Assembly: GCA_949126835.1 (NCBI GenBank)
Contig: OX421493.1
Location: 59,257,898 to 59,321,897 of the forward strand
Direction: 5' to 3'
From: Anisus vortex
Taxonomy: Eukaryota > Mollusca > Gastropoda > Planorbidae
DNA length: 64,000 nt
Position numbers and translations under genes: made by a program. The notes beneath the pieces were generated by a model. That model was given only the letters and a program-made list of their open reading frames with translations. It ran no database searches and was not told the DNA's origin. Position 1 is the stretch's first letter; each line of letters starts with the position of its first letter. Shown here in pieces: positions 1 to 64,000 of the stretch.

Positions 1-748
1 ATAGCTATACATCAGAAGTTTATTTTATTTTTTTAAAACATATTTACACTACAGTAATATAAAAAATGAGTTTAATTATATATTAATATACATCAAATTA
101 AAGGTTAACATCTTGTCTTTGTGGGGGAAAAATCTTACAACAAACCATTAAGAAATAGATGAGAAAATTGCATTTTTCAATTTTACTCCCAAATTATTTT
201 TTCCCTAAAATTGTCAGTTTTATCGGTTTTTCTCAAAATACTACTTTTTCTTCTTCTTTTTGTATTAACTTCCTTATTTATGAACCAATCTTTCTAAATT
301 TTTTTACATACACTTAGTACATGTTATTACTCATAGTTACAGGATGAATTTTTGATATGAGTTATAGTTTTTCATAAATTAAATTTTAATTTGAAAAAAG
401 TGCAATTAAATTTATTTTTTTCATATGTCCTACTAAAAAATTCATATAAATTTTATTTATCAATTTAACCAAATTTCATTCACAAATTTTATAAAAATAT
501 AGCTTATAAATATTTCAACCAAATTGCAATACATTATCTTGATAAATAATCAAGTTGATACATTTTGTATTGCGTGGTAAATCGTTAATTAAAAAATCCA
601 AAATGGCCGCCATTCCCATCACAACCATCAGAAATGATTTTTTTAAGATATGCTTACTCGGACCTGCTTATACTATCTATATACCAAAAATGGTCATGAT
701 GCGTGCACAAATAAAAAAAAGAGCTTTCTACTGGCTCCCCTACACTTA
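1..748. other. AT-rich sequence, no gene seen
   Basis: Very AT-rich with many homopolymer T and A runs. Short open frames on both strands have no recognisable domain or coding character. I see no RNA gene or repeat boundary here. Confidence 0.6.
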
Positions 749-931
749 ACGTTTTAATAGTAGCACTTAATTTAAGTTTATTTTTAGAACAGGTGCATGT
801 AAACATTGAGGCAGATAGAATTTCTTGTAGGATCACGTGTTACTGATTCAACTTCGATACATCTAGAGATGATCGACATTGTTTATCTTGACATTTTCAC
901 GACTGTTAGGTCTTTGGTACTATTAACTAAT
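749..931 (+). repeat. Dispersed repeat, copy 1 of 2
   Basis: Closely matches 14963-15162 in the same orientation, starting at AACGTTTTAATAGTAGC and ending near CTTTGGTACTATTAAC. The second copy has a short extra T-rich stretch and runs straight into a SINE. The family is not recognised. The pair shows this is an interspersed element and that the short open frames across it are not genes. Confidence 0.7.
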
Positions 932-1204
932 GTCACAGTTTAGCTTTGATGGTACTAATTAAATCATGTGTGGCCAACGTTTTCATCAAACCACTGACTC
1001 TACAGTCACAACCAACACTTAACTGTTTCGTTAGTTGTATTGTATTACTTCATGAATTTATTTATTTAGTTTCTTTTTGCTTCATTGTAGCCTATATGTC
1101 AACGGCGGACACTCAATACAATGTTTTCAATTATTTTGTAATTATTGGTTTATTATTTATCTGACGCTCTTAACAAAATGTGTCACTCTAAGTTATTACT
1201 GACT

Positions 1205-1380
1205 GGACAGATTAAAGTATAGAGTTTTAGATCCAGTGTGTGTCAACACAAAAAGTATTGCCTACAAGTACGCTCCATCTATATGGAACAGCTTTGCCTC
1301 AGACACAGCGAGAATCTGAGACAAACGAGTCTTTTAAAAGAAGCTTAAAGACCTTACTCTTTGGCTAGTGTCTGTGTGCC
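1205..1380 (+). pseudogene. Remnant of a non-LTR retrotransposon ORF2 C-terminus
   Basis: A plus-strand frame reads YKYAPSIWNSFASDTARI, a stop, and then a Lys/Leu-rich stretch. It matches the conserved tail of CR1/RTE-like ORF2 proteins, a 'Y..APSIWNSLPSDIR' pattern followed by 'FK..LKT.LF'. Stops interrupt it, so it is a dead 3' fragment. Assignment to a clade is not possible from so short a piece. Confidence 0.5.
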
Positions 1381-1414
1381 CTGCATATTAATACAACTAC
1401 CACAAGAGCGCACC

Positions 1415-1450
1415 AGTGGCGTAGCTAGGTTTTGACGCTAGGGGGAGCGA
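1415..1450 (+). mobile_element. Left end of a hAT-like element (CAGTGGCGTAGCTAGG)
   Basis: CAGTGGCGTAGCTAGG is the terminal inverted repeat type also seen at 16292 (CAGTGGCGTATTTAGG). I could not find a matching right end nearby, so only the terminus is called. Confidence 0.4.
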
Positions 1451-2296
1451 ACTATTAGGGAAAATGCCCCACTTTTAGCGATTTTTCCATATTCATAGAA
1501 GAACTAAGAATTCGTACGTATCAAGTGTTATAAGAAAATCATGTGCCTCATGATACACACACTGTATAATATGGCAGTATTTTTTTAACCATCCACGATT
1601 TTTACTAGCAACTATTAGTGGTGGGAATTTCTGCAAAATTGATTGCATCTACTGCTCATTTTCTGGATGAATATCTACTGTCGAAAAGTATTTATAGAAT
1701 CAATGCGAATGCTTCTATAGGACTGAATTCTTCTTCGTTTTAATTTTGAAAGACGAGATAAATCGTCAATATAGACATTTTTAAAGTGATTTAAAAAAAT
1801 CGAGACTCAACATTTTTTATTTACTGTATATATGTGTAAATTACTTAACCCTGTCCCAATGATACGTTATATGAAGTATCTTTTCTTTTCTTTTTTTTCC
1901 TTTCATCTATTAAAACACCACGCCCGACAAACGAATTTCTTTAAAAAAAAGTTATTTCTCTTCTTTTCTTCTTTCTTTTAAATTATGTGGGTATCTTTTT
2001 TTTTTTTTTTTTTGCGAAGTTCATGTAACCATGTTTTCAATCATTACACGTATACCGTCGAGAAGAAGAAAGCCAGCGAGCTTTAAGTCACATTAGTACT
2101 TTTCGGTGAGTACACAATACTTGAACCCCAACTTTTTTTTTGTTGAGAATGCGAGCGAGCGTACTCCTTTGGAGCTCGGAGAACTAACTCTGCTGTATCC
2201 ACGCACCACTGATACATCACGGTAAAAGTTAGGCACAAACGCTTGGCCGTTCCTGTCCACTCTAAGTTCCTGCTTATGACCTGGTCACCACTATAG
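1451..2296. other. No gene seen; T-rich tracts
   Basis: Holds long T tracts at about 1885-1905 and 1997-2014 and a slightly GC-richer patch at 2040-2280. No coding frame, RNA gene or clear repeat boundary can be supported. Confidence 0.5.
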
Positions 2297-3085
2297 TAGG
2301 GATCGGCAATCTAAGGCACGCGTGCCATGCAGAGCGTTTTTCAATTAGAAACCTCAAAGGTGTTTAATTTTTTATGAAAACAAAGACAACTATATTTTTC
2401 AGTAATATTTATATTGAGTGAAATCAATTTCACAACATTTAACTTTATGTACTTCCCTTTACAAAGGCATATATTAAGATAGATAGTTGCGATTTTTCAG
2501 AAGCACATCGAAGCACTCAAAGCGGATTTTCAAGACTTTAAATTGATTTTTTCATACCTAATCAAGCAGAATTGGCTTAATCTTACTTCGGCCTTCTTAG
2601 ATGTAGATAACTTTTTTTAAATTAAGTGTATGGATATTGGCGATTTGAAAACGTAGCCAGTTGAATTTTAAACCTTTAATGAAATGAGCATCGAAATTTG
2701 CCAAATTGTTTAAGAGATAAACTCCTTAAGGTTGAATGGAGAAATAATTTAATGCAGGAAATGTTTATTTACAACTGTTTAACGTAAATTAATGTTGTAC
2801 CTCTAATAATTAAATCTTGTAATAAATATCACAACGCTAGTTTATGTAAAGAAATAATAATTAGACAGTAATAATTCTTATATTACAAAACATAACTTGT
2901 TTGGCATCACTATTGAATCAAATTTAGAATCTTTATTTTAATTAAAGGGAAATAATGAGCTATTTTTAGTTTCGCTAATATATCTAATATTATGTTTTGT
3001 TTTTAACTTTTTGTTTTATAAAAGACTAAATGATTTAAAATGTATAACTTTATTATGACCAAACTGTCAAAAACTAGTTAAAATT
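2297..3085 (+). mobile_element. Degenerate hAT transposon remnant
   Basis: Starts near GGGATCGGCAATCTAAGGCA, a hAT-like end. It continues with a frame fragment around 2505-2560 (EALKADFQDFKL...) resembling the part of hAT transposases before the dimerisation region. Its second half aligns with 44950-45250 and, in reverse, with the right part of the 59116-59860 element: all share a block around ATTAAAGGGA(G/A)ATAAT preceded by the run TGTTTGGCATCACTAT in two of them. No intact ORF remains. Confidence 0.55.
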
Positions 3086-3229
3086 ATATAAATATTATAT
3101 TACTAATATAACATATGCACATTTTTTGAACGTTACATTAACTACCCAGTTTGCATGATTACTATGTTTTTAATTTTTCGATCGTGTATTTTTTATCAAA
3201 ATGCCTTATAAATGTGGTGTAGTTAAATG

Positions 3230-3645
3230 AATTTCTATTGCTCTACTCCTTTTTCTCTGGCTTTGTTGTAATAAAATTAATAACATAAAATTAAAATTTC
3301 CTCTATTCCTTCCCCAATGTAAACTTGTATAATTTCTACTTTATACAATCAGATATATATATGTTATGTATAAGATGCATGTACACTATTGAAGTATGAT
3401 ACGAAAGTAACGAATGAATGGAAAACTATGTCAAATAAACAGAATGAATGGATGTGAAGTCTAAACCTAACTACAACAACTACATAAATTATCTAAATTT
3501 GTTTAAATATTCTAGGTTGTCTTCTATCCTTTAGAATTGTAAAAATTGCAATTAATGTCTTCTATCCTTCCTCTTAATGTACAAATATATGAATGATATT
3601 GTACATGTAAAAAGTGTCAATAAACATTGTTGAAAAAAAAAAAGT
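3230..3645 (+). mobile_element. Retroposed sequence ending in a poly(A) tract
   Basis: A polyadenylation signal (AATAAA, about 3620) is followed 15 bases later by a run of A, as in the 3' end of a retroposed transcript. The A run ends next to GTAGTTAATTG; a near match, GTAGTTAAATG, lies at about 3218-3228 and could be the paired target duplication. The left boundary and the source transcript are uncertain. The insertion abuts the ion-channel fragment that follows. Confidence 0.45.
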
Positions 3646-3647
3646 AG

Positions 3648-3884
3648 TTAATTGTAAAGGTGTAGTAGCCTGTTTGGCACGGTAATGTCATGAAACTCTG
3701 AGGACTTCTCATTCACAAAGTACATGTCTGGAACCCAGAACTTGGCGATCAGCTTGGAGTCCAGTTCCAGGTGGTCAGCGTTGATGAGGTCATAGAATTG
3801 AAGCCTGAAGTCGTACCATGACTGGGTCACCAGCACATTTAACGAGAAGTCCTGAATGACGTCTTTCAATTGTATATAATACAT
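3648..3884 (-). pseudogene. Cys-loop ligand-gated ion channel, extracellular-domain exon fragment
   Basis: The minus-strand frame contains DFSLNVLVTQSWYDFRLQF, then KFWVPDMYFVNEKSSEFHD, then TVPNRLLHLYN. This is the ligand-binding-domain signature of GABA/glycine/glutamate-gated chloride channels: W-x-D-x-R, WxPDxxFxNEK, and the N-x-L-L-x-I/L strand. Only about 70 residues are present. The Cys-loop, the four membrane helices and the signal peptide are absent from the neighbourhood. Possible splice acceptors lie just upstream on the minus strand (…ATTCAG before GACTTCTCG). The frame ends in TAA about ten bases before the poly(A) tract of a plus-strand retroposon. It could be one exon of a gene lying mostly outside the window, or a stranded pseudogene exon; the adjacent insertion and immediate stop favour the latter. 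Confidence 0.65.
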
Positions 3885-4137
3885 AAGAAAGATATAGGTA
3901 AATATTTAGCAGTTTTTCACGGTGAACATAGTATTTTCTGAGGTACAGACATCTTTTCAAGATGGCCGGCTGACATGCGATTTTAAGCATAGCTAAGTCT
4001 ACCTGTAAATTCTTACTGCCCAGAATTTTTTATGGTGATTATATTTATTGAACTTATGTTTTCGATCTTTCTAAAAACTTACTTAACAGGTACTATTATT
4101 GAAATAAAAACTATCACCACTATTTTTCTTAGAATAA

Positions 4138-4955
4138 GAGTGGCCATAGTCAGCCCTTATAATGTCAGCGTTGACGGGGTGACTATGGCCATGCTCAGAA
4201 GTTGTTTTGTTCTTGGATTTATTGCATACAGTTAACATTTTCGGTTTATTATTCATTTTAGTGTTCACTTAAACATATTAGCATTGAGAAAGAACAACCC
4301 ATCAGGTTTTTAAAGCAACAAATAAACTTTTTTTATATTAGAAAACAATGTCTGTGAAAAATTGGCAATGACATTTGTTTCACACAGTAAAACAATTTTA
4401 TAGAACCATTATAAATACCAAACCATTGAATGTACTAAATTAAACAAATGTTGTTTAATTTAACTCACAGAACAAGTCACCATGCTCAGGACTTACCAAT
4501 CGAAGCTACAATTAAACATTTTTCATTTTTTTTTAAATATTTAAGTTTTCTTTTTCAATTTGTAATTCCATATTTTCATTATTTGTTTCATCTGCACTTT
4601 TTGTGTCTAGATATTAAACAGATTTTGCCAAGTAACTGTTATATACTGCTGTTTTATGATCTTTACGGCACAGTCAAAAGTTTATCAATAAGTTCTAAAT
4701 ACATGCATTGACACATTAATGTGGTTCTTTAATATTGTTTTAGGTATGCTGAAAAACGGAATTTATGTAATCAAGTCAATTTTCCATTCATTTGGATCAA
4801 TAAAGCAATCTTATCTTATCTTATCTTATCTTATCTTAATTCCTGCATCAATAATACCTGTCAAAATAAACCCTGTAAGAATTAGAAATCGATTAAATTA
4901 GGAAAAAATATTAGCTGGCCATAGTCACCCCAGGCCGGGGTGACTCTGGCCACTC
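4138..4955. mobile_element. Putative DNA element with hairpin-forming ends
   Basis: GAGTGGCCATAGTCA at 4138 is mirrored by TGACTCTGGCCACTC ending at 4955 (one mismatch), so the two ends form an inverted repeat. Each end also folds on itself. At 4142-4191 GGCCATAGTCA pairs with TGACTATGGCC. At 4917-4953 a near-perfect 37-bp palindrome is built from the same arm. A fifth arm copy lies at 5103-5120. No transposase is seen. The family is not recognised. Confidence 0.4.
4807..4838 (+). repeat. (TTATC)n microsatellite, likely a non-LTR tail
   Basis: Five to six TATCT/TTATC units directly follow GGATCAATAAAGCAA. The same pentamer tail occurs at 10833-10845 and 54690-54706 beside matching 3' sequences, so it probably marks the 3' end of a non-LTR retrotransposon. 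Confidence 0.6.
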
Positions 4956-5370
4956 TACAAAATATGTCTAAATTAAACTAAACACAATTTCCTATGAAAT
5001 ATATTCAGGTTTTTATCTTGAGTACTTGCCAGTCCCCTGGATTTACAACTAATTCTAGGTTTATAAGGTGACATCTGTTTAAGATATATAGAAACAAAGT
5101 TTAAAAGTGGACCATAGTCACCCCATCTTACTGGAACAACATACCTACGCCGGGAACAATTTGAGAGCAAACTTGTCCGATGATAATCTCAGGTCAAAGT
5201 TGATGTAAGTGACCTCAAATCTAAAGCCAGAAATGTCTGCTATTTTGGCATCCAGGACAATTTCACCATTACCACTAATCCAGGTGTTCATGTGTAGTGT
5301 TACAATTTGTTAGTAAATATTAACTGAATACAATAATATTAAAGAAATAATTAAAAACAACATCTATGTT

Positions 5371-5469
5371 TTGATTATTTTTTATTCGGACCTTGACTGT
5401 GTAGTCGGCCCCCGAACTGCTGTTTAATAGTTAATGCGTCCCTCGGGCTGAAAAGTTTGGAGACCCCTG
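5371..5469. mobile_element. Right end of a hAT-like element
   Basis: Ends with GAAAAGTTTGGAGACCCCTG. This is the reverse complement of the common hAT terminal motif CAGGGGTCTCCAAACTTTT. The preceding CGGCCCCCGAACTGC is also typical of the subterminal region. The left end was not found, so boundaries and size are unknown. Confidence 0.45.
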
Positions 5470-5479
5470 GGCTGCGCTA

Positions 5480-5552
5480 CTGTAGCGCACTGTGTATGCT
5501 AAATTTAATAACATGGCTTGAAGCGCCATATAAATTACCATTATTATTTTTG
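5480..5552 (+). mobile_element. 3' tail of a non-LTR retrotransposon
   Basis: GCGCCATATAAATTACCATTATTATT is a variant of the 'GCGCTATATAAAT..(ATT)n' 3' terminus also found at 37238-37265, 51505-51540 and 51625-51665 in this window. It has no coding sequence. Confidence 0.5.
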
Positions 5553-6113
5553 TATTTGGAAGATTGTTGTCCCATTCTGAGATGCTTGTGTGGATACTAT
5601 TTATGTGACAACATGGGTTAAGGGAAAATGGCAGGCACTGTCATGTTGATATTCGTTGGCAGGTCGTCTAAAGGTGTTTGTCCATTGATTGTGTTTATAT
5701 TTCTATGTGATGTCAAATAATATTTGATTTAAATGTTGACTTTGTGGCTCATTAATTATGGTAATCGTGTAACTCAACAATGCACGTTTAGCGACAACAG
5801 AAATTGATTATATAGGACTCGATGAAAACTGGCGCAGTAAGTAATTTGTTGTATTTTATTTACATGAAGAACAAGTGCATGAAATGGTGTGTGCAGAGAA
5901 GTCAGTCGAGCGAAAAATATACAAAAATTTAATGTACAAGAATGTGCATAAGCCCAGAGCATACAATCTTAGGAGTTTGAAACTGCCCCCAGTCCAGCAC
6001 GGCCTACGACTCTACGACTCTATGACTGTCTGTATGATTCACTAGCAATGTTAAAAAAACATTCTAGCAATGGTAATAAGGAGCGTGATGAGGTTAGTTT
6101 ATCGACCATATTG
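5553..6113. other. No gene seen
   Basis: Ordinary AT-rich sequence with unsupported short frames on both strands. No domain, splice pair or repeat boundary could be identified. Confidence 0.5.
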
Positions 6114-6121
6114 GTTAAAAC

Positions 6122-7083
6122 TAGGGATGTTAAACGAAAACCGGAATACCGGATTCCGGTTTTGAATCTGAAAACCGGTTTTGATTTTTAAAACCGGATT
6201 TCGGTTTTTTTGTTGGAAGGTAATCATTACTTCAAGTAGCACACCCTTTATTTTATTTTTTTATTGGTTCTGATGGAAATATAAAAAAAAATAATGTTAG
6301 ATTCACGCAAAACAATGATTGAAATGCCTTGCTAATACTATTTAGTCTTAGATATTGTGTTTCTTTTTTTTCTCCAAATACCAACTATAGCTTGCGATAA
6401 AAACAACATCAAACCAAATGTCGGCTCATCGTTTAGATGTGCGCTACTGTTTGATGTGCCTCAAGTGCGGCAGGGATTGCCCCTCCAGGGTTGGCATACA
6501 CAGCCATTCTCGGCGGTGCAGTTGGATACCTCACCCATGAAGTTACACCATCGTCTCTCGAGACGGACGGATGCCGACGAAGACTCTTGGTGTACGCAAT
6601 GGAGAGAAAAAAACCAGTTTTGTCCTGTGACCCTGAACAATTCGGCTAGACACCGCGTCTGTGCTTTATTATTAACGGCAGCATTAAATACACATTCTTT
6701 TGACTTTTGATTGGCGCTACGTAATCCTATTCAATACATTATTTTACAAGTCTAAGTCCACGGTGCACAAATTATCACTATTGAAAGCTATTATCGGTTG
6801 TAGGCCTAATCAATTAACCCATATTTTTTTTATTTCTAAAGAATGTTCTGGTAAAGTGTACAAAATCATATTGTATTCACACAAATCAACCTCTTGAATG
6901 CTATGCAAACACTTATTAAGTTTGAAATATTTTTCAAATACACCTACAAACTACGCTCATTTGTCTTTTCGGGCCTGTGACTTGTGACATTGCGGGGGGT
7001 GGGGGGGAATCGAAATCCGGTTTTAAACCGGTTTTATAGAACCGAAAGCCGGTTTTGAAAACAAACCGGTTTTAACATCCCTA
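6122..7083. mobile_element. Non-autonomous hAT element, 962 bp, perfect 8-bp target duplication
   Basis: Terminal inverted repeats begin TAGGGATGTTAAA and end TTTAACATCCCTA-like (CCGGTTTTAACATCCCTA). The subterminal regions repeat AAACCGG/CCGGTTT many times. GTTAAAAC occurs on both sides (6114-6121 and 7084-7091), a perfect 8-bp duplication as expected for hAT. No transposase is encoded. The middle contains a short C2H2-like fragment of retrotransposon type, so foreign sequence appears to have been captured. Confidence 0.85.
6453..6519 (+). pseudogene. C2H2-like zinc-finger fragment of retrotransposon origin
   Basis: In frame from 6453 it reads MCLKCGRDCPSRVGIHSHSR followed by RC. This is the 'CxxCGRxCxSRxGLxSHxRxC' pattern that often ends non-LTR retrotransposon ORF2 proteins. 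It lies in the middle of the 962-bp hAT element and in a different frame from the longer open frame covering it (6357-6710), which I do not regard as a gene. Confidence 0.45.
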
Positions 7084-7124
7084 GTTAAAACATTTCTTGG
7101 CTCCATACTCCGATAGACAGCAGG

Positions 7125-7255
7125 AAGGGGAGGGCGAGGATGAGCCATTTCCTGAAAGGGGTGGGGTAGGGGGTTACTACACAATGAAAGTCTAGTATGA
7201 GGGTGGGGAGAAGGTAGGAGGGGGGGGGGGTTAGGAGCTGGGGGCGACGCTTCAA
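7125..7255 (+). repeat. G-rich, purine-skewed tract
   Basis: Repeated runs of three to ten G on the plus strand (GGGGTGGGGTAGGGGG, GGGTGGGGAG, then G10) stand out from the AT-rich surroundings and could form G-quadruplexes. The 121-residue minus frame across it (Pro/Leu-rich) is a by-product of this skew. Confidence 0.6.
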
Positions 7256-7619
7256 ATAGATGAGAGATTGCTTTGTACTGAGCGTATTAGTTAGTGTTAT
7301 GGCGAAGTTTTGTGAAGTGAGAACTAAAGGAAGATAATGTAAAACTAAGAGTGGTGTATACACGTGTAGCAATAATACATTGAGTGGTAGAGGGGATATG
7401 AACACGTTGTCAGAATGCAAAGTATCTAAATGTAGATATGAATTACACATAATAATAAATGAAAACAGATTTATATATACTTATTTGGAATTATATAATT
7501 ATTTTTTTTTTTTTTTTACTAATTACAGCGTAACATTGAAGCAAATAATAAACATCATCTGAAATTATGCAGAATTAATATTGCCTAATAATAGTTGCAT
7601 AAAGAGCTATTATGGGCAT

Positions 7620-7760
7620 TAGGAGGAGCAAGGAACAAGTAGAGGGTATGTTAGCTGTACGACCACTGCAAGAGAAATGTCCAGAGCAGAGGATCCAGCT
7701 CTAGAGCACAACTGTGATCTTACCAAGACGTTCGATACATCCAGTCGACTCGGAGTAAAA
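7620..7760 (+). pseudogene. Reverse transcriptase fragment of a non-LTR retrotransposon
   Basis: Split over frames, the plus strand gives LQEKCPEQRIQL-like and DLTKTFDTSSRLG-like stretches. They match the RT palm motif 'VDLTKAFDTVSR.GL' of RTE/Jockey-type elements. Frameshifts and stops show it is dead; only about 45 codons remain. Confidence 0.5.
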
Positions 7761-7959
7761 TGACAAATTCTTGAATACACTTTAAAACAAAATAAAATAG
7801 ATTTGTTCCTTCTGTGTTTCGTGTAGTTTTCAATTTTCTTAAGTTCCTTGTAGTGCTCATTTCTTATTTTTACATTTAATATAGGAGAATAAGAAAGGGT
7901 GATTTAATTAGAAGACTGAGGAATAGATATAAATAGCATTAACAATACAGGAAAGTTTC

Positions 7960-8575
7960 GGACAGGTGGGGCTCGTTAACCTTGGATGGTAGCCTATCTA
8001 GGAGAAGGATACTCTGACTCCAAATCTCCGCTGCCTTGCGGCTTACCCCTTCACGGGAAAGGCTAAGGGAGTAAACCCTGACAAAAAATCAGGAGCTGGA
8101 GTCCCTAAGGCGGTTGGACTTTGTATCGTCATCACCGGCAACTCCTGCAGCGCATCTGAAGCCAAGATGTATCGACTCTGTCGCTCCCTTGGATCCGTCA
8201 GCTGCGAGGAGAGGGTGGTGGGACTGCTGATGGGCACCAGCTGGCTCTCCATATTATTTTTCCCAGGCTCTGTAGCTCAACTGGAGAGGACACTCCAGCG
8301 TCATCGCAAGATGCCGACCCAACACGGGAGGGGGCAGTTACCGGTTATAAGCTCGTCCGATTGGCGAAGGAAACGAGCGCCAAGGGTCCCCTTCGACGGT
8401 GGGAGAGGTCATCTTACCTCAATTGATGGCTACCGCCCGCCTCAAGCTGGGCAGCCCCCAGCCAGTTAGGTGTCGTCTCGCCATGGCTTACCTGCCCCAC
8501 TGGGTGCGTGGGGATCAGAGAGGCATCTCTCAAAAAGTGGGCCAAAAAACAACCGCACCAGGCAACAGGAAAGTT
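7960..8575 (+). mobile_element. GC-rich block resembling the 5' region of a non-LTR retrotransposon
   Basis: About 600 bp of markedly higher GC than either flank, with sharp edges. It contains phrases such as CTGCCTTGCGGCTTACCCC and GACTCTGTCGCTCCCTTGGA that I associate with untranslated leaders of animal non-LTR elements. Overlapping frames exist on both strands (for example 8167-8469) but none has a recognisable domain. The element assignment is from memory of the pattern and needs a repeat search. Confidence 0.4.
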
Positions 8576-9552
8576 GTAGGCTATACAACTGTTTAACGTG
8601 CACAAATTGTATAATTGTGGGTAAATCTTACAATGAATACCATAATATAGTATAATAATAGTGAACAGATAAAAAGCAGGTCTGGTTATTTGAAAAAAAA
8701 TGTATTCCATTTTTCGAAAATAGTGTGTATTATAGAAAATGCATATTTTATAATTTCAAGAGAGCAAACATAGAAAATAAAAAATAAAAATGATTTAAAA
8801 GTATCTGGTTTTATTTATAAAGGAGCGAAACAAATATTCTTATTATAATTAACAAACTTTGAAACAGTACAATATATCAAATTAAAGTATCCGGTACTGA
8901 AAATATGTTGAAAATACTCCCATGATTTGCTTTAGTTCTATGATATAAAATGAAATTTTTCTAAATATATTGGCTATTTACAAATATGCTTTAGAATAAC
9001 AGTATTAAAAAACTAAATAATAAGACAATTAGTATCTTAAAACTAAAATATAATAGGCTAATGTTGAGTTGTCATAAGTGTAACATCAAGACATAACTTT
9101 GTCTATTCGTGTAACTAACATAGCCATTCCTAAAATATAATATTACAATTTAACTATTTAAAGAGTTGCACGTGGTTCTTTTATAATTTATTGCAAACAA
9201 CTTTGAAATCTTGAGAGGTTGGACACATATTTATATATTTGTATCATACGCAACCCCTTTCAAAAGTCTAAATTATTTAAAAAAAAACAAGCCAGGATAC
9301 TCCTCCATTTTAAAACATATTCTCACTAGTGGAATCCTGTCAGAAGAATAGTACGCAGTCCACATTTAACTTTAGTTTAACTTTCGTTTAACACTAGTTT
9401 TGTGTCACTGGCGAAATATTTTTTTTTTAAGTTAAATTTAAAAAAAAAATATTTTAAATGGCTAGGTTTTTTGTGCACAGATAGACTTTACATTGTATAA
9501 TCAACAACAAAAATATACACTGCAAGTAATATATCAGATCAAATAAAGACAT
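8576..9552. other. AT-rich sequence downstream of a host gene
   Basis: No coding frame, repeat pair or RNA gene is evident. It lies downstream (minus strand) of the transmembrane exon ending at 9630. Confidence 0.5.
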
Positions 9553-9558
9553 TTTATT
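9553..9558 (-). terminator. Candidate polyadenylation signal AATAAA
   Basis: TTTATT on the plus strand reads AATAAA on the minus strand, about 72 bases beyond the stop codon at 9630-9632 of the transmembrane exon. This is a sensible distance for a short 3' UTR. Confidence 0.5.
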
Positions 9559-9629
9559 TAATTAAAATAAATGCATACATTTAATTCATTTTTTAGTCTT
9601 TACTACTTGCGTTCATTTTGTTCTCCAGT

Positions 9630-9883
9630 TTATACTTGACATCCTTGAACTGTATCGTATTGTTTTTCTTTTGTAATATTTGATGGATTATGTTGTTCAT
9701 ACTTATCTATTACATAGATGGACTCATTAAGCTTGTTATAAGCTTGTTCTTTAGTTTCCATTCGCTTTATTTTACGATGGATACAATAAACAATGGTCAA
9801 CCCTTCTACTACTGCCATAACACTCAAACAAAGAGCAGATCCAATGCCTATATAGAGTCCTGAATTGTCCTCGGAATAAACTT
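9630..9883 (-). CDS. EGF-type receptor, last exon: transmembrane helix and cytoplasmic tail
   Basis: Begins at a good minus-strand acceptor (TTTTTTTCAG before AAGTTTATTCC) in phase 1, the phase used by all EGF exons here, and ends at a stop. It encodes a short stalk, then a membrane span with core LYIGIGSALCLSVMAVVEGL followed by YCIHRKIKR. The basic stop-transfer marks the cytoplasmic side. The tail of about 50 residues contains YNKL and IYVIDKYEQ, possible sorting or phosphorylation tyrosines. It joins in phase to the EGF exon at 10852-10983, 970 bp upstream. Together with 32017-32148 and 39989-41391 it can form a single type-I receptor. The exons are visible; that they all belong to one transcript is inference. 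Confidence 0.7.
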
Positions 9884-10119
9884 CTGAAAAAAAACACAAA
9901 ATTGTATAATGATTGAATTCATTATTTAACCTTCCATGTATATTTTTATTTTAAATTACATAATAACGTAAGTAATCGAGTGTTCATAATTTAATATAGG
10001 CAAAGGTTCAATACATAAAATATAATTACATATAGATCTTCAGATACTAGAACAAGTTCGTAGTAAATAGCGGGAACAAAGAAGTTCATTCTTTTATTCT
10101 TCTATTTTCTGGGATTTTC

Positions 10120-10215
10120 CAAAGACTATAATAAGATGGACCGCTTGCTCTATTTAAAGAGCTGAATAGTTAGTTTGCACAGGCGCGGCCTACGCGCTAG
10201 TCCTTCAAGTATTCC
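10120..10215 (+). mobile_element. Fragment of the GGACCGCTTGCTCT MITE family
   Basis: CCAAAGACTATAATAAGATGG followed by ACCGCTTGCTCTATTT matches the left terminus of the element at 20292-20585. The right terminus is missing, so the copy is truncated. It lies in the last intron of the EGF receptor. Confidence 0.6.
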
Positions 10216-10455
10216 TGTGTAAACGAAAAGGAAAATTGTAAACTATATCGCAAGGTGTCGTCTATAATAACAGACACTACACACTTGAAAACTAAAAATA
10301 AGTTATATTGATTAAATCATGTATACTTTAAACATGGTAATCCCTAGAGACCCGGGGAAAAATCCTAGCCTCCTTCAGGATTGTTAAAAATTATTTAATT
10401 AATTTGATGGGAGGTGTGTGCATTTCTCTGCAGATCTGTTGGAAATAACGAACAA

Positions 10456-10747
10456 AATGGTCCAATCTGCAGCCATTAAAACATTAATAAAAAATGGTCC
10501 AATCTGCAGCCATTAAAACGTTAATAAAAATGGTCCAATCTGCAGCCATTAAAACATTCATAAAAATGGTCCAATCTGCAGCCATTAAAACATTAATAAA
10601 AATGGTCCAATCTGCAGCCATTAAAACATTAATAAAAATGGTCCAATCTGCAGCCATTAAAACATTAATAAAAATGGTCCAATCTGCAGCCATTAAAACA
10701 TTAATAAAAATGATCCAATCTGCAGCCATTAAAACCTTAATAAAAAT
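10456..10747 (+). repeat. 35-bp minisatellite, 8 copies
   Basis: Eight near-identical copies of a unit containing CCAATCTGCAGCCATTAAAA with period about 35 bp. Because 35 is not a multiple of three but frames happen to lack stops, long spurious reading frames appear on both strands. It sits in the last intron of the EGF receptor. There are no variable spacers, so it is not an array of CRISPR type. Confidence 0.95.
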
Positions 10748-10754
10748 GCTCAAC

Positions 10755-10845
10755 AAGATTCGAACCACGGATGAGCGTAGCATACAATAATCTTCTTTAT
10801 AGAAGGAGCGTCTGGAATATAAAATATAAGATAAGATAAGTAATG
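10755..10845 (+). mobile_element. 3' end of a non-LTR retrotransposon with (AAGAT)n tail
   Basis: ACCACGGATGAGCGTAGCA, AATAATCTTCTTTATAGAAG and GAGCGTCTG are followed by ATAAGATAAGATAAG. The same 3' sequence in the opposite orientation is at 54000-54060 and partly at 54690-54770. The copy here is truncated to about 90 bp and ends just beside the EGF exon. Confidence 0.6.
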
Positions 10846-10851
10846 AGATAC

Positions 10852-10983
10852 CTTGATCACATTTGCTTCCTTGATATCCAAGTTTACAAGGAGAACAACT
10901 GCCGTCAATCGAACTACATGTATTCAAACAATTGATTGAACAGTTATTTCTACAATGTTCACTATAGATTCCTGGGTTACATG
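10852..10983 (-). CDS. EGF-like exon of the receptor
   Basis: The 132-nt exon is flanked by CTTTCGCAG and GTATCTC on the minus strand, phase 1 on both sides. It encodes a single EGF/MEGF-type module: ACNPGIYSEHCRNNCSINC, then NTCSSIDGSCSPC, then KLGYQGSKCDQG. The cysteine spacing (CxxGxYxxxC…C…C…CxxGYxGxKC) is that of multiple-EGF-domain and scavenger-type receptors. It joins in phase to the transmembrane exon at 9883 and, upstream, to the EGF exon at 32017-32148 across a 21-kb intron. It is extracellular by topology. Ligand and function are unknown. Confidence 0.75.
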
Positions 10984-11278
10984 CTGCGAAAGATATTTAT
11001 TTAATAAGTCACAAATGTAATGCATATTCAAATGTAATACGATGCATAATATGGTGTAAAATATGCTCATCAAAGAGTAATTTACGATGAACAAATCGTG
11101 CCATGATCCGTGTTAACGACTGTGGCGTTTTGGGTCTCTAACAAGATTAACACCACACGAAATTAAGGAAGATTCCGTATATAATCTACTCTCATAAAGA
11201 TTGATATACTCTTAGACTATACAAGTTTGCTTACAATTATAGCCACTACTGAATGAATGATTGAAGCGAGAATGCACC

Positions 11279-11346
11279 TATATATCTATCTATATATCTA
11301 TCTATCTATATATTTATCTATCTATATATCTATCTATCTATCTATC
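11279..11346 (+). repeat. (TATC)n/(TATA)n microsatellite
   Basis: Irregular TATCTATC and TATATCTA units, giving a meaningless Tyr/Ile-rich frame. Confidence 0.9.
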
Positions 11347-12183
11347 ATTATCTCTACTTGATCATTTAGCTCTTGCACATGAAACATATTTTATGAACAC
11401 TTACATTGCGCATTCGTTGTCAGAGTTCATTTTCTTTATTTGATATAAGTTAGTTTTTATGACAGTTCGGCGGTAGACGGCTGACGAGAAGGACGCCTAG
11501 GAATGGTTGACCTTCGGTCCTACTTATGTCTACTTACAGTCTGAGCCTAGTGCTAGATTTACACCTAATATCATTGTATTGGATTATATAAGTTCAGCTA
11601 ATAATTTATTTGCCCATCACAGAGAAGTAAAGACTTTCATGTGAATAAAATCATCAGTGTGCTACTTTACGGCCTTGTAAACCTAAAATGGTAATATATA
11701 TTTTTTTTATTGCTAGATAGTATCCTACAGCCCTTCCCCAAGGTAGGTGTTCAAATTTGTTGTTCAAGTGTAAACTCTAGGTCCTACGAATATAAAATAT
11801 CAGGTTAAAAAGTGTTTCACCCAAAAGCCCGTACGCGCACCGGTACAGAGACAGTAAATGACCCGATAGGTGAATCTGGGTCAAATGAAACTGGTGTATT
11901 AGCGATACACATATTAAATAAATAGATTCATATGGTTAATTCTTATATTGGAACCGTATGTTAGCTACATCCCATAAGTAAAGTCTACATTAGTAATGGA
12001 AAATTATGTAAGAATGTATACCTGTTCCATGTGATCGTATAGCGAAAAAAAATGTTAGCATCTCAAGAAATTGAAGTACATAAAAGACATGGTCTATAAA
12101 TAGAATAGTTAGGTAAACAATAGGGTCAAGGTCTTTAAGATGAATTACTATTTGGGTGGCAAAGGGCAAAATCGTCAAGTCTA
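11347..12183. other. Intronic sequence without gene features
   Basis: Mostly unique-looking AT-rich sequence between the microsatellite and the hAT element. Short frames only; nothing further is supported. Confidence 0.45.
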
Positions 12184-12191
12184 AATAAAAT

Positions 12192-14186
12192 CAGGGCCGA
12201 CTCATCCATATAGGCGAACTAGGCTGCTGCCTAGGGCGCAAAATTTTTGGGGGCGCAAAATTGAGGATTTTTTTTATTTATTTGGGGATTAAAAGATATA
12301 AATTATATTAAAGGTTAGTGATTCTGCGCGCTACTAGCATAGGCAGATGAATTAAGCTTACTAGGTAAAGAAAGGCGAAGGGTATTTTATATAAGTTGTC
12401 TTAGAAAATAGGAAAGTATGCCCTAAAAGTACTTAGTTTGGCAACCTCGCTGTGCGTAGCGGATTGTAAAGTGACACACCCCCCCGCCACACCCTGGATG
12501 CGTTGCGGATGCGAAATAGGCGTGACCCTTAAGTCAGTTCGTGAATCGTAAGTCGTGAGGGCGCTGAGGATCTAGTGGCAGTATTGCGAAGGTAGAAGCA
12601 CTTGGGTTATGCTACTTATAAATATCTCATAATTTAAGTTTATTGTTGCACTTGTCACATGGCACAACATTTTATTTCAAGTAGGCCTAAACATAACTAG
12701 TAAGATACTGCAAGAAAAGGACGTAAGTCTCCAGAGAGCAGTTAATCACCTGAAAAAACAACAACGAAGAATTTGGGTTACAGCTAGAAGTGATTTAGAG
12801 TTTAAGAGTGTTCTGGTTGATGCTAATAAAGTAGCAGATGAAGTTGGAATAGAACCAGTATTTGAGAAAGAGAGGGTCCGAATTCGACAAAAAAGAACTA
12901 GTTTGATTACGAATCAACAGATGAATCTAATTATTGCAGGTGATCCCTCAGAAAGTTTCAAGATCCACTTTTATTTTGCTGCTTTAGACACAGTTGCTAA
13001 TGCGCTAAAAGAAAGATTTCCCCAGTTAAATAAAGTATCTGGTGCAGAGCCTTTTAAAGCGTTTGTAGCGCCCCAGGGCAAAAGTTTCAGCGCCGCCCCC
13101 TTGCATACTGTAACTGCTTGTTTAGTGCTATATTTTCTATATTTAGACTACATTTGCCGCATCCCTGGAAGTGCCGCCCCCAGGCATATGTGAGGGCACT
13201 GATTTGGTGTCTTTGGGTATGTGTACAACATTCCTGACCTTAAAAACAAGATTACAGCAGAGGTTAAGTCAATGTGCAAAAACTTGGGAAAAGCATTAAC
13301 AATTGAAAAAGATGAAGGTTTAAATTGCTGCTGTAGAACTATAAGAGCGATTTCTCATAATCTCCACCACTCAGTATCAAACCCTGAAAAGTCCTAAATT
13401 ACATTTACCAACATAATATTGTAAATTTCCTAACATTTGTGTAACCCTTCGTATTTTGCTTACGTTGCCAGTTTCGGTGCTGAACGAAGTTTTTCAAAAT
13501 TTAACTTAAGCTAATAAAACCTATCTGCGTAGTACAATGTGTCAGAAGAGAGTTGCGGGTATGGCGACAATTTCTATTGAAAGTGAGATAGCAGGACAGT
13601 TAGACTCAAACAAGAATTTGCTAAGCAGAAAGCAAGGAAAGTACCATTACGGTCTCAGTCTTTAGGAGTAAAAATTACTGTTAATTAATTAGTATTTAAA
13701 AGTGACTTTTGGACCGTAGTTAAGAAAACAATAATCTAATATCAAACAATTTTGAGTATTCTTTGTTTATTTTAGTTCAGTGCTATAAAAACAGAAAAAC
13801 TATCTGTAATCTAACTGTGAGTTTTTGTTTGTTATTTAAAAAAAACTGTACATAATGTAATATAAAACCTATAAATACATATACATAATGTGAAACGGTG
13901 TGTTGTGTAACTTTTTTATTAATAATTTATTATTTCTAATTATTATTCTATAAGTCGCCAAAATAAAAGACTGAAGGCAAATCCATTGTCACTTTTCATT
14001 CAACTGTTTTATTTACTTATCCCAGTCATTAATCAAAGGTTATAAAATAAAATTCTTTGTTATAACAATTATTAACAAAAACACATTTCCGAAATTCCAT
14101 ACCCGATAGACCCCGTTTTAGGCTTTTCAATAAGGGCGCAAAATTTGCTTTCGCCTAGGGCGTCAAAAACCCTAGAGCCGGCCCTG
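12192..14186 (+). mobile_element. hAT transposon, about 2.0 kb, decayed
   Basis: Left end CAGGGCCGACTC and right end GAGCCGGCCCTG form terminal inverted repeats, backed by CCTAGGGCGCAAAATTT at both sides. Flanks AATAAAAT (12184-12191) and AAAAAAAT (14187-14194) are an 8-bp duplication with one change. It carries a broken ZMYM1-like hAT transposase in plus orientation. An internal GC-rich patch (about 13050-13200) looks like a later insertion. It lies within the large intron of the EGF receptor. Confidence 0.85.
12685..13680 (+). pseudogene. hAT transposase (ZMYM1/TTF-type) pseudogene
   Basis: An uninterrupted stretch at about 12685-13060 encodes LQRAVNHLKKQQRRIW…, a charged linker, and FYFAALDTVANALKERFPQL. 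These match the middle of ZMYM1-like hAT transposases ('Y..VLD.V..EL..RF..L'). Near 13465-13650, split over frames, are ERSFSK and IESEIAGQLD-like and KQKARK pieces of the C-terminal dimerisation region. Frame breaks and an insertion make it non-functional. The N-terminal zinc-finger and the first catalytic parts are missing, so it was internally deleted before decay. Confidence 0.65.
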
Positions 14187-14809
14187 AAAAAAATACATAT
14201 AAGTATGTATTTTAAAACATTATCAGTTATTCGCCTTACAAAATATGCGTAGACCTAATATATTTTTAAAACGTTTAATTGATCAAGCAAGCGAAAATTA
14301 AAAAAGAACATTCAAGCATATTGTCAAAAAGAAGATTTATTGAGAAAAAAATATATTTGTTTCTTACCAGCAGCTGCACTAAGGGAAATCCAACATGTAC
14401 TAGAGAAAATGAACACTATTTGAAAACTACGTATCATTTTGTAATGTATAATTACATGTATAATGTTTCATTTCAAGTATAACGTTTCATTACGTGTATA
14501 ATGTTTAATTTTAAGTACGATGTTTCATTATAACGTCTCTTTAACAGAATATAATGCTAAGAACTTAAACACAGTATAAAAGTGTGCCTACACACATTAT
14601 CGTTATAACTATGTAGGCCTATGGAAACGTGCTTCAACTAGTGAATTTATGAAAAGCTTAGCTGAATATGTCAACCAGGAAGTTCATCTTGCTATTTTTC
14701 GAGTTGGGCAGGTACATTTCTAAGAAACGTTATGGGCTATTGAATCGTTGAGTTTCACCACTTGTTGGGTTTGACATAACACACATTTGTCAATAAAGCT
14801 TGATATTAA

Positions 14810-14882
14810 CCCTTACAGTCCCGGGCGCGTATATAGCGGAACTGAAGGCAGCATAGATAGAAGTAGGTCGGTACGGGAAGGG
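14810..14882. mobile_element. 73-bp TTAA-flanked miniature element, copy 1
   Basis: Flanked by TTAA on both sides (14806-14809 and 14883-14886). Ends CCCTTACAGTCCCG and GTACGGGAAGGG are imperfect inverted repeats. The same 73-bp unit, with a handful of substitutions, is at 47113-47185, also between TTAA. TTAA targets are the hallmark of piggyBac-type transposition. Confidence 0.7.
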
Positions 14883-14962
14883 TTAAAAATGTATATATAA
14901 TACGGTGTATGGTAGAAACAGTGTCAGAACATGTACCAACATAGGTAGTTGCCACAAGATAG

Positions 14963-15162
14963 TGAACGTTTTAATAGTAGCGGTTAATTTATGTTTATTT
15001 TTTTTAGAAAAGGTGAATGTAAACATTGAGGCATAAATAATTTCATGTAGGATCACGTGTTACTGCTTTAATGTCTTTTTTTTCTTTAATCTACAGGTAA
15101 TCGACATTGTTTATCTTGACATTTTCACGACTGTTATGTCTTTGGTACTATTAACAAATGGG
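14963..15162 (+). repeat. Dispersed repeat, copy 2 of 2
   Basis: Same family as 749-931, with shared GGATCACGTGTTACTG and GACATTTTCACGACTGTTA. Here it is joined at its right end to the tRNA-like head of a SINE, so the two may have moved together or the SINE landed at its edge. Confidence 0.65.
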
Positions 15163-15430
15163 TGCACGGTTGCAGTGCGGCAGCGCGTATGGTTGGCGTA
15201 CCGAAGGTCTTGTGTTCGAATCCTGGTGAAGGCTTTAATTTTTTCTCGGGATTGGATGATGTCTCTGAGTCTACCCATCTCTGATGTGTACCTGACCTTA
15301 GTTGTGGTAAGTATAGTCGGCTGTGCAAAGGGCTGGCCACACAATCACCTAGTATGTCGTGGCCACAGAAACTAGTGAACGCTGCTTCACCGGCCCTATG
15401 ATCAATTTGGTCCGAAGGGTACTTTACTTT
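15163..15430 (+). mobile_element. tRNA-derived SINE
   Basis: Head contains an RNA polymerase III B-box-like GTTCGAATCCTGG. The conserved body includes CTGAGTCTACCCA, TGCTGGCCACACAATC-like and GTGAACGCTGCTTCACC. The tail is GGTCCGAAGGGTACTTTACTTTAC. About ten copies of this family are in the window; short frames crossing it are not genes. Confidence 0.85.
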
Positions 15431-15589
15431 ACTAAGCTATTCTACATGGAAATAATGAAACAATAAAATTGAACAATAAATACAATTAATTGTTTAATTC
15501 AAAATGTATATCTTATATTAATTTCATTTCAACAATAGTACCTCGCCTAGCCATATAATTTGTCAACGTATAAAAGCATAGAGAATTAC

Positions 15590-15692
15590 TACACTTGAAG
15601 TCTACTAATGAGTTTCTGATCGAAATATTTCTTTGAGTAATCAAACAGCAGAAATATAAAAGCAAACTGTCCATCTTGTGATAGTCTTTGAT
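15590..15692 (-). mobile_element. Right-end fragment of the GGACCGC MITE family
   Basis: AGCAGAAATATAAAAGCAAACTGTCCATCTTGTGATAGTCTTTGATC corresponds to the right terminus of the element at 20292-20585; the left part is not recognisable. Confidence 0.5.
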
Positions 15693-15884
15693 CAGCATTA
15701 AACTGTATAGTTTAATTTTTTTAAACTAAAATCATGAATTTAAAAACCTCAAGTTTTCAATATTAACAAAACTAAAAAAAAAGCCAACATTTTTTAATGT
15801 ACGAAAATATAAAATTACAATAAACAAAACAAACAAATTCCATAACATTTTTGTAATTAAAATGGTCGTTGTTTTCCAAAAGTG

Positions 15885-16875
15885 TACATACCTTTGGTCC
15901 CCACCTGGCACCCAGCTCTCATCTGTGGCTCCAAGTAGCTGTAGCATGCGCAGCGGCCACACCCCAGGAAACAGCTACGACTGGCCGGCCAAACCAGATG
16001 AAGGTAACCAAAAGAGCATTAAAACTCTGGTGAATCAGGCTTGTCGCCTTTCGATTTTACAGGGGCCTTGTCAAAACTATTGTTCTGTATGAATGTGAGA
16101 CCTGGACGCTGCTATCGCAACTGAAAACAAGGTGCAGGCTTTCGAAAAAAAATGCATGAGAAAAATACTTCGAATCTCCTACGTAGAACACGGGACCATA
16201 GCGTATGTGTGGGACAGAAGACCCTGAAGAAAAGCTTATGGCAACAATCTAACGGCGCAAACTGACATGGTTCGGTCATGTGTAACAGCACCAGTGGCGT
16301 ATTTAGGCATGTTCCACATGTTTCGTTGTAACAGGGGCCCCCACACAAAAGGGGTCCCCCACACAAAAGGGGTCCCCCACACATCACAAAAAGAAATTGT
16401 TTAGTGACATCCCCATTCTTTTGTTGAAAATATAAAATAAAATTCATTTATTCCCTTAAATTTTAAGCGCTCCAGGCCAACAAAGCTAAGTGCAACATAA
16501 AATTATGATTTTACAGAATGTAACATTAATAAACTGCACTTTTCTGAGGTATGTGGAAGGCAGGGCGAGGCGACCAGGGGTCCCACATAAATTTGGGAAC
16601 AGTGCCCCCACAACCCTAAATACGGCCCTGTGCGCCACAATAGCCTGCCAAAAACTATCCTCCAGGGCACGGTGGAAGGTGGGCGTAGGAGAGGCTTAAC
16701 GCGACGATGCTGGTAAGACAATGTAAGGTATAGGACAGGGCTGGAGTTGACTCAACTATTGACAACCGCTCAAGATAGGCAAAAGTGGAGAAAGTTGACT
16801 TGCTGAAGTGTCCATTCGCTCCCTCAAACGACCACAACGGTCATGGGATTGATGATGATGATGATGATGATAAAA
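15885..16875 (+). mobile_element. RTE-like non-LTR retrotransposon 3' fragment (interrupted)
   Basis: Frame pieces from about 16040 read YECETWTLLSQLKTRCR, then after an insertion LPKTILQGTVEGGRRRG, and near the end LTQLLTTAQDRQKWRKL. These match the C-terminal region of RTE-clade ORF2 ('CETWTL', 'RRRGRQRK.W', 'AQDR..W'). It finishes with a (GAT)n run at 16848-16871, the repeat-type tail of RTE elements. Several frameshifts and stops. A related copy is at 53720-53975. The GC-richer first part (15885-16015) is probably also element-derived. Confidence 0.65.
16292..16630. mobile_element. 339-bp hAT-type MITE inside the RTE fragment
   Basis: Ends CAGTGGCGTATTTAGG and CCTAAATACGGCCCTG are inverted repeats. 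Comparing the host RTE sequence with the related copy at 53720 shows exactly eight bases at the insertion point (left AACAGCAC, right TGCGCCAC), the expected hAT duplication after divergence. It contains a repeated AAAGGGGTCCCCCACACA segment. Confidence 0.7.
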
Positions 16876-16879
16876 TAAT

Positions 16880-16970
16880 AAGACCGCTTGCTCTATTTTT
16901 AGAACTGAATAGTTAGTTTGCGCATTCGCGGCCTTCAATTCGTCCTCAAGTTTTCCGCTGCACATAAAAA
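16880..16970 (+). mobile_element. Fragment of the GGACCGCTTGCTCT MITE family
   Basis: AAGACCGCTTGCTCTATTTTTAGA followed by CTGAATAGTTAGTTTGCGCA matches the left part of the copy at 10120. Truncated on the right. Confidence 0.55.
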
Positions 16971-17724
16971 CATTAAAGACAATTTTTAGAGCTTAACAAT
17001 TATTTTTTTCCGTGCGCACACTGTCTTAACATGACTCCTTAACTTACCTAAAGACTTCACAGTATACATTGATATTATTTGACTTAATAAGCTTATATAT
17101 AAATATAGAATCGTTTTTAACAATAGCAATATAAAATTATAAAGTTATGTGTTTACAACTGACAATGTAAAAGTGACAATAGTAGGGAAATATCGAAACA
17201 ATTGTTTTTTGCATTTTTAGATTCCTTACAAGATAAAGGCATCTTACTGCATCAATAATACAGCAGAGCCGCGTCTAATTGTTCAATAATATTCAATTTT
17301 CAACAAAGCTTTATATACATTGTAGGCTACGTCCAATTATTTTAATACTTAACTCTCAAATACTTTCCAAAATAAGTTGTCCAATACTATCTGCAATACA
17401 CACTATTTGTGTAGTTATTTTATTTAAGAAATAATGTATATAATAATGAGTTACCTCTAAAATATATATAATGTTTAAATATCTCGGTAGGTTTTATTTA
17501 GATTGCTAGATACTTTAAAACACTGATAACTAAGTTGGTTATTAATTTAATTGACCTTACCTCACTCTCAAGAAGATAACATAGACATTTAAACTTTCTT
17601 GATAACATTGTTTAGATAACGTATCGCGTTTTAAATATAGGCCAAGTTGTAGGGGTTAAGATGATAAAATATCTTGTTCTGCACTATTTCAAATCTTAGG
17701 CGTAAGGTTTGACACAATTTAAAC
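16971..17724. other. Upstream region of the fucolectin-EGF gene
   Basis: AT-rich, with no other feature. It should contain the promoter of the gene starting at 17725, but I cannot identify a TATA box or start site with confidence. Confidence 0.4.
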
Positions 17725-20166
17725 ATGAAAATACAGTTTTGGTTAACAGTGGTAGCTTTTATCTTTGTATTTCTGAATCTAAAAGCCCATAGTCAAACTG
17801 TGAGAGGTAAGGGTGCAATTGCGTTAGATTTCGTTTAATTGGTTTTTAATATGATTTATGAATCCTCCGCGTTTCTGTGATAAAATGTCAGTAACATAGA
17901 AGAAGATAACAATTATTAAACGATTGTTAACAATATAATTTGACAATTGTAAACAATACCATTTAAAGTGTTATAGTATACACTAATCTATCCTTAAACA
18001 AAACCTACAAGATAGTGTTTTTGCGTTCACCAGTATTCTTCACAGGGATATACAAGACATTATAGGGCTAAGTAGATAATGAGAATAAACTTAAATCAAA
18101 TGAATATGATCAATTTGCTATTTTGACTGTATTTCTTTAAAAGGTGTAAATGTAGCACTACATCGACAGACCAACCAATCCAGTACATACTTAATATATG
18201 GATCTGATAGAGCAGTAGATGGAAATACAAGCGGCAATTTAGAAAATGGTCATTGTACACACACTAGTGAAGACGATCACAATCCATGGTTTCAAGTAAC
18301 ATTTCCTAAGTCTAATATCACTAGTATAGAGATATACAACAGAGGTATGTTCTTGTAGTTTATAAGTTAGTATTTACACTATTTGTAAAGATATTTTTGA
18401 TGTTTGCCTTATGAAAAGAAGATATCTATACCCGATTACACAGTTAAAATGTGTGTACCTATATTTGCATATGAACTACGTTTTAATAACTTTACATTAA
18501 TACAAGGTGAATTCCAACAAAGACTTAATGGCTTCAAACTTGAACTCTACAATGGTGATTCACTAGTTCTTACATATACTGACCAAGACGTTAACCCTCA
18601 AAGCATTTACAGAATAACTTATGATCCCAGTCTGACTGCATCAAAGGCTTTCATTACTCAATCGAATATAATTCAAGGAGACCCTAATCCATTTTTAACA
18701 ATATGTGAAATTGAAATAATTGGAGGTGAGTAAAGCTAGTTCTTATTATGTGTTGTGTTTCTTATCACTATCACAATAAAGTATAAGGCCTAGCTTAGTT
18801 TTATAAATATTTTATTGCTCATGTATTCCTTACTTACGACTGAATTTAGTCTAATATTTTCTGTTTAGATATTATAGAATGTGATGCTGGTTTCTATGGC
18901 GACGATTGCTTTGATCCATGTTCTAGTCACTGTTCTACTACTACATGCGATAGAAGAACTGGAAACTGTACTTGTAAACTTGGATATACTGGGACAAAGT
19001 GTGATCGAGGTAATTATCATATTATAATTTCTTGCACAATATAACTTTAAAAAGGGGTTACATACTCAGTAGGGGCACGAGGCCGAGCGGCAGCGTGTTC
19101 GACTCGCGATCCAAAGAATCTGGGTTCGAATCCTGGCGGAGGCTATTTTTTTTCCCGGGACTTGAAGGTGTCCCTGAGTCTACCCAGCTCTGATAGGCAC
19201 CTGACCTTAGGTAGGGTATAGTAAAGGCGGCTGGGCGTTGTGCTGGCCATACATCCCCAATTATGCCGTGGCCACAGAAACGGGTGAACCGGTGAACGCT
19301 GCTTCACCAGCCCTATAATCAGTTTGGTCCGATGGGTACAGTTTTAAATTATCAGCACCTAAATGCGCAATGCTGATAAACAAACAAACGTATATTAGCC
19401 TAAGTGCGATTTGCACTTTGTTTTTATAAGTTGCTTTTCTTCTTCAAGAGTAGATATATGTCTAAATAAAAAAAAATATTTCATCAGCAAATTAAACTTT
19501 TATATCGATTGTTATCGTAATAAACACATTTAGAGATACAAGTTATTGAAAATACATCTGGTCACTGCAAGAACACCGAAAGAACTAGCTTAATAATAAG
19601 TTGGACAATAACCAGGTAAACTATCCCGGTGGGTCCGTTGAGTCTGTAAGCAAGCCAAAGAGCAATTGGCAAAGCAAAAAAGTAAATTTAATTTTGTCGT
19701 GATGATTACAAAATTGATTTCTGTTAAAATTGATAAATTATTTTTTCCTGCAGAATGTCCATCAGGATATTTTGGAGTAAACTGTCTTAATCAATGTTCA
19801 ACACATTGTAATTCAACATGTAATAATGTAGATGGACACTGCACGTGTAAGCCTGGTTATACAGGTGATACTTGTCATCAAGGTATATCACAAACAAGTA
19901 TTTTATTTTACTTTTCAAATAACAAACCCCCAAACGGTTATAATTTTATTTTAAAAAAAATGAAAGTATTTATTTTGTTTTCTAATTGGATTCTCCTATA
20001 TTTATTTACAGCTTGTCCTTTGGGATATCTTGGCGCTAATTGTACCTTGATATCATGTAAGCAAACAGATAATACAATTGGAACATACGGAATGCGATGC
20101 AATATAAGTGATAACAATGATTTACTTAGTCAATTAAATTTTTTGATTGTTATAGCTATTATTTGA
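17725..20166 (+). CDS. Secreted or surface fucolectin (FTP domain)-EGF protein, complete
   Basis: Six exons join in phase 1: 17725-17806, 18144-18344, 18507-18725, 18869-19009, 19754-19882, 20012-20166 (308 aa), all with GT-AG borders. Residues 1-23 are a signal peptide (MKIQFWLTVVAFIFVFLNL). About 30-167 form a fucolectin/tachylectin-4/pentraxin-1-type (F5/8C-like) lectin domain: NVALHRQTNQSS, RAVDGNTSG, HCTHTSEDDHNPWFQV, IEIYNR, RLNGFKLELYNG, FLTICEIEIIG. Two EGF modules follow (CDAGFYGDDC… and CPSGYFGVNC…), then a partial third (CPLGYLGANC). The end is hydrophobic (FLIVIAII), possibly a weak GPI-anchor signal. Such lectins bind fucose-like sugars in relatives; a recognition role is inference. 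AATAAA signals lie at 20168 and 20230. A SINE sits in intron 4. The gene is nested, in opposite orientation, in the receptor's 21-kb intron. Confidence 0.85.
19071..19345 (+). mobile_element. tRNA-derived SINE in intron 4 of the fucolectin-EGF gene
   Basis: B-box-like GGGTTCGAATCCTGGCGG, then CTGAGTCTACCCAGCTCTGA, GTGGCCACAGAAAC and GTGAACGCTGCTTCACCAGC, ending near GGTCCGATGGGTACAG. The 'GGTGAACC' motif is duplicated (GGGTGAACCGGTGAACG). Confidence 0.85.
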
Positions 20167-20229
20167 GAATAAATTGTCAGTCATTGTAAATTTTCAACAA
20201 TCAATATTGTGCTTTAAATCTAAATTGTA

Positions 20230-20235
20230 AATAAA
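20230..20235 (+). terminator. Polyadenylation signal AATAAA of the fucolectin-EGF gene
   Basis: AATAAA 64 bases past the stop codon; an earlier AATAAA at 20168-20173 is too close to the stop to be preferred. Confidence 0.55.
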
Positions 20236-20291
20236 TGTTTCTAAAATAACATTGCGAAAATGCTATTAGTGCAAACATGTGTTTATTATAC

Positions 20292-20585
20292 CAAAGACTT
20301 TAATAAGATGGACCGCTTGCTCTATTTTTAAAGCGTAAATGTTCTTTTTCCGTGCGCATCCAATAACCTTGTCGTAAATGACTTATACGTTAATACGTTT
20401 GCCTAAATGTTCCACTGTATACACATTTCGATTTTAATTTTAATTTTTCATTTAGAAAATCATAGCGATTAAATAAAACGGACGTGTACATTGCACAAGG
20501 GAATCGGGAATTCCAAGAAAAAGTCATTCGAGTCATCAAATAGCAGAAATATTAAAATAAGCGGTCCATCTTATTATAGCCTTTG
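20292..20585. mobile_element. MITE (GGACCGCTTGCTCT family), 294 bp, intact ends
   Basis: Ends CAAAGACTTTAATAAGATGG and CTTATTATAGCCTTTG are inverted repeats extending into GGACCGCTT. The flanks are ATTATAC on both sides (20285-20291, 20586-20592), a 7-bp direct repeat. It lies just past the 3' end of the fucolectin-EGF gene. Related pieces are at 10120, 15590, 16880, 21731, 35525 and 61277. No coding capacity. Confidence 0.75.
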
Positions 20586-20865
20586 ATTATACAAAACATC
20601 TGACAACTGTATAACGTAATTTTGCGTTCTTAACGTCCTTCTTCAAAAAAAATAAATAAATATGATCAAATGATTTTATGTTATGCTTATCAAATGAAAG
20701 AAAATATTTTTACATGTAACAATGTTGTTGCTTTTTCTTTATTTGCTCAGGAACCAAAATGTTTTTTTTTTCCTACTTACAAGGAAAGACTTAGTTTACT
20801 TTAAACTTTAAACAATACAACAATTAGCATCATTTTAATCGGATTGTCCATATGACACATTCGTA

Positions 20866-21467
20866 TAGAGCATTTGCAATAGGCGTGGCTTAGGTTAATA
20901 GGTCACGTAACTATGTAAATAGAAGCCATGATGGAGACATGGTGGAATAAAATTGTTTTTTACCTTGTCTATTTTACACCCAAATTATAAGGAATTCGTT
21001 TCCATAAATGTTGAAAGTTAACTGTGATAATATTCCCTAGTAGTCGGTCCACGAAGTAAACAAGATTTGAGGCTTTAATAGTTTTTCAATAGCTCTTGTG
21101 AAACATTGCACAGCCCACACCCACAGATTAGGTATATTTATCATGTGGTACAACTTGGCTTATGCTTTACTCTTAGGTAGTAATTAAATTTAAGATATGA
21201 TAAGCTTTTGACAATCAACATCTTCACTTAAATATTATGCATTTACAGAACCTATTCCATTGATTTTTAATGGTTGAAAATTTGGCTTTCAACGTTAATT
21301 TTCATCGCATGACAGCGTTTTATATATATTTTAGGTCATATTGTTGAAATACTGATATTTTAAAATAAAACTTTCTTAAGCTTATAGTAGTACGGTTGCC
21401 ATTTGTCACAACTAGACAAAGTAACCAAACAACACGTGCATTTTGTCACGTGATTGCAAATGCTCTA
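20866..21467. mobile_element. 602-bp MITE with perfect 15-bp inverted repeats
   Basis: TAGAGCATTTGCAAT at the left and ATTGCAAATGCTCTA at the right are exact reverse complements. The outermost TA could be a Tc1/mariner-type TA target. A related left half (GAGCGATAGCAATAGGCGCGG, then the shared AATTATGTAAATAGCGGCC stretch) is at 35277-35460. No transposase. The weak frame at 21396-21626 is within it and not a gene. Confidence 0.65.
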
Positions 21468-21730
21468 TTGATACAGCTGTTAATTTTTACTTTGTTATTA
21501 TGTCATGATAGGTCTGCAACAATATTTACATTAAACTTGACCATATTGAACTCAAATACAATTGTTTCGATATTTCCCTACTATTGTCACTTTTACATTC
21601 TCAGTTGTAAACACATAACTTTATAATTTTAACTATTAAGATTTATTTTCACATTGTTAATGTTATACACGATTCTATGTTTGTATCAATAAAGTCAAAT
21701 GATAACAAAGCCAATAAATCTTTTTTTATA

Positions 21731-22013
21731 ATAAGTTATTATGTTTGGACCGCTTGCTCTATTTTTAGATCTTACATGTTCTTTTATTTCCGTAACCAAC
21801 CAATATGGCAGTCTTAGATGACTTCTACGCTCCTAGGATTGCATTAAAGGTTTCTGCTGTATACAACTTTCGATTTTAATCTTGATTTTCCGTTAAGAAA
21901 ATCATAGCAGTAGTCTATAGGACTTGGTGCGATCGGAAATTCCCAAACTAAGTGTTTCAAGTTATCAAATAGCAGAGATATCTAAACTTACGGTCCATTG
22001 TATTTTAATCTTT
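21731..22013. mobile_element. GGACCGC MITE family, second near-complete copy
   Basis: Left TTTGGACCGCTTGCTCTATTT and right ACGGTCCATTGTATTTTAATC mirror each other as in the 20292-20585 copy. The middle shares TTTCGATTTTAATCTTGATTTTCC and AAAATCATAGC. Ends are worn and no clean duplication is visible. Confidence 0.6.
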
Positions 22014-22473
22014 GTTAATACAGCCTTGGTACACTTGTGACTTAATGATATTGTTATAAAAAATCATAGTAGCAGAAAGGAGTGTGCCATTCTTGGTCGA
22101 TAACTAGGTAGATAAACTGCACTATACAGTTTTAAACTTACAATTATGTTCAATGGCTCTGTCTTCTTTTTTGATAATATAATTTATTTAGATGAACAAA
22201 AAAATATTTAAATAAAATAACATATTTTAAACTCTAAACGTTCCTGTTGATGTCCTATTTTTATTGTGGGACCATCAAACATTACTACCAGTCTTTTCAG
22301 AGTATTTGAGTTGCAGTAGCTGAATTATTTGCTATTACTATTAAACATCAAAATAGACGACATCACCACAATATAAATTCCAACTTGTAATCAATGAAAG
22401 AACACCTTTTTGCAGCATATTATTTAATAACAATTCATTAACAGTTCACACTTCACATAATCTTTAATACTTA

Positions 22474-22702
22474 TGGTTATAGTATTGCTATAAAATAGTT
22501 TCATATTGAGTACTGAGTCTACACATTTTTATGAGTGTTCATTACAAGAACAAGAAGTCGACTGAAGAAATAAGCATGGTCAATCACATGACTATCTACT
22601 TCCTATATAGGTTTTCTTAATATCCAAAAATGGGTTTTATTTCGACTTTTTAATTATTAATATAGTTACTACCTATATATATTATTTGGTTACTCCATAG
22701 CA
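22474..22702 (-). repeat. 3' LTR of the RT-less element
   Basis: 229 bp, matching 29428-29657 base for base by eye except one T. It is bordered inside by the polypurine tract. Confidence 0.9.
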
Positions 22703-23804
22703 TACCCCCCAACCACAGAGAAAAAATAATAATTTATTATTATTTTTGATACGAAAAATGTTTACAATAATGAAAAAAGAATTATCTTAATCTTAATTAA
22801 TGCATATAATCATTTATTTAATAATACATAGAGAAAAAAAATTCATTTAATATATGTGCAAACAATCAAAAAAACATATTTATAGGCAGAAATATGACAC
22901 AAAGAATAATGTCTAATGTTTATATGACAATTAGTCATAGACAACTATCTTTAGGTATTGTCTAATCAACTTCAGTAATACTGAGATAAACTATTGGATA
23001 TCAGTGATGTGTATCGATAATTATTATGCTAAATACTCATCAAGGCTGTCGAGATTATCTATTATCTTTATCTCACAAAGTCTATAAGGATTCCATGAAA
23101 AAAAATTTTTCATACAACATTTATTATTTTATACAACAAAATTAATATAATACTAATGTCGGTTTTTTCAATTGTCATTTTGTATTGATATTTTTATTGA
23201 TTATTCTTGATTTTTATTGATTATTATTGATTGTTATAGATTATTATTTATTATTGATTGATATTCTCAATAACATTACTTACAATGTAACATGATTATC
23301 TTTAATCTTAGTTTACAATAAAATATTACACAAGTTATTCAAGTCTTCCCTTCAATTATATATTTATATTACACTGCTCATCTTCCTGTGAGTCTTATAT
23401 GTATCATTTATCTATTGGCTTCAATGCTATATTTAGTCTTACATGAATACAATACAATATTATCATCTAATGCTCTCTCTCTAGAGTCTCACATAGGCAT
23501 TTCATTATTATATCATTCTTATTTCAATTCCTCTAATGCTTTTTTTAAAGACTTACATAGGCATATTAATGTTAACATATGGCATAACAGATTCACTGTT
23601 CAGAGGCCACAAAATTTTATGTGCTTAACAGTCTTACCAAACTGTTCAGAGGCTACATAAAAAAAATTATTCCAATTATTTTATACCAGTATCCATATTT
23701 ACATATTTGTTCTTTACAAAGGAAAAAAAATGTTATCATGTCATTATATCTGTTACTGAAAATATCATATCCTTTCATAAATTTAGTTATTCCTATATAT
23801 AATT

Positions 23805-26800
23805 TTATTGATTATACCTGAGTTCTCTGCTAAAATCCCTTAGAATTTCACAGCATTTATTCAATGTTATTTTTCTATGTTCAGATTTGCTAATATCATT
23901 GTCTGGTTTATTTTCCATTTCAATTATTTTGCTTTTATTTTGTCTGTTATAGTTTCTTAGAATTGCACAACATTTATTTAATGTCATTTTTGCATGTTTT
24001 GATTTACTTATATCATATTCTGATTTATTTTCAATTACTTTGTTTTCTTCATAAGTTTTCAAATTGTTTAAATGAACAATTTTCTCTTTGTTATTAATGT
24101 TAACCTTGTAAAATACATCAGATAGCTTAAGTATTATTTCAAAAGGTCCTCTCCATTCCATAGTATTGCCACTGCCAATTGGCAAATAAACAAGTACTTT
24201 ATTACCAACTTCTAGTTTTCTCATGTTCTTATGAATATTTTCTCTGATTAAAGTTTTAGATTTGATTTCTTCATTTTTTTGTACAGCAAATTCATAAGCT
24301 GTTTTCATATGTTTTTCAGTTTTATTGACTAAGTCAAATGGAGACATTTTTTTTTCTTTAAGTCCTAATAATTCTGATTTGAAATTATCCAATGGTCCAT
24401 TGGGATTTTTGCCAAGCACTAATTCAAATGGTGAAAAACCTGTGCTTTCATGAACCGATTGTCTATAAGCAAACAAAATAGCTGGAAGGTAATCATCCCA
24501 TTCAAATGGATGGTCTTCACACACTTTTGTTATCATTTGTTTTATTGTTTGATTAGCCCTTTCTATCATACCATTTGATTCAGGATGGTATATAGAACTA
24601 AAAATTTGAGTGATTTTTAACATTTGTGCAAAAGCTTGAGTAAGATTTGATTTGAATTGAGTTCCATTGTCACTCAATATGAACTTTGGAAAACCGAAAC
24701 GACAAAAGATAGGTAAAAGAGCATTACAGACCCTTTCTGCAGTTATTTCCCTTAATGGAACTACCTCTATCCATCTACTTCCCATGTCTATAATGGTTAA
24801 GGCAAACTTTGCTTTGGTAGTTTTAGTCTGCTTCATGGGCCCTATTATATCAACTGCTATCTTGTAAAAAGGTTTGTTTATGGTATCGGTCATTTGTATT
24901 GGAGCCTTATGTTTAGAATCTTTTTTATTATGTCTAAGACAGGTATCACAGCTTTTAATAAATGTTTTCAAATCTTTTTCCATTTTAGGCCACCAGAAAT
25001 TCTTTTTGAGTTTACAAACTGTTTTCTTGCTACTCAAATGACCTGACAATGCATTGTTATGCGAAATTTGCATTACTTTGACAGTTAATGTTTTAGGTAT
25101 AACTATTTGAGTTACATCTAATTTAGTGTCCTTTCTACAGAGAATTCCATTTATTATTTCAATGTTTTTATTTTTAACCTGACCTTTTTCAATTTCTGAT
25201 ACCATTTTAATTATGTATGGATCTTCTTTCTGTTCTTTTTTTAGAGTTAGCTCATCAAAAGGCATGTTTATTAAACTTATATTTTCTGTTTTTTTCATTT
25301 GGGTTTCCTTTTTATGAGGACTATCAATGTATGATAATATCTCACTCTTCATTTTAGTAAAATCAGATATTTGATTTTTAGCAATGTTGAATATTTGTTT
25401 ATGACCTTCTAAATGTCTACATAGTGAAATAGCATGTAATTCTTTTGGTACATTGTTTATTTCACATTGACTTTCAAATTTGCTTACATACTGTTCTAGT
25501 TTTTCTGTTCCATTCCATTTGGGAATAGGATTATCCTTTTCATTATTTATGGATAAGTCAATATTAGGTGTCTCATTAAGAATATTATTTTCTGACTTTC
25601 CTATGGTTTGTAAGAAATTAAAAGTTTGTAGAGCAGGGTAAAATTCTTGTTTTGGTAAATCTACTAACTTTTCATTTTGCAATAGAACAGGTTTCAAATT
25701 CAAGTCATTGGATTTTTCATTCATCCATTTTTGAAAAATGTCAAAACTATTATCATGTTTGACATTGAAAGAATTACCAATAATTAAAGGTGCAACACAG
25801 TTTTTCATTATGGCTGCCTCTGCTTTTCCTGTAAGCCAAGGACAATCAATGTCTATTATAGTGACAGGACAATTTACAGTGGAACCATTTCCAAGTTTTA
25901 TTGTATCCACTCTTATTATATTGGTGGGTTTCTGATTTGGAATGATACTTTCATCTATGCATATTATACTACTTCCGGTGTCTCTTAGACAGTATGTGGT
26001 CTTTCCTTCCACATAAGCAGGAAAAAGTATTAATTGACCCCTGTTTTCAAATATGACATTATTTGATTGAGATGTGGAATTGTTAAGTTTTCCTCTATTT
26101 CTTCTATTTTGGAAATTTGATTGAGGTCTATTTTGAGTATTAGGAAAATCTTGTCTTGCAAAATTTTGATTTGGCACATTGTTATTGGAAAAATTCTGAT
26201 TTGGCATATTTCTGTTTCCAAAATTTGAAAAATTCTGATTTGGAAAGTTTCTATGATCAACATTTGATCTATTGAAGTTTGGATTGAAATTTCTACCTCT
26301 TGCATTGTTATTTCTGTAACAATATTCTGATGAATGGTTTGTACCATTGCAAAAAATACATCTATAATTATTAGATTTTGGTTGATTACCAAATTTTTTT
26401 TTATTGCCAAATTGATTATGTCTAGACCTAGGAGGTGAATAGCTCCTTCTTCTATGCTGAATTGTATTTACTGTTTGATTTTGTTTAGTCAGTTCTACAT
26501 TAGGATGACTATCTTTAAAATTTGAGATTGCATCTATCAAATTTTCAACTGTCTTAACTTTTCTTTCCATAATGTGAGTAAACAATGGTTTAGAAGCTTG
26601 TTCTAATACTTTATCAACAACCATAATTTCTATAATCTCATTATGATTTTTGGTATCTATTTTTACTAAGTCTAACCAGGTAAGTAAAAATGTTTTCACT
26701 TCAGACACAAAAGCTCTCGGTTCTATCTTGTCTGTTAAGATAAAGTTATGGAACTTCTGTCTGTAATAATCCTCAGAGTGAATAAAGAATTTTATTAACT

Positions 26801-27401
26801 GTTCTTTGATAATGGCATAATCAGTTATTTCTTTATCAATATGTGATAGTGCTTCCCTACCCTTATCTTTCAATTGTGGGATAAGGTGAATGTAACATTC
26901 TGAAATGGGAATCCCATATCCTTTACATGTTGCTTCAAATAAATTTAGAAAATCAACAATTTTCTCTTTTCCATCAAAAGGAGGCATTTTGAATCTAACA
27001 CCATGTTTTGATTTTTCATTATTTGTTTGCTCAACTTTAGTATTTTGTAATTTAGCCAACTCCAATTCATGAGTTAATTTTAGTTGAGTTTCTTTCAACT
27101 CTTTTTCTTTATTCATTTCTAGTGCTTTCAATTCTTTTTCTTTATTCATTTCTAGTTCTAGTTGTTTTTGTTTAATTTCATTATCAAGTTCTTTTTGTTT
27201 AATTTCATTATCAAGTTCTTTTTGTTTAATTTCATGAGCCCTTAATTCTGCTCGTTCATCTCTTTCCTTATCTGCTAATTCTTTTTTCAATTGCTTAACT
27301 TTATTTTCAACAAATTCCTGATATTCTTTCTTATCAGTAATACCATATTCTTTTGCCAACAATTTAGCCTCATCATAGAGTAATTGAACCTTTGACTCCA
27401 T
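23805..27401 (-). CDS. Gag-protease-second capsid-integrase polyprotein, no RT
   Basis: An intact 1198-aa ORF. Approximate residues: 1-130 Lys/Glu-rich coiled coil with internal repeats (NEIKQKELD, MNKEKELK); 138-290 gag capsid-like; 348-361 CCHC zinc knuckle (CIFCNGTNHSSEYC); 365-435 Asn/Phe repeats (PNQNFSN); 474-476 aspartic protease DTGSS; 624-693 a second capsid-like segment; 781-821 integrase HHCC finger; 851, 911, 947 integrase D, D, E with 35 residues between the last two; 1066-1105 GPF-type C-terminal domain; 1122-1198 two copies of a 37-residue repeat. In Ty3/gypsy elements RT and RNase H lie between protease and integrase; here that place holds the extra capsid-like segment. Every catalytic residue I can check is kept. 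It may act as a trans-mobilised element, or be a domesticated gene, though the LTRs argue for the former. Confidence 0.92.
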   Translation of the reverse strand: MESKVQLLYDEAKLLAKEYGITDKKEYQEFVENKVKQLKKELADKERDERAELRAHEIKQKELDNEIKQKELDNEIKQKQLELEMNKEKELKALEMNKEKELKETQLKLTHELELAKLQNTKVEQTNNEKSKHGVRFKMPPFDGKEKIVDFLNLFEATCKGYGIPISECYIHLIPQLKDKGREALSHIDKEITDYAIIKEQLIKFFIHSEDYYRQKFHNFILTDKIEPRAFVSEVKTFLLTWLDLVKIDTKNHNEIIEIMVVDKVLEQASKPLFTHIMERKVKTVENLIDAISNFKDSHPNVELTKQNQTVNTIQHRRRSYSPPRSRHNQFGNKKKFGNQPKSNNYRCIFCNGTNHSSEYCYRNNNARGRNFNPNFNRSNVDHRNFPNQNFSNFGNRNMPNQNFSNNNVPNQNFARQDFPNTQNRPQSNFQNRRNRGKLNNSTSQSNNVIFENRGQLILFPAYVEGKTTYCLRDTGSSIICIDESIIPNQKPTNIIRVDTIKLGNGSTVNCPVTIIDIDCPWLTGKAEAAIMKNCVAPLIIGNSFNVKHDNSFDIFQKWMNEKSNDLNLKPVLLQNEKLVDLPKQEFYPALQTFNFLQTIGKSENNILNETPNIDLSINNEKDNPIPKWNGTEKLEQYVSKFESQCEINNVPKELHAISLCRHLEGHKQIFNIAKNQISDFTKMKSEILSYIDSPHKKETQMKKTENISLINMPFDELTLKKEQKEDPYIIKMVSEIEKGQVKNKNIEIINGILCRKDTKLDVTQIVIPKTLTVKVMQISHNNALSGHLSSKKTVCKLKKNFWWPKMEKDLKTFIKSCDTCLRHNKKDSKHKAPIQMTDTINKPFYKIAVDIIGPMKQTKTTKAKFALTIIDMGSRWIEVVPLREITAERVCNALLPIFCRFGFPKFILSDNGTQFKSNLTQAFAQMLKITQIFSSIYHPESNGMIERANQTIKQMITKVCEDHPFEWDDYLPAILFAYRQSVHESTGFSPFELVLGKNPNGPLDNFKSELLGLKEKKMSPFDLVNKTEKHMKTAYEFAVQKNEEIKSKTLIRENIHKNMRKLEVGNKVLVYLPIGSGNTMEWRGPFEIILKLSDVFYKVNINNKEKIVHLNNLKTYEENKVIENKSEYDISKSKHAKMTLNKCCAILRNYNRQNKSKIIEMENKPDNDISKSEHRKITLNKCCEILRDFSRELRYNQ

Positions 27402-29024
27402 TATTATTTATTATGAATGTCAAGATTTATTATATTATAGTATAGTACAATTATTATAATGCACTTTTTTATAGTACAGCAATGTTTTATTCCTATACTG
27501 GATGGCAATATTTATTAACTATTGAATGAGCATTTTTATATTACTGAATGACAATATTTATTAAATACAGAATGAGCAGTTATATATTATCACAGCAACT
27601 TTTTTTTTTTTTTTTATGCTATAGTAAAATGTTTATAATTCAGAATGCAAAATGCTAGAATGTCAACAATTATTGGCTATGCCGAGACATCTACTATGGC
27701 TTGTTTATTTTATTATTATTATCAATTTTATAGTAGAGTTGAAAGCAAGTGCAAGTCACTTTTTACTATTATGACTTATTATTACTATATAGGTTGCACA
27801 ATTATTTTCCGCAAAGCAAAGTACAATCTTATTATTACCAATGGTAGCACATATATAATAGTATTATTATTATTAAGGATGGCATATAACAATTAGATTA
27901 ATGTTATCATAAGCCACTATGATATTATTCTTATGAGCAATGGAAATGGATCAAATTATTATTAGTATTGGAAGTACATTTTCATTGTGATTACTGGAAG
28001 TACATTTTCATTTTCATTAATGCCAATACACAATAATTTTACTATAATTAATAGCAATGTAAATTCTAGATAATATTATTACAGTAGCACTGCAAAGCAC
28101 AATATTATTTTTATGTAGGTTATTTTACCTGTTATATTGTGAATATTTTGTACATTTGTAGTTACATGTATTAGATATCAATTATTATTTTGTTAATTGT
28201 AGTTACATGTATTTGGGCACTACTTAAATCATATAGTTATGAATCTGAATATTCATATTATTATTATCTTGGTGAACTTATTATTGTTAATGTTCTTACC
28301 ATAGACCATTATACTCAGAGAGCAAAAACTAACCAATGCATATTAATGATATTTCAAAAAATACACAACAAAAAAATTATATCAAGTAACAATAGAAAAA
28401 AACACAATCACAATACACTAATGCTGCTTGGACCACAAATGATAGAGGAATTTTTGACAAAGAATCACAACATGTATAACATTGACAAGACTATAGTAAT
28501 TTTACTTTAATAATTCTTAACAATAACAAACAAAGTCAAGACAACTAACAGAAATAACCCTAACAAAGAATCATTTCTAATCAATCTCTTTTTAAGAAAC
28601 AGAAATAGATGATAGACAGAATAAGAATAGACAAGAGATTTATTTTAGAAATTCCCGCCAACCAGAGCCCGCTTTATACATATAGGCCTATATATATATA
28701 ATTCATACTAATGAATGTAAAAAATATGATTAAATTAAAGATTACTTAATAATCCAAATGAAAACACATTCACTGTATGAAATTACTGCAATGTAAATCC
28801 AGAGTAGAAATCCAGAAGAAACTTAATTAATTATTTAATAATCCAATGAATGTTCACACTGTATCAAGTTGAGTTGCTTCAAGTTTCCACTTCAGTATGG
28901 TATAATCCAATTTTAGAATGAACACAAGAAAAAAAATGTATACCATTAATTAAAATTAATGTCAATGTCTTTGGTATACAGATTAAATATTAATTATATT
29001 TAAAGTTATTTAATGTTATTTATT

Positions 29025-29165
29025 TATATTTCAACATATGATTATGTCACATCAGATTTCAACACCTGGTCGTGTCACATCGGATTTGAACATATGGTTA
29101 TGTAGGCTACATAAAATTCAACACATGGTTGTGTCACATCGGATTTGAACATCGGACTTGAACAT
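29025..29165. repeat. Short tandem repeats in the leader of the RT-less element
   Basis: Three to four imperfect copies of a unit around TGTCACATCGGATTTGAACA and CACATGGTTGTG. They lie a few hundred bases inside the 5' LTR, where packaging or regulatory signals of LTR elements normally lie; function unknown. Confidence 0.6.
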
Positions 29166-29427
29166 ATATATATAGTTTAGGTTCCTTGTTAATAACATGT
29201 GGGAACGAAACTTTTTCCGGTTGCAAACAATGACCTATGTACAGTCACTTTTTTTTCGATTTTATGTATCGAATTTTCCAATGATGAAATATTTGTCATC
29301 GGTGGACAAACGTTATATTTTCTTAGAGCTATTATAGTGCTCAATCATATAAATAGTATATGTATTTGAAATAATCGACTCAGGCTTCAGTTTTGTTCAA
29401 AAACTGGTACTCACATAATTTTCCATG

Positions 29428-29657
29428 TGGTTTATAGTATTGCTATAAAATAGTTTCATATTGAGTACTGAGTCTACACATTTTTATGAGTGTTCATTAC
29501 AAGAACAAGAAGTCGACTGAAGAAATAAGCATGGTCAATCACATGACTATCTACTTCCTATATAGGTTTTCTTAATATCCAAAAATGGGTTTTATTTCGA
29601 CTTTTTAATTATTAATATAGTTACTACCTATATATATTATTTGGTTACTCCATAGCA
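29428..29657 (-). repeat. 5' LTR of the RT-less element
   Basis: 230 bp, near-identical to 22474-22702. The sequence just inside (minus strand CATGGAAAATTATG) would be the primer-binding region; I do not recognise the tRNA. Confidence 0.9.
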
Positions 29658-30097
29658 GTTCCCATTTGGAATAAAACGACCCTTACATTTGAACAACAAA
29701 GATGTTGTACAAAATAATATTTTTTGTTAGTGTGTTTTTTTTTGTAATTTTATTATTTTGTATATTACTTTAAAATGTTTTCCTGTTTAGATTTGTTGAT
29801 ATTGTATACTTTTTTGTTAGTATTCATGATATTAAAAATAAAAAAAAAAAAAAATAAAAAAAAAGTTTGTATGCTGATGAAAGACTATCGAGAGATGGAT
29901 CGTTTGCTTTGATATTCCTGCTGTTTAATAAGTCGAAGAAATTTGTAGATTTTTATGTCTCGCTGTCTAGGGTAGGCGGTTTTGGTACCCTATAATATAG
30001 AGCAATACAATTAAGTTTGAAATACCAATATACAAACGAATGCAGAATTAGCCTCAAAAGTACATCCGGCAATTAAATATTTACATTTTTCGATATG
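29658..30097. other. No gene seen; A-rich tract
   Basis: Contains an A-rich run at 29836-29864, and at 29890-29935 a possible worn MITE fragment (ATGGATCGTTTGCTTTGATAT). Confidence 0.4.
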
Positions 30098-30325
30098 GTG
30101 GCCGAGCCATGTTTGACTGGCGTACCGAAGGTCCTGGGTTAGAATCCTAATAAAGGCTAGGATTTTTTCGCGGATCTGGAGGGTTGTCCCTGAGTCTACC
30201 CTGTCGGGCTAAAGTAAGGGCGGCTTTGCATTGCGCTGACCACACTATCACCAAGTATTCCGTGGCCACAGAAACTAGTGAATGCTGCAACGATTAATTT
30301 GGTCCGAAGGGTACTGTACTTTACT
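30098..30325 (+). mobile_element. tRNA-derived SINE
   Basis: GGCGTACCGAAGGTCCTGGG, CTGAGTCTACCC, CGTGGCCACAGAAACTAGTG and GGTCCGAAGGGTACTGTAC in family order. The 'ACGCTGCTTCACC' block is reduced to ATGCTGCAACG. Confidence 0.8.
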
Positions 30326-30526
30326 ATGCTATTAAACATGAAAATAATGAAACAATACAATTGAAAAATAAAAAAAAACATTAACTTTTGCCAAAATATT
30401 GTGTTGCATTTATAAATGTATCTCTAAAATATATTTTTTCATTTCAACATCAGTATCTCACTTAACCATACATTGTTTCAATGTATAAAATCCTACTACA
30501 GTTGAAGTGTACAAATCTGATCTTGT

Positions 30527-30930
30527 GATGTACGAGGTTAGAACTAATTAACTCCCTTGTTTTGTTTTAAGTTGTAACTACCTCCCTTTGTACACTGGTG
30601 GTCACATTCTGTTGGTGACCCTGGCTGACCCTTGTCCGTTTGGCATGAGCGAGCTCTGGGGGGTGGGGGGGAGTTGTTAGGACCATGTAATGTGCATTTA
30701 TTCAGATAGTAGAAAGGAGATTGAATTTGAAACCCTGGTTAGGCTGTGTTTTAAAGCTTCTTGTGTTATTCTTAAATCGTGTTATTATTAATGAATTGTA
30801 TTGAGCTTTATTGTTATGCGTTATGTTGAATTAAAAGTTGTTAGTAATTATTTCTGGCATCGTTTCTAAAGTGCTTAGATGAAAGTCGGGCGAGGAGAGT
30901 TAAGGATTCTTCAAGACCTTAGATAATGGA
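30527..30930 (+). repeat. LTR-like dispersed repeat, copy 1
   Basis: Shares blocks with 43835-44220 and 61495-61640: CCTCCC…, GGTGACCC…TGACC..TGTCC.TTTGG, and a 3' block ATTAAAAGTTGTTAGTAATT…TGGC.TCG..TCTAAA….TGGATGAAAGT. The TGGCGTCG after TTATTCA in the third copy looks like an LTR end followed by a primer-binding site. Three partial copies; no coding part found. Confidence 0.45.
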
Positions 30931-32016
30931 CACGTCTTAATAAGGCCTGATCTTTTCAATAGGTCATGGTTAAACGCGTTTACAAATTGTGTTTTTTTTT
31001 TTATAGAAACAAATGACATGCTTTTAAGGGTGTTTGACAATTTATTTCAACTTCGACGGCCTGTTCCTAGAAATATACAAAGGCTAGAACATTAGTTATA
31101 AGGAATTCGTTAACATCAAGAGTGAATATGCTATAATTAATACTAAAAGTGTTAGTTGTGTTAGGTTAAATTTAGTTTTTTGTAATCTAAAATAATTTAG
31201 TCAATGGTAGCGTTACTAGGTGATTAAAAGAACACAATCCGTAGATTCATAAAAACATATAACGAAAATTCGTTTGCATCAAGCAATAAGTTTGAGATTA
31301 TAAATATATGATTCTTCTTTTCTTTCAGTAACATATTTTGAACATGAAATACAATTTAATCCATTATATCTTTTATTAATCGTAGTACAACCAGTAACGC
31401 AGCACACAGGAATGTTTTGTTACCAAATGAACGAATGGCACCGGAAATATTGGTACACATTTAACCTTTAGGTTCACCGTGCATACATAATATTTGAGAG
31501 CTGTCCATAAGCTAAGTAAATATATTCCTATTTTTTATTCGTATAAAAGTCTCCGTCATCGACATTACTAGGCTATTTAGAGGAATGTGAAGATCGTGCA
31601 GAGTGCACACCAAACCTCGTTGTCTGTCTCACGGATTGTGGCTGTAACAATACATATTTACATTTCCGTCATTTTTTTTGTTGTTCTTATTCTGTAACTG
31701 TCGTCAGCGCATATAACTGTCATCGGATATACGCTATACAATTCACCATTATTATTGTTATTATTCATCGTCCATTTTACAGACAGGCAATGAATATATT
31801 TGAATATAATATAAACACAAATTACTTTGGTAGACGCCGTTCTATTGGATCTATTTCTTAAAAGGTCTACCAAAAATATAAAAGGTAAAGTCCAGACAAA
31901 TAATTTAATTATGATTATAAAATATTTGTTTACGCGAACTGTGATTTATTACAAAACGTTATAAAACATTATTCAATATAGACATCAATAGCTTGATTTT
32001 GTGTTAAAGGTTTTAC
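30931..32016. other. Intronic sequence, no feature seen
   Basis: Unique-looking AT-rich sequence in the large receptor intron. No exon with EGF spacing, no repeat boundary. Confidence 0.4.
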
Positions 32017-32148
32017 CTTGGCAATAATCTCCAAATGTTCCATCAGGACAGTTTAAACATCTTCCAGTCACTTTGTTACATACATTGTCTATACAACTTG
32101 AACTGCAGGTTAATTTACAGTCTTCTCCATATTTGGTAACATTACATT
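32017..32148 (-). CDS. EGF-like exon of the receptor
   Basis: 132 nt, phase 1 on both sides, donor CAAG/GTAAAACC, acceptor CTTTAAG/AATGTAATG. It encodes one EGF/MEGF-type module: ECNVTKYGEDCKLTCSSSC, then CNKVTGRCLNC, then PDGTFGDYCQG. Downstream it joins in phase to 10852-10983; upstream it can accept the large exon ending at 39989 (…VLEC then G). The acceptor has a weak polypyrimidine tract and is itself the first unit of a 30-bp tandem repeat that extends into the intron. Exon identity is well supported by cysteine spacing and splice phase; membership in this gene is inferred from order, strand and phase. Confidence 0.75.
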
Positions 32149-32280
32149 CTTAAAGTAAACATTCGGTAGCATTACATTCTAAAAGTAAACATTTGGTAGC
32201 ATTACATTCTAAAATGAAACATTTGGTAACGTTACATTCTGAATGTAAACATTTGGTAACATTACATTATCAAAGTAAAC
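32131..32280 (+). repeat. 30-bp tandem repeat containing a splice acceptor, 5 copies
   Basis: Units of exactly 30 bp start at 32131, 32161, 32191, 32221 and 32251 (core ATTTGGTAACATTACATTCT). The first unit spans the acceptor and the first 18 coding bases of the EGF exon. On the minus strand, copies 2-4 also keep an AG before AATGT; copy 5 has lost it. Splicing to copy 2 would read into an in-frame TAA. Confidence 0.95.
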
Positions 32281-33076
32281 ACAATAAAGTGAACAAAATC
32301 AGTTGCAAAAATACTAGACAAATGTTAATTTGGATCAATATGTAAACATTCATACTCAATATTAAGAAGTAAAATATTAATTTTTTTTACAATTGTTTAA
32401 GATAATTGAACCAAAGTAAAAATATACGCCTTTATATATTAGTTTTACTTTCAATATATTAGAAGCGAGATCTCTGATTTTAACCCCTATGATTACATTT
32501 ACAAATACTCAATACTGACATTAACAATTCAGTTAAACCAACAACTGTGCTATAATAAATTAAACTTTGAAAGACTTAAAACAACCATTTGAACTTCCGT
32601 TTAGTTAATTTTTATTAGAAGAAAAGAAAAAAATATATACATTGATATTATAACTTTTTGATATATGATATTGTTTTAAAATATTTATTAACAATAGGCC
32701 TATCTAATAAAATGTCGTATGATCATTGTATAAAATCATAACATCATAATATACGTCTGACTTTTTAAATAGTCCAGCCAGATGCTAAAATAAAGTACAC
32801 ATCATAATAACTCTAAAAATATTGAACTCGTAAAATATAGAAGATTTGTATATTATAAATTTTAATTTAATAGATTAAAAAATTAATACATTAAAATATT
32901 AAAGATTATAATAAAGATGCGTTTCGCAGATGTAACATTTTTATAACTGCATGGCATTTATGATTGGGTTTTTTTTTCAATCTAACAACACATTTAACAT
33001 GATTTATTCTATTTAAGGGGAACGTATTGTTACATTTAAAATGACTCTATTTTTTGAACCACTCAATATTCTTTTA
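32281..33076. other. Intronic AT-rich sequence, no feature seen
   Basis: Very AT-rich, no open frame of note and no repeat boundary recognised. Confidence 0.45.
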
Positions 33077-33292
33077 ACGGGTGACACAGAAAAACGGAAA
33101 CTTGATTTGTAGGAGCAGACATGTGCAGTTGGCAGCACTACGGAAGAAGCCTGTGAGATGTAAACAATCACGCCATTCAGTTATAATGGAATCGTAGAAC
33201 GGTTGACAGCGAGCTTTCGCGATAGCAATGCATTTGCATGTATTCTATTTTTATTTGTATGTCAAAAGTTCCTATTTTTCCGTGTCACCCTG
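33077..33292. mobile_element. 216-bp mariner-like MITE
   Basis: Left ACGGGTGACACAGAAAAAC and right ATTTTTCCGTGTCACCCTG are inverted repeats, with TA on both outer sides (33075-33076 and 33293-33294), the target of Tc1/mariner-type elements. No ORF. Confidence 0.65.
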
Positions 33293-34480
33293 TATCTATA
33301 AAACAAAGGTCATAGAAATCGAAGGCCAGTGTTAATACCAGGCAAAGATACAATTAAATGCCGATGAACTTAATAAGAGTGAAACACAACCTACCCTCAA
33401 AATATTCTATTAAAATTGCATTGTAAAAAAAAAGCCTAATAATATTTGTGGTAAAGTGGAACGCTGATCCATAAATCGATCAATTCGAGGGAACTACAGT
33501 CATAATCAATAAGCTCGAATAATCAATATATAATAGGCTATTACATCATTAGTAAAAAAAATATAAACTATAACCCATTGGGATATAGCTACAGCGTCAT
33601 CAAATGTTAACCTGGGCATTAAATAGAAAAATTGGCTTTAATATCTTCAGTTTCTCAATATGATAAATTGATACGGGATATCAATATATGGATCTATCAT
33701 ATTTAATATAGCCGATAATTGTGGTTTTTGAATTTCATTAAATCATTTTTGAGTGTTTAGTTTTCTTTTTTCTTTTTTTTGCATCTGCTCAAAAACTACA
33801 TTTTAAGGTCCAAATCTGACTGTACTTTGTGTACAATAATTACTTCATTTTATATAGAGGGATGATCGAAAAACAATTACTGTAGTCCTTTATAATTGTT
33901 TAAATACGTGAGAACCATGGGCCATAATGCAATTCAATTGATGGATTGGAATGATTTATATTTACTTTGAATTATGTTCAAGAATATTTTGAAATGTGCA
34001 TGCGAAAAGAATTTATATACATTTGATTAAAGAACTCAAATTAGCACCATTCCTTGTGAATAACATCTAGATTTAGCTTGAAACATTAAACAGTCAACGC
34101 TATTAAATAATATAAACTGATTTCTTATTTAAATTATTACTAATGACATATAGAAAGAAGAAAGGATCAACAATTAATAACAAAATAACAACAACAATCA
34201 GCAGCACAAATTCTAAATAATTCAAGAAATAAAAAAAATAAAAATTTAACAATAAAAAATGACAAGCATAGCTGTTTTTTGTTTTGTTTTTGAACAAACA
34301 CTTATTACCAGATTATGCTAATCCACAATGGCATCAATTTGGTTGTAGTTATCTAATCCCTTAGACAAGTCATAAATGATTACATATATCATATATTATA
34401 TACAGTTTAATTTATGCAAAACCATCAATTGCAAATGTAATGCAATAAATTCAAAATCTTCTATCTTCTTCATTGCCGTG
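33293..34480. other. Intronic AT-rich sequence, no feature seen
   Basis: No gene, RNA or mobile-element boundary could be supported. Poly-T stretches occur near 33770. Confidence 0.4.
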
Positions 34481-34484
34481 GGCG

Positions 34485-34568
34485 GCAGGGATCGGTGGGC
34501 GGCAGGGATAGAACCGCGACGTTTCGGTTGACAGTCCGGTGAACTAGCCGCTGGACCAACCGGCCTCT
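34485..34568 (-). repeat. tRNA-like sequence (SINE head or tRNA pseudogene)
   Basis: The minus strand reads GGTTGGTCCAGCGGCTAG (A-box-like) … GACTGTCAACCG … CGGTTCTATCCCTGCC (B-box-like). An Asp-like GTC could sit in the anticodon position, but the anticodon stem does not pair cleanly, and the 3' end is followed by a 12-13 bp tandem duplication (GGGCGGCAGGGAT). I do not call it a working tRNA gene. Confidence 0.35.
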
Positions 34569-34904
34569 CCTGCTCTACTCTACACTAACACATACGTACT
34601 ATTTGTGCAGCCTCGGGTGTTCAAAATACTTTAACCCGGGGGTTGGAAAAATTTACATATTATAGTGTCAAAGTATGATATTTAATTCACTCAGTGTGGT
34701 AGTAGCATAAAGTCAAATACCCATACCATATTAAAATTTTATTATTTTTATAGGACAATTCATAAATATAGTGCCGTAAAACCACCAAGGCCAAAAGCAA
34801 ATGCTTTATAGTGAAACCATGCTGAAGTCAACAGAAAACTGTTTGATATCACTGATATCACATCAAGATAATAAAAAAAATATTGTTTTAATGTAAACGT
34901 TTTT

Positions 34905-34995
34905 CAGAACCGGGTCCTACCTGAGAATCGGATACAACATATTTTGTGAAGATTCTGCAAGCCGATTCTCGTAAGACCCCCAAAACCCGGTTCTG
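34905..34995. mobile_element. 91-bp hairpin element
   Basis: CAGAACCGGGT and ACCCGGTTCTG are perfect inverted ends. Inside them GAGAATCGG pairs with CCGATTCTC, so the whole unit folds into a hairpin. It could be a tiny hAT-like MITE (CAG…CTG ends); no clear duplication flanks it. Confidence 0.5.
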
Positions 34996-35276
34996 TTTGT
35001 ACGATCCACATTTTTCAACACAACGAAAAACAACTAGTCTAATAATGATTCATCAATAACTTTTATTTGTTTTTATTTAAATAGCTTTTAAATCGATGCT
35101 AAATAAATTGTAACAATAACTATACATTATTTCGCATTGCTAAAAAATTCGTTTTTTATATACTGACCTTGAAAAACGTCAAACGTTAAAATAAAAAAAT
35201 AGATTTGTCTAAAGCGTTGTACATATTATAAAAATATTACATCTAGCGTGCTTGTGATTATCGTATTTTTGTTCTA

Positions 35277-35460
35277 TAGAGCGATAGCAATAGGCGCGGT
35301 TTAGGTTTTTTGGTGACGTAATTATGTAAATAGCGGCCATGATGGTGATACTGGAGAATAACATTGTTCTATACCATGTGTATTTTAAACCCAAAATATT
35401 ATAAGGAATTTGTTTCCGTAAATTTTGATATTGAACTGCGATACTAATATTTACATAAAG
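35277..35460 (+). mobile_element. Half copy of the 602-bp MITE family
   Basis: AGCAATAGGCGCGGTTTAGG…GTGACGTAATTATGTAAATAG…CCATGATGG… matches 20866-21010. The right half and right terminus are absent. Confidence 0.55.
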
Positions 35461-35524
35461 AAAATTACCGCCTTAAATTAAATTAAAGTTTACACATTTG
35501 ATTCTAGGAAATGGCATAAATGAG

Positions 35525-35700
35525 CTGGACCGCTTGTTCTATTTTTAGAGCTTAAGTGTAGTTTATTCCCGTGCGCAGCCAATAACACTTTCTTTAATCA
35601 CTCATAAACTTCCCTAAAGACTTCCGCTGTACACAACTTTGGATTTTATTCTTATTTTTCCATTGAGAAAATCATAGCGAATTACTAAACCAGAAGTCTA
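35525..35700 (+). mobile_element. Fragment of the GGACCGC MITE family
   Basis: CTGGACCGCTTGTTCTATTTT, CCGTGCGCAGCCAATAAC, and ATTTTTCCATTGAGAAAATC follow the order of the 21731 copy. The right end is missing. Confidence 0.6.
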
Positions 35701-36000
35701 GAGGACAGACATTGCATAATATAATGCTAGTATATAAGGCTTAGTCATGTATTCTACTGTATTGTTAGGTTATCGGTGAATACTGCTTACATTTAGCTGT
35801 ATTGTATTTAATCCACTTATTGTACTATGTATTTGATTATGTTGTTTTTTTCTACTGCTATAAAAGTAGATTCTATGTTTGTCTGGCCTATCTTTTCTGA
35901 AAATGTTATATTTGCTAATGAGTATTTCTGGGTTATGAATATAGCCTAACTATTTAGCTATGTGTCAAATTCTACAATAATATATGGTTCTTATTTATTT

Positions 36001-36240
36001 ACAAGCTAAGTTCCCTGGCGTTGCTCGGGGCAGGGGGGAATTACAATAAATATAATTATTATATTTACTAAAAAAATTTAGAAAAGTAATATAAAAAAAC
36101 CCATGTCTTGAAGATATTTGCAATCTTTGAAGTAATATATTAAAAGAAATAGAAAATAAAATAGTAGAACAAAAAGAATAGTTATCATTCTGGAGTCGAA
36201 CCCAGGTCGCCCGCATGGCAGTGGCTTAGGCTAAGCACTC
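36001..36240 (-). mobile_element. SINE of a second family (tRNA-like head, CCCGG…TTAGCT tail)
   Basis: On the minus strand a tRNA-like head (GCTGAGTGCTTAGCC … GACCTGGGTTCGACTCCAG) is followed by about 150 bp and a tail CCCGAGCAACGCCAGGGAACTTAGCT. A related element is at 42575-43160 (tail CCCGGGAAACGCCGGGTAATTTAGCT). Confidence 0.55.
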
Positions 36241-36420
36241 AGCAAGGGAGAATACAGGCCGAAAGGGTGATCGGAGACAATAAGGTCACGTGTCTGTCAA
36301 TTAACCAATGGGGTTATGAATCCATTCACGGGGTCCACTTTATATTTATACACTAGAAGCTCTAAATCAGCAGTTATACTTTTGATACATTAAAAATAAA
36401 TTGATTAGTATTACTAAACC

Positions 36421-37265
36421 GTGCCATTTGTTAACAAAGTGAGGAATCTTGGTGTTTTATTGGATCCCACGCTGTCTTTCGACCTGCATATTTCTCAAAT
36501 GTGCAGAGGTCTATATCTACAGTTGCGTAGACTCGGCCAAATACGACCCTATTTGTCCAATGATTCTGCAAAGACACTAGCAGTCGCTCTGATACTTTCG
36601 CGTATCGACTATTGCAACGCCCTGCTAGACGGCCTGCCCGAGGACAAAATCGCCAGGCTACAGCGAATACAGAGCAGTACTGCGCGTTTGGTTATGTGCA
36701 GGTCTAAAAGAGACTCGGAAACTGCCCTTCTACGCTCGCTCCACTGGCTCCCCGTGAAAGCCAGAATTGAGTATAAAGTGGCGCTACTTTGCCATCAGTG
36801 CATTTTTAACAACAAGTTTCCGTCCTATCTCAAGGTACTAATCACATATTATGTCCCGCAAAGAACACTTCGTTCTGCAAACTCATCGCTTCTGGAAGAG
36901 CCCCGTTTCTCTCTGACGACCGTTGGCCTTAGAGCCTTCTCAGTATCCCTTCCGAAGGTGTGGAATCAACTTCCCATTTAACTGAGGCGAACAAGCTCTA
37001 ATGTTACTTTCAAACAGAACTTAAAAACTCATTATTTCAATATTTACCTTAGATAACATTTAACATGCTTTAGAAACTTACTGTCTTATTTATGGGTTGG
37101 GTCGGTTAATACTACATTTATTTGTTTTGTCTTTTTTAATCATCAATTTAGCTCTGTCACCTGGCCTAGGGTAATATCCGTATTCTTAGTTGGATGTTAA
37201 AGGCGCTCTGAGCTTACATTATGTTTGTTGGCAGCGCTTTACAAATATTATTATTATTATTATTA
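36421..37265 (+). mobile_element. 5'-truncated CR1-like non-LTR retrotransposon
   Basis: An open 186-residue frame (36421-36981) encodes the ORF2 C-terminus downstream of the RT palm: RNLGVLLDPTLSFDLHISQM, LILSRIDYCNALLDGLPEDK, LHWLPVKARIEYKVALLCH and ending WNQLP. This set of motifs ('LGV.LD..L.F..HI', 'S.IDYCN.LL.G', 'LHWLPV..RI.YK') is diagnostic for CR1/Jockey-superfamily elements. A 3' UTR ends GCGCTTTACAAATATT(ATT)n at 37265. The catalytic RT core and endonuclease are missing by 5' truncation at about 36420. The remaining frame has no stop, so the insertion is fairly young. Confidence 0.85.
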
Positions 37266-37384
37266 TTTATATAAAGGTGTGTTATGTATCAAAATCTTGC
37301 TTTTAATATAGCTTCGGCTCTACTTGGGTCTTTTACCAAATAGCGGAAACTGAAAAAGATGAGAAGAAAATATATTAGATACAA

Positions 37385-37495
37385 AACACATACACACATA
37401 CACATATACATACACATTTACATACACAAAGGGGACCTACACATACACATACACACACATACACATATACATACACATACACACTTTTTATTATT
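37385..37495 (+). repeat. (ACACAT)n microsatellite
   Basis: Interrupted CACATACACATA units. Confidence 0.9.
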
Positions 37496-38673
37496 CCGTT
37501 GACATTAACTAATTTATATAGTCCACATGTCTTTTTTCCTTTTTATTCCGAGTGTCATTGAGGAATGTAATGGGTTGCCTAAACTCGATAGAAAGTGAAT
37601 GACACAGCAACATTTTTAATCTCTTTTTATAATGTAATGCGTTTAAGATTAAAAACATGTAAAATCGTAAACTTATATGCAAGTATCTGCGTTTTGTAAT
37701 AGCGTCTCTATAAATTAACAAATAATAATAGGGTGTATTATATAGCTCAACCAGCAAACATATTATAAGTTCATGAAACTTTTAAATTTACGAAACTAAT
37801 TTCTCATTTTTTCTCCATAATTTTGACGGTGGCTAACTGAGTAGTTAATAACTCCTAGTAGTGCTATAAAAACCTTACTAGATTACATTAAATGAAACAA
37901 ATGAGAAGCTAATCATATCATATTATATTTCCTTACATGTGTATTACACTTTTCAGACATTGTATAACCAATTACTATATCCACCTATACTATAATACGG
38001 CTCGCATGACAAAGCCCCGTTGTTATATCTGAAACACCAGTCTCATCTGTAGCATGCCCTTCCACGTGTCAATGCCATTTACAATCCACAAAGACTAACT
38101 GGCTGTAAAGCAGATATTGATATATTTGATTACATGAATCACTTTACTCCGTTTCACTTGCAACAAAACACCGAGGCTAGTCGCAGCCCCAAGAGGCCCC
38201 AAGCGACTCAACACGAAAATTAAAATGGTAGTGGTATGTGTAAATATCATGCAAAAATAGTTTGCATATTGGATTTGAAATTAGTCTCGCCACTTCTGCA
38301 AAGTTGTTTATTTATATTTGAATTTTGTATAGAGAGTATTTGTGAAGTTACCTATTTGATATGACGTTATACACCAATATGCGTTTTCTAGGAATCTTAG
38401 TATGCCTTTTCTTTTGCATTCGGAAAGCTGTCATTTTAGCACCGAAATCTAAATAAGCGTATTAGTGTAGTTAAGTTTGTTGTTGCTTAGATAACCATGG
38501 AATTAGTGGAATACAATGTTATTATTTTACATAAGTTTAAGCATTAAATCATTCTCTAATTTTACAACGAAAGGCTTAAGTTTATTATATTAGTTAACAG
38601 GCTACTAGACAGTCAACCGAACGCGCGTAGTCGTAACAGTAGAACCATTGTTTATAGCACAAGTCCACACTAG
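37496..38673. other. No gene seen
   Basis: AT-rich with a slightly GC-richer piece near 38150-38210. No frame with coding character, no recognised repeat. Confidence 0.4.
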
Positions 38674-38681
38674 TCATAGAG

Positions 38682-38878
38682 CAGTGATGGCAAACCTTTT
38701 TGAGGCCGCGTGCCCAAAGTACAATACAAGACCAACTTAATTCTTTCAACTTGCCAACACAGCAATTAAAACCAAATACCTTAACTTAGTTGTTCCATTT
38801 TTGGTAAATGCTCGCGTGCCCACAGAAATGGCTCTTCGTGCCAGCTGTGGCACACGTGCCATAGGTTCGCCATCGCTG
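38682..38878. mobile_element. 197-bp hAT MITE, perfect 8-bp duplication
   Basis: Ends CAGTGATGGCAAACCT and AGGTTCGCCATCGCTG are inverted repeats. TCATAGAG flanks both sides (38674-38681, 38879-38886). Internal GCGTGCC/GGCACACGTGCC are the usual subterminal motifs of this hAT type. Confidence 0.88.
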
Positions 38879-38939
38879 TCATAGAGGCATACCTTGTCAG
38901 GCAACAGTATTACTCTTTTTCGGTATAGCGATTACTCGT

Positions 38940-39215
38940 CTACAGACTTTTCGTCTACGACACTTCATCTGCAGAAAGTTGCTCTACCGACATTTCGTCT
39001 TCCACGACAACTCGTCGAACGACAGTTCGCTTATCGACACTTCGTCTATCGACACTTCGTCTATCGACACTTCGTCTATCGATACTTCGTCTATAACGAC
39101 ATTTTGTCTCCCAGATATTTCGTCTATCACAACAGTGCGTCTACCGGATATTTCGCCCAGCACGACAGTTCGTCTACCGGACATCTCGTCTATCACGACA
39201 GTTCGTCTCCTCTAT
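38940..39215 (+). repeat. Degenerate minisatellite of CGACA(C/G)TTCGTCTAT units
   Basis: About 15-17 tandem units of 15 to 20 bp, four of them perfect (CGACACTTCGTCTAT). Two overlapping frames of repeats result (FVYRH and SSIDT types); neither is a gene. It stops about 120 bp before a SINE. Confidence 0.85.
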
Positions 39216-39339
39216 CCTGCCCCGAAACACAATATCCAACATTTGGCCGCCTATGATGGCGAACCGCCACCCTGCAGAACTAGTTCCTTAGCCCTTACCA
39301 CATACATAGTTATAATAAGGTTAGGGCCTGGCAATTCCA

Positions 39340-39565
39340 ATCATTCGTCACCTCGGCGCACACCAAAGATTCGGGGTTTGAATCCCCCAAGTCGGCGAAT
39401 ATTTTTACCCGAGTCTGAAGGGTGATCCTAAATCTACCCAGCTCTAAGGGCTACTGATATTAGTAAATGGGGATGGGCATTGAGCTAGCCACCAAAGCCC
39501 ATTGTATGTCATGTCTTCGAAAATTCACTTAAGCTGGATTACCGAATTTAGATCAATTTGTTGAG
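39340..39565 (+). mobile_element. Divergent SINE of the tRNA-derived family
   Basis: B-box-like GGGTTTGAATCCCCC, CTAAATCTACCCAGCTCTAAG, GGGCATTGAGCTAGCCACC, and a tail GATCAATTTG. The body is recognisable but far from the other copies, so it is an older or different subfamily. Confidence 0.55.
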
Positions 39566-39988
39566 ACATAATTATTATTTTTGAAAAAATATGTAAAACG
39601 TTTGCAGTTGATTAAAAATCATACTCTAAATAGAACATACATGTTGAGCATACAATAAGAACGTCATTATAAGAATGACTCCAAAAAATAGCCTTATCTT
39701 AAAAGTCATTAAGAAATGACAAATTATAATGTTTTTCCTCTATTTGCTTTCTTTTAACGTTTCGGGAGTATTTAAAAAGAAAGTTTTTTTTAAATAAATA
39801 TAATTAGGCACATGAATTGAATATTTGTCTGTACTACGGAAGCAACGCTAATTGGACTCTACAAAACAGATTTTATGTAACTATTCACTAATTAAGTACG
39901 AATTTGTTATTGTTATTTTTTTTAAGTTAGAAACATAATAAGATTATATTGGTTATTATAATGTTAGGATTCAAAGAAAAGTACTTAC

Positions 39989-41391
39989 CACATTCCAATA
40001 CCATAAAAAATAAAGTGTAGAGATTAGGACTTAAGGCTGTTTTCAAAACTTTCTTTATACATTCAGCTGTTTTATCGGACATACCCAGATAACTGGTAAC
40101 AATACTATACAGTTTTTCGCCTAAAATAGAAAGACCCTCTTTAGCTATATCATATACATCTCCAATAATGCTTCCGTAAGTTGTATCTTCACTAGTTGTC
40201 TCAGAAAACCCTTCCGTATTCTTTTTGTACGTACGTGTTTCCACAGCCGTTTCATGGACGGGTTCTTGTTTGATTAGCTGACACTTATGAAAATCAATGA
40301 ATAATTCATCGCCCTCTACTAGAAAGTAACAATGTAAGAGATTTCTTTCATTTCTTAGGACACTCGTGCAAGACAAGGAACCGGTTGAACCTAGTTCATT
40401 TTTATTTTTAAAGCAAACTATTGATTCGATGTCATGAATTCTGAGATTGAGCTCTTTGCATGCGCTGAAACCGGTCACAGAATGTGGGTAATTGGAGCTG
40501 ATACACACGATAGAGGCTGAAGGTTCCACTTGTGATATAACGTTAACACATACTATGGAATTGCGATCGCCTGTGTTGTCCTCGACCATTAAGGTGCAGC
40601 CGGCCACGTTGCTCTGATGGAAATTGAGGTAGGTATCCATGCAGTGTAAATAACCAGTTTGTTGGATTCTATCATAGAAAGTAAAACATATCATCTCTTT
40701 CTCTTTGATCTGTACTTTCAGCGCTATTGAACACATGACGTAGTCTGCGTTTCCTTCTTCATCATGCGCAGTAGTACAAGTTATAGACCGAGATTCTTGA
40801 AGATTGCGCGTGACTGAAATGCACAGATGTGAACCGGTTTGAAGATCGTGGTCAAACAGCCGAGTGCAAATAACCGAACCGGTTTTACGTGCGTCTTTAA
40901 GGACGTTAGTGCAAACTAAGTTGCTCACTTTTGTCGTCTGAGAAATCGCTGCACAAATTATGCCATGGCATATTTGGGTCCACGTCAACCGAAGTGCATA
41001 AAACGGAAGCGGTTTGGCTTCTTTTTGAATAAACGCTTGTACAGACCGCAGAACCTTGATTATCCAATTTTGTGTGTATACTTGTACATGCAACTGACCT
41101 GGTATCTCTAGTAACACTACAGTCTATAGACAGAGCCTGGCCAAGTGGATCGCTGAAGATGACCGTGCAACCTATTTTACTAGTATTTCTATTTCTTAAA
41201 TCAATAAAACTGGTACAGATGGTAGAACCTGATTGTATGTGCTCATATGCACTGGTGCATATTAATAAACCAACATTTGCTACTTTAGTACAAATCTCAG
41301 ATTCATTTTGTATGTTCACATTGATAGCCAGTGAACTTCTTGTTATTACAGTCGATAACGCAATGATATTCAAGAGTAGTGAGCTGTCCAT
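39989..41391 (-). CDS. Cys-repeat ectodomain exon with signal peptide, one frame break
   Basis: Starts at 41391 with MDSSLLLNIIALSTVITRSS, a good signal peptide. A minus-strand acceptor (CTGTTTGTCTTTAG) lies eight bases before the ATG, so a 5' UTR exon probably precedes it. About 330 residues consist of roughly twenty units spaced 11-20 residues with a single Cys in a hydrophobic strand, typically 'S.xVCTSV' (STICTSF, SAVCTSV, ASVLCTSV, NLVCTNV, GSVICTRL). A Glu/Thr-rich linker and a possible amphipathic segment (YDIAKEGLSILGEKLYSIV) follow. It ends at a consensus donor, TGTG/GTAAGT, phase 1, ready for an EGF exon. The two halves are in different frames; the switch lies near 40955-40965 (PNMPWH then GIIC…), where repeat spacing continues without loss, so a one-base error or a recent mutation is likely. 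I do not recognise the repeat family. Confidence 0.65.
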
Positions 41392-42030
41392 TGTGCTCTA
41401 AAGACAAACAGAAAATACAAGCATATCAATGAAATAATACGTTTTCTATATAAATAGAAAAATTGATCAAACATTAGATGCGTTTTAAAATAAAGCGAAA
41501 AATTATGTTTAAAGTAAATGGTTTATTAAACATATATACATTTTTTAATCCTTAGAATTTAATTTGTTTAACTATTAGAATAAAGATGAAATTTACACTC
41601 TATGGATACGTCCTTCTAGTGAAACGAATTGTTGCGTCCTTGGCAAAATAGAAATGCTAATACTATACAAAGACGAAATCAATGATTTGTCATTTGTGTA
41701 CTGGAGACGCTCAATATCTACACGGTGCTAACATATTGACACATTCATTACATAAACACGATTCAGTGACACCTTTCAAAGAATAAAAGAAAGCAGAGCA
41801 GGTATTTAGCCTACTTTGGCCGTACCTGAACTATGATATTCCATATCACAGTTTATACATTATAAAAGCTTTGTTAGACCAACCTATAGATCAACCTATA
41901 TACCAAACTATAAAGCAACATATAAATATGAAATGACATCCTCTATATCCCTTAATCTCAAAATTGTCTCAAAATTAAATTCAGAACAGAAATGATAGTT
42001 TCATTTTTATTTCTTTGGCACATTAGGCCT

Positions 42031-42114
42031 ACACACCTTACACGTAGAAAGAGTCTGTAGTAAAATCACTCATTACACACCTTACACGTAGAAAGAGTTT
42101 GTAGTAAAATCACT
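42031..42114 (+). repeat. 44-bp duplication upstream of the Cys-repeat receptor
   Basis: Two adjacent copies of ACACACCTTACACGTAGAAAGAG… in the presumed promoter or 5' UTR area. A candidate donor for a 5' UTR exon (minus strand TTCACAG/GTGTGTA) is at about 42262. Confidence 0.8.
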
Positions 42115-42574
42115 AACTAGTTTACACACTGTTTACTGAGAGCATAATAATTTTATAATTGCAAAGCAAAACAGACTTGTATCAATACATATATCATACA
42201 ATTATGATCCATTTAAACGGTGAAACAATGCAATGAAATAACTTACATGTAAAAATACACACCTGTGAATGGTTTAAAAACGAAAGTAAAATTCTAAGAA
42301 AGAACCAGGAATGCAGTATTGGCTTCCCTGTTGAAAGCTGTTGCAGAGTTTAATAGGTCATTGTAGCATGTATTTCATTCTGTTAAGCTTGGTTAAACGT
42401 GTAATAGGGAATTATTCTCAAGACCACTATTTGACACTTAGAACACAAACTTAAAATACCATCTTACTTTAAATTGTACAAGTATATAGTAATGTGTGTG
42501 TAAAGTATGATTACCATTGGTTAAAGAAATGGGAGTCTATTGTCTTATATATTTTACTTGTGCGATATCACTTT

Positions 42575-43160
42575 CTACATGCCTGGTTAGGGTCGCCGAC
42601 TTGAACACGGTGACCTAGATTCGCTTCTCCGCTAACACTGCGGATAACATTTTTAATTTTTCTTTGTAAAGATTATATTATATTTATACATTTTCATCAT
42701 AATTTTCTTTTAGTTAATTGTAAGGTTAATCGGGATTTTAGGTTTTTCTAGAAGAAAAACAAAACATGTTGTGTTGATCTAGTCGTATCGTACGGATCAA
42801 CTATAAAACTATTTCTAAATTATAAATCAGTATATATTTTATAACTTTAAGGTTCGACTTTGTCGAAATGTATAAAAACATTATTAAAAACCAATATGCC
42901 TAAATTTTAAAATTGAAACTGACTTAATAACTATTATTTTCCTAATTACACTTTTTTAAAATGTTCACATTTTAGGATCTCCAGTTTCCCAAGTTGCTTT
43001 AAAAACCGTTCGCTATTTAGATGTATAATTAGTACAATAATATCAGGTTGTTTAGATAATGTTCCATATTAGGCCTATATTTAAAATAGAAAAAAAAATG
43101 TTTTACATTATATGCTTAATTGTTAGCCCGGGAAACGCCGGGTAATTTAGCTAGTATATA
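42575..43160 (+). mobile_element. SINE-like element, second family
   Basis: A tRNA-like head (GGTTAGGGTCGCCGACTTGA … GACCTAGATTCGCTTCTCC) and a tail CCCGGGAAACGCCGGGTAATTTAGCT resemble 36001-36240. The interval is longer and may contain unrelated sequence. Confidence 0.4.
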
Positions 43161-43412
43161 TTATGTATATAGTATATTGTCGTACGTTCGCTTCATCGAA
43201 AGTAATACGATTCCATACATACCTTAATGCCAAGTCTCTATAAAACTCATCAGAAATACCCATCACTAAGCCGCGGAGTGATACTGAAGTAGGCAAAATA
43301 AGATATATAGACATACAATTATTTAGTTTTATATGTTTGATTGAAGCTCGTTATATAGTTTGTGTGTTTAAACAGAAGGTTGAATCACGAAGAACAAATC
43401 TTTTCCACAGAA

Positions 43413-43480
43413 GTTAGTATGCGTAGACCTAAGACGTTAGTATGCGTAGACCTAAGACGTTAGTATGCGTAGACCTAAGA
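43413..43480 (+). repeat. 23-bp tandem repeat, 3 copies
   Basis: GTTAGTATGCGTAGACCTA(AGAC) three times without change. Confidence 0.9.
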
Positions 43481-43508
43481 TTCTATCTATAACAATCTGT
43501 AGGTATAG

Positions 43509-43765
43509 GTCACTGTAGCAGCCAATGGTTGGCGTACTGAATGTCCTATGTTCGAATCTTGGTGAAGGCTAGAATTTGTTCCCTGGTCTGGAGGTTGTCC
43601 GCGAGTCTTTTACCCAGCTCTGATGGGTGCCTGACTTTAGTAAAGTAAAGTCAGATGTGCATTATGCTGGCTACACTGTCCCCAAGTACGTAGTGGCCAC
43701 AGAAACTGGTGAACACTGCTACACCGGCCCGTATAGACGTAATCGGTCCGACGGAATACTTTTAC
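43509..43765 (+). mobile_element. tRNA-derived SINE
   Basis: TGTTCGAATCTTGGTGAAGG, CCGCGAGTCTTTTACCCAGC, GTGGCCACAGAAACTGGTGA, and GGTCCGACGGAATACTTTTA in family order. Confidence 0.8.
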
Positions 43766-43834
43766 ATTCTGTAGGTAATAGTTTTTTTGAAGACTTGGAA
43801 CATGTAGCTATTGTGATGTAGGACAGGAATATAA

Positions 43835-44220
43835 TTAAATTAACTATCTGTTTTGTTATGATCGCCTCCCCTTGCAACTGGTGGACACATTCTTTGGGTG
43901 ACCCAGCGTGACCTTTGTCCATTTGGCCTGAGATATAACGGGAGCAAGAAGAGGAGGGGGGGGGGTTGGGCCATTTGATGTGTAGTTTACAGAGTAAAGT
44001 GTACTAGTGAGAGACTGTTAGCCTGCTTCTTGTGTTTTTCTTACATCCTGTTATTATTAACTTGTATTGAGCGTCGATGGATTGTGAAATTTGTGTTATG
44101 TTGAATAAAAATTATGTTAATAATTCCTGGCGTCGTTTCTAAATTGCTTGGATGAAAGTGTGTAGGCGTGTCATTAGAGGAAAGTCCAGGATTCTTCGAG
44201 AGTACCAAGAAGTAATTGAG
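43835..44220 (+). repeat. LTR-like dispersed repeat, copy 2
   Basis: Aligns with 30527-30930: CTGGTGGACACATTCTTTGG, GACCTTTGTCCATTTGGC, a G-rich run, AATAATTCCTGGCGTCGTTTC and TTGGATGAAAGTG. The 3' side continues with AGGATTCTTCGAGAG as in the first copy. Confidence 0.45.
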
Positions 44221-44439
44221 ATATATTTTTGTTAGATGTGGGGGCCCCTTTTCTGTGGGGTCCCTGTTCCAAAGGATAATGTGGCCTAAGACTGATACAA
44301 TCAATGGCCTGATGAAAAAAATAGTAAAAAAAAAAAAATTGCCGAAAATCATAATTTGAAGGGCTTTGTCGGAATGTCGGGATGAGGGGTGAAAATCCGT
44401 TTCATTCCTTGAAAATCGGAAGGGTTGGCAGGTCTGCAA

Positions 44440-45330
44440 AGGCAAGACTTTCAAATTGATAGACTCATTTTTTTTTCATACCACATCAAGGGTAACTGAA
44501 TTGATGAAACTAAAACCTTTTTAGATGTAGATATTTTTAAGTGGAGAGATGTTGGCGATTTTAAAATGAAGAAATTTGATTTTTAAACACTTAAAATATG
44601 GTCATCCAAATGTGCCAATTTGCAGAGAAAATCTGGAAGGAGACTGTACTATCCTCAACACCTCGACATTCGCTCACCTGCAGCTTTTGATTCAACTTAC
44701 ACATGTGAACAGATTTTATCGCTTATAAAAGCTGTTTAAAGCATACAAAGAGGTCAACTAAACCAGAGCACTCATTAATTATTACAGACTATTTACAGTT
44801 AAAAGAGTTTTTATGCTCATCTTCTTTAATTAAACATAAATATAAGTAATTCTAAAACAAATCTATTTGTATTGTTAATTTACTAAGTATATGAGACTTA
44901 TTTAATAGTCTTATTTATGTAAGTTCTTTAATTAATGTTTAAAAGATAAACTCATTAAATGGACAAACATGATATTTGTATTTACAACTGTTTAATGACA
45001 ACTATTTAAGCCATTAATAATTAAATCTTGAAATGAGTACCGTTCTGTTGGGTTTATATCACGCAAGAATAATTAGTCTGTAATATTTGTTATATTACAA
45101 AACATAACTTGTTTGGCATCACTATAAAATCTAATGTGGGAATGTTATTTTAATTAAAGGGAGATAATTAACCCTTTTTTTATGCTTATTCGAATATATT
45201 TATTTTTATTTCTTTTATAAAACCATTAAAGATTTACAATTTCTACATTTGACATAATCAAAGTGTAAAAAGTATTTAAAATTATATTAATATTTAATGA
45301 CTAAAAATGTAAATATTATGTATATTTTAA
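44440..45330 (+). pseudogene. hAT transposase C-terminal remnant and 3' flank
   Basis: Near 44690-44740 the plus strand reads FDSTYTCEQILSLIKAV, the hAT dimerisation-region signature ('YTCEQ.FS.MK..KS'). It is followed, after a frameshift, by KAYKEVN and RALINYYRL pieces. Downstream non-coding sequence (44950-45330) aligns with 2760-3080. Stops and frameshifts throughout. Confidence 0.6.
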
Positions 45331-46400
45331 AACTTTATATTAGCTACCCACCTTGTATTATCGCTTAGTATCATTTCTGTTCGTTGACAATCATATATCA
45401 CTAAAAATACCGTAAACGCATTAATAGAATTCTCAGTAAAACTGAGATCAGTATTTAATTTAATAAACAATGGCAGATGTTATGTCCTCATCGTGAATAA
45501 TAACTGATAATGTTTAGACTTTAGACAATAATTAACATAAAATTAATGTGAAAGCTTAGCAATATTTTTTTTTATATACATGCTAATGAAAAGGATAATA
45601 ATCACAAACAAGTTCATTTTGTATTATAAATTTTACGATTTAACGATATTCTCTATAAATAATTTCCTTTGCTTTTCGCCTTGGTCTTGTTACGGAGTGA
45701 ATTGTCATATAAATATAATAATGTAACAAAGTATAATAGAGCAGGTTGACTTTTAGGATGTTGGCACGATGAATGATTTAGAAATCCTAATTTGGCACAC
45801 CTTTAGCAAAACGTTTCCAACCCATGTTCTAGTCAATCACGCTTGCCCAAGTCCAATACACACACCGGCCTAATGTTCTAGTGAATTGAATTTGATTTGC
45901 CCAATACACACATGTGCCTAGTGTTATATTTATTTAAGTTTGCCCAAGTCCAATACTCACACTGGCCTAATATTCTAGCTGCCCTTCTACACATGTCTAG
46001 GTTGATATCACAAAGTACGTAGAATACAATTAACACCATCCATTTTGTTCTGTCATATCACCATGTTTTATTGAAGCGCACTCACACCAGCTGACGTTGT
46101 CAACTATTCCATCATGAGTTTCAATTATCATTATAGATTACATTTAACTGGCTTTTAATTATTGAAGATTTTAAAAAAAGTTTATATCGATGGTTTTCTT
46201 TACTTTTTGCGGAGTCTCTTAACAATAATTATTTGCCAACAGAAAAAAAATTTATTGCTGATTGTAATAAAAAGTTGTGCTGTAATATATATAAGATAAT
46301 TACTCTGACCTTTGATCTAACGCAACGTGCATTAATGTTATTGATAACGTCGCGTATCTAGGCGTAGTGGACTTTATAAAAATCATTTGAGAACCTCTAG
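45331..46400. other. No gene seen; possible hAT end at about 45800
   Basis: AT-rich sequence. GGCACACCTTTAGCAAAACG and AACCCATGTTCTAG at 45795-45831 resemble a hAT right end. TGCCCAAGTCCAATAC(A/T)CACAC and related pieces repeat at 45845, 45895 and 45945 with a period near 50 bp. Confidence 0.4.
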
Positions 46401-46517
46401 GTTACTTGTTTTGATTTGTTCAACTTCATCAACTGCTTGAGACAAGTAAACGAACAATATTTATCGCCAACGTCATTGCAGCCAAGAAACTCTGACTTAA
46501 GCAGTCACCAAAATACC

Positions 46518-49500
46518 ATGGGCGGTCTGCAGATATGTTGTGTTGTAACGGTATTGACTTCATTGCTACTTGGTAAGCTCATCTACGTCATCAGTTACGT
46601 CATTTTTCTTTGGCAATGTCATAGTGTATAAGGCACGGTGGACCAGCGGTAGTGAGTTCGGCTGGCGTACCGAAGGTCCTGGGCTCGAATCCTGGTGAAG
46701 GCTAGGATTTGTTCAAGGGTCTGGAGGGTATGAATTTAATTTGGGTAAAATAAAGGCGGTTGGGCATTGTGCTGGCCACACAATCCCCTAGTATGGCCAC
46801 AGAAACCGTCTAACGCTGATTCAGCGGCAACATGGAATATGGTCCGATGGGATACTTGACTTCATTTTTTTTACTAATTTGATATTAAGAGAGCTTTTTA
46901 TGTTAAACTTGTCAGCGTCTCACTATAATAATAATATGCATATTAAACAACTAACTATTGACAAGGTAAAGTTAAAGTGAATATTGTTTAGTATATTATT
47001 AATGACTTAAAGCGAGAGGTTTAAAATTTAATTTTCAGGTTAGTATTAGCCGCAGGGGGAAATAATACGTATTTAAAATAATCTCAAACTAATGTGGCGA
47101 TAAATATTTTAACCATTACAGTCCCGGGCTCGTATATAACGGAACTGAAGGCAGCATAAATAGAAGTAGGTCGGTACGGGAAGGGTTAATGTACTATTGG
47201 CATTAAATAGATATTCCTAGATAGTTTTTGATAAATGTTGCATTTAATAGATAATTATAGAAAAAATATCTTTAAATAAACATTTTATGTTAAATATTAC
47301 TTACTATAACTATAAAGAAGATTATTGCGTGCTGCGCAAAGATAGTCTTAGATGAAAGTCCCATATTAACATGATAGTCGATATATTTTAATTTTATATA
47401 TTTTATATGAGGCAGTGGAATAATTGTGTAATATATTTATGAAAATACCAATGTTTGCTTCACCTTTTTATTAAATCTCAAAATGTAATTAATATAGAAT
47501 AGATTGTCAAATGCACAATTAAGTATGAAATATAAAGATAACGTGAAGTAACCAATATATATATATATATATATATAGATATATATAAAATTTAAGGATG
47601 AAAAATCAGTTAATGAGCGTCTATAATATATAAGATAAAGGAAAAGGTAATGTTGGCTCATATTGATAAGCTTTGGATTATACCCTCGACATGGCTCATC
47701 TCTCTATGATTCAGGAATAATCCTTAAACATTGCTAATCTTTCGAGATTTCATGAACTATCATCAGACTAAGCTTAATCCTTCAAAATTTCGGGAATAAG
47801 CCTCCGACTCAGCTAATCTCTCTTGATTTTGGGATTAAAGGCTCCAGTATTCTTACGTACACCTTACATATCCCGTAGTCTGTTGGATCGTCTCTCAGCC
47901 TTTTTCAATGTGCCACACAGTGTTATTCCTGTCCACTCCCTGATGTTATCCTCCCAACGTTTCCGTTGTCTTCCTCTCTTTCTCTCTCCTCCGGTAGTGC
48001 CTTGTAGAATAGCTCGGCAAGCCCATTGGCTCTAGTTATGTGGCCATACTATTTTAGTTTCCTTTTCTTGACTGTTGCCAGCAGCTCGTCGCATTATCCA
48101 ATTTCCTGGAGTATACCATTTTTGTATCTACTCATTGGAGATGTGGTATTTTTTAGAAGATGCCCGGTATTAAGCTGAAGTAAAAAGCTACAGAATTGTA
48201 AATTCTTTGATAACTGGTGGCAGATATAGGAGGACACGTGAACCACACAATATAATTGGTGAAATAATTTCTATTGTTAACTACTACAAAGATACCCATG
48301 TCACCAAATTATTATAATTGTTTTTCTTGTTTTTTTAACATGCTAACTTCAGGTGGAGCTGCCCAAATGTGCTACCCAAGCGTAATATTATTTATTTTCA
48401 TTTCGGAATCTTACATTAGACATATTCAATTAGAAATATCTCTACATGTCATTCACCTTCTACATTTATACATTGCATTTATTCATTACATTTATCTTTT
48501 GTATTTATTTATTACATTCATATAAATCATGTATACATAACATTTATAAATTACATGTATACAATTCTGTTATATTTTACATGTATTCATGACATTTATC
48601 CATTTCATTTATCTATTACATTTATATATTGCTTTTATCTATTATACTTATTTATTACTTTTATATTTTACATTAATTTATTACATTTATATATTACATC
48701 TATTTATTCCATTTAGATATTACATTTAAATATTACATTTAGATATATTACATTTATATATTACATTTATTTATTCCATTTAGATATTACATTTAGATAT
48801 TACATTTATTTATTCCGTTTAGATATTACATTTATATATTACATTAACATATTACTTTTATCCATTACATTTATCTATTACTTTTATCCATTTCATTTAT
48901 CTATTACTTTTATCCATTACATTTATCCATTACTTGTATCCATTACATTTATCTATTGCATTTCTATCCAGCATCCGGTCTGTGAAAGGAACATGAGGAA
49001 AATGATTACCAAGAAAGTCATCTCCCCAATGCTTGGAGCTTACTCGTTGTGCGATGTGGTCAGCGATGGCGGTGGCTGGTTCATTTTTCAAGTAACGTCC
49101 ACAATTGATATATTGCATAGTCAAATACAAACTTGAACATTGTTCATCAATAGTTTGGATTCATTTAAACACATAATACTGTAATAATACGAATATACAA
49201 TCAATGCCTAACCATAATATATAAGATAAGATAAAAATGGCAATAGTATTCAAAGAATAATAATAGAAGGCGAAACAAACTTAAATGATTAAATAAAATG
49301 TTAACTAGTTGCAAGCTAGACAATATTATATAAGAGTAAAACATGTGGCACTGAGATGTGTCAACTGATGTGATGAACTCATTGATTTGAAGACATAAGT
49401 AGGGTCCAGGATTCGGCAACCTTTTCATAACAGTGTTCCAAATAAGGATTTGTAATTAAAGCGTGACAAAAGCCTATATGGGGAACGGTAGCTGAGTGGC

Positions 49501-52500
49501 GTCGCACTCGACAAGCAATCCGAATGTCCTGGGTTCGAATCCTGGTAAAGGCTATGATTTTTTTCCAAGGAGTTGAGGGTTTCCCTGAGTCTACCCAGCT
49601 CTGACGGATACTTGGCATTAGTTGGGCTAAAGGAAAGGGGGCTGTGCGCTGTGCTGGCCACACATCCCCTAGTATGCCGTGGCCACAGAAACTGGTGAAC
49701 GCTGCTTCTCCAGCCCTATGATCAGTTTGGTCTGAAAAGTACTTTGCTTTTAACAGCCTAGAAGTCATCCTTCTATTTAACAGCCTAGAAGTCATCTATC
49801 TATTTAACAGCCTAGAAGTCATCCTTCTATTTAACAGCCTAGAAGTCATCCTTCTATTTAACAGCCTAGAAGTCATCCTTCTATTTAACAGCCTAGAAGT
49901 CATCCTTCTATTGAACAGCCTAGAAGTCATCCTTCTATTTAACAGCCTAGAAGTCATCCTTCTATTTAACAGCCTAGAAGTCATCCTTCTATTGTCTTGT
50001 AGAAAAGACTTGCCTTCTGTGAGGATCTTTCTTGAGCCATTGAAAAACATCTTTCTTCGAAGTCTGGCAGGCGTGCAGTAGGCTGCCGACTTCTGAGCTA
50101 GGTCATAAATTGTACCAATGCATAGAAGTTGTAAATATTCATGTAGACAGTTTGTTAAAAACATAGCGACTAAGAAAAGATTTAGATGTTATCAATCATT
50201 GTGTGGCCGACCGAAAATCGTTTTTTATTTCGTTTTCGGCAACTGACCTCTTTCAGCGTCGTTTCGAATTCGGCCGTAGAAAAAAAAAAGTTACTTTCGG
50301 TTAGCCTTCAGTTTCAAGCGAAACTGATATTGTCTTTTGGTCATCAACCGGATATATACTTTGAAAATTCAGACTGCAACACTAGGGCTCTGCATATTGA
50401 TACTTTTATTTAGTTAAACTGTTGCCAATAAATCTGTGTGGTGTAGAAAAAAAATATTGAAGTAAAAAACAAACGAATTATTCACTCACCCTAAAGAATT
50501 TAAAAAAATTACTGTGCGGTATTTTAAAATATTTTGTTTTTGAAATGTCTGTTTATCTTACGGTTTTGGTCGAATGTGTAGTTAAACTTTCGGTTTCAGC
50601 CTCGGTTTCGGTCGAAATCCAAATGATAACTTTCGGTGTGGTTTCGTTTTAGGCCAAACTAAAAAGTTCGGTCGGCCTCTAATTGTGTGCAGATTTATAT
50701 AATCGTTTTCATTCGTTTTGTATACTTACATCTCTATAACATTTCTTGTCTTCACATTTTCAAATGTTCTTTTTGAAAACTTGTTTGCGTCAATTCGTGT
50801 TTTCTTATTCTACAGAGGCGTAGTCGAGTCAACTACGGAGAAGGGTTCAATAAAAACTGGGCCACATTTAGGGACGGCTTTGGCTCTTTGTGTAAGGATT
50901 TCTGGCTTGGGAATACAAGACTTCACCAGATAACAGTGAAGGTATCGTGTATTTGTAATGTTCCAATAACAGAGTATCGTGTATTTGTAATGTTCTAATA
51001 ACAGTCAAAATATAGTGTATTTGTAATGTTCCAATAACAGAGTATCGTGTATTTGTAATGTTCTAATAACAGTCAAAATATAGTGTATTTGTAATGTTCC
51101 AATAACAGAGTATCGTGTATTTGTAATGTTCCAATAACAGAGTATCGTGTATTTGTAATGTTCTAATAACAGTCAAAATATAGTGTATTTGTAATGTTCC
51201 AATAACAGAGTATCGTGTATTTGTAATGTTCCAATAACAGAGTATCGTGTATTTGTAATGTTCTAATAACAGTCAAAATATAGTGTATTTGTAATGTTCC
51301 AATAACAGAGTATCGTGCATTTGTAATTTTCTAATAATAGTGAAGGTATCGTATATTTAGCTCTATAGCCACCACCGGCAGATCCCTGTCGCCCTACAGG
51401 AGTTTTGGGACTAGATGACGTTAGTACTGGGTTGTTATCACGAGCGCTTAACTGGCAGCAGTGAAACATCACACACGCACTGAGCATGCTAAGATAGCAT
51501 GGATAGAAGCGCTATATAAATCACCATCATTATTATTATTATATTAGCTATTGTCTATTTATTTTAGTAGCCTAAATAGTTTATTATTTTAGAAAAAATT
51601 GGAAAGCGCTTAGAGCTGTAATGTAAGCGCTATATAAAAATGCCTCAATAAATAAATAAAATAAATATTTGTAATGTTCCAATAACAGAGTATCGTGCAT
51701 TTGTAATTTTCTAATAATAGTGAAGGTATCGTGTAATTGTAATGTTCCAATAACAGTCAAAATATAGTGTATTTGTAATGTTCTAATAACAGTTACAGTA
51801 TTGTGTATTTGCAATGTTCCAATAACAGTGAAGGTATCGAGGATTTGTAATGTTCCGATAATAGAGTATTGTGTATTTGTAATGTTTAAATATAAGTCTC
51901 GCTGGTCATGACGCACATATTTTGACAAATTTCGCGAGATGGTCAGTCGGTCAATAAAAATGTCCCAAACACACTCACTGATTGAAGTTGAGGGATAGAG
52001 TGGTTCAGGAATGTTTCGGTTATTTTATTCTATCTCGAGGCTTTCTGTTTGACCTCTCTCTTTGGAAATATCAATTTTCGACACGCTTTATGTAAAACGC
52101 CAACCTTGAAATTTAGATGAGCACCTCTGCACTTAGTTGACATTAGAGTTTTGCTTATAGAGATACAAATCAAAGAGGAAGGACATTGGTTAGCCTATTG
52201 AATGAGACAAAGATACTGATATATGGAAACACAATTTATTCATGCGACGCCTCCATATTTCTTATATTTTATAAAACATAACCGTTTTAAATTGTATATG
52301 ATTTATATTATAATATGTAGTATATGTATATGAACTATGAACTGTATTTTATAAATTATAATTTAAGAAGCTAAATTTACAACGTCTAAAGTCTATTGCA
52401 ATACTAAATATGAACGCATGTGCTATGTTTAATTCCCTCCAAATTAGAGCGCCATCTTTGTAGCCATGCATCAGAAAATTTCTGATTTCGTGTGTCAAAA

Positions 52501-53581
52501 AAATAATAGCGGAGTGTTATTTCTTGTCCATTACTTCTTTAGACTCTAATATTAGTTAGATGAATCTGGGTCTTAAGTCAGTTTACCTTTAGACTGGGCG
52601 TTGTAAAGGTTGTTTAGACATCGACAGTCGACGGGTAGGCTATTCTAGGACCCTGACCTGACAATAAATCATGTAGGTCAGTGGTCTTAAAACTGTCATC
52701 ATTATTATCATATTTATCTAGAGAGGACAGACATGTATTTATTGCTATACTTGTCTCTGTATAGCGACTCGCCACATTGATATGAATACACTTGGTGAAA
52801 TATTCAAACTTCCCGACTCTAAATATCTAACTAATGTTATGTTGTTTATCGGCACGGTAGCAGAGCGGCAGCGCGTTTGACTGGCGATCCCAATGATCTG
52901 GGCTCGAATCCGGGTGGAGGAGGGTGTCGCTGACTCTTTCCAGCTCTGATGGGTACCTGATATTGTGCTGGCCACACAATCACCTAGTATGCCCTCGCCA
53001 CATAAACTGGTGAACGCTGCTTCACCAGTTTGGTTCGAAGGGCACTTTACTTTTTAATTTTGCATTGCTACTTGAGAATGTCTATAATGCTGCCATCCTA
53101 ATATGTCTTCTGTGTTAGTAACAAAGGACATAATATAGTGATTGAATAGATTGTGAGAATTGTAAAATAACTGAAACATTTTGACTGAACATATACGTTT
53201 AAAACCTTATCCTTCCAGTGGAAACACACAATGAGGATCACAGTATGGTATAGAGAAAAAGTCCACTACGCCCAGTACACCAACTTCAGAGTTGACAGCG
53301 ATAAATACGGATTTAGAATGACCTTCGAAAAGTACTCTGGGGATTTACCAAACGATTTCGAATTCCACAACGGTGCCAACTTCTCCACCTATGACAGGGA
53401 CTCCACCAAGGGCTGTCCGTGTTATTACAACTCTGGCTGGTGGTTCCAAGATTGTTTTAAAGTCAATTTGAACGGGAATTTTTATAGCAATCAAGACTCA
53501 AAGGGAGTCCACTGGGAAGGATTGACCGGTTACAACGAATCGCTCCAGATTACTGAAATGGCGATTCGAAGAGTGATCTAA
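46518..53581 (+). CDS. Secreted fibrinogen-related domain (FReD) protein, complete, five exons
   Basis: Exons 46518-46572, 48353-48381 (29 nt), 48972-49091, 50816-50941, 53219-53581; 693 nt, 230 aa, all with AG/GT borders and matching phases. Signal peptide MGGLQICCVVTVLTSLLL, short linker GGAAQMCYPS, then a full-length FReD: CERNMRK…, CDVVSDGGGWFIFQ, GFNKNWATFRDGFG, DFWLGNTRLHQIT, YAQYTNFRV, FHNGANFSTYDRDSTKGCPC (calcium-loop region), GWWFQDCFKVNLNGNFYS, ITEMAIR. FReD lectins (ficolins, tachylectin-5, snail FREPs) bind glycans and acetylated groups and act in innate defence. Unlike FREPs there is no immunoglobulin domain and no collagen or coiled-coil stem. The introns are packed with tandem repeats, SINEs and hAT elements, yet every splice site and the reading frame are intact. 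The microexon is the least certain part, though both phases fit. Confidence 0.85.
46633..46865 (+). mobile_element. tRNA-derived SINE in FReD intron 1
   Basis: Head GGCACGGTGGACCAGCGGTA … GGGCTCGAATCCTGGTGAAG, body with TGCTGGCCACACAATCCCC and CCACAGAAAC, tail GGTCCGATGGGATACTTGAC. The 'CTGAGTCTACCCAGC' block is deleted. Confidence 0.8.
47113..47185. mobile_element. 73-bp TTAA-flanked miniature element, copy 2
   Basis: Same length as 14810-14882 with about five base differences, again exactly between TTAA (47109-47112, 47186-47189). Shared core GGAACTGAAGGCAGCAT and AGAAGTAGGTCGGTACGGGA. Confidence 0.7.
47546..47592 (+). repeat. (AT)n microsatellite
   Basis: Alternating AT with one G interruption. 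Confidence 0.9.
47820..48200 (-). pseudogene. RTE-like ORF2 C-terminal fragment in FReD intron 1
   Basis: Minus strand near 47920-47990 reads GERKRGRQRKRWEDNIREWT followed by GITLCGTLKKAE, the 'RGR.R.RW.DNI.EWTG' block at the end of RTE-clade ORF2. No intact ORF extends from it. Confidence 0.6.
48395..48960 (+). repeat. Degenerate TTACATTTATCTA/TATATTACATTTA repeat array
   Basis: About 560 bp of imperfect 13-17 bp units (ATTACATTTATCTATT, ATTACATTTAGATATT). The last units run directly into the acceptor of the FReD exon (CATTTCTATCCAG at 48959-48971), so the polypyrimidine tract itself is made of repeat sequence. Confidence 0.85.
49482..49745 (+). mobile_element. tRNA-derived SINE in FReD intron 3
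   Basis: GGTAGCTGAGTGGCGTCGCA, GGGTTCGAATCCTGGTAAAG, CTGAGTCTACCCAGCTCTGA, CCGTGGCCACAGAAACTGGT, GAACGCTGCTTCTCCAGCCC, and a tail GGTCTGAAAAGTACTTTGC. Confidence 0.88.
49749..49994 (+). repeat. 27-bp minisatellite, 9 copies
   Basis: Unit TTTAACAGCCTAGAAGTCATCCTTCTA, nine near-identical copies, beginning at the 3' end of the preceding SINE. Because 27 is divisible by three it yields a repetitive minus frame (NRRMTSRLL) that is not a gene. Confidence 0.95.
50204..50679. mobile_element. 476-bp hAT MITE in FReD intron 3
   Basis: Ends GGCCGACCGAAAATCG and AGTTCGGTCGGCC are inverted repeats. Subterminal regions carry many CGGTTT/CGAAA pieces. Flanks TCATTGTG (50196-50203) and TAATTGTG (50680-50687) are an 8-bp duplication with one change. 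It ends 136 bp before the FReD exon at 50816. Confidence 0.75.
50930..51905 (+). repeat. Minisatellite that includes the FReD exon-4 splice donor
   Basis: Units of about 32 and 38 bp (GTATCGTGTATTTGTAATGTTC + CAATAACAGA or TAATAACAGTCAAAATA). The first unit starts at the donor itself: exon end ATAACAGTGAAG then GTATCG. The same AGTGAAGGTATC string recurs inside the array at 51339, 51719 and 51827. The array is split by a non-LTR tail insertion at 51361-51665. Confidence 0.95.
51361..51665 (+). mobile_element. Non-LTR 3' tails inserted in the minisatellite
   Basis: Two related 3' termini (GAAGCGCTATATAAATCACC…ATTATTATT and GTAAGCGCTATATAAAAATG…AATAAATAAA) lie inside the repeat array, which resumes at TATTTGTAATGTTCC. 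No coding remnant of note. Confidence 0.6.
51906..52852. other. FReD intron sequence, no further feature seen
   Basis: AT-rich intronic sequence. No exon, RNA gene or repeat boundary supported. Confidence 0.45.
52853..53050 (+). mobile_element. tRNA-derived SINE in FReD intron 4, internally deleted
   Basis: GGCACGGTAGCAGAGCGGCA, GGGCTCGAATCCGGGTGGAG, TGTGCTGGCCACACAATCAC, GTGAACGCTGCTTCACCAG, GGTTCGAAGGGCACTTTAC. The 'CCTTAG..GGGTAAAGGCGGC' and 'CCCTATGATCA' parts are missing. Confidence 0.85.
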
Positions 53582-53668
53582 ATTAGAATGTAAGCTGAAT
53601 AGAAAAATGGCTTTTTGAAGACCAGGCTGGTAAACATAAAAAGAGGAACTGTGTTTTTATTTTGTTTT

Positions 53669-53674
53669 AATAAA
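53669..53674 (+). terminator. Polyadenylation signal AATAAA of the FReD gene
   Basis: AATAAA 88 bases after the stop, followed by a T/G-rich stretch (TTGTATCTTTTGTTTGTTT), a typical downstream element. Confidence 0.65.
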
Positions 53675-53719
53675 TGTTTCTCTAAAGTTGTATCTTTTGT
53701 TTGTTTAATTTAATCATAC

Positions 53720-53975
53720 GGTGAAAATTGACATGGTACGGTTATGTGTTGCAACATAATAACCTGCCAAAAACAATCCTACAGGGCACGGTAGAATGTG
53801 GACGTCGGAGAGGACGTCAGCGGAAATGCTGGGTCGAGAATATAAATGATTGGACAGGGCTGTAGATGACGGAACTATTGACAGCTGCTCAAGATAGGTA
53901 AAACATAAAGAGAGATGACTGCTGGGGTGTCCATTTTTTTTCACCAACGGCCACAACGGTCAAGAGTTTGATGAT
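53720..53975 (+). pseudogene. RTE-like non-LTR retrotransposon 3' end
   Basis: Plus strand: NLPKTILQGTVECGRRRGRQ then RKCWVENINDWTGL, a stop, then LLTAAQDR, ending in (GAT)n at 53969. Same family and order as 16200-16875, without that copy's hAT insertion, so it gives the empty-site reference. Confidence 0.65.
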
Positions 53976-53999
53976 GATGAGCTTTCATTGTTATATATT

Positions 54000-54200
54000 A
54001 CAGACGCTCCTTCTATAAAGAAGATTATTGCGCCCTACGCTCATCCGTGGTCCGAATCTAGTCTAACATTTTTATTTTTGTTTTCAATGATGTTAAGTTA
54101 CTGGTTTTCCTGGTTTGTTCAGGTAACCTATTCAAAGCCCGAATCCCGCTCTGGAATAAAGAGTACGTATATGCATTTGTTCTCGCAAAAGGGATAAGGA
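54000..54200 (-). pseudogene. Non-LTR retrotransposon ORF2 end and 3' UTR
   Basis: Minus strand reads SGIRALNRLPEQTRKTSNLT then SLKTKIKMLD, the 'GIR.WN.LP….SSFK..IK' terminus of ORF2, followed by the 3' UTR (GATGAGCGTAGGGCGCAATA, CTTTATAGAAGGAGCGTCTG). The same ORF end, less complete, is at 55985-56080 plus 60991-61004, where an LTR element has split it. Confidence 0.6.
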
Positions 54201-55461
54201 AATGACATCAACATATCGAATTTACTGTAATTTAGATGAGTTGGAAAAGATGAACATGTAAACAAATACAAACAAATCAACAAAATTGTTGATTATTTTT
54301 TTTTACTAACTTTTAAAATAAAATGTATTAAAAAATATAAAAATAAATAAATGTATTCACATTTTAAAAAAGTTTGAATCTAAAAATATATTTAAAATAA
54401 AAAAGATATATATGATTTTGTTAAGCAAAAAATATAAATTAAAACGAAATTGAATACCAGTTGACGATGCTTTAATGTGAATTATTTTTTTAGGAAAAAT
54501 AGATCCCTCTTGTCCTTGTTAAATAACAAACAATAAATTTTAAATGAGAAACAGTCCCTTTATGTTTTATCATGTGTATCATGCTGAAAATTTACCAATC
54601 CTTTTTTGCATAACATTTTTTGTCAAGGCGGCTTAGACTTGATTTTTTAAAAAAGAAATTTGAAGATAGAAAATGTCTAATCTTATCTTATCTTAAACAT
54701 TATAGACGCTCCTTTATTTATAAGATACGATAAGAAAAGATTGCTTTATTGATCCGAATAAACGGAATATTTGATTTGATTACAAAAATTCCGTCTTTAT
54801 TATAGAAATTTCTTTTTTTTTATTTCTTCATTTGTCTTTTTGCAATAAGTATAAATAGCAATAATATATCTTATATTAAAAATATTTTGCTTTTAAATTG
54901 TTTACACAAACAGACCTTTGTTGACGTTCTTATATCTTATATGACTGTTTATCATGTATAGCTTTATATTTTATATTACTTTATATCGTTTATAACTTTA
55001 TATCTTATATTACTTTTTATCTTATATGACTATTTATCTTATACTACTTTATATTGTTTATAACTTTCTATCTTATTTAATTTTCTATCTTATATAACGT
55101 TTATCCTATAAACTATTCTTTTTTTTAACATTTTCTATCTTATATAACTTGTTATCCTATATAACTTTCTATCTTTTTAAAACTTTTTATCATATAACTT
55201 TCTATCTTATATAACTTTTTATCCTATATAACTTTCTATCTTTTTAAAACTTTCTATCTTATATAACTTTTTATTTTGTATAACTTTATATGTTTTTATC
55301 TTATATAAATTGTCCTGTTATATAACTTTATATTTTATATTTTAACTTTATATCTCATATTACTTTATATCTTTATACCCTATATATCTTTATATCTTAT
55401 ATAACTTCAAAAAACACATCTACAATACTATCTTGGGCCTGTAGATATAATATGTATGTAT

Positions 55462-55465
<4 letters not shown>
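54201..55465. other. AT-rich stretch with degenerate TTATATCTTATATAACTTT repeats
   Basis: From about 54940 to 55410 the sequence is an irregular array of TTTCTATCTTATATAACTTT-like units. At 54690-54780 there is a further (TTATC)n tail and GACGCTCCTTTATTTATAAG of the non-LTR family. No gene. Confidence 0.7.

Positions 55466-55515
<50 letters not shown>
55466..55515 (+). repeat. (AT)n microsatellite
   Basis: About 45 bases of pure AT dinucleotide. Confidence 0.95.
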
Positions 55516-55516
<1 letters not shown>

Positions 55517-55812
55517 ATATATACCCTATGGATACATATTGTTATAGCGATAATGTAAGTTGCCCATTCTATACAACTGCAGCATATGCTGTATGAGTCA
55601 TTTTATGAAGCTTGTTTTCGTGTGTTGACTACGGCCGGATTCTCGTATAGGCCTACGTAAAGAGCTTCTGGGATAGGTTCATCATAATGTCCGAGACACC
55701 GTACTGGACCTGCAACAACAATAACAACACCATAATAAAATAATAAATGAACTCAATAATTCAACAACTTTAAGTAAGAAATTGCCAAGAATAGCCAAGA
55801 CATCTTCTGCAC

Positions 55813-55984
55813 TAGGATTTTTTTCCGGGGCATGAGGGTGTCCCTGAGTCTACTCAGTTCTGATGAGTAACTGACATTAGTTGGAGTAAAAGTAAAGGCG
55901 ATTGGGCATTGTGTTGGCCACAAATCCTCTCGTTTGCCGTGGCCACAGAAACTGGTGAACGCTGCTTCACCAGCCCTATGTTTT
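55813..55984 (+). mobile_element. 5'-truncated tRNA-derived SINE
   Basis: Begins in the body (AGGATTTTTTTCCGGGGCAT) and keeps CTGAGTCTACTCAGTTCTGA, TGTGTTGGCCACAAATCC, GTGGCCACAGAAACTGGTGA and CGCTGCTTCACCAGCCCTAT; the tRNA-like head is missing. Confidence 0.85.
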
Positions 55985-56080
55985 ATTTTACGCTAATCCG
56001 TGGTCCGAGTCAAGTTATGCATATTTATTAATGTCTTAAATGATGTTAAGTTACTAGTTTTCCTGGTTTGTTTAGGCAAC

Positions 56081-56319
56081 TGTCATGTACGCACCCTGTA
56101 TTTTATCTTGTTTTGTTGTGCACTAAATATAATCGGTGTTGGATTGAAAGGTGCGACATGTTGACAGTTCACGTTCGAGTTTTGATGTCGTACAAAGTGA
56201 TGTATTTATTCTGAGTTGTATTTTTTTTTCATTCATTAAACAGTTTGTAATTAACACTCGTTTCGTGTTAATCAAGTCAGACGATAAACTAGCCTAAGCA
56301 CTGTAAGTCGCTTATTACA
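56081..56319 (+). repeat. 5' LTR
   Basis: 239 bp with TG…CA ends; pairs with 60753-60990. Confidence 0.92.
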
Positions 56320-56420
56320 TGGGGGCACTCGTCCTAAAGGATCTGTTGAGTAAGTTTGGTTTGTAGAAAAGGAAACTGCGAATTTTTCTTTTAAAGACTA
56401 TAAGTGTATAAGCCTTCATA

Positions 56421-57070
56421 ATGGATACTTCGGTGGCACTGCCCGATGTGTATGATAGTTTTGTAGGGGCAAAAGAGGAGGATGCGTCCTGTCGGTCACC
56501 GCCGGTTTTGTCTGCGGCAAATCAGTCAGTCAACGCTCAAATCGAATTAGCTAGACTGAGAATAAAACAATTGGAGATTGAAGAGAGAATCGAGTTGGCG
56601 AGAATGGCGCAACGAAATCAGATGGCGCCAACGCAAACCCCTGCGCACTGTAAGCAACAGTTCGACAAGAGTCTACGAAACTTCGCGGAGAGTGAAGATC
56701 TGGAAAACTATTTACTGGTTTTTGAAGCCACGGCGGAGAAGAGCAATCTACCGAAAGAACGCTGGTCAAGTCAGCTTTTACATAAGCTCACAACGGAACT
56801 GCGAGATGTGATGATCGCCCAAGGCATTGCGAATTGTGAAGATTATGACCACGTCAAGGCGCAATTACTCAAATACGCGGGCTATGTGGAAGAGACTTAC
56901 AGGAAAAAGTGGGATTCCCTCACTCCTAAAGGGGACAATTTCAGGGAGTTCGCTATGACTTTAAGGAGGACTCTTGAAAGCTGGATGAAAAGTTCTAATA
57001 CCCCAAAAACATTCGAGGGTCTCAGAGATCTGATGTTTAAAAGTAGTACAAGGAATTATCACCGGAGGTA
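56421..57070 (+). CDS. Gag of the second LTR element (first part)
   Basis: 216-residue frame. Residues 40-70 are a charged helix (ELARLRIKQLEIEERIELAR). From about 80 a capsid-like domain: SEDLENYLLVFEATAEKSNL, LLHKLTTELRDVMIAQGIAN, VKAQLLKYAGYVEETYRKKW, FREFAMTLRRTLESWMKSS, FEGLRDLMF. The frame ends at 57071 in NYHRR. The homologous continuation (YKELSPEVVIDLAHKKPES) is in the −1 frame from about 57047. The −1 frame has stops just before, and I see no slippery heptamer, so this looks like a mutation rather than programmed shifting. Confidence 0.8.
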
Positions 57071-58255
57071 GTGATTGATCTCGCACACAAGAAACCCGAA
57101 TCAGTAGAAGGTGCTCTAGACATAATAGATAGTTTCAAGGTTGCTGGTAAAGAAGTTAGGATACATATTGCTGACCGAGGGGTCGGAGAAAATCGTGCCG
57201 CCTCAATCTTGTCGGATAACTATAACGCTCCTGTACAGAAAGATTTAAAGCCCAACATCCGGGACAGTAATATACAGAAAGTCACACAAGAAACCATGGC
57301 CACCAGGACAAATAGATTGCAATGCTTTTATTGTAAAAAAGAAGGCCACATGAAGAAATATTGCAGGAAACTGGAGAAGGCAAACCAGACGACAAAAAAA
57401 GTGGTGGCGTTGATGAAAACGCTATGGAAGGAAGAGAAGTACAGCTCAGAGGATAAAGATACGATTAGGACAAACTCACAAGAGCAGCAGACTAGGAAAC
57501 TGAATACGGTTCAACTGGAAAATTCGTCGTATTGTTGTGCTTGTCAGGAAGTTTCCTCGACTGAAAGCACGTTCATAGACAGGAAATCTCCAATAACATT
57601 GTCTCGGGGGTTGGAAAACTCGGAGAGGCGTCTGGTTAGTTGGAACCATTGTCCTGTGAACTCTGGACAGAGTTTATCGGCAGTAGGTGTCGAGGGTAAA
57701 CATCTAGTCGTGCCTGCAGAAGAGTCCTATGAGAAGAGTCAAGACTATCAAGAGAACTCAAGTGATTCGAGACTTACGAACTTTTTGCCGTTCATTTCTG
57801 AGGGTACAGTGGCATTACCTGATGACGATGACAACGTTGGTTCTCCCATTAAGATACTGAGAGATACAGGTGCATCTTTATCCGTACTACTCTCATGTGT
57901 CTTGCCTTTGTCGTCAAGGACATATACGGGAAACAGCGTCTTGTTGCAGGGTGTCGAGATGGGAAGCCTCCGAATACCGCTGCATCGTGTGAAGTTAAAG
58001 TCTGAATTGGTCACCGGAGAAGTTGTGGTAGGCGTTATGTCGACACTACCATTTGATGGGATTGCCTTGCTAATTGGCAATGATTTAGCAGGTGGTCGGG
58101 TGAAACCGGATCCCATTGTGACAGACATACCTGTTGTTGATGATTCGGTAACTGAGGACAATGAATTGTATCCTGTTTGCGCTGTTACTAGAGGTATGCG
58201 TCAGAAAGAGACTCGTGAAGAAAAGTCAGTGCAGAAGAGACTGAAGTGGAAGTAG
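57047..58255 (+). CDS. Gag C-terminus, zinc knuckle and aspartic protease
   Basis: Continues gag in the −1 frame, then a CCHC knuckle CFYCKKEGHMKKYC at about 57328-57369, a Ser/Thr/Glu-rich linker, and a retroviral-type protease with ILRDTGASLSVL near 57855-57890 and LLIGNDLAGG near 58067-58096. The frame stops at 58255. The next 180 bases, over shifted frames, give SSREKLIRLQKEDVEVAALL, the pre-integrase segment. So protease leads straight into integrase; the roughly 2 kb of RT/RNase H expected of a Ty3/gypsy element is absent. Confidence 0.8.
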   Translation, partial: YKELSPEVVIDLAHKKPESVEGALDIIDSFKVAGKEVRIHIADRGVGENRAASILSDNYNAPVQKDLKPNIRDSNIQKVTQETMATRTNRLQCFYCKKEGHMKKYCRKLEKANQTTKKVVALMKTLWKEEKYSSEDKDTIRTNSQEQQTRKLNTVQLENSSYCCACQEVSSTESTFIDRKSPITLSRGLENSERRLVSWNHCPVNSGQSLSAVGVEGKHLVVPAEESYEKSQDYQENSSDSRLTNFLPFISEGTVALPDDDDNVGSPIKILRDTGASLSVLLSCVLPLSSRTYTGNSVLLQGVEMGSLRIPLHRVKLKSELVTGEVVVGVMSTLPFDGIALLIGNDLAGGRVKPDPIVTDIPVVDDSVTEDNELYPVCAVTRGMRQKETREEKSVQKRLKWK

Positions 58256-58444
58256 AGTTGGGAGCTACGTTTTCCAAAGTCTATTTGAAGAGGAACATAA
58301 AAAGACCTCTTCGGGAATTTTGTCATCACGTGAAAAGCTGATACGTCTACAGAAGGAAGATGTTGAGGTTGCAGCTTTACTGAGATCGCCGTATCTGATG
58401 AAGAGGAGAAAACCTCGGCAGTCTACTATTTTTTCAAGAATGAT

Positions 58445-59113
58445 GTGCTGATGAGGCATTCGAGACCGCCAGAAGCGAATCCGGATGATGACGACTGGAG
58501 AGCGGTAATTCAAATCGTCGTGCCGCTAATCTATCGTTCTGATATCCTTCAGCTAGCCCATGACTCGTCTTTTGCTGGTCATTTTGGAGTCAATAAAACG
58601 TATCAACGGATACTTCGCTATTTTTACTGGCCTGGTTTGAAACATTATGTTGCCGCCTATTGCAGGTCATGCAATACATGTCAGTTAGTGGGCAAGCCAA
58701 ATCAGACGATCCCAGTTGCGCCATTACATCCGATTCCGGTCCTCCATGAACCTTTCAGTCATATAATCATCGATTGTGTGGGCCCCTTACCGAAGTCGAA
58801 ATCGGGTCATCAATATCTGCTGACAATCATGCATGCAGCATCTGGATATCATGACGTCATACCAATTCGATCGATCACAGCCGAGCGGATAACTGATCAT
58901 CTGATGAAGTTCTTCACCAGATATGGTTTGCCAAAGTCGTTGCAAACTGACCCAGGTGGTCATTTGACTTCTTGTATTTTTCAGAAGATTCCTGATAAAC
59001 TTACTGATGGAGATCCGATGTTGAGTGCGTGTCATTCGCAGTCCCAAGGTGCGTTGGAACGTTTTCATCAGGCATTGAAGACGATGTTCGGACTTACTGC
59101 ATGGATCATCTAA
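58445..59113 (+). CDS. Integrase of the second LTR element, cut by the hAT insertion
   Basis: HHCC finger (LAHDSSFAGHFG … YCRSCNTC), catalytic core with D in IIIDCVGPL, D in LQTDPGGH and E in GALERFHQ; 35 residues lie between the last two, so the triad is complete. The frame ends a few codons into the hAT element at 59116. Beyond it the frame 59869-60120 continues with WDKGVPLMLF and a C-terminal-domain-like part (FVLLPASPG … PFTVIQSEKDYYDV). About 100 residues of the usual intervening region seem to be missing, an additional internal deletion. Confidence 0.8.
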   Translation: MLMRHSRPPEANPDDDDWRAVIQIVVPLIYRSDILQLAHDSSFAGHFGVNKTYQRILRYFYWPGLKHYVAAYCRSCNTCQLVGKPNQTIPVAPLHPIPVLHEPFSHIIIDCVGPLPKSKSGHQYLLTIMHAASGYHDVIPIRSITAERITDHLMKFFTRYGLPKSLQTDPGGHLTSCIFQKIPDKLTDGDPMLSACHSQSQGALERFHQALKTMFGLTAWII

Positions 59114-59115
59114 AA

Positions 59116-59860
59116 CATAGGTTCTCAACGGGGGCGATATTGCCCCCCCAGGGGGCGTTGAGAAGCTTTAGGGGGGCGATAACATTCCCGGGGGCGATGA
59201 AGGGCAAGTGGGCGGTACATACGTACCTGCTATAATTTCAACAACTCAGCTATTTGAATCGATTAGTTTTTGGATGAAATGTGATGTAAACGCAAGTGCT
59301 ACTAAATTTCTGATATCCCCCAACAGTAGGCATACATATTACTGAACAAATAAGAATCGCAATCACTTTTCGATGAAGTAGGGGTTAGTACTTGGCAAAT
59401 ATGTTATGCGGCCGTCTCGTCTTATGGTTGGTTCACGGACTGTCGCCTTAACATCGGTTACTATTACTAATTTTACTCGTTTTACTGAGATGTCCTTTAA
59501 CGCGTTTGAATTCTTTGTATTGAGGAACCACAATAGCTGAGCGGTATAGATACGTAGTAATTATACAAACTGGGTAGTTATTGAAATGCTTGAAAATATT
59601 CATATAAATTCTTTAGTCATATAATATTTATACAATTTTCAAATAATTTGTACAGTTCTATCATATCATTTCAAAGTTATAAATGCAAGCCATTCAGTTT
59701 TTTTGTAAAAGAAAAACAAATTGAAATATTACCTCAAATGAAAAGGGTTAATTATCTCCCTTTAATTAACAAATGTTTCCGCTAAAATTAAGTTGGGGGG
59801 CGGTGAGCGGAAAAAAAATTTAAAAGGGGGCGGTGAGCCGAAAAAGGTTGAGAACCTATG
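59116..59860. mobile_element. 745-bp hAT element with perfect 8-bp duplication
   Basis: CATAGGTTCTCAAC and GTTGAGAACCTATG are exact inverted repeats. ATCTAAAA is present on both sides (59108-59115, 59861-59868). Ends are rich in GGGGGCG. The right part, read in reverse, resembles the 3' halves of the hAT remnants at 2297-3085 and 44440-45330 (AATTAAAGGGAGATAATTAACCC). No transposase ORF. Confidence 0.9.
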
Positions 59861-60752
59861 ATCTAAAAGCATGGGACAAGGGAGTACCGTTGATGTTGTT
59901 TGTTACTCCACAGCACGACATCACGGACAATTACGAGTCTGGGAACGGAATCAGGAAAAGTTTTGTTCTATTGCCCGCCAGTCCAGGGAAGGTCGTGGTG
60001 TATTTGACAAGTGTATTGGTTGGTGCTATGTCTAAGCCGTTTACGGTCATCCAAAGTGAGAAGGACTACTATGACGTTTCTATGATGAGAAATCAGTTCA
60101 GAAACATTTCTTCCAGCAAGAATGAGAATGGGATAGCTCTCACGTTTATGATAGAACTCCAGCAGATGAAGATTGTTTGCCTGGACAAAAATCATGGCAT
60201 GGAATTTGTCGTGTGTACGTTGAGTCGATGGATGGATCAACATATGGAACTGTTGGTGATGTTGTACATACAGTACTTGGCAACGCTTGGAAAAGATGGG
60301 GGTTCTTGCATTAACTCCCCAAGCACCAAGGAGAACATGGACTACATGTTACCGCTGACACACAGTCAGACATTTGGCTGCTACATCGTTTTCATGGGAA
60401 ACTATCCCTTGTATGTTACATATTTGGTTTTTTATCTCATAATGACATTTCTTCTATTGCCATTTCCACACCAGGACGGAATGTATTTTCTTATGGACTT
60501 TTGTTACATGTCATGGGGGGAATAGACAGGATTGTTAAAGAAAGGGGAGATTTTGTTGCCAAAGTATTGTTTTAAAGTTTTAATAGAGCCTGGGTGGTGT
60601 GTTTTATCTTAATGACTCTTATGTTTTAGAAATTTTGATAATGTATTGAGTTGTTTTAGTTTGTTTTGGAGAGAAAGGATGTGTTTTCTCTTAAAATTCG
60701 CCATTTGTGGTTTAAAAGGTGAATTGTTAAGTTTAGTAGGGGGGGGGGGGGG

Positions 60753-60990
60753 TGTCATGTACGCACCCTGTATTTTATCTTGTTTTGTTGTGCACTAAGT
60801 ATAATCGGTGTTGAATTGAAAGGTGCGACATGTTGACAGTTCACGTTCGAGTTTTGATGTCGTACAAAGTGATGTATTTATTCTGAGTTGTATTTTTTTT
60901 CATTCATTAAACAGTTTGTAATTAACACTCGTTTCGTGTTACTCAAGTCAGACGATAAACGAGCCTAAGCACTGTAAGTCGCTTATTACA
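60753..60990 (+). repeat. 3' LTR
   Basis: 238 bp, about 98% like the 5' LTR by eye. Its end lies 26 bp from the splice donor of the receptor transmembrane exon. Confidence 0.92.
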
Positions 60991-61015
60991 ACCCATTCCA
61001 AACGTAAAGTGTTAC

Positions 61016-61195
61016 CTGCTGCGTTATTTTCGGGTATTTTATTCCCTGTGTCTGTAGGCCGGGGATGGTTCCTGAAGTGTCTGACAATAACTCCTACAGC
61101 AACAGCAAGAAGAATGAGAACAGCTAAAGTTGTACCAACTCCAATGCCGAAAGAGGCAGCATGAAATGAAGAGCTTTCTGTTGGATCTACACATC
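61016..61195 (-). CDS. Second EGF-type receptor: transmembrane exon
   Basis: 180 nt, acceptor CTATTTCCAG, donor GCAG/GTAACA, phase 1 both sides. It encodes GCVDPTESSSFHAAS, then a membrane span FGIGVGTTLAVLILLAVAVG and VIVRHFR, a basic stop-transfer, and the start of a Pro/Asn-rich cytoplasmic tail. It joins in phase to the EGF exon 61961-62083. The rest of the tail must lie further left on the minus strand, beyond the nested repeats; I could not find it. The splice donor is only 12 bp from a non-LTR remnant and 26 bp from the LTR element, so intron function may be affected. Confidence 0.8.
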
Positions 61196-61276
61196 CTGGA
61201 AATAGAACAGTTTACTAAATTAATAAAGGGTCGAAAATATTTGTTTCAACTAAATGTATGTAAGCTTATATACAAA

Positions 61277-61490
61277 GACTATAATAAGATGGACAGCTTG
61301 CTTTAATATTTTTGCTATTTGAGGACTCGAATGACTTCTTTTCAAAATCCCCGATTCCGTTGTTTACTGTGCACTTCGTTTTATTTAATCTCTATGACTC
61401 TATGATTAGCTCTATGGCAAATTAATATAGAAATCGAAAGTTTTATACAGCGGAAACATTTAGGCAAACGTTGGAGTGTAGAAGTCATTT
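61277..61490 (-). mobile_element. GGACCGC MITE family, worn copy in reverse orientation
   Basis: CAAAGACTATAATAAGATGGA then CAGCTTGCTTTAATATTTTTG, and later GAAATCGAAAGTTTTATACAG and CGTTGGAGTGTAGAAGTCATTT follow the reversed order of 20292-20585. Confidence 0.6.
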
Positions 61491-61494
61491 AAAT

Positions 61495-61640
61495 CGTGTT
61501 ATTACTATTGATTTGTGTTAAACTTTGATGTTATGTGTTATGATGAATTAAAAGTTAGTTGTAATTATTCATGGCGTCGATTCTAAATTACTTGGATGAA
61601 AGTTTGGGCGACAGTTAAGGATTCCCTAGATAGAGAGACT
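61495..61640 (+). repeat. LTR-like dispersed repeat, copy 3 (3' part)
   Basis: GTGTTATGATGAATTAAAAG, AATTATTCATGGCGTCGATTC and TTGGATGAAAGTTTGGGCGA match the 3' portions of 30527-30930 and 43835-44220. Confidence 0.45.
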
Positions 61641-61960
61641 TAACACCTTCCTAGAGTGTTGCGTAGGAAATGGTATAGATTGCCTAAAGTATTTAACAAA
61701 ACCAGCATAAGGTTTCACATTTTTCATTAAACCTATGACTAAACGTTAGCGGTACAGGGCCTAGGTTTGTATTCTTGGAAAACAAAACAATTTATATCAA
61801 TTATTCTAACTGGACAACAAATTCTGTTCAAATTAGGCCTACTGAAATAAAAATGTAGATTCTTAATTAAAAAAAAACAACAATTGTAGTAGTAATTTTG
61901 TAAAAATAAAAATAATTGGTATAAATATAATTATTGTGACGTTTATTTCTTTGACTTTAC

Positions 61961-62083
61961 CTTCATCATCAGTAACGTCACAGCTATTTGGGCAGGTTTT
62001 ATTTCGCAAAGCGCAATTGGTATTCGTACAGCCGCCTGGAATTTCTTGCTTACAATTGACTCCATAGAATCCCTTGGCACAGG
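61961..62083 (-). CDS. Second receptor: EGF-like exon
   Basis: 123 nt, phase 1, acceptor TCATGTCTCAG, donor GAAG/GTAAAG. Encodes ACAKGFYGVNCKQEIPGGC, TNTNCALRNKTC and PNSCDVTDDEG, a short, atypical module rich in cysteine but lacking the usual CxxGYxGxxC end. It lies just outside the membrane, next to the transmembrane exon. Confidence 0.75.
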
Positions 62084-62342
62084 CTGAGACATGAATATAC
62101 TGCTATAGCGTTCATACATAGTATAATATAGTATATAGTAAAATACTAACAACAAGATAATTAGTCAATTATTTAATATAAACCAAAAGATTTTGATAAG
62201 GGTCTAATAAACATATAAATAGACTTTGTTTGAATGTGTCTGAATAACGGAGATGAATCAGGCATATGAAATGTGTTGTGAAAAAAATGAATATGGAAAA
62301 CATATCAATAAAATATCAACTAAAGCTGACGGTTTTCGAGCG

Positions 62343-62850
62343 GCAGCGAGTTGGACTGACGTACCGAATTATCCGTGTAAAGTGTCGTGTGATTAAGTGT
62401 CCATATGTTTTAGTGTAGCTTGTTTATCTGTCGTGTGATTAAGTGTCCGTATGTTTAAGTGTCGTGAGATTAAGTGTCCGTATGTTTAATTGTAGCCTGC
62501 TTATCTGTCGTGTGATTAAGTGTCCTTATGTTTAAGTGTCGTGTGATTAAGTGTCCGTATGTTTATATGTAGCCTGTTTATCTGTCGTGTGTTTAAGCGT
62601 CCCCATGTTTATCTGTCGTGTGGTTAAGTTATGTGTTTAAGTGCCGCGTGTTCAAATGTCGGTACACCTTTCGAATCCCGGTGAAGGTTAATTTTTTTCT
62701 CCCGCGTCTGGCGTGTGTCCCTGAGCCTACCCAGTTACCTGTCCTTAGTCGGGGTAATGTAAAGGCGGCTGTGTATTGTGCTGTCCACAGAAACTAGTGA
62801 ACGCTGCTTCATCGGCCATATGATCAATGGTCCGAAGGGTACTTTTTTTT
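62343..62850 (+). mobile_element. SINE with a minisatellite grown inside its tRNA-like head
   Basis: Head begins CGGTTTTCGAGCGGCAGCGA…CTGACGTACCGAA, is interrupted at about 62372, and resumes near 62665 with TTTCGAATCCCGGTGAAGG, followed by the family body (CTGAGCCTACCCAG, GTGAACGCTGCTTCATCGGC, GGTCCGAAGGGTAC). Intronic in the second receptor. Confidence 0.75.
62372..62660 (+). repeat. Minisatellite TGTCGTGTGATTAAGTGTCCGTATGTT
   Basis: Higher-order repeat of GTCGTGTGATTAAGTGTCC(G/A/T)TATGTTTAAG(T) with about seven to eight units and TAGCCTG(T/C)TTATC variants. It splits the SINE head between its A- and B-box-like parts. Confidence 0.88.
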
Positions 62851-63071
62851 TTAATTATAGACTAATCGCAAATACAATATTTATATAATAATATGCTCAT
62901 TTTGCTTTAAATAAAGGAAGAAGCCTAAACTTTTAGACTGCACTATCGAAAACAAAGTAAGTTTAAAATAAGTAACCTTCAATTGTGTTTTATTTAAAAT
63001 GTGTTATTAATAAATAAAGTATACCTTTATTAAAGTACTTATTAAGAGAAACCAAAATTAGATGTATTAAC

Positions 63072-63209
63072 CTTGAGTACAATAAGGTGGATCAGAGTAT
63101 CCATCACATCCAGCAGTACATAATCCATCAATACTGTCACAATATTGATATTGACATCTGTCACTACAGTCTTGTCTACAGTTTAATCCCCATTTATCCG
63201 CAGGGCAAT
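63072..63209 (-). CDS. Second receptor: EGF-like exon
   Basis: 138 nt, phase 1, acceptor AAACTTGCAG, donor CAAG/GTTAAT. Encodes DCPADKWGLNCRQDCSDRC, QYQYCDSIDGLCTAGC and DGYSDPPYCTQG. Strongly resembles the exon at 63881-64000 (WGL.C…DC/KC…DG.C…C.G.SDPP.CT.G), indicating tandem exon duplication within the gene. Confidence 0.78.
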
Positions 63210-63510
63210 CTGCAAGTTTCAAACACATTGATATGTACATAAGGAATGCAAAGTTTTATACTAAAAAAAATCCGGAAACACCTGGAGCAAAACGTTTTCT
63301 GTTGATGATGTAAACACAAAGATGGTACGATGACATCATGAACTAGACAAGAGTAATGTTGGGCGATGCATTCAGGAATTGTGGACCAACGAGCGAAAAA
63401 CAAACAACTATCATGGTGTTATGTTAGCTGGGGCGGTAACAAAGAGTAAAAGACATTATATTATTTAGGTAGATTACCAACACATCATTTTTTTTTTTAT
63501 TTGAAAAGTC

Positions 63511-63725
63511 CAACTTGGGGTTTGGCAACCTAGGGAACACGTGCCACGTTTGACACGCATACTTTTTTTCAATAGCACGCGGAAGGCACCCCAAAAAGGT
63601 AATTCAAGTCTTTTCTACAAGATATTAAGTAATAGGGCTGCATAAATTGTATGCTCTTGGCACGCTAAATGAATTAGAAAAACTACTTTAGGAAATTGTC
63701 AACAAAAGGTTGCCGACCCTTGGCT
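63511..63725. mobile_element. hAT-like MITE, worn
   Basis: Left TTGGGGTTTGGCAACCTAGG and right AAAGGTTGCCGACCCTTGG are imperfect inverted repeats; CACGTGCCACG and CTTGGCACGC are internal. No clean 8-bp duplication. Confidence 0.55.
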
Positions 63726-63880
63726 TAACTTATCAAATAATGAACCTTTATTTTTTTATGTGATTATATTGAAATTAATACAATAAAAAGGACTATAGTT
63801 TTTCGAAATATTTTAATAAAATATTTAGAAGATGATAAATTTAATGCAACAAAGTTAAAGTGAAATAGTTTCCATCATAC

Positions 63881-64000
63881 CTTTAGTACAAGCGGGTGGG
63901 TCACTAAATCCCAGACAGTGTGTTGGACAAGCTCCATCAAACTCTCGACAAAAATCTGAACACTTTGTGTCACATGCTTGTTTACAATCCAGACCCCATT
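63881..64000 (-). CDS. Second receptor: EGF-like exon, cut by the window edge
   Basis: Donor AAAG/GTATGA at 63880. Reads (…)WGLDCKQACDTKCSDFC, REFDGACPTHC and LGFSDPPACTKG; the upstream acceptor is beyond position 64000. The cysteine pattern matches 63072-63209. The N-terminal part of the receptor is outside the window. Confidence 0.75.

Follow-up and report, generated by a model that had tools for sequence, protein, structure and literature searches.

Organization of the element and its open reading frame

The window, i.e. the whole 64-kb stretch of DNA that was analysed, carries an LTR element on its minus strand (to which all features below belong) at positions 22245-29657, delimited by LTR alignment and by its flanks, in which the 5-bp duplication GGAAC is found at 29658-29662 and 22240-22244. 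TG...CA LTRs and a 5-bp target duplication, both features of LTR retrotransposons, are present, and 5-bp duplications also flank all four RT (reverse transcriptase)-bearing copies with a full LTR pair and flanks available for comparison. The 3′ LTR (22245-22702), recognized from its sequence and by LTR alignment, is complete at 458 bp with TG...CA ends and is 80% identical with the LTR of the RT-bearing copy L039. The 5′ LTR (29432-29657) is truncated and retains the initial 226 bp, which are identical with the initial 226 bp of the 3′ LTR; this 226-bp repeat covers the LTR only partly. The remainder of the 5′ LTR, the PBS (primer-binding site) region and approximately 84 nt of the leader are missing, the leader of L039 aligning from its nt 85 at window position 29439. 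With the LTR-leader junction gone, the window copy has no PBS after its 5′ LTR, the PBS being located by position alone.

Within these boundaries there is a single open frame of 1198 amino acids (23805-27401), intact as described in the earlier note, which gave no strand. Its translation begins with a Lys/Glu-rich part that by eye resembles a coiled coil (residues 1-129; 27015-27401), followed by the gag capsid, which comprises an N-terminal domain (CA-NTD; residues 132-205; 26787-27008) recognized by a profile HMM and a SCAN-like C-terminal domain (residues 211-298; 26508-26771) recognized by Pfam SCAN and by similarity to the PEG3 SCAN structure 4bhx (E 6.7e-7). The Pfam SCAN match lies above the cut-off on the capsid piece (E 1.4e-6) and slightly below it on the whole frame (E 1.8e-5; 24.9 bits, the cut-off being 27). 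A CCHC zinc knuckle is evident from the sequence (residues 348-361; 26319-26360) and precedes an aspartic protease (PR; 25722-26036) with RDTG at residue 473, which is 72% identical with the PR of the public protein P0003 and matches Pfam Asp_protease_2 on the piece with E 0.0024, under the cut-off. Next comes a second CA-NTD-like domain, which we call SEG (residues 621-691; 25329-25541), and then an integrase (IN) with an H2C2 zinc-binding domain (24924-25100; Pfam E 3.3e-18), a D,D-35-E catalytic core (24567-24875; Pfam rve E 4.8e-12, D-E spacing 35) and a C-terminal domain (24057-24149; Pfam Integrase_p58_C E 3.2e-6). The frame ends in TAIL (23808-24017), two diverged repeats of approximately 35 amino acids that were seen only in RT-less copies. 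Pfam searches, motif reading and the CA-NTD profile agree with the domain series first noted, from gag, CCHC knuckle and DTG protease through a capsid-like segment to a D,D-35-E integrase. The predicted lack of RT in this interval also held: Pfam found no RT in the 1198-residue frame, and tblastn over the 64-kb window with the RT-RH (RH, RNase H) of one relative, P0003, gave a best match of only E 0.41. Unlike an autonomous LTR retrotransposon, the window copy has no RT-RH of its own.

An RT-less branch sharing LTRs with RT-bearing copies

Of at least 1637 candidates matching residues 600-740, 150 were scored; we compared the best 30 of these and 11 further copies chosen for their long frames, a sampling that favours young copies and in which the SEG sites are biased by the SEG-spanning query. 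Among the best-scored 30 loci 29 were RT-less, the window included, which shows that the window copy is not a lone deletion. After IN, the RT-less branch has approximately 1 kb with the repeated tail (23022-24018 in the window; TAIL plus 3′ noncoding sequence), specific to these copies, in the place of the approximately 1.5 kb RT-RH of RT-bearing copies. TAIL terminates the frame in 29/29 RT-less loci and in 0/11 RT-bearing loci with a readable frame end, none of the 150 scored TAIL matches sits in a frame longer than 1241 amino acids, and TAIL gave no significant Pfam or PDB match. The IN core is also lost in 23 RT-less copies through three junction types, all in frame (23/23), so that the window type keeps the full IN and the commoner RT-less type retains the IN ends without the core. 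At the level of sequence these junctions reflect at least two separate events, and the chance of all three types being in frame is approximately 1 in 27, assuming three independent deletions. The sequences show that a branch in this genome lost RT-RH, has approximately 1 kb with the repeated tail at that site after IN, preserved its frame and multiplied, and that most of its sampled copies lost the IN catalytic core as well.

RT-bearing and RT-less copies are approximately 94% identical in DNA over their common 5.5 kb. Of six RT-less loci other than the window that were compared with L039, five (L051-L055) had its LTR (92-99.6%) and full leader, with the LTR-leader junction kept; the sixth, L050, does not keep this junction and, like the RT-bearing L043, has a partial leader and no visible 5′ LTR. 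L051-L055 thus share with L039 the LTR ends and PBS by which a semi-autonomous element is matched to its partner (PMC9744471), whereas the window copy, with its PBS missing and its LTR at 80%, does not. In addition, LTR pairs were 100% identical over the compared part in both classes (all 15 loci with a comparable pair out of 18 examined, four pairs being full-length), indicating that both branches moved recently; activity at the same time as the partner is a further mark of semi-autonomous elements (PMC9744471). RT-bearing copies with the same LTR, for which the earlier note proposed to search, do exist, and their existence makes it plausible that RT is supplied in trans by these copies. On this sequence evidence the two classes probably constitute a semi-autonomous family using RT in trans, in which RT-less RNAs would be packaged and copied by the RT-RH, and for most also the IN, of RT-bearing copies. 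Taken as a whole, the account given here, with the window copy as a young member, yet defective as an individual, of the semi-autonomous branch of a Gmr1-like Ty3/gypsy LTR retrotransposon, is very probable.

Possible selection on RT-less copies

In 28 RT-less copies, pN/pS was 0.20 for variants found in at least two copies as against 0.78 for singletons (p 7e-6). Within the capsid, passed-on variants comprised 3 N/17 S and singletons 10 N/3 S (p 0.0007); the same contrast was not significant in NC, protease and linker (p 0.68 to 1) or in the IN N-terminus (p 0.11). It was weaker for variants unseen in RT-bearing copies, with TAIL excluded (22 N/18 S against 52 N/17 S, p 0.035). Among the variants confined to the RT-less branch, those in protease showed no constraint (7 N/1 S). 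As a control, RT-bearing copies gave a similar contrast that was not significant (15 N/29 S against 49 N/45 S, p 0.067). As nearly all passed-on capsid changes are silent, the RT-less product may mainly provide Gag.

RT-less copies might instead be passengers of a very recent burst, contributing nothing and keeping intact frames merely for lack of decay time. The identical LTR pairs, the apparently relaxed branch-private protease variants, the missing PBS of the window copy and the 54 of 150 scored TAIL matches that sit in frames shorter than 900 amino acids would all fit such an origin, but the capsid contrast and the in-frame state of every IN-core junction speak against it, and we regard it as unlikely.

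SEG is a relative of the capsid N-terminal domain

The likeness between the two capsid-like segments, originally seen by eye, withstood a shuffle test, their alignment scoring 69 against a maximum of 54 in 2000 shuffles. The contrast was weaker with the wider stretches 130-300 (73 against a shuffle maximum of 68) and 1-590 (80, attained by 2/2000 shuffles). SEG itself has no Pfam match; however, a CA-NTD profile built from 68 independent gags, with SEG bearers left out, matched both the window capsid (E 1.6e-18) and SEG (E 3.1e-9), and recovered SEG in 6/6 proteins (E between 6.8e-11 and 5.8e-6 at Z = 123). Profile-profile comparison of SEG with CA-NTD by hhalign gave 97% (E 1.3e-10), and a second, unrelated element within the window has a gag that was matched by the SEG of P0003 (E 0.003). 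Were SEG only a linker with helices that happen to look like CA-NTD, recovery by a profile without SEG bearers, the hhalign result and the match to an unrelated gag would not be expected, and we consider that explanation very improbable. The AF2 model of SEG has a four-helix core (pLDDT 86-91 per block), with no significant match in fold searches. As judged by these profiles, SEG is a genuine relative of CA-NTD, and of CA-NTD only, the SCAN-like half having no second copy.

Position of SEG in RT-bearing relatives

RT-bearing relatives read CA-PR-SEG-IN-RT-RH in one frame, which is the Gmr1 order. SEG before IN together with RT-RH after IN was found in P0003 and in 11/11 long-frame copies from the same genome, whose SEG shows full identity over 101 residues; SEG also lies between PR and IN in all five RT-bearing public proteins that carry it (P0003 and P0005-P0008). 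IN was upstream of RT in 118 of 120 proteins having both, as listed among 323 matches to a query that favoured the IN-RT order. The PR-IN gap measures 175-235 residues in the five SEG carriers as against 52-139 in six SEG-less relatives, leaving no room in the latter for an RT between PR and IN. The earlier note expected RT and RNase H exactly where SEG lies and proposed that a capsid-like domain had replaced them with the frame kept; RT is indeed missing and PR and IN do flank such a domain, but RT-bearing copies have SEG at this very site plus RT-RH after IN, and the gap in SEG-less relatives is too short for RT, so that this model is practically untenable. The model would call for an ancestor having the same gag and the order PR-RT-RH-IN; the RT was lost from another site, behind IN.

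Two CA-NTDs were found in 7/123 proteins compared, including the window's own and one near copy. In a 62-row tree of IN-RT sequences picked from the 123, spanning several animal phyla and with no record labelled Gmr1, the five RT-bearing SEG carriers formed one clade (support 100/99). In a separate comparison, six SEGs clustered apart from 20 capsids (100/99). SEG is thus a trait of one Gmr1-like clade and has a single origin: on the simplest account, an ancestor of the clade acquired the additional CA-NTD, located between PR and IN, only once, and its descendants retained it. The stable design previously suggested is upheld by this single origin; RT-less copies are also numerous, with maintained frames.

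Possible roles and comparison with known systems

SEG would most likely dock the Pol part on the Gag lattice via CA-NTD contacts and so bring IN and RT into the particle; the retention of a capsid domain in Pol despite long divergence points to a possible direct route for enzymes into the particle. We tentatively put forward, as a possibility still short of an even chance, the combined reading that SEG is a permanent Pol docking module linking the Gag shell with integrase and RT, and that RT-less copies have specialized in donating Gag and carry a new tail under selection. These copies would have discarded the IN core in frame more than once, retaining the zinc-binding and C-terminal ends of IN, and would depend for RT and strand transfer on their RT-bearing siblings.

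The Gmr1 clade is described as having integrase upstream of RT (PMC8220671, PMC6238403) and a SCAN-like capsid C-terminus (PMC4592553, PMC4131045). The family shares the first trait in its RT-bearing members (11/11 genome copies and P0003), the window copy itself being RT-less, and the window capsid shares the second. Unlike Gmr1, the family has a second CA-NTD between PR and IN, and the window's branch also lacks RT-RH and has the repeated tail. In wheat, PMC9744471 and PMC11302176 describe RLG_Sabrina_SA (gag-pro) and RLG_Quinta (gag) as semi-autonomous, with RLG_Wilma and RLG_Cereba as proposed partners, RLG_Quinta and RLG_Cereba having common LTR ends and PBS. As described there, these elements resemble the RT-less copies in lacking RT, in their intact gag frame and in the proposed use of a partner's enzymes, but they live in plants and have no IN, in contrast with the window type and with the commoner type, which has the IN ends; the wheat partner is also a separately named family, whereas here it is the same family. 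The RT-less branch would be an animal case of semi-autonomous elements, in which stepwise loss of RT and of the integrase core can be traced while the frame persists and copies multiply. The SCAN domain of vertebrate zinc-finger proteins is hypothesized to originate from a Gmr1-like capsid C-terminal half (PMC4592553); SEG, by contrast, represents the N-terminal half and is part of a mobile element.

Domain order of the window ORF and position of SEG

The ORF at 23805-27401 is a real and intact frame of 1198 aa, as the earlier note had claimed; it lies on the minus strand. A domain reading upheld the order proposed there, i.e. gag, CCHC, protease, a second capsid-like segment and a D,D-35-E integrase. 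A charged coiled-coil-like start, recognized by eye, is followed on this strand by a capsid (CA) whose C-terminal half resembles SCAN (Pfam SCAN 1.4e-6 for this piece; PEG3 SCAN 6.7e-7), a CCHC motif, an RDTG protease (PR), the second capsid N-terminal-like (CA-NTD) segment, here called SEG (residues ~621-691), and an integrase (IN) with H2C2, D,D-35-E core and C-terminal domain. Pfam detected no RT in the ORF, and when the RT-RNase H (RT-RH) region of the public protein P0003 was run by tblastn against all 64 kb of the window, the best E value was only 0.41.

The same note had placed RT and RNase H exactly where SEG lies. Substitution of RT by SEG is rejected, as RT-bearing relatives have SEG at the same place and RT-RH after the integrase. 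P0003 (1643 aa), the closest public RT-bearing protein, with 69% identity over residues 1-1128, is arranged in this way. The window's own genome gives the same picture: of the 150 scored SEG matches (matches to residues 600-740, from 1637 candidates), 11 have frames of 1635-1684 aa, and all of these read CA-PR-SEG-IN-RT-RH. Their SEG agrees with that of the window at every one of 101 residues, and their IN core is 98-99% identical. IN ahead of RT is also the arrangement that PMC8220671 and PMC6238403 give for the Gmr1 clade. Among 123 proteins compared, IN lies ahead of RT in 118 of the 120 with both domains, a count that covers the best 120 of 323 matches and for which the query itself favoured that order.

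The RT-less branch

The window copy is no lone deletion, since 29 of the 30 best-scored loci, the window included, are without RT and one (L032) bears it. Frame length divides the 150 scored matches into 11 of at least 1600 aa, four of 1380-1460 aa, 21 of 1100-1250 aa, 100 of 940-1070 aa, 13 shorter and one odd. At G000:C39:128932-129354 a SEG match is given a 65060-aa open frame, which may be a masked or N-filled stretch.

Two stretches of the window, 24019-29439 and 23021 to 22574, are homologous (~94%) with three RT-bearing copies, and the ~1 kb between them (23022-24018) occupies the site of the ~1.5 kb RT-RH of those copies. As far as sequence reaches, this replacement is present in 29/29 RT-less loci and in 0/11 RT-bearing loci whose sequence extends far enough (that of L032 does not), which most simply points to one origin. 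It encodes the frame end, a tail of variable repeats; the frames that hold tail matches (150 scored of 567 candidates) never exceed 1241 aa, and they measure 900-1249 aa in 96 cases and less in 54. At 23823-24036 of the window a 97-nt unit is present in two diverged copies (79% identical), and the repeat make-up differs among family copies.

Six of the 29 RT-less loci keep the IN core (window type). In the other 23 it is gone entirely or for the most part, and every one of these keeps the frame into the integrase C-terminus and tail. These losses show three junction types (18, 3 and 2 copies), the second of which includes two copies with identical frames. The commonest type could have arisen from the second via a further in-frame deletion, so that at least two separate losses are counted. 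Two RT-less loci ~390 kb apart on contig C140, L013 and L014, have identical frames, perhaps through segmental or assembly duplication. The public protein P0002 (974 aa) has a window-like tail and the commonest IN-core junction; its longest contig is 3558 bp, so short that the protein may come from assembled transcripts; if so, this would point to expression of RT-less copies.

Selection on RT-less frames

Variants were counted in 28 RT-less copies from the best-matching tenth of candidates (L013 and L014, with identical frames, counted once), using residues 130-599, 741-852 and 1051-1198, which lie outside the search query, and only codons with a single differing base. Variants in at least two copies numbered 48 N/57 S against 73 N/22 S for singletons (p 7e-6; pN/pS 0.20 and 0.78 respectively). 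By region, the shared against singleton counts were 3 N/17 S and 10 N/3 S in the capsid (p 0.0007), 7 N/9 S and 11 N/2 S in the IN C-terminus (p 0.05), and 13 N/9 S and 17 N/2 S in the tail (p 0.04), where alignment is uncertain; the contrast was not significant in nucleocapsid, protease, linker or IN N-terminus (p 0.11 to 1). A stricter count, restricted outside the tail to variants unseen in RT-bearing copies, gave 35 N/27 S against 69 N/19 S with the tail included (p 0.007), 22 N/18 S against 52 N/17 S without it (p 0.035) and 0 N/4 S against 10 N/2 S in the capsid (p 0.008); the protease, at 7 N/1 S, gave no sign of constraint. In 12 RT-bearing copies the shared against singleton counts were 15 N/29 S and 49 N/45 S (p 0.067). 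These counts, which are small and whose p values are uncorrected over several tests, fit an RT-less branch that would still be supplying capsid.

LTRs and the proposed RT-bearing partner

RT-bearing copies have LTRs of 454-455 bp (TG...CA), with 5-bp duplications in 4/4 whose full LTR pairs were covered. Six RT-less loci besides the window (L050-L055) were compared over long stretches, and an RT-bearing copy with the same LTR was found: in L051-L055 the LTR is that of RT-bearing L039 (92-99.6% over the parts covered), and the L039 leader is present from its first base. In the stretch examined, RT-less L050 has the 3' LTR and the later part of the leader and is without a 5' LTR. RT-bearing L043 is cut in the same way, both being without a 5' LTR and roughly the first 1.3 kb of leader in the stretch examined. 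LTR pairs were 100% identical over the part covered in 15/18 loci, the other three (L043, L049 and L050) having no LTR pair within the stretch examined; this sequence evidence indicates that both classes moved recently. We infer that the RT-less copies depend on RT supplied by their RT-bearing relatives.

The window copy (22245-29657) has GGAAC on both sides. Its 5' LTR ends at 226 bp; the remaining LTR sequence is missing, as are the PBS region and ~84 nt of leader. Its two LTRs are identical where both exist. With 80% identity to the L039 LTR it is more distant than L051-L055. Replication of this copy cannot be taken for granted, given that the PBS is absent.

Origin and possible role of SEG

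An IN-RT tree of 62 sequences, selected from the 123 proteins, unites the five RT-bearing public SEG carriers (P0003 and P0005-P0008) in one clade (100/99). Their sister pair, P0009/P0010, and the next branch out, P0011 from Physella acuta, are without a second CA-NTD; P0013 from Biomphalaria glabrata begins near IN and is hence uninformative on this point. In a tree of 26 domains (six SEGs and 20 capsids chosen from those found), all six SEGs fall on one side (100/99), with caution needed for P0008 on its long branch. SEGs are 22-31% identical with their own capsid and 24-64% with other SEGs, and IN-RT identity among carriers is ~50% (P0003 against P0005-P0008). From the clade, its SEG-less sister lines and the grouping and identities of the SEGs, it follows that SEG was gained, in the simplest reading a single time, that it then departed from the capsid sequence, and that it was retained as IN-RT identity fell to ~50%.

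The best reading, very probable as regards the anatomy and its history, is that the window copy belongs to a semi-autonomous branch of a Gmr1-like element whose Pol has a CA-NTD embedded in it. As there is a single frame and no separate Pol, SEG, a CA-NTD between PR and IN, could serve to tether the Pol portion to the Gag shell. The wheat elements RLG_Quinta and RLG_Sabrina_SA, proposed gag-only or gag-pro semi-autonomous elements (PMC11302176, PMC9744471), are suggested precedents for the semi-autonomous reading; the portions of open-licence literature searched yielded no description of a second CA-NTD between PR and IN.

Other possible Gmr1-like sequences

A second LTR element lies on the plus strand at 56081-60990. 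Its LTR pieces are 98-99% identical, the frame of its capsid-like gag is broken, and it has CCHC and an LRDTGAS protease. Its integrase match stops short, and no RT was found in it by tblastn with P0003. As PR and IN are only ~650 bp apart, it may be another Gmr1-like element that lost RT. The public gene model P0004 (Bulinus truncatus) joins an ankyrin-repeat, ion-channel-like protein to a SCAN-bearing Gmr1-like gag and the beginning of a protease, and is probably an annotation fusion.
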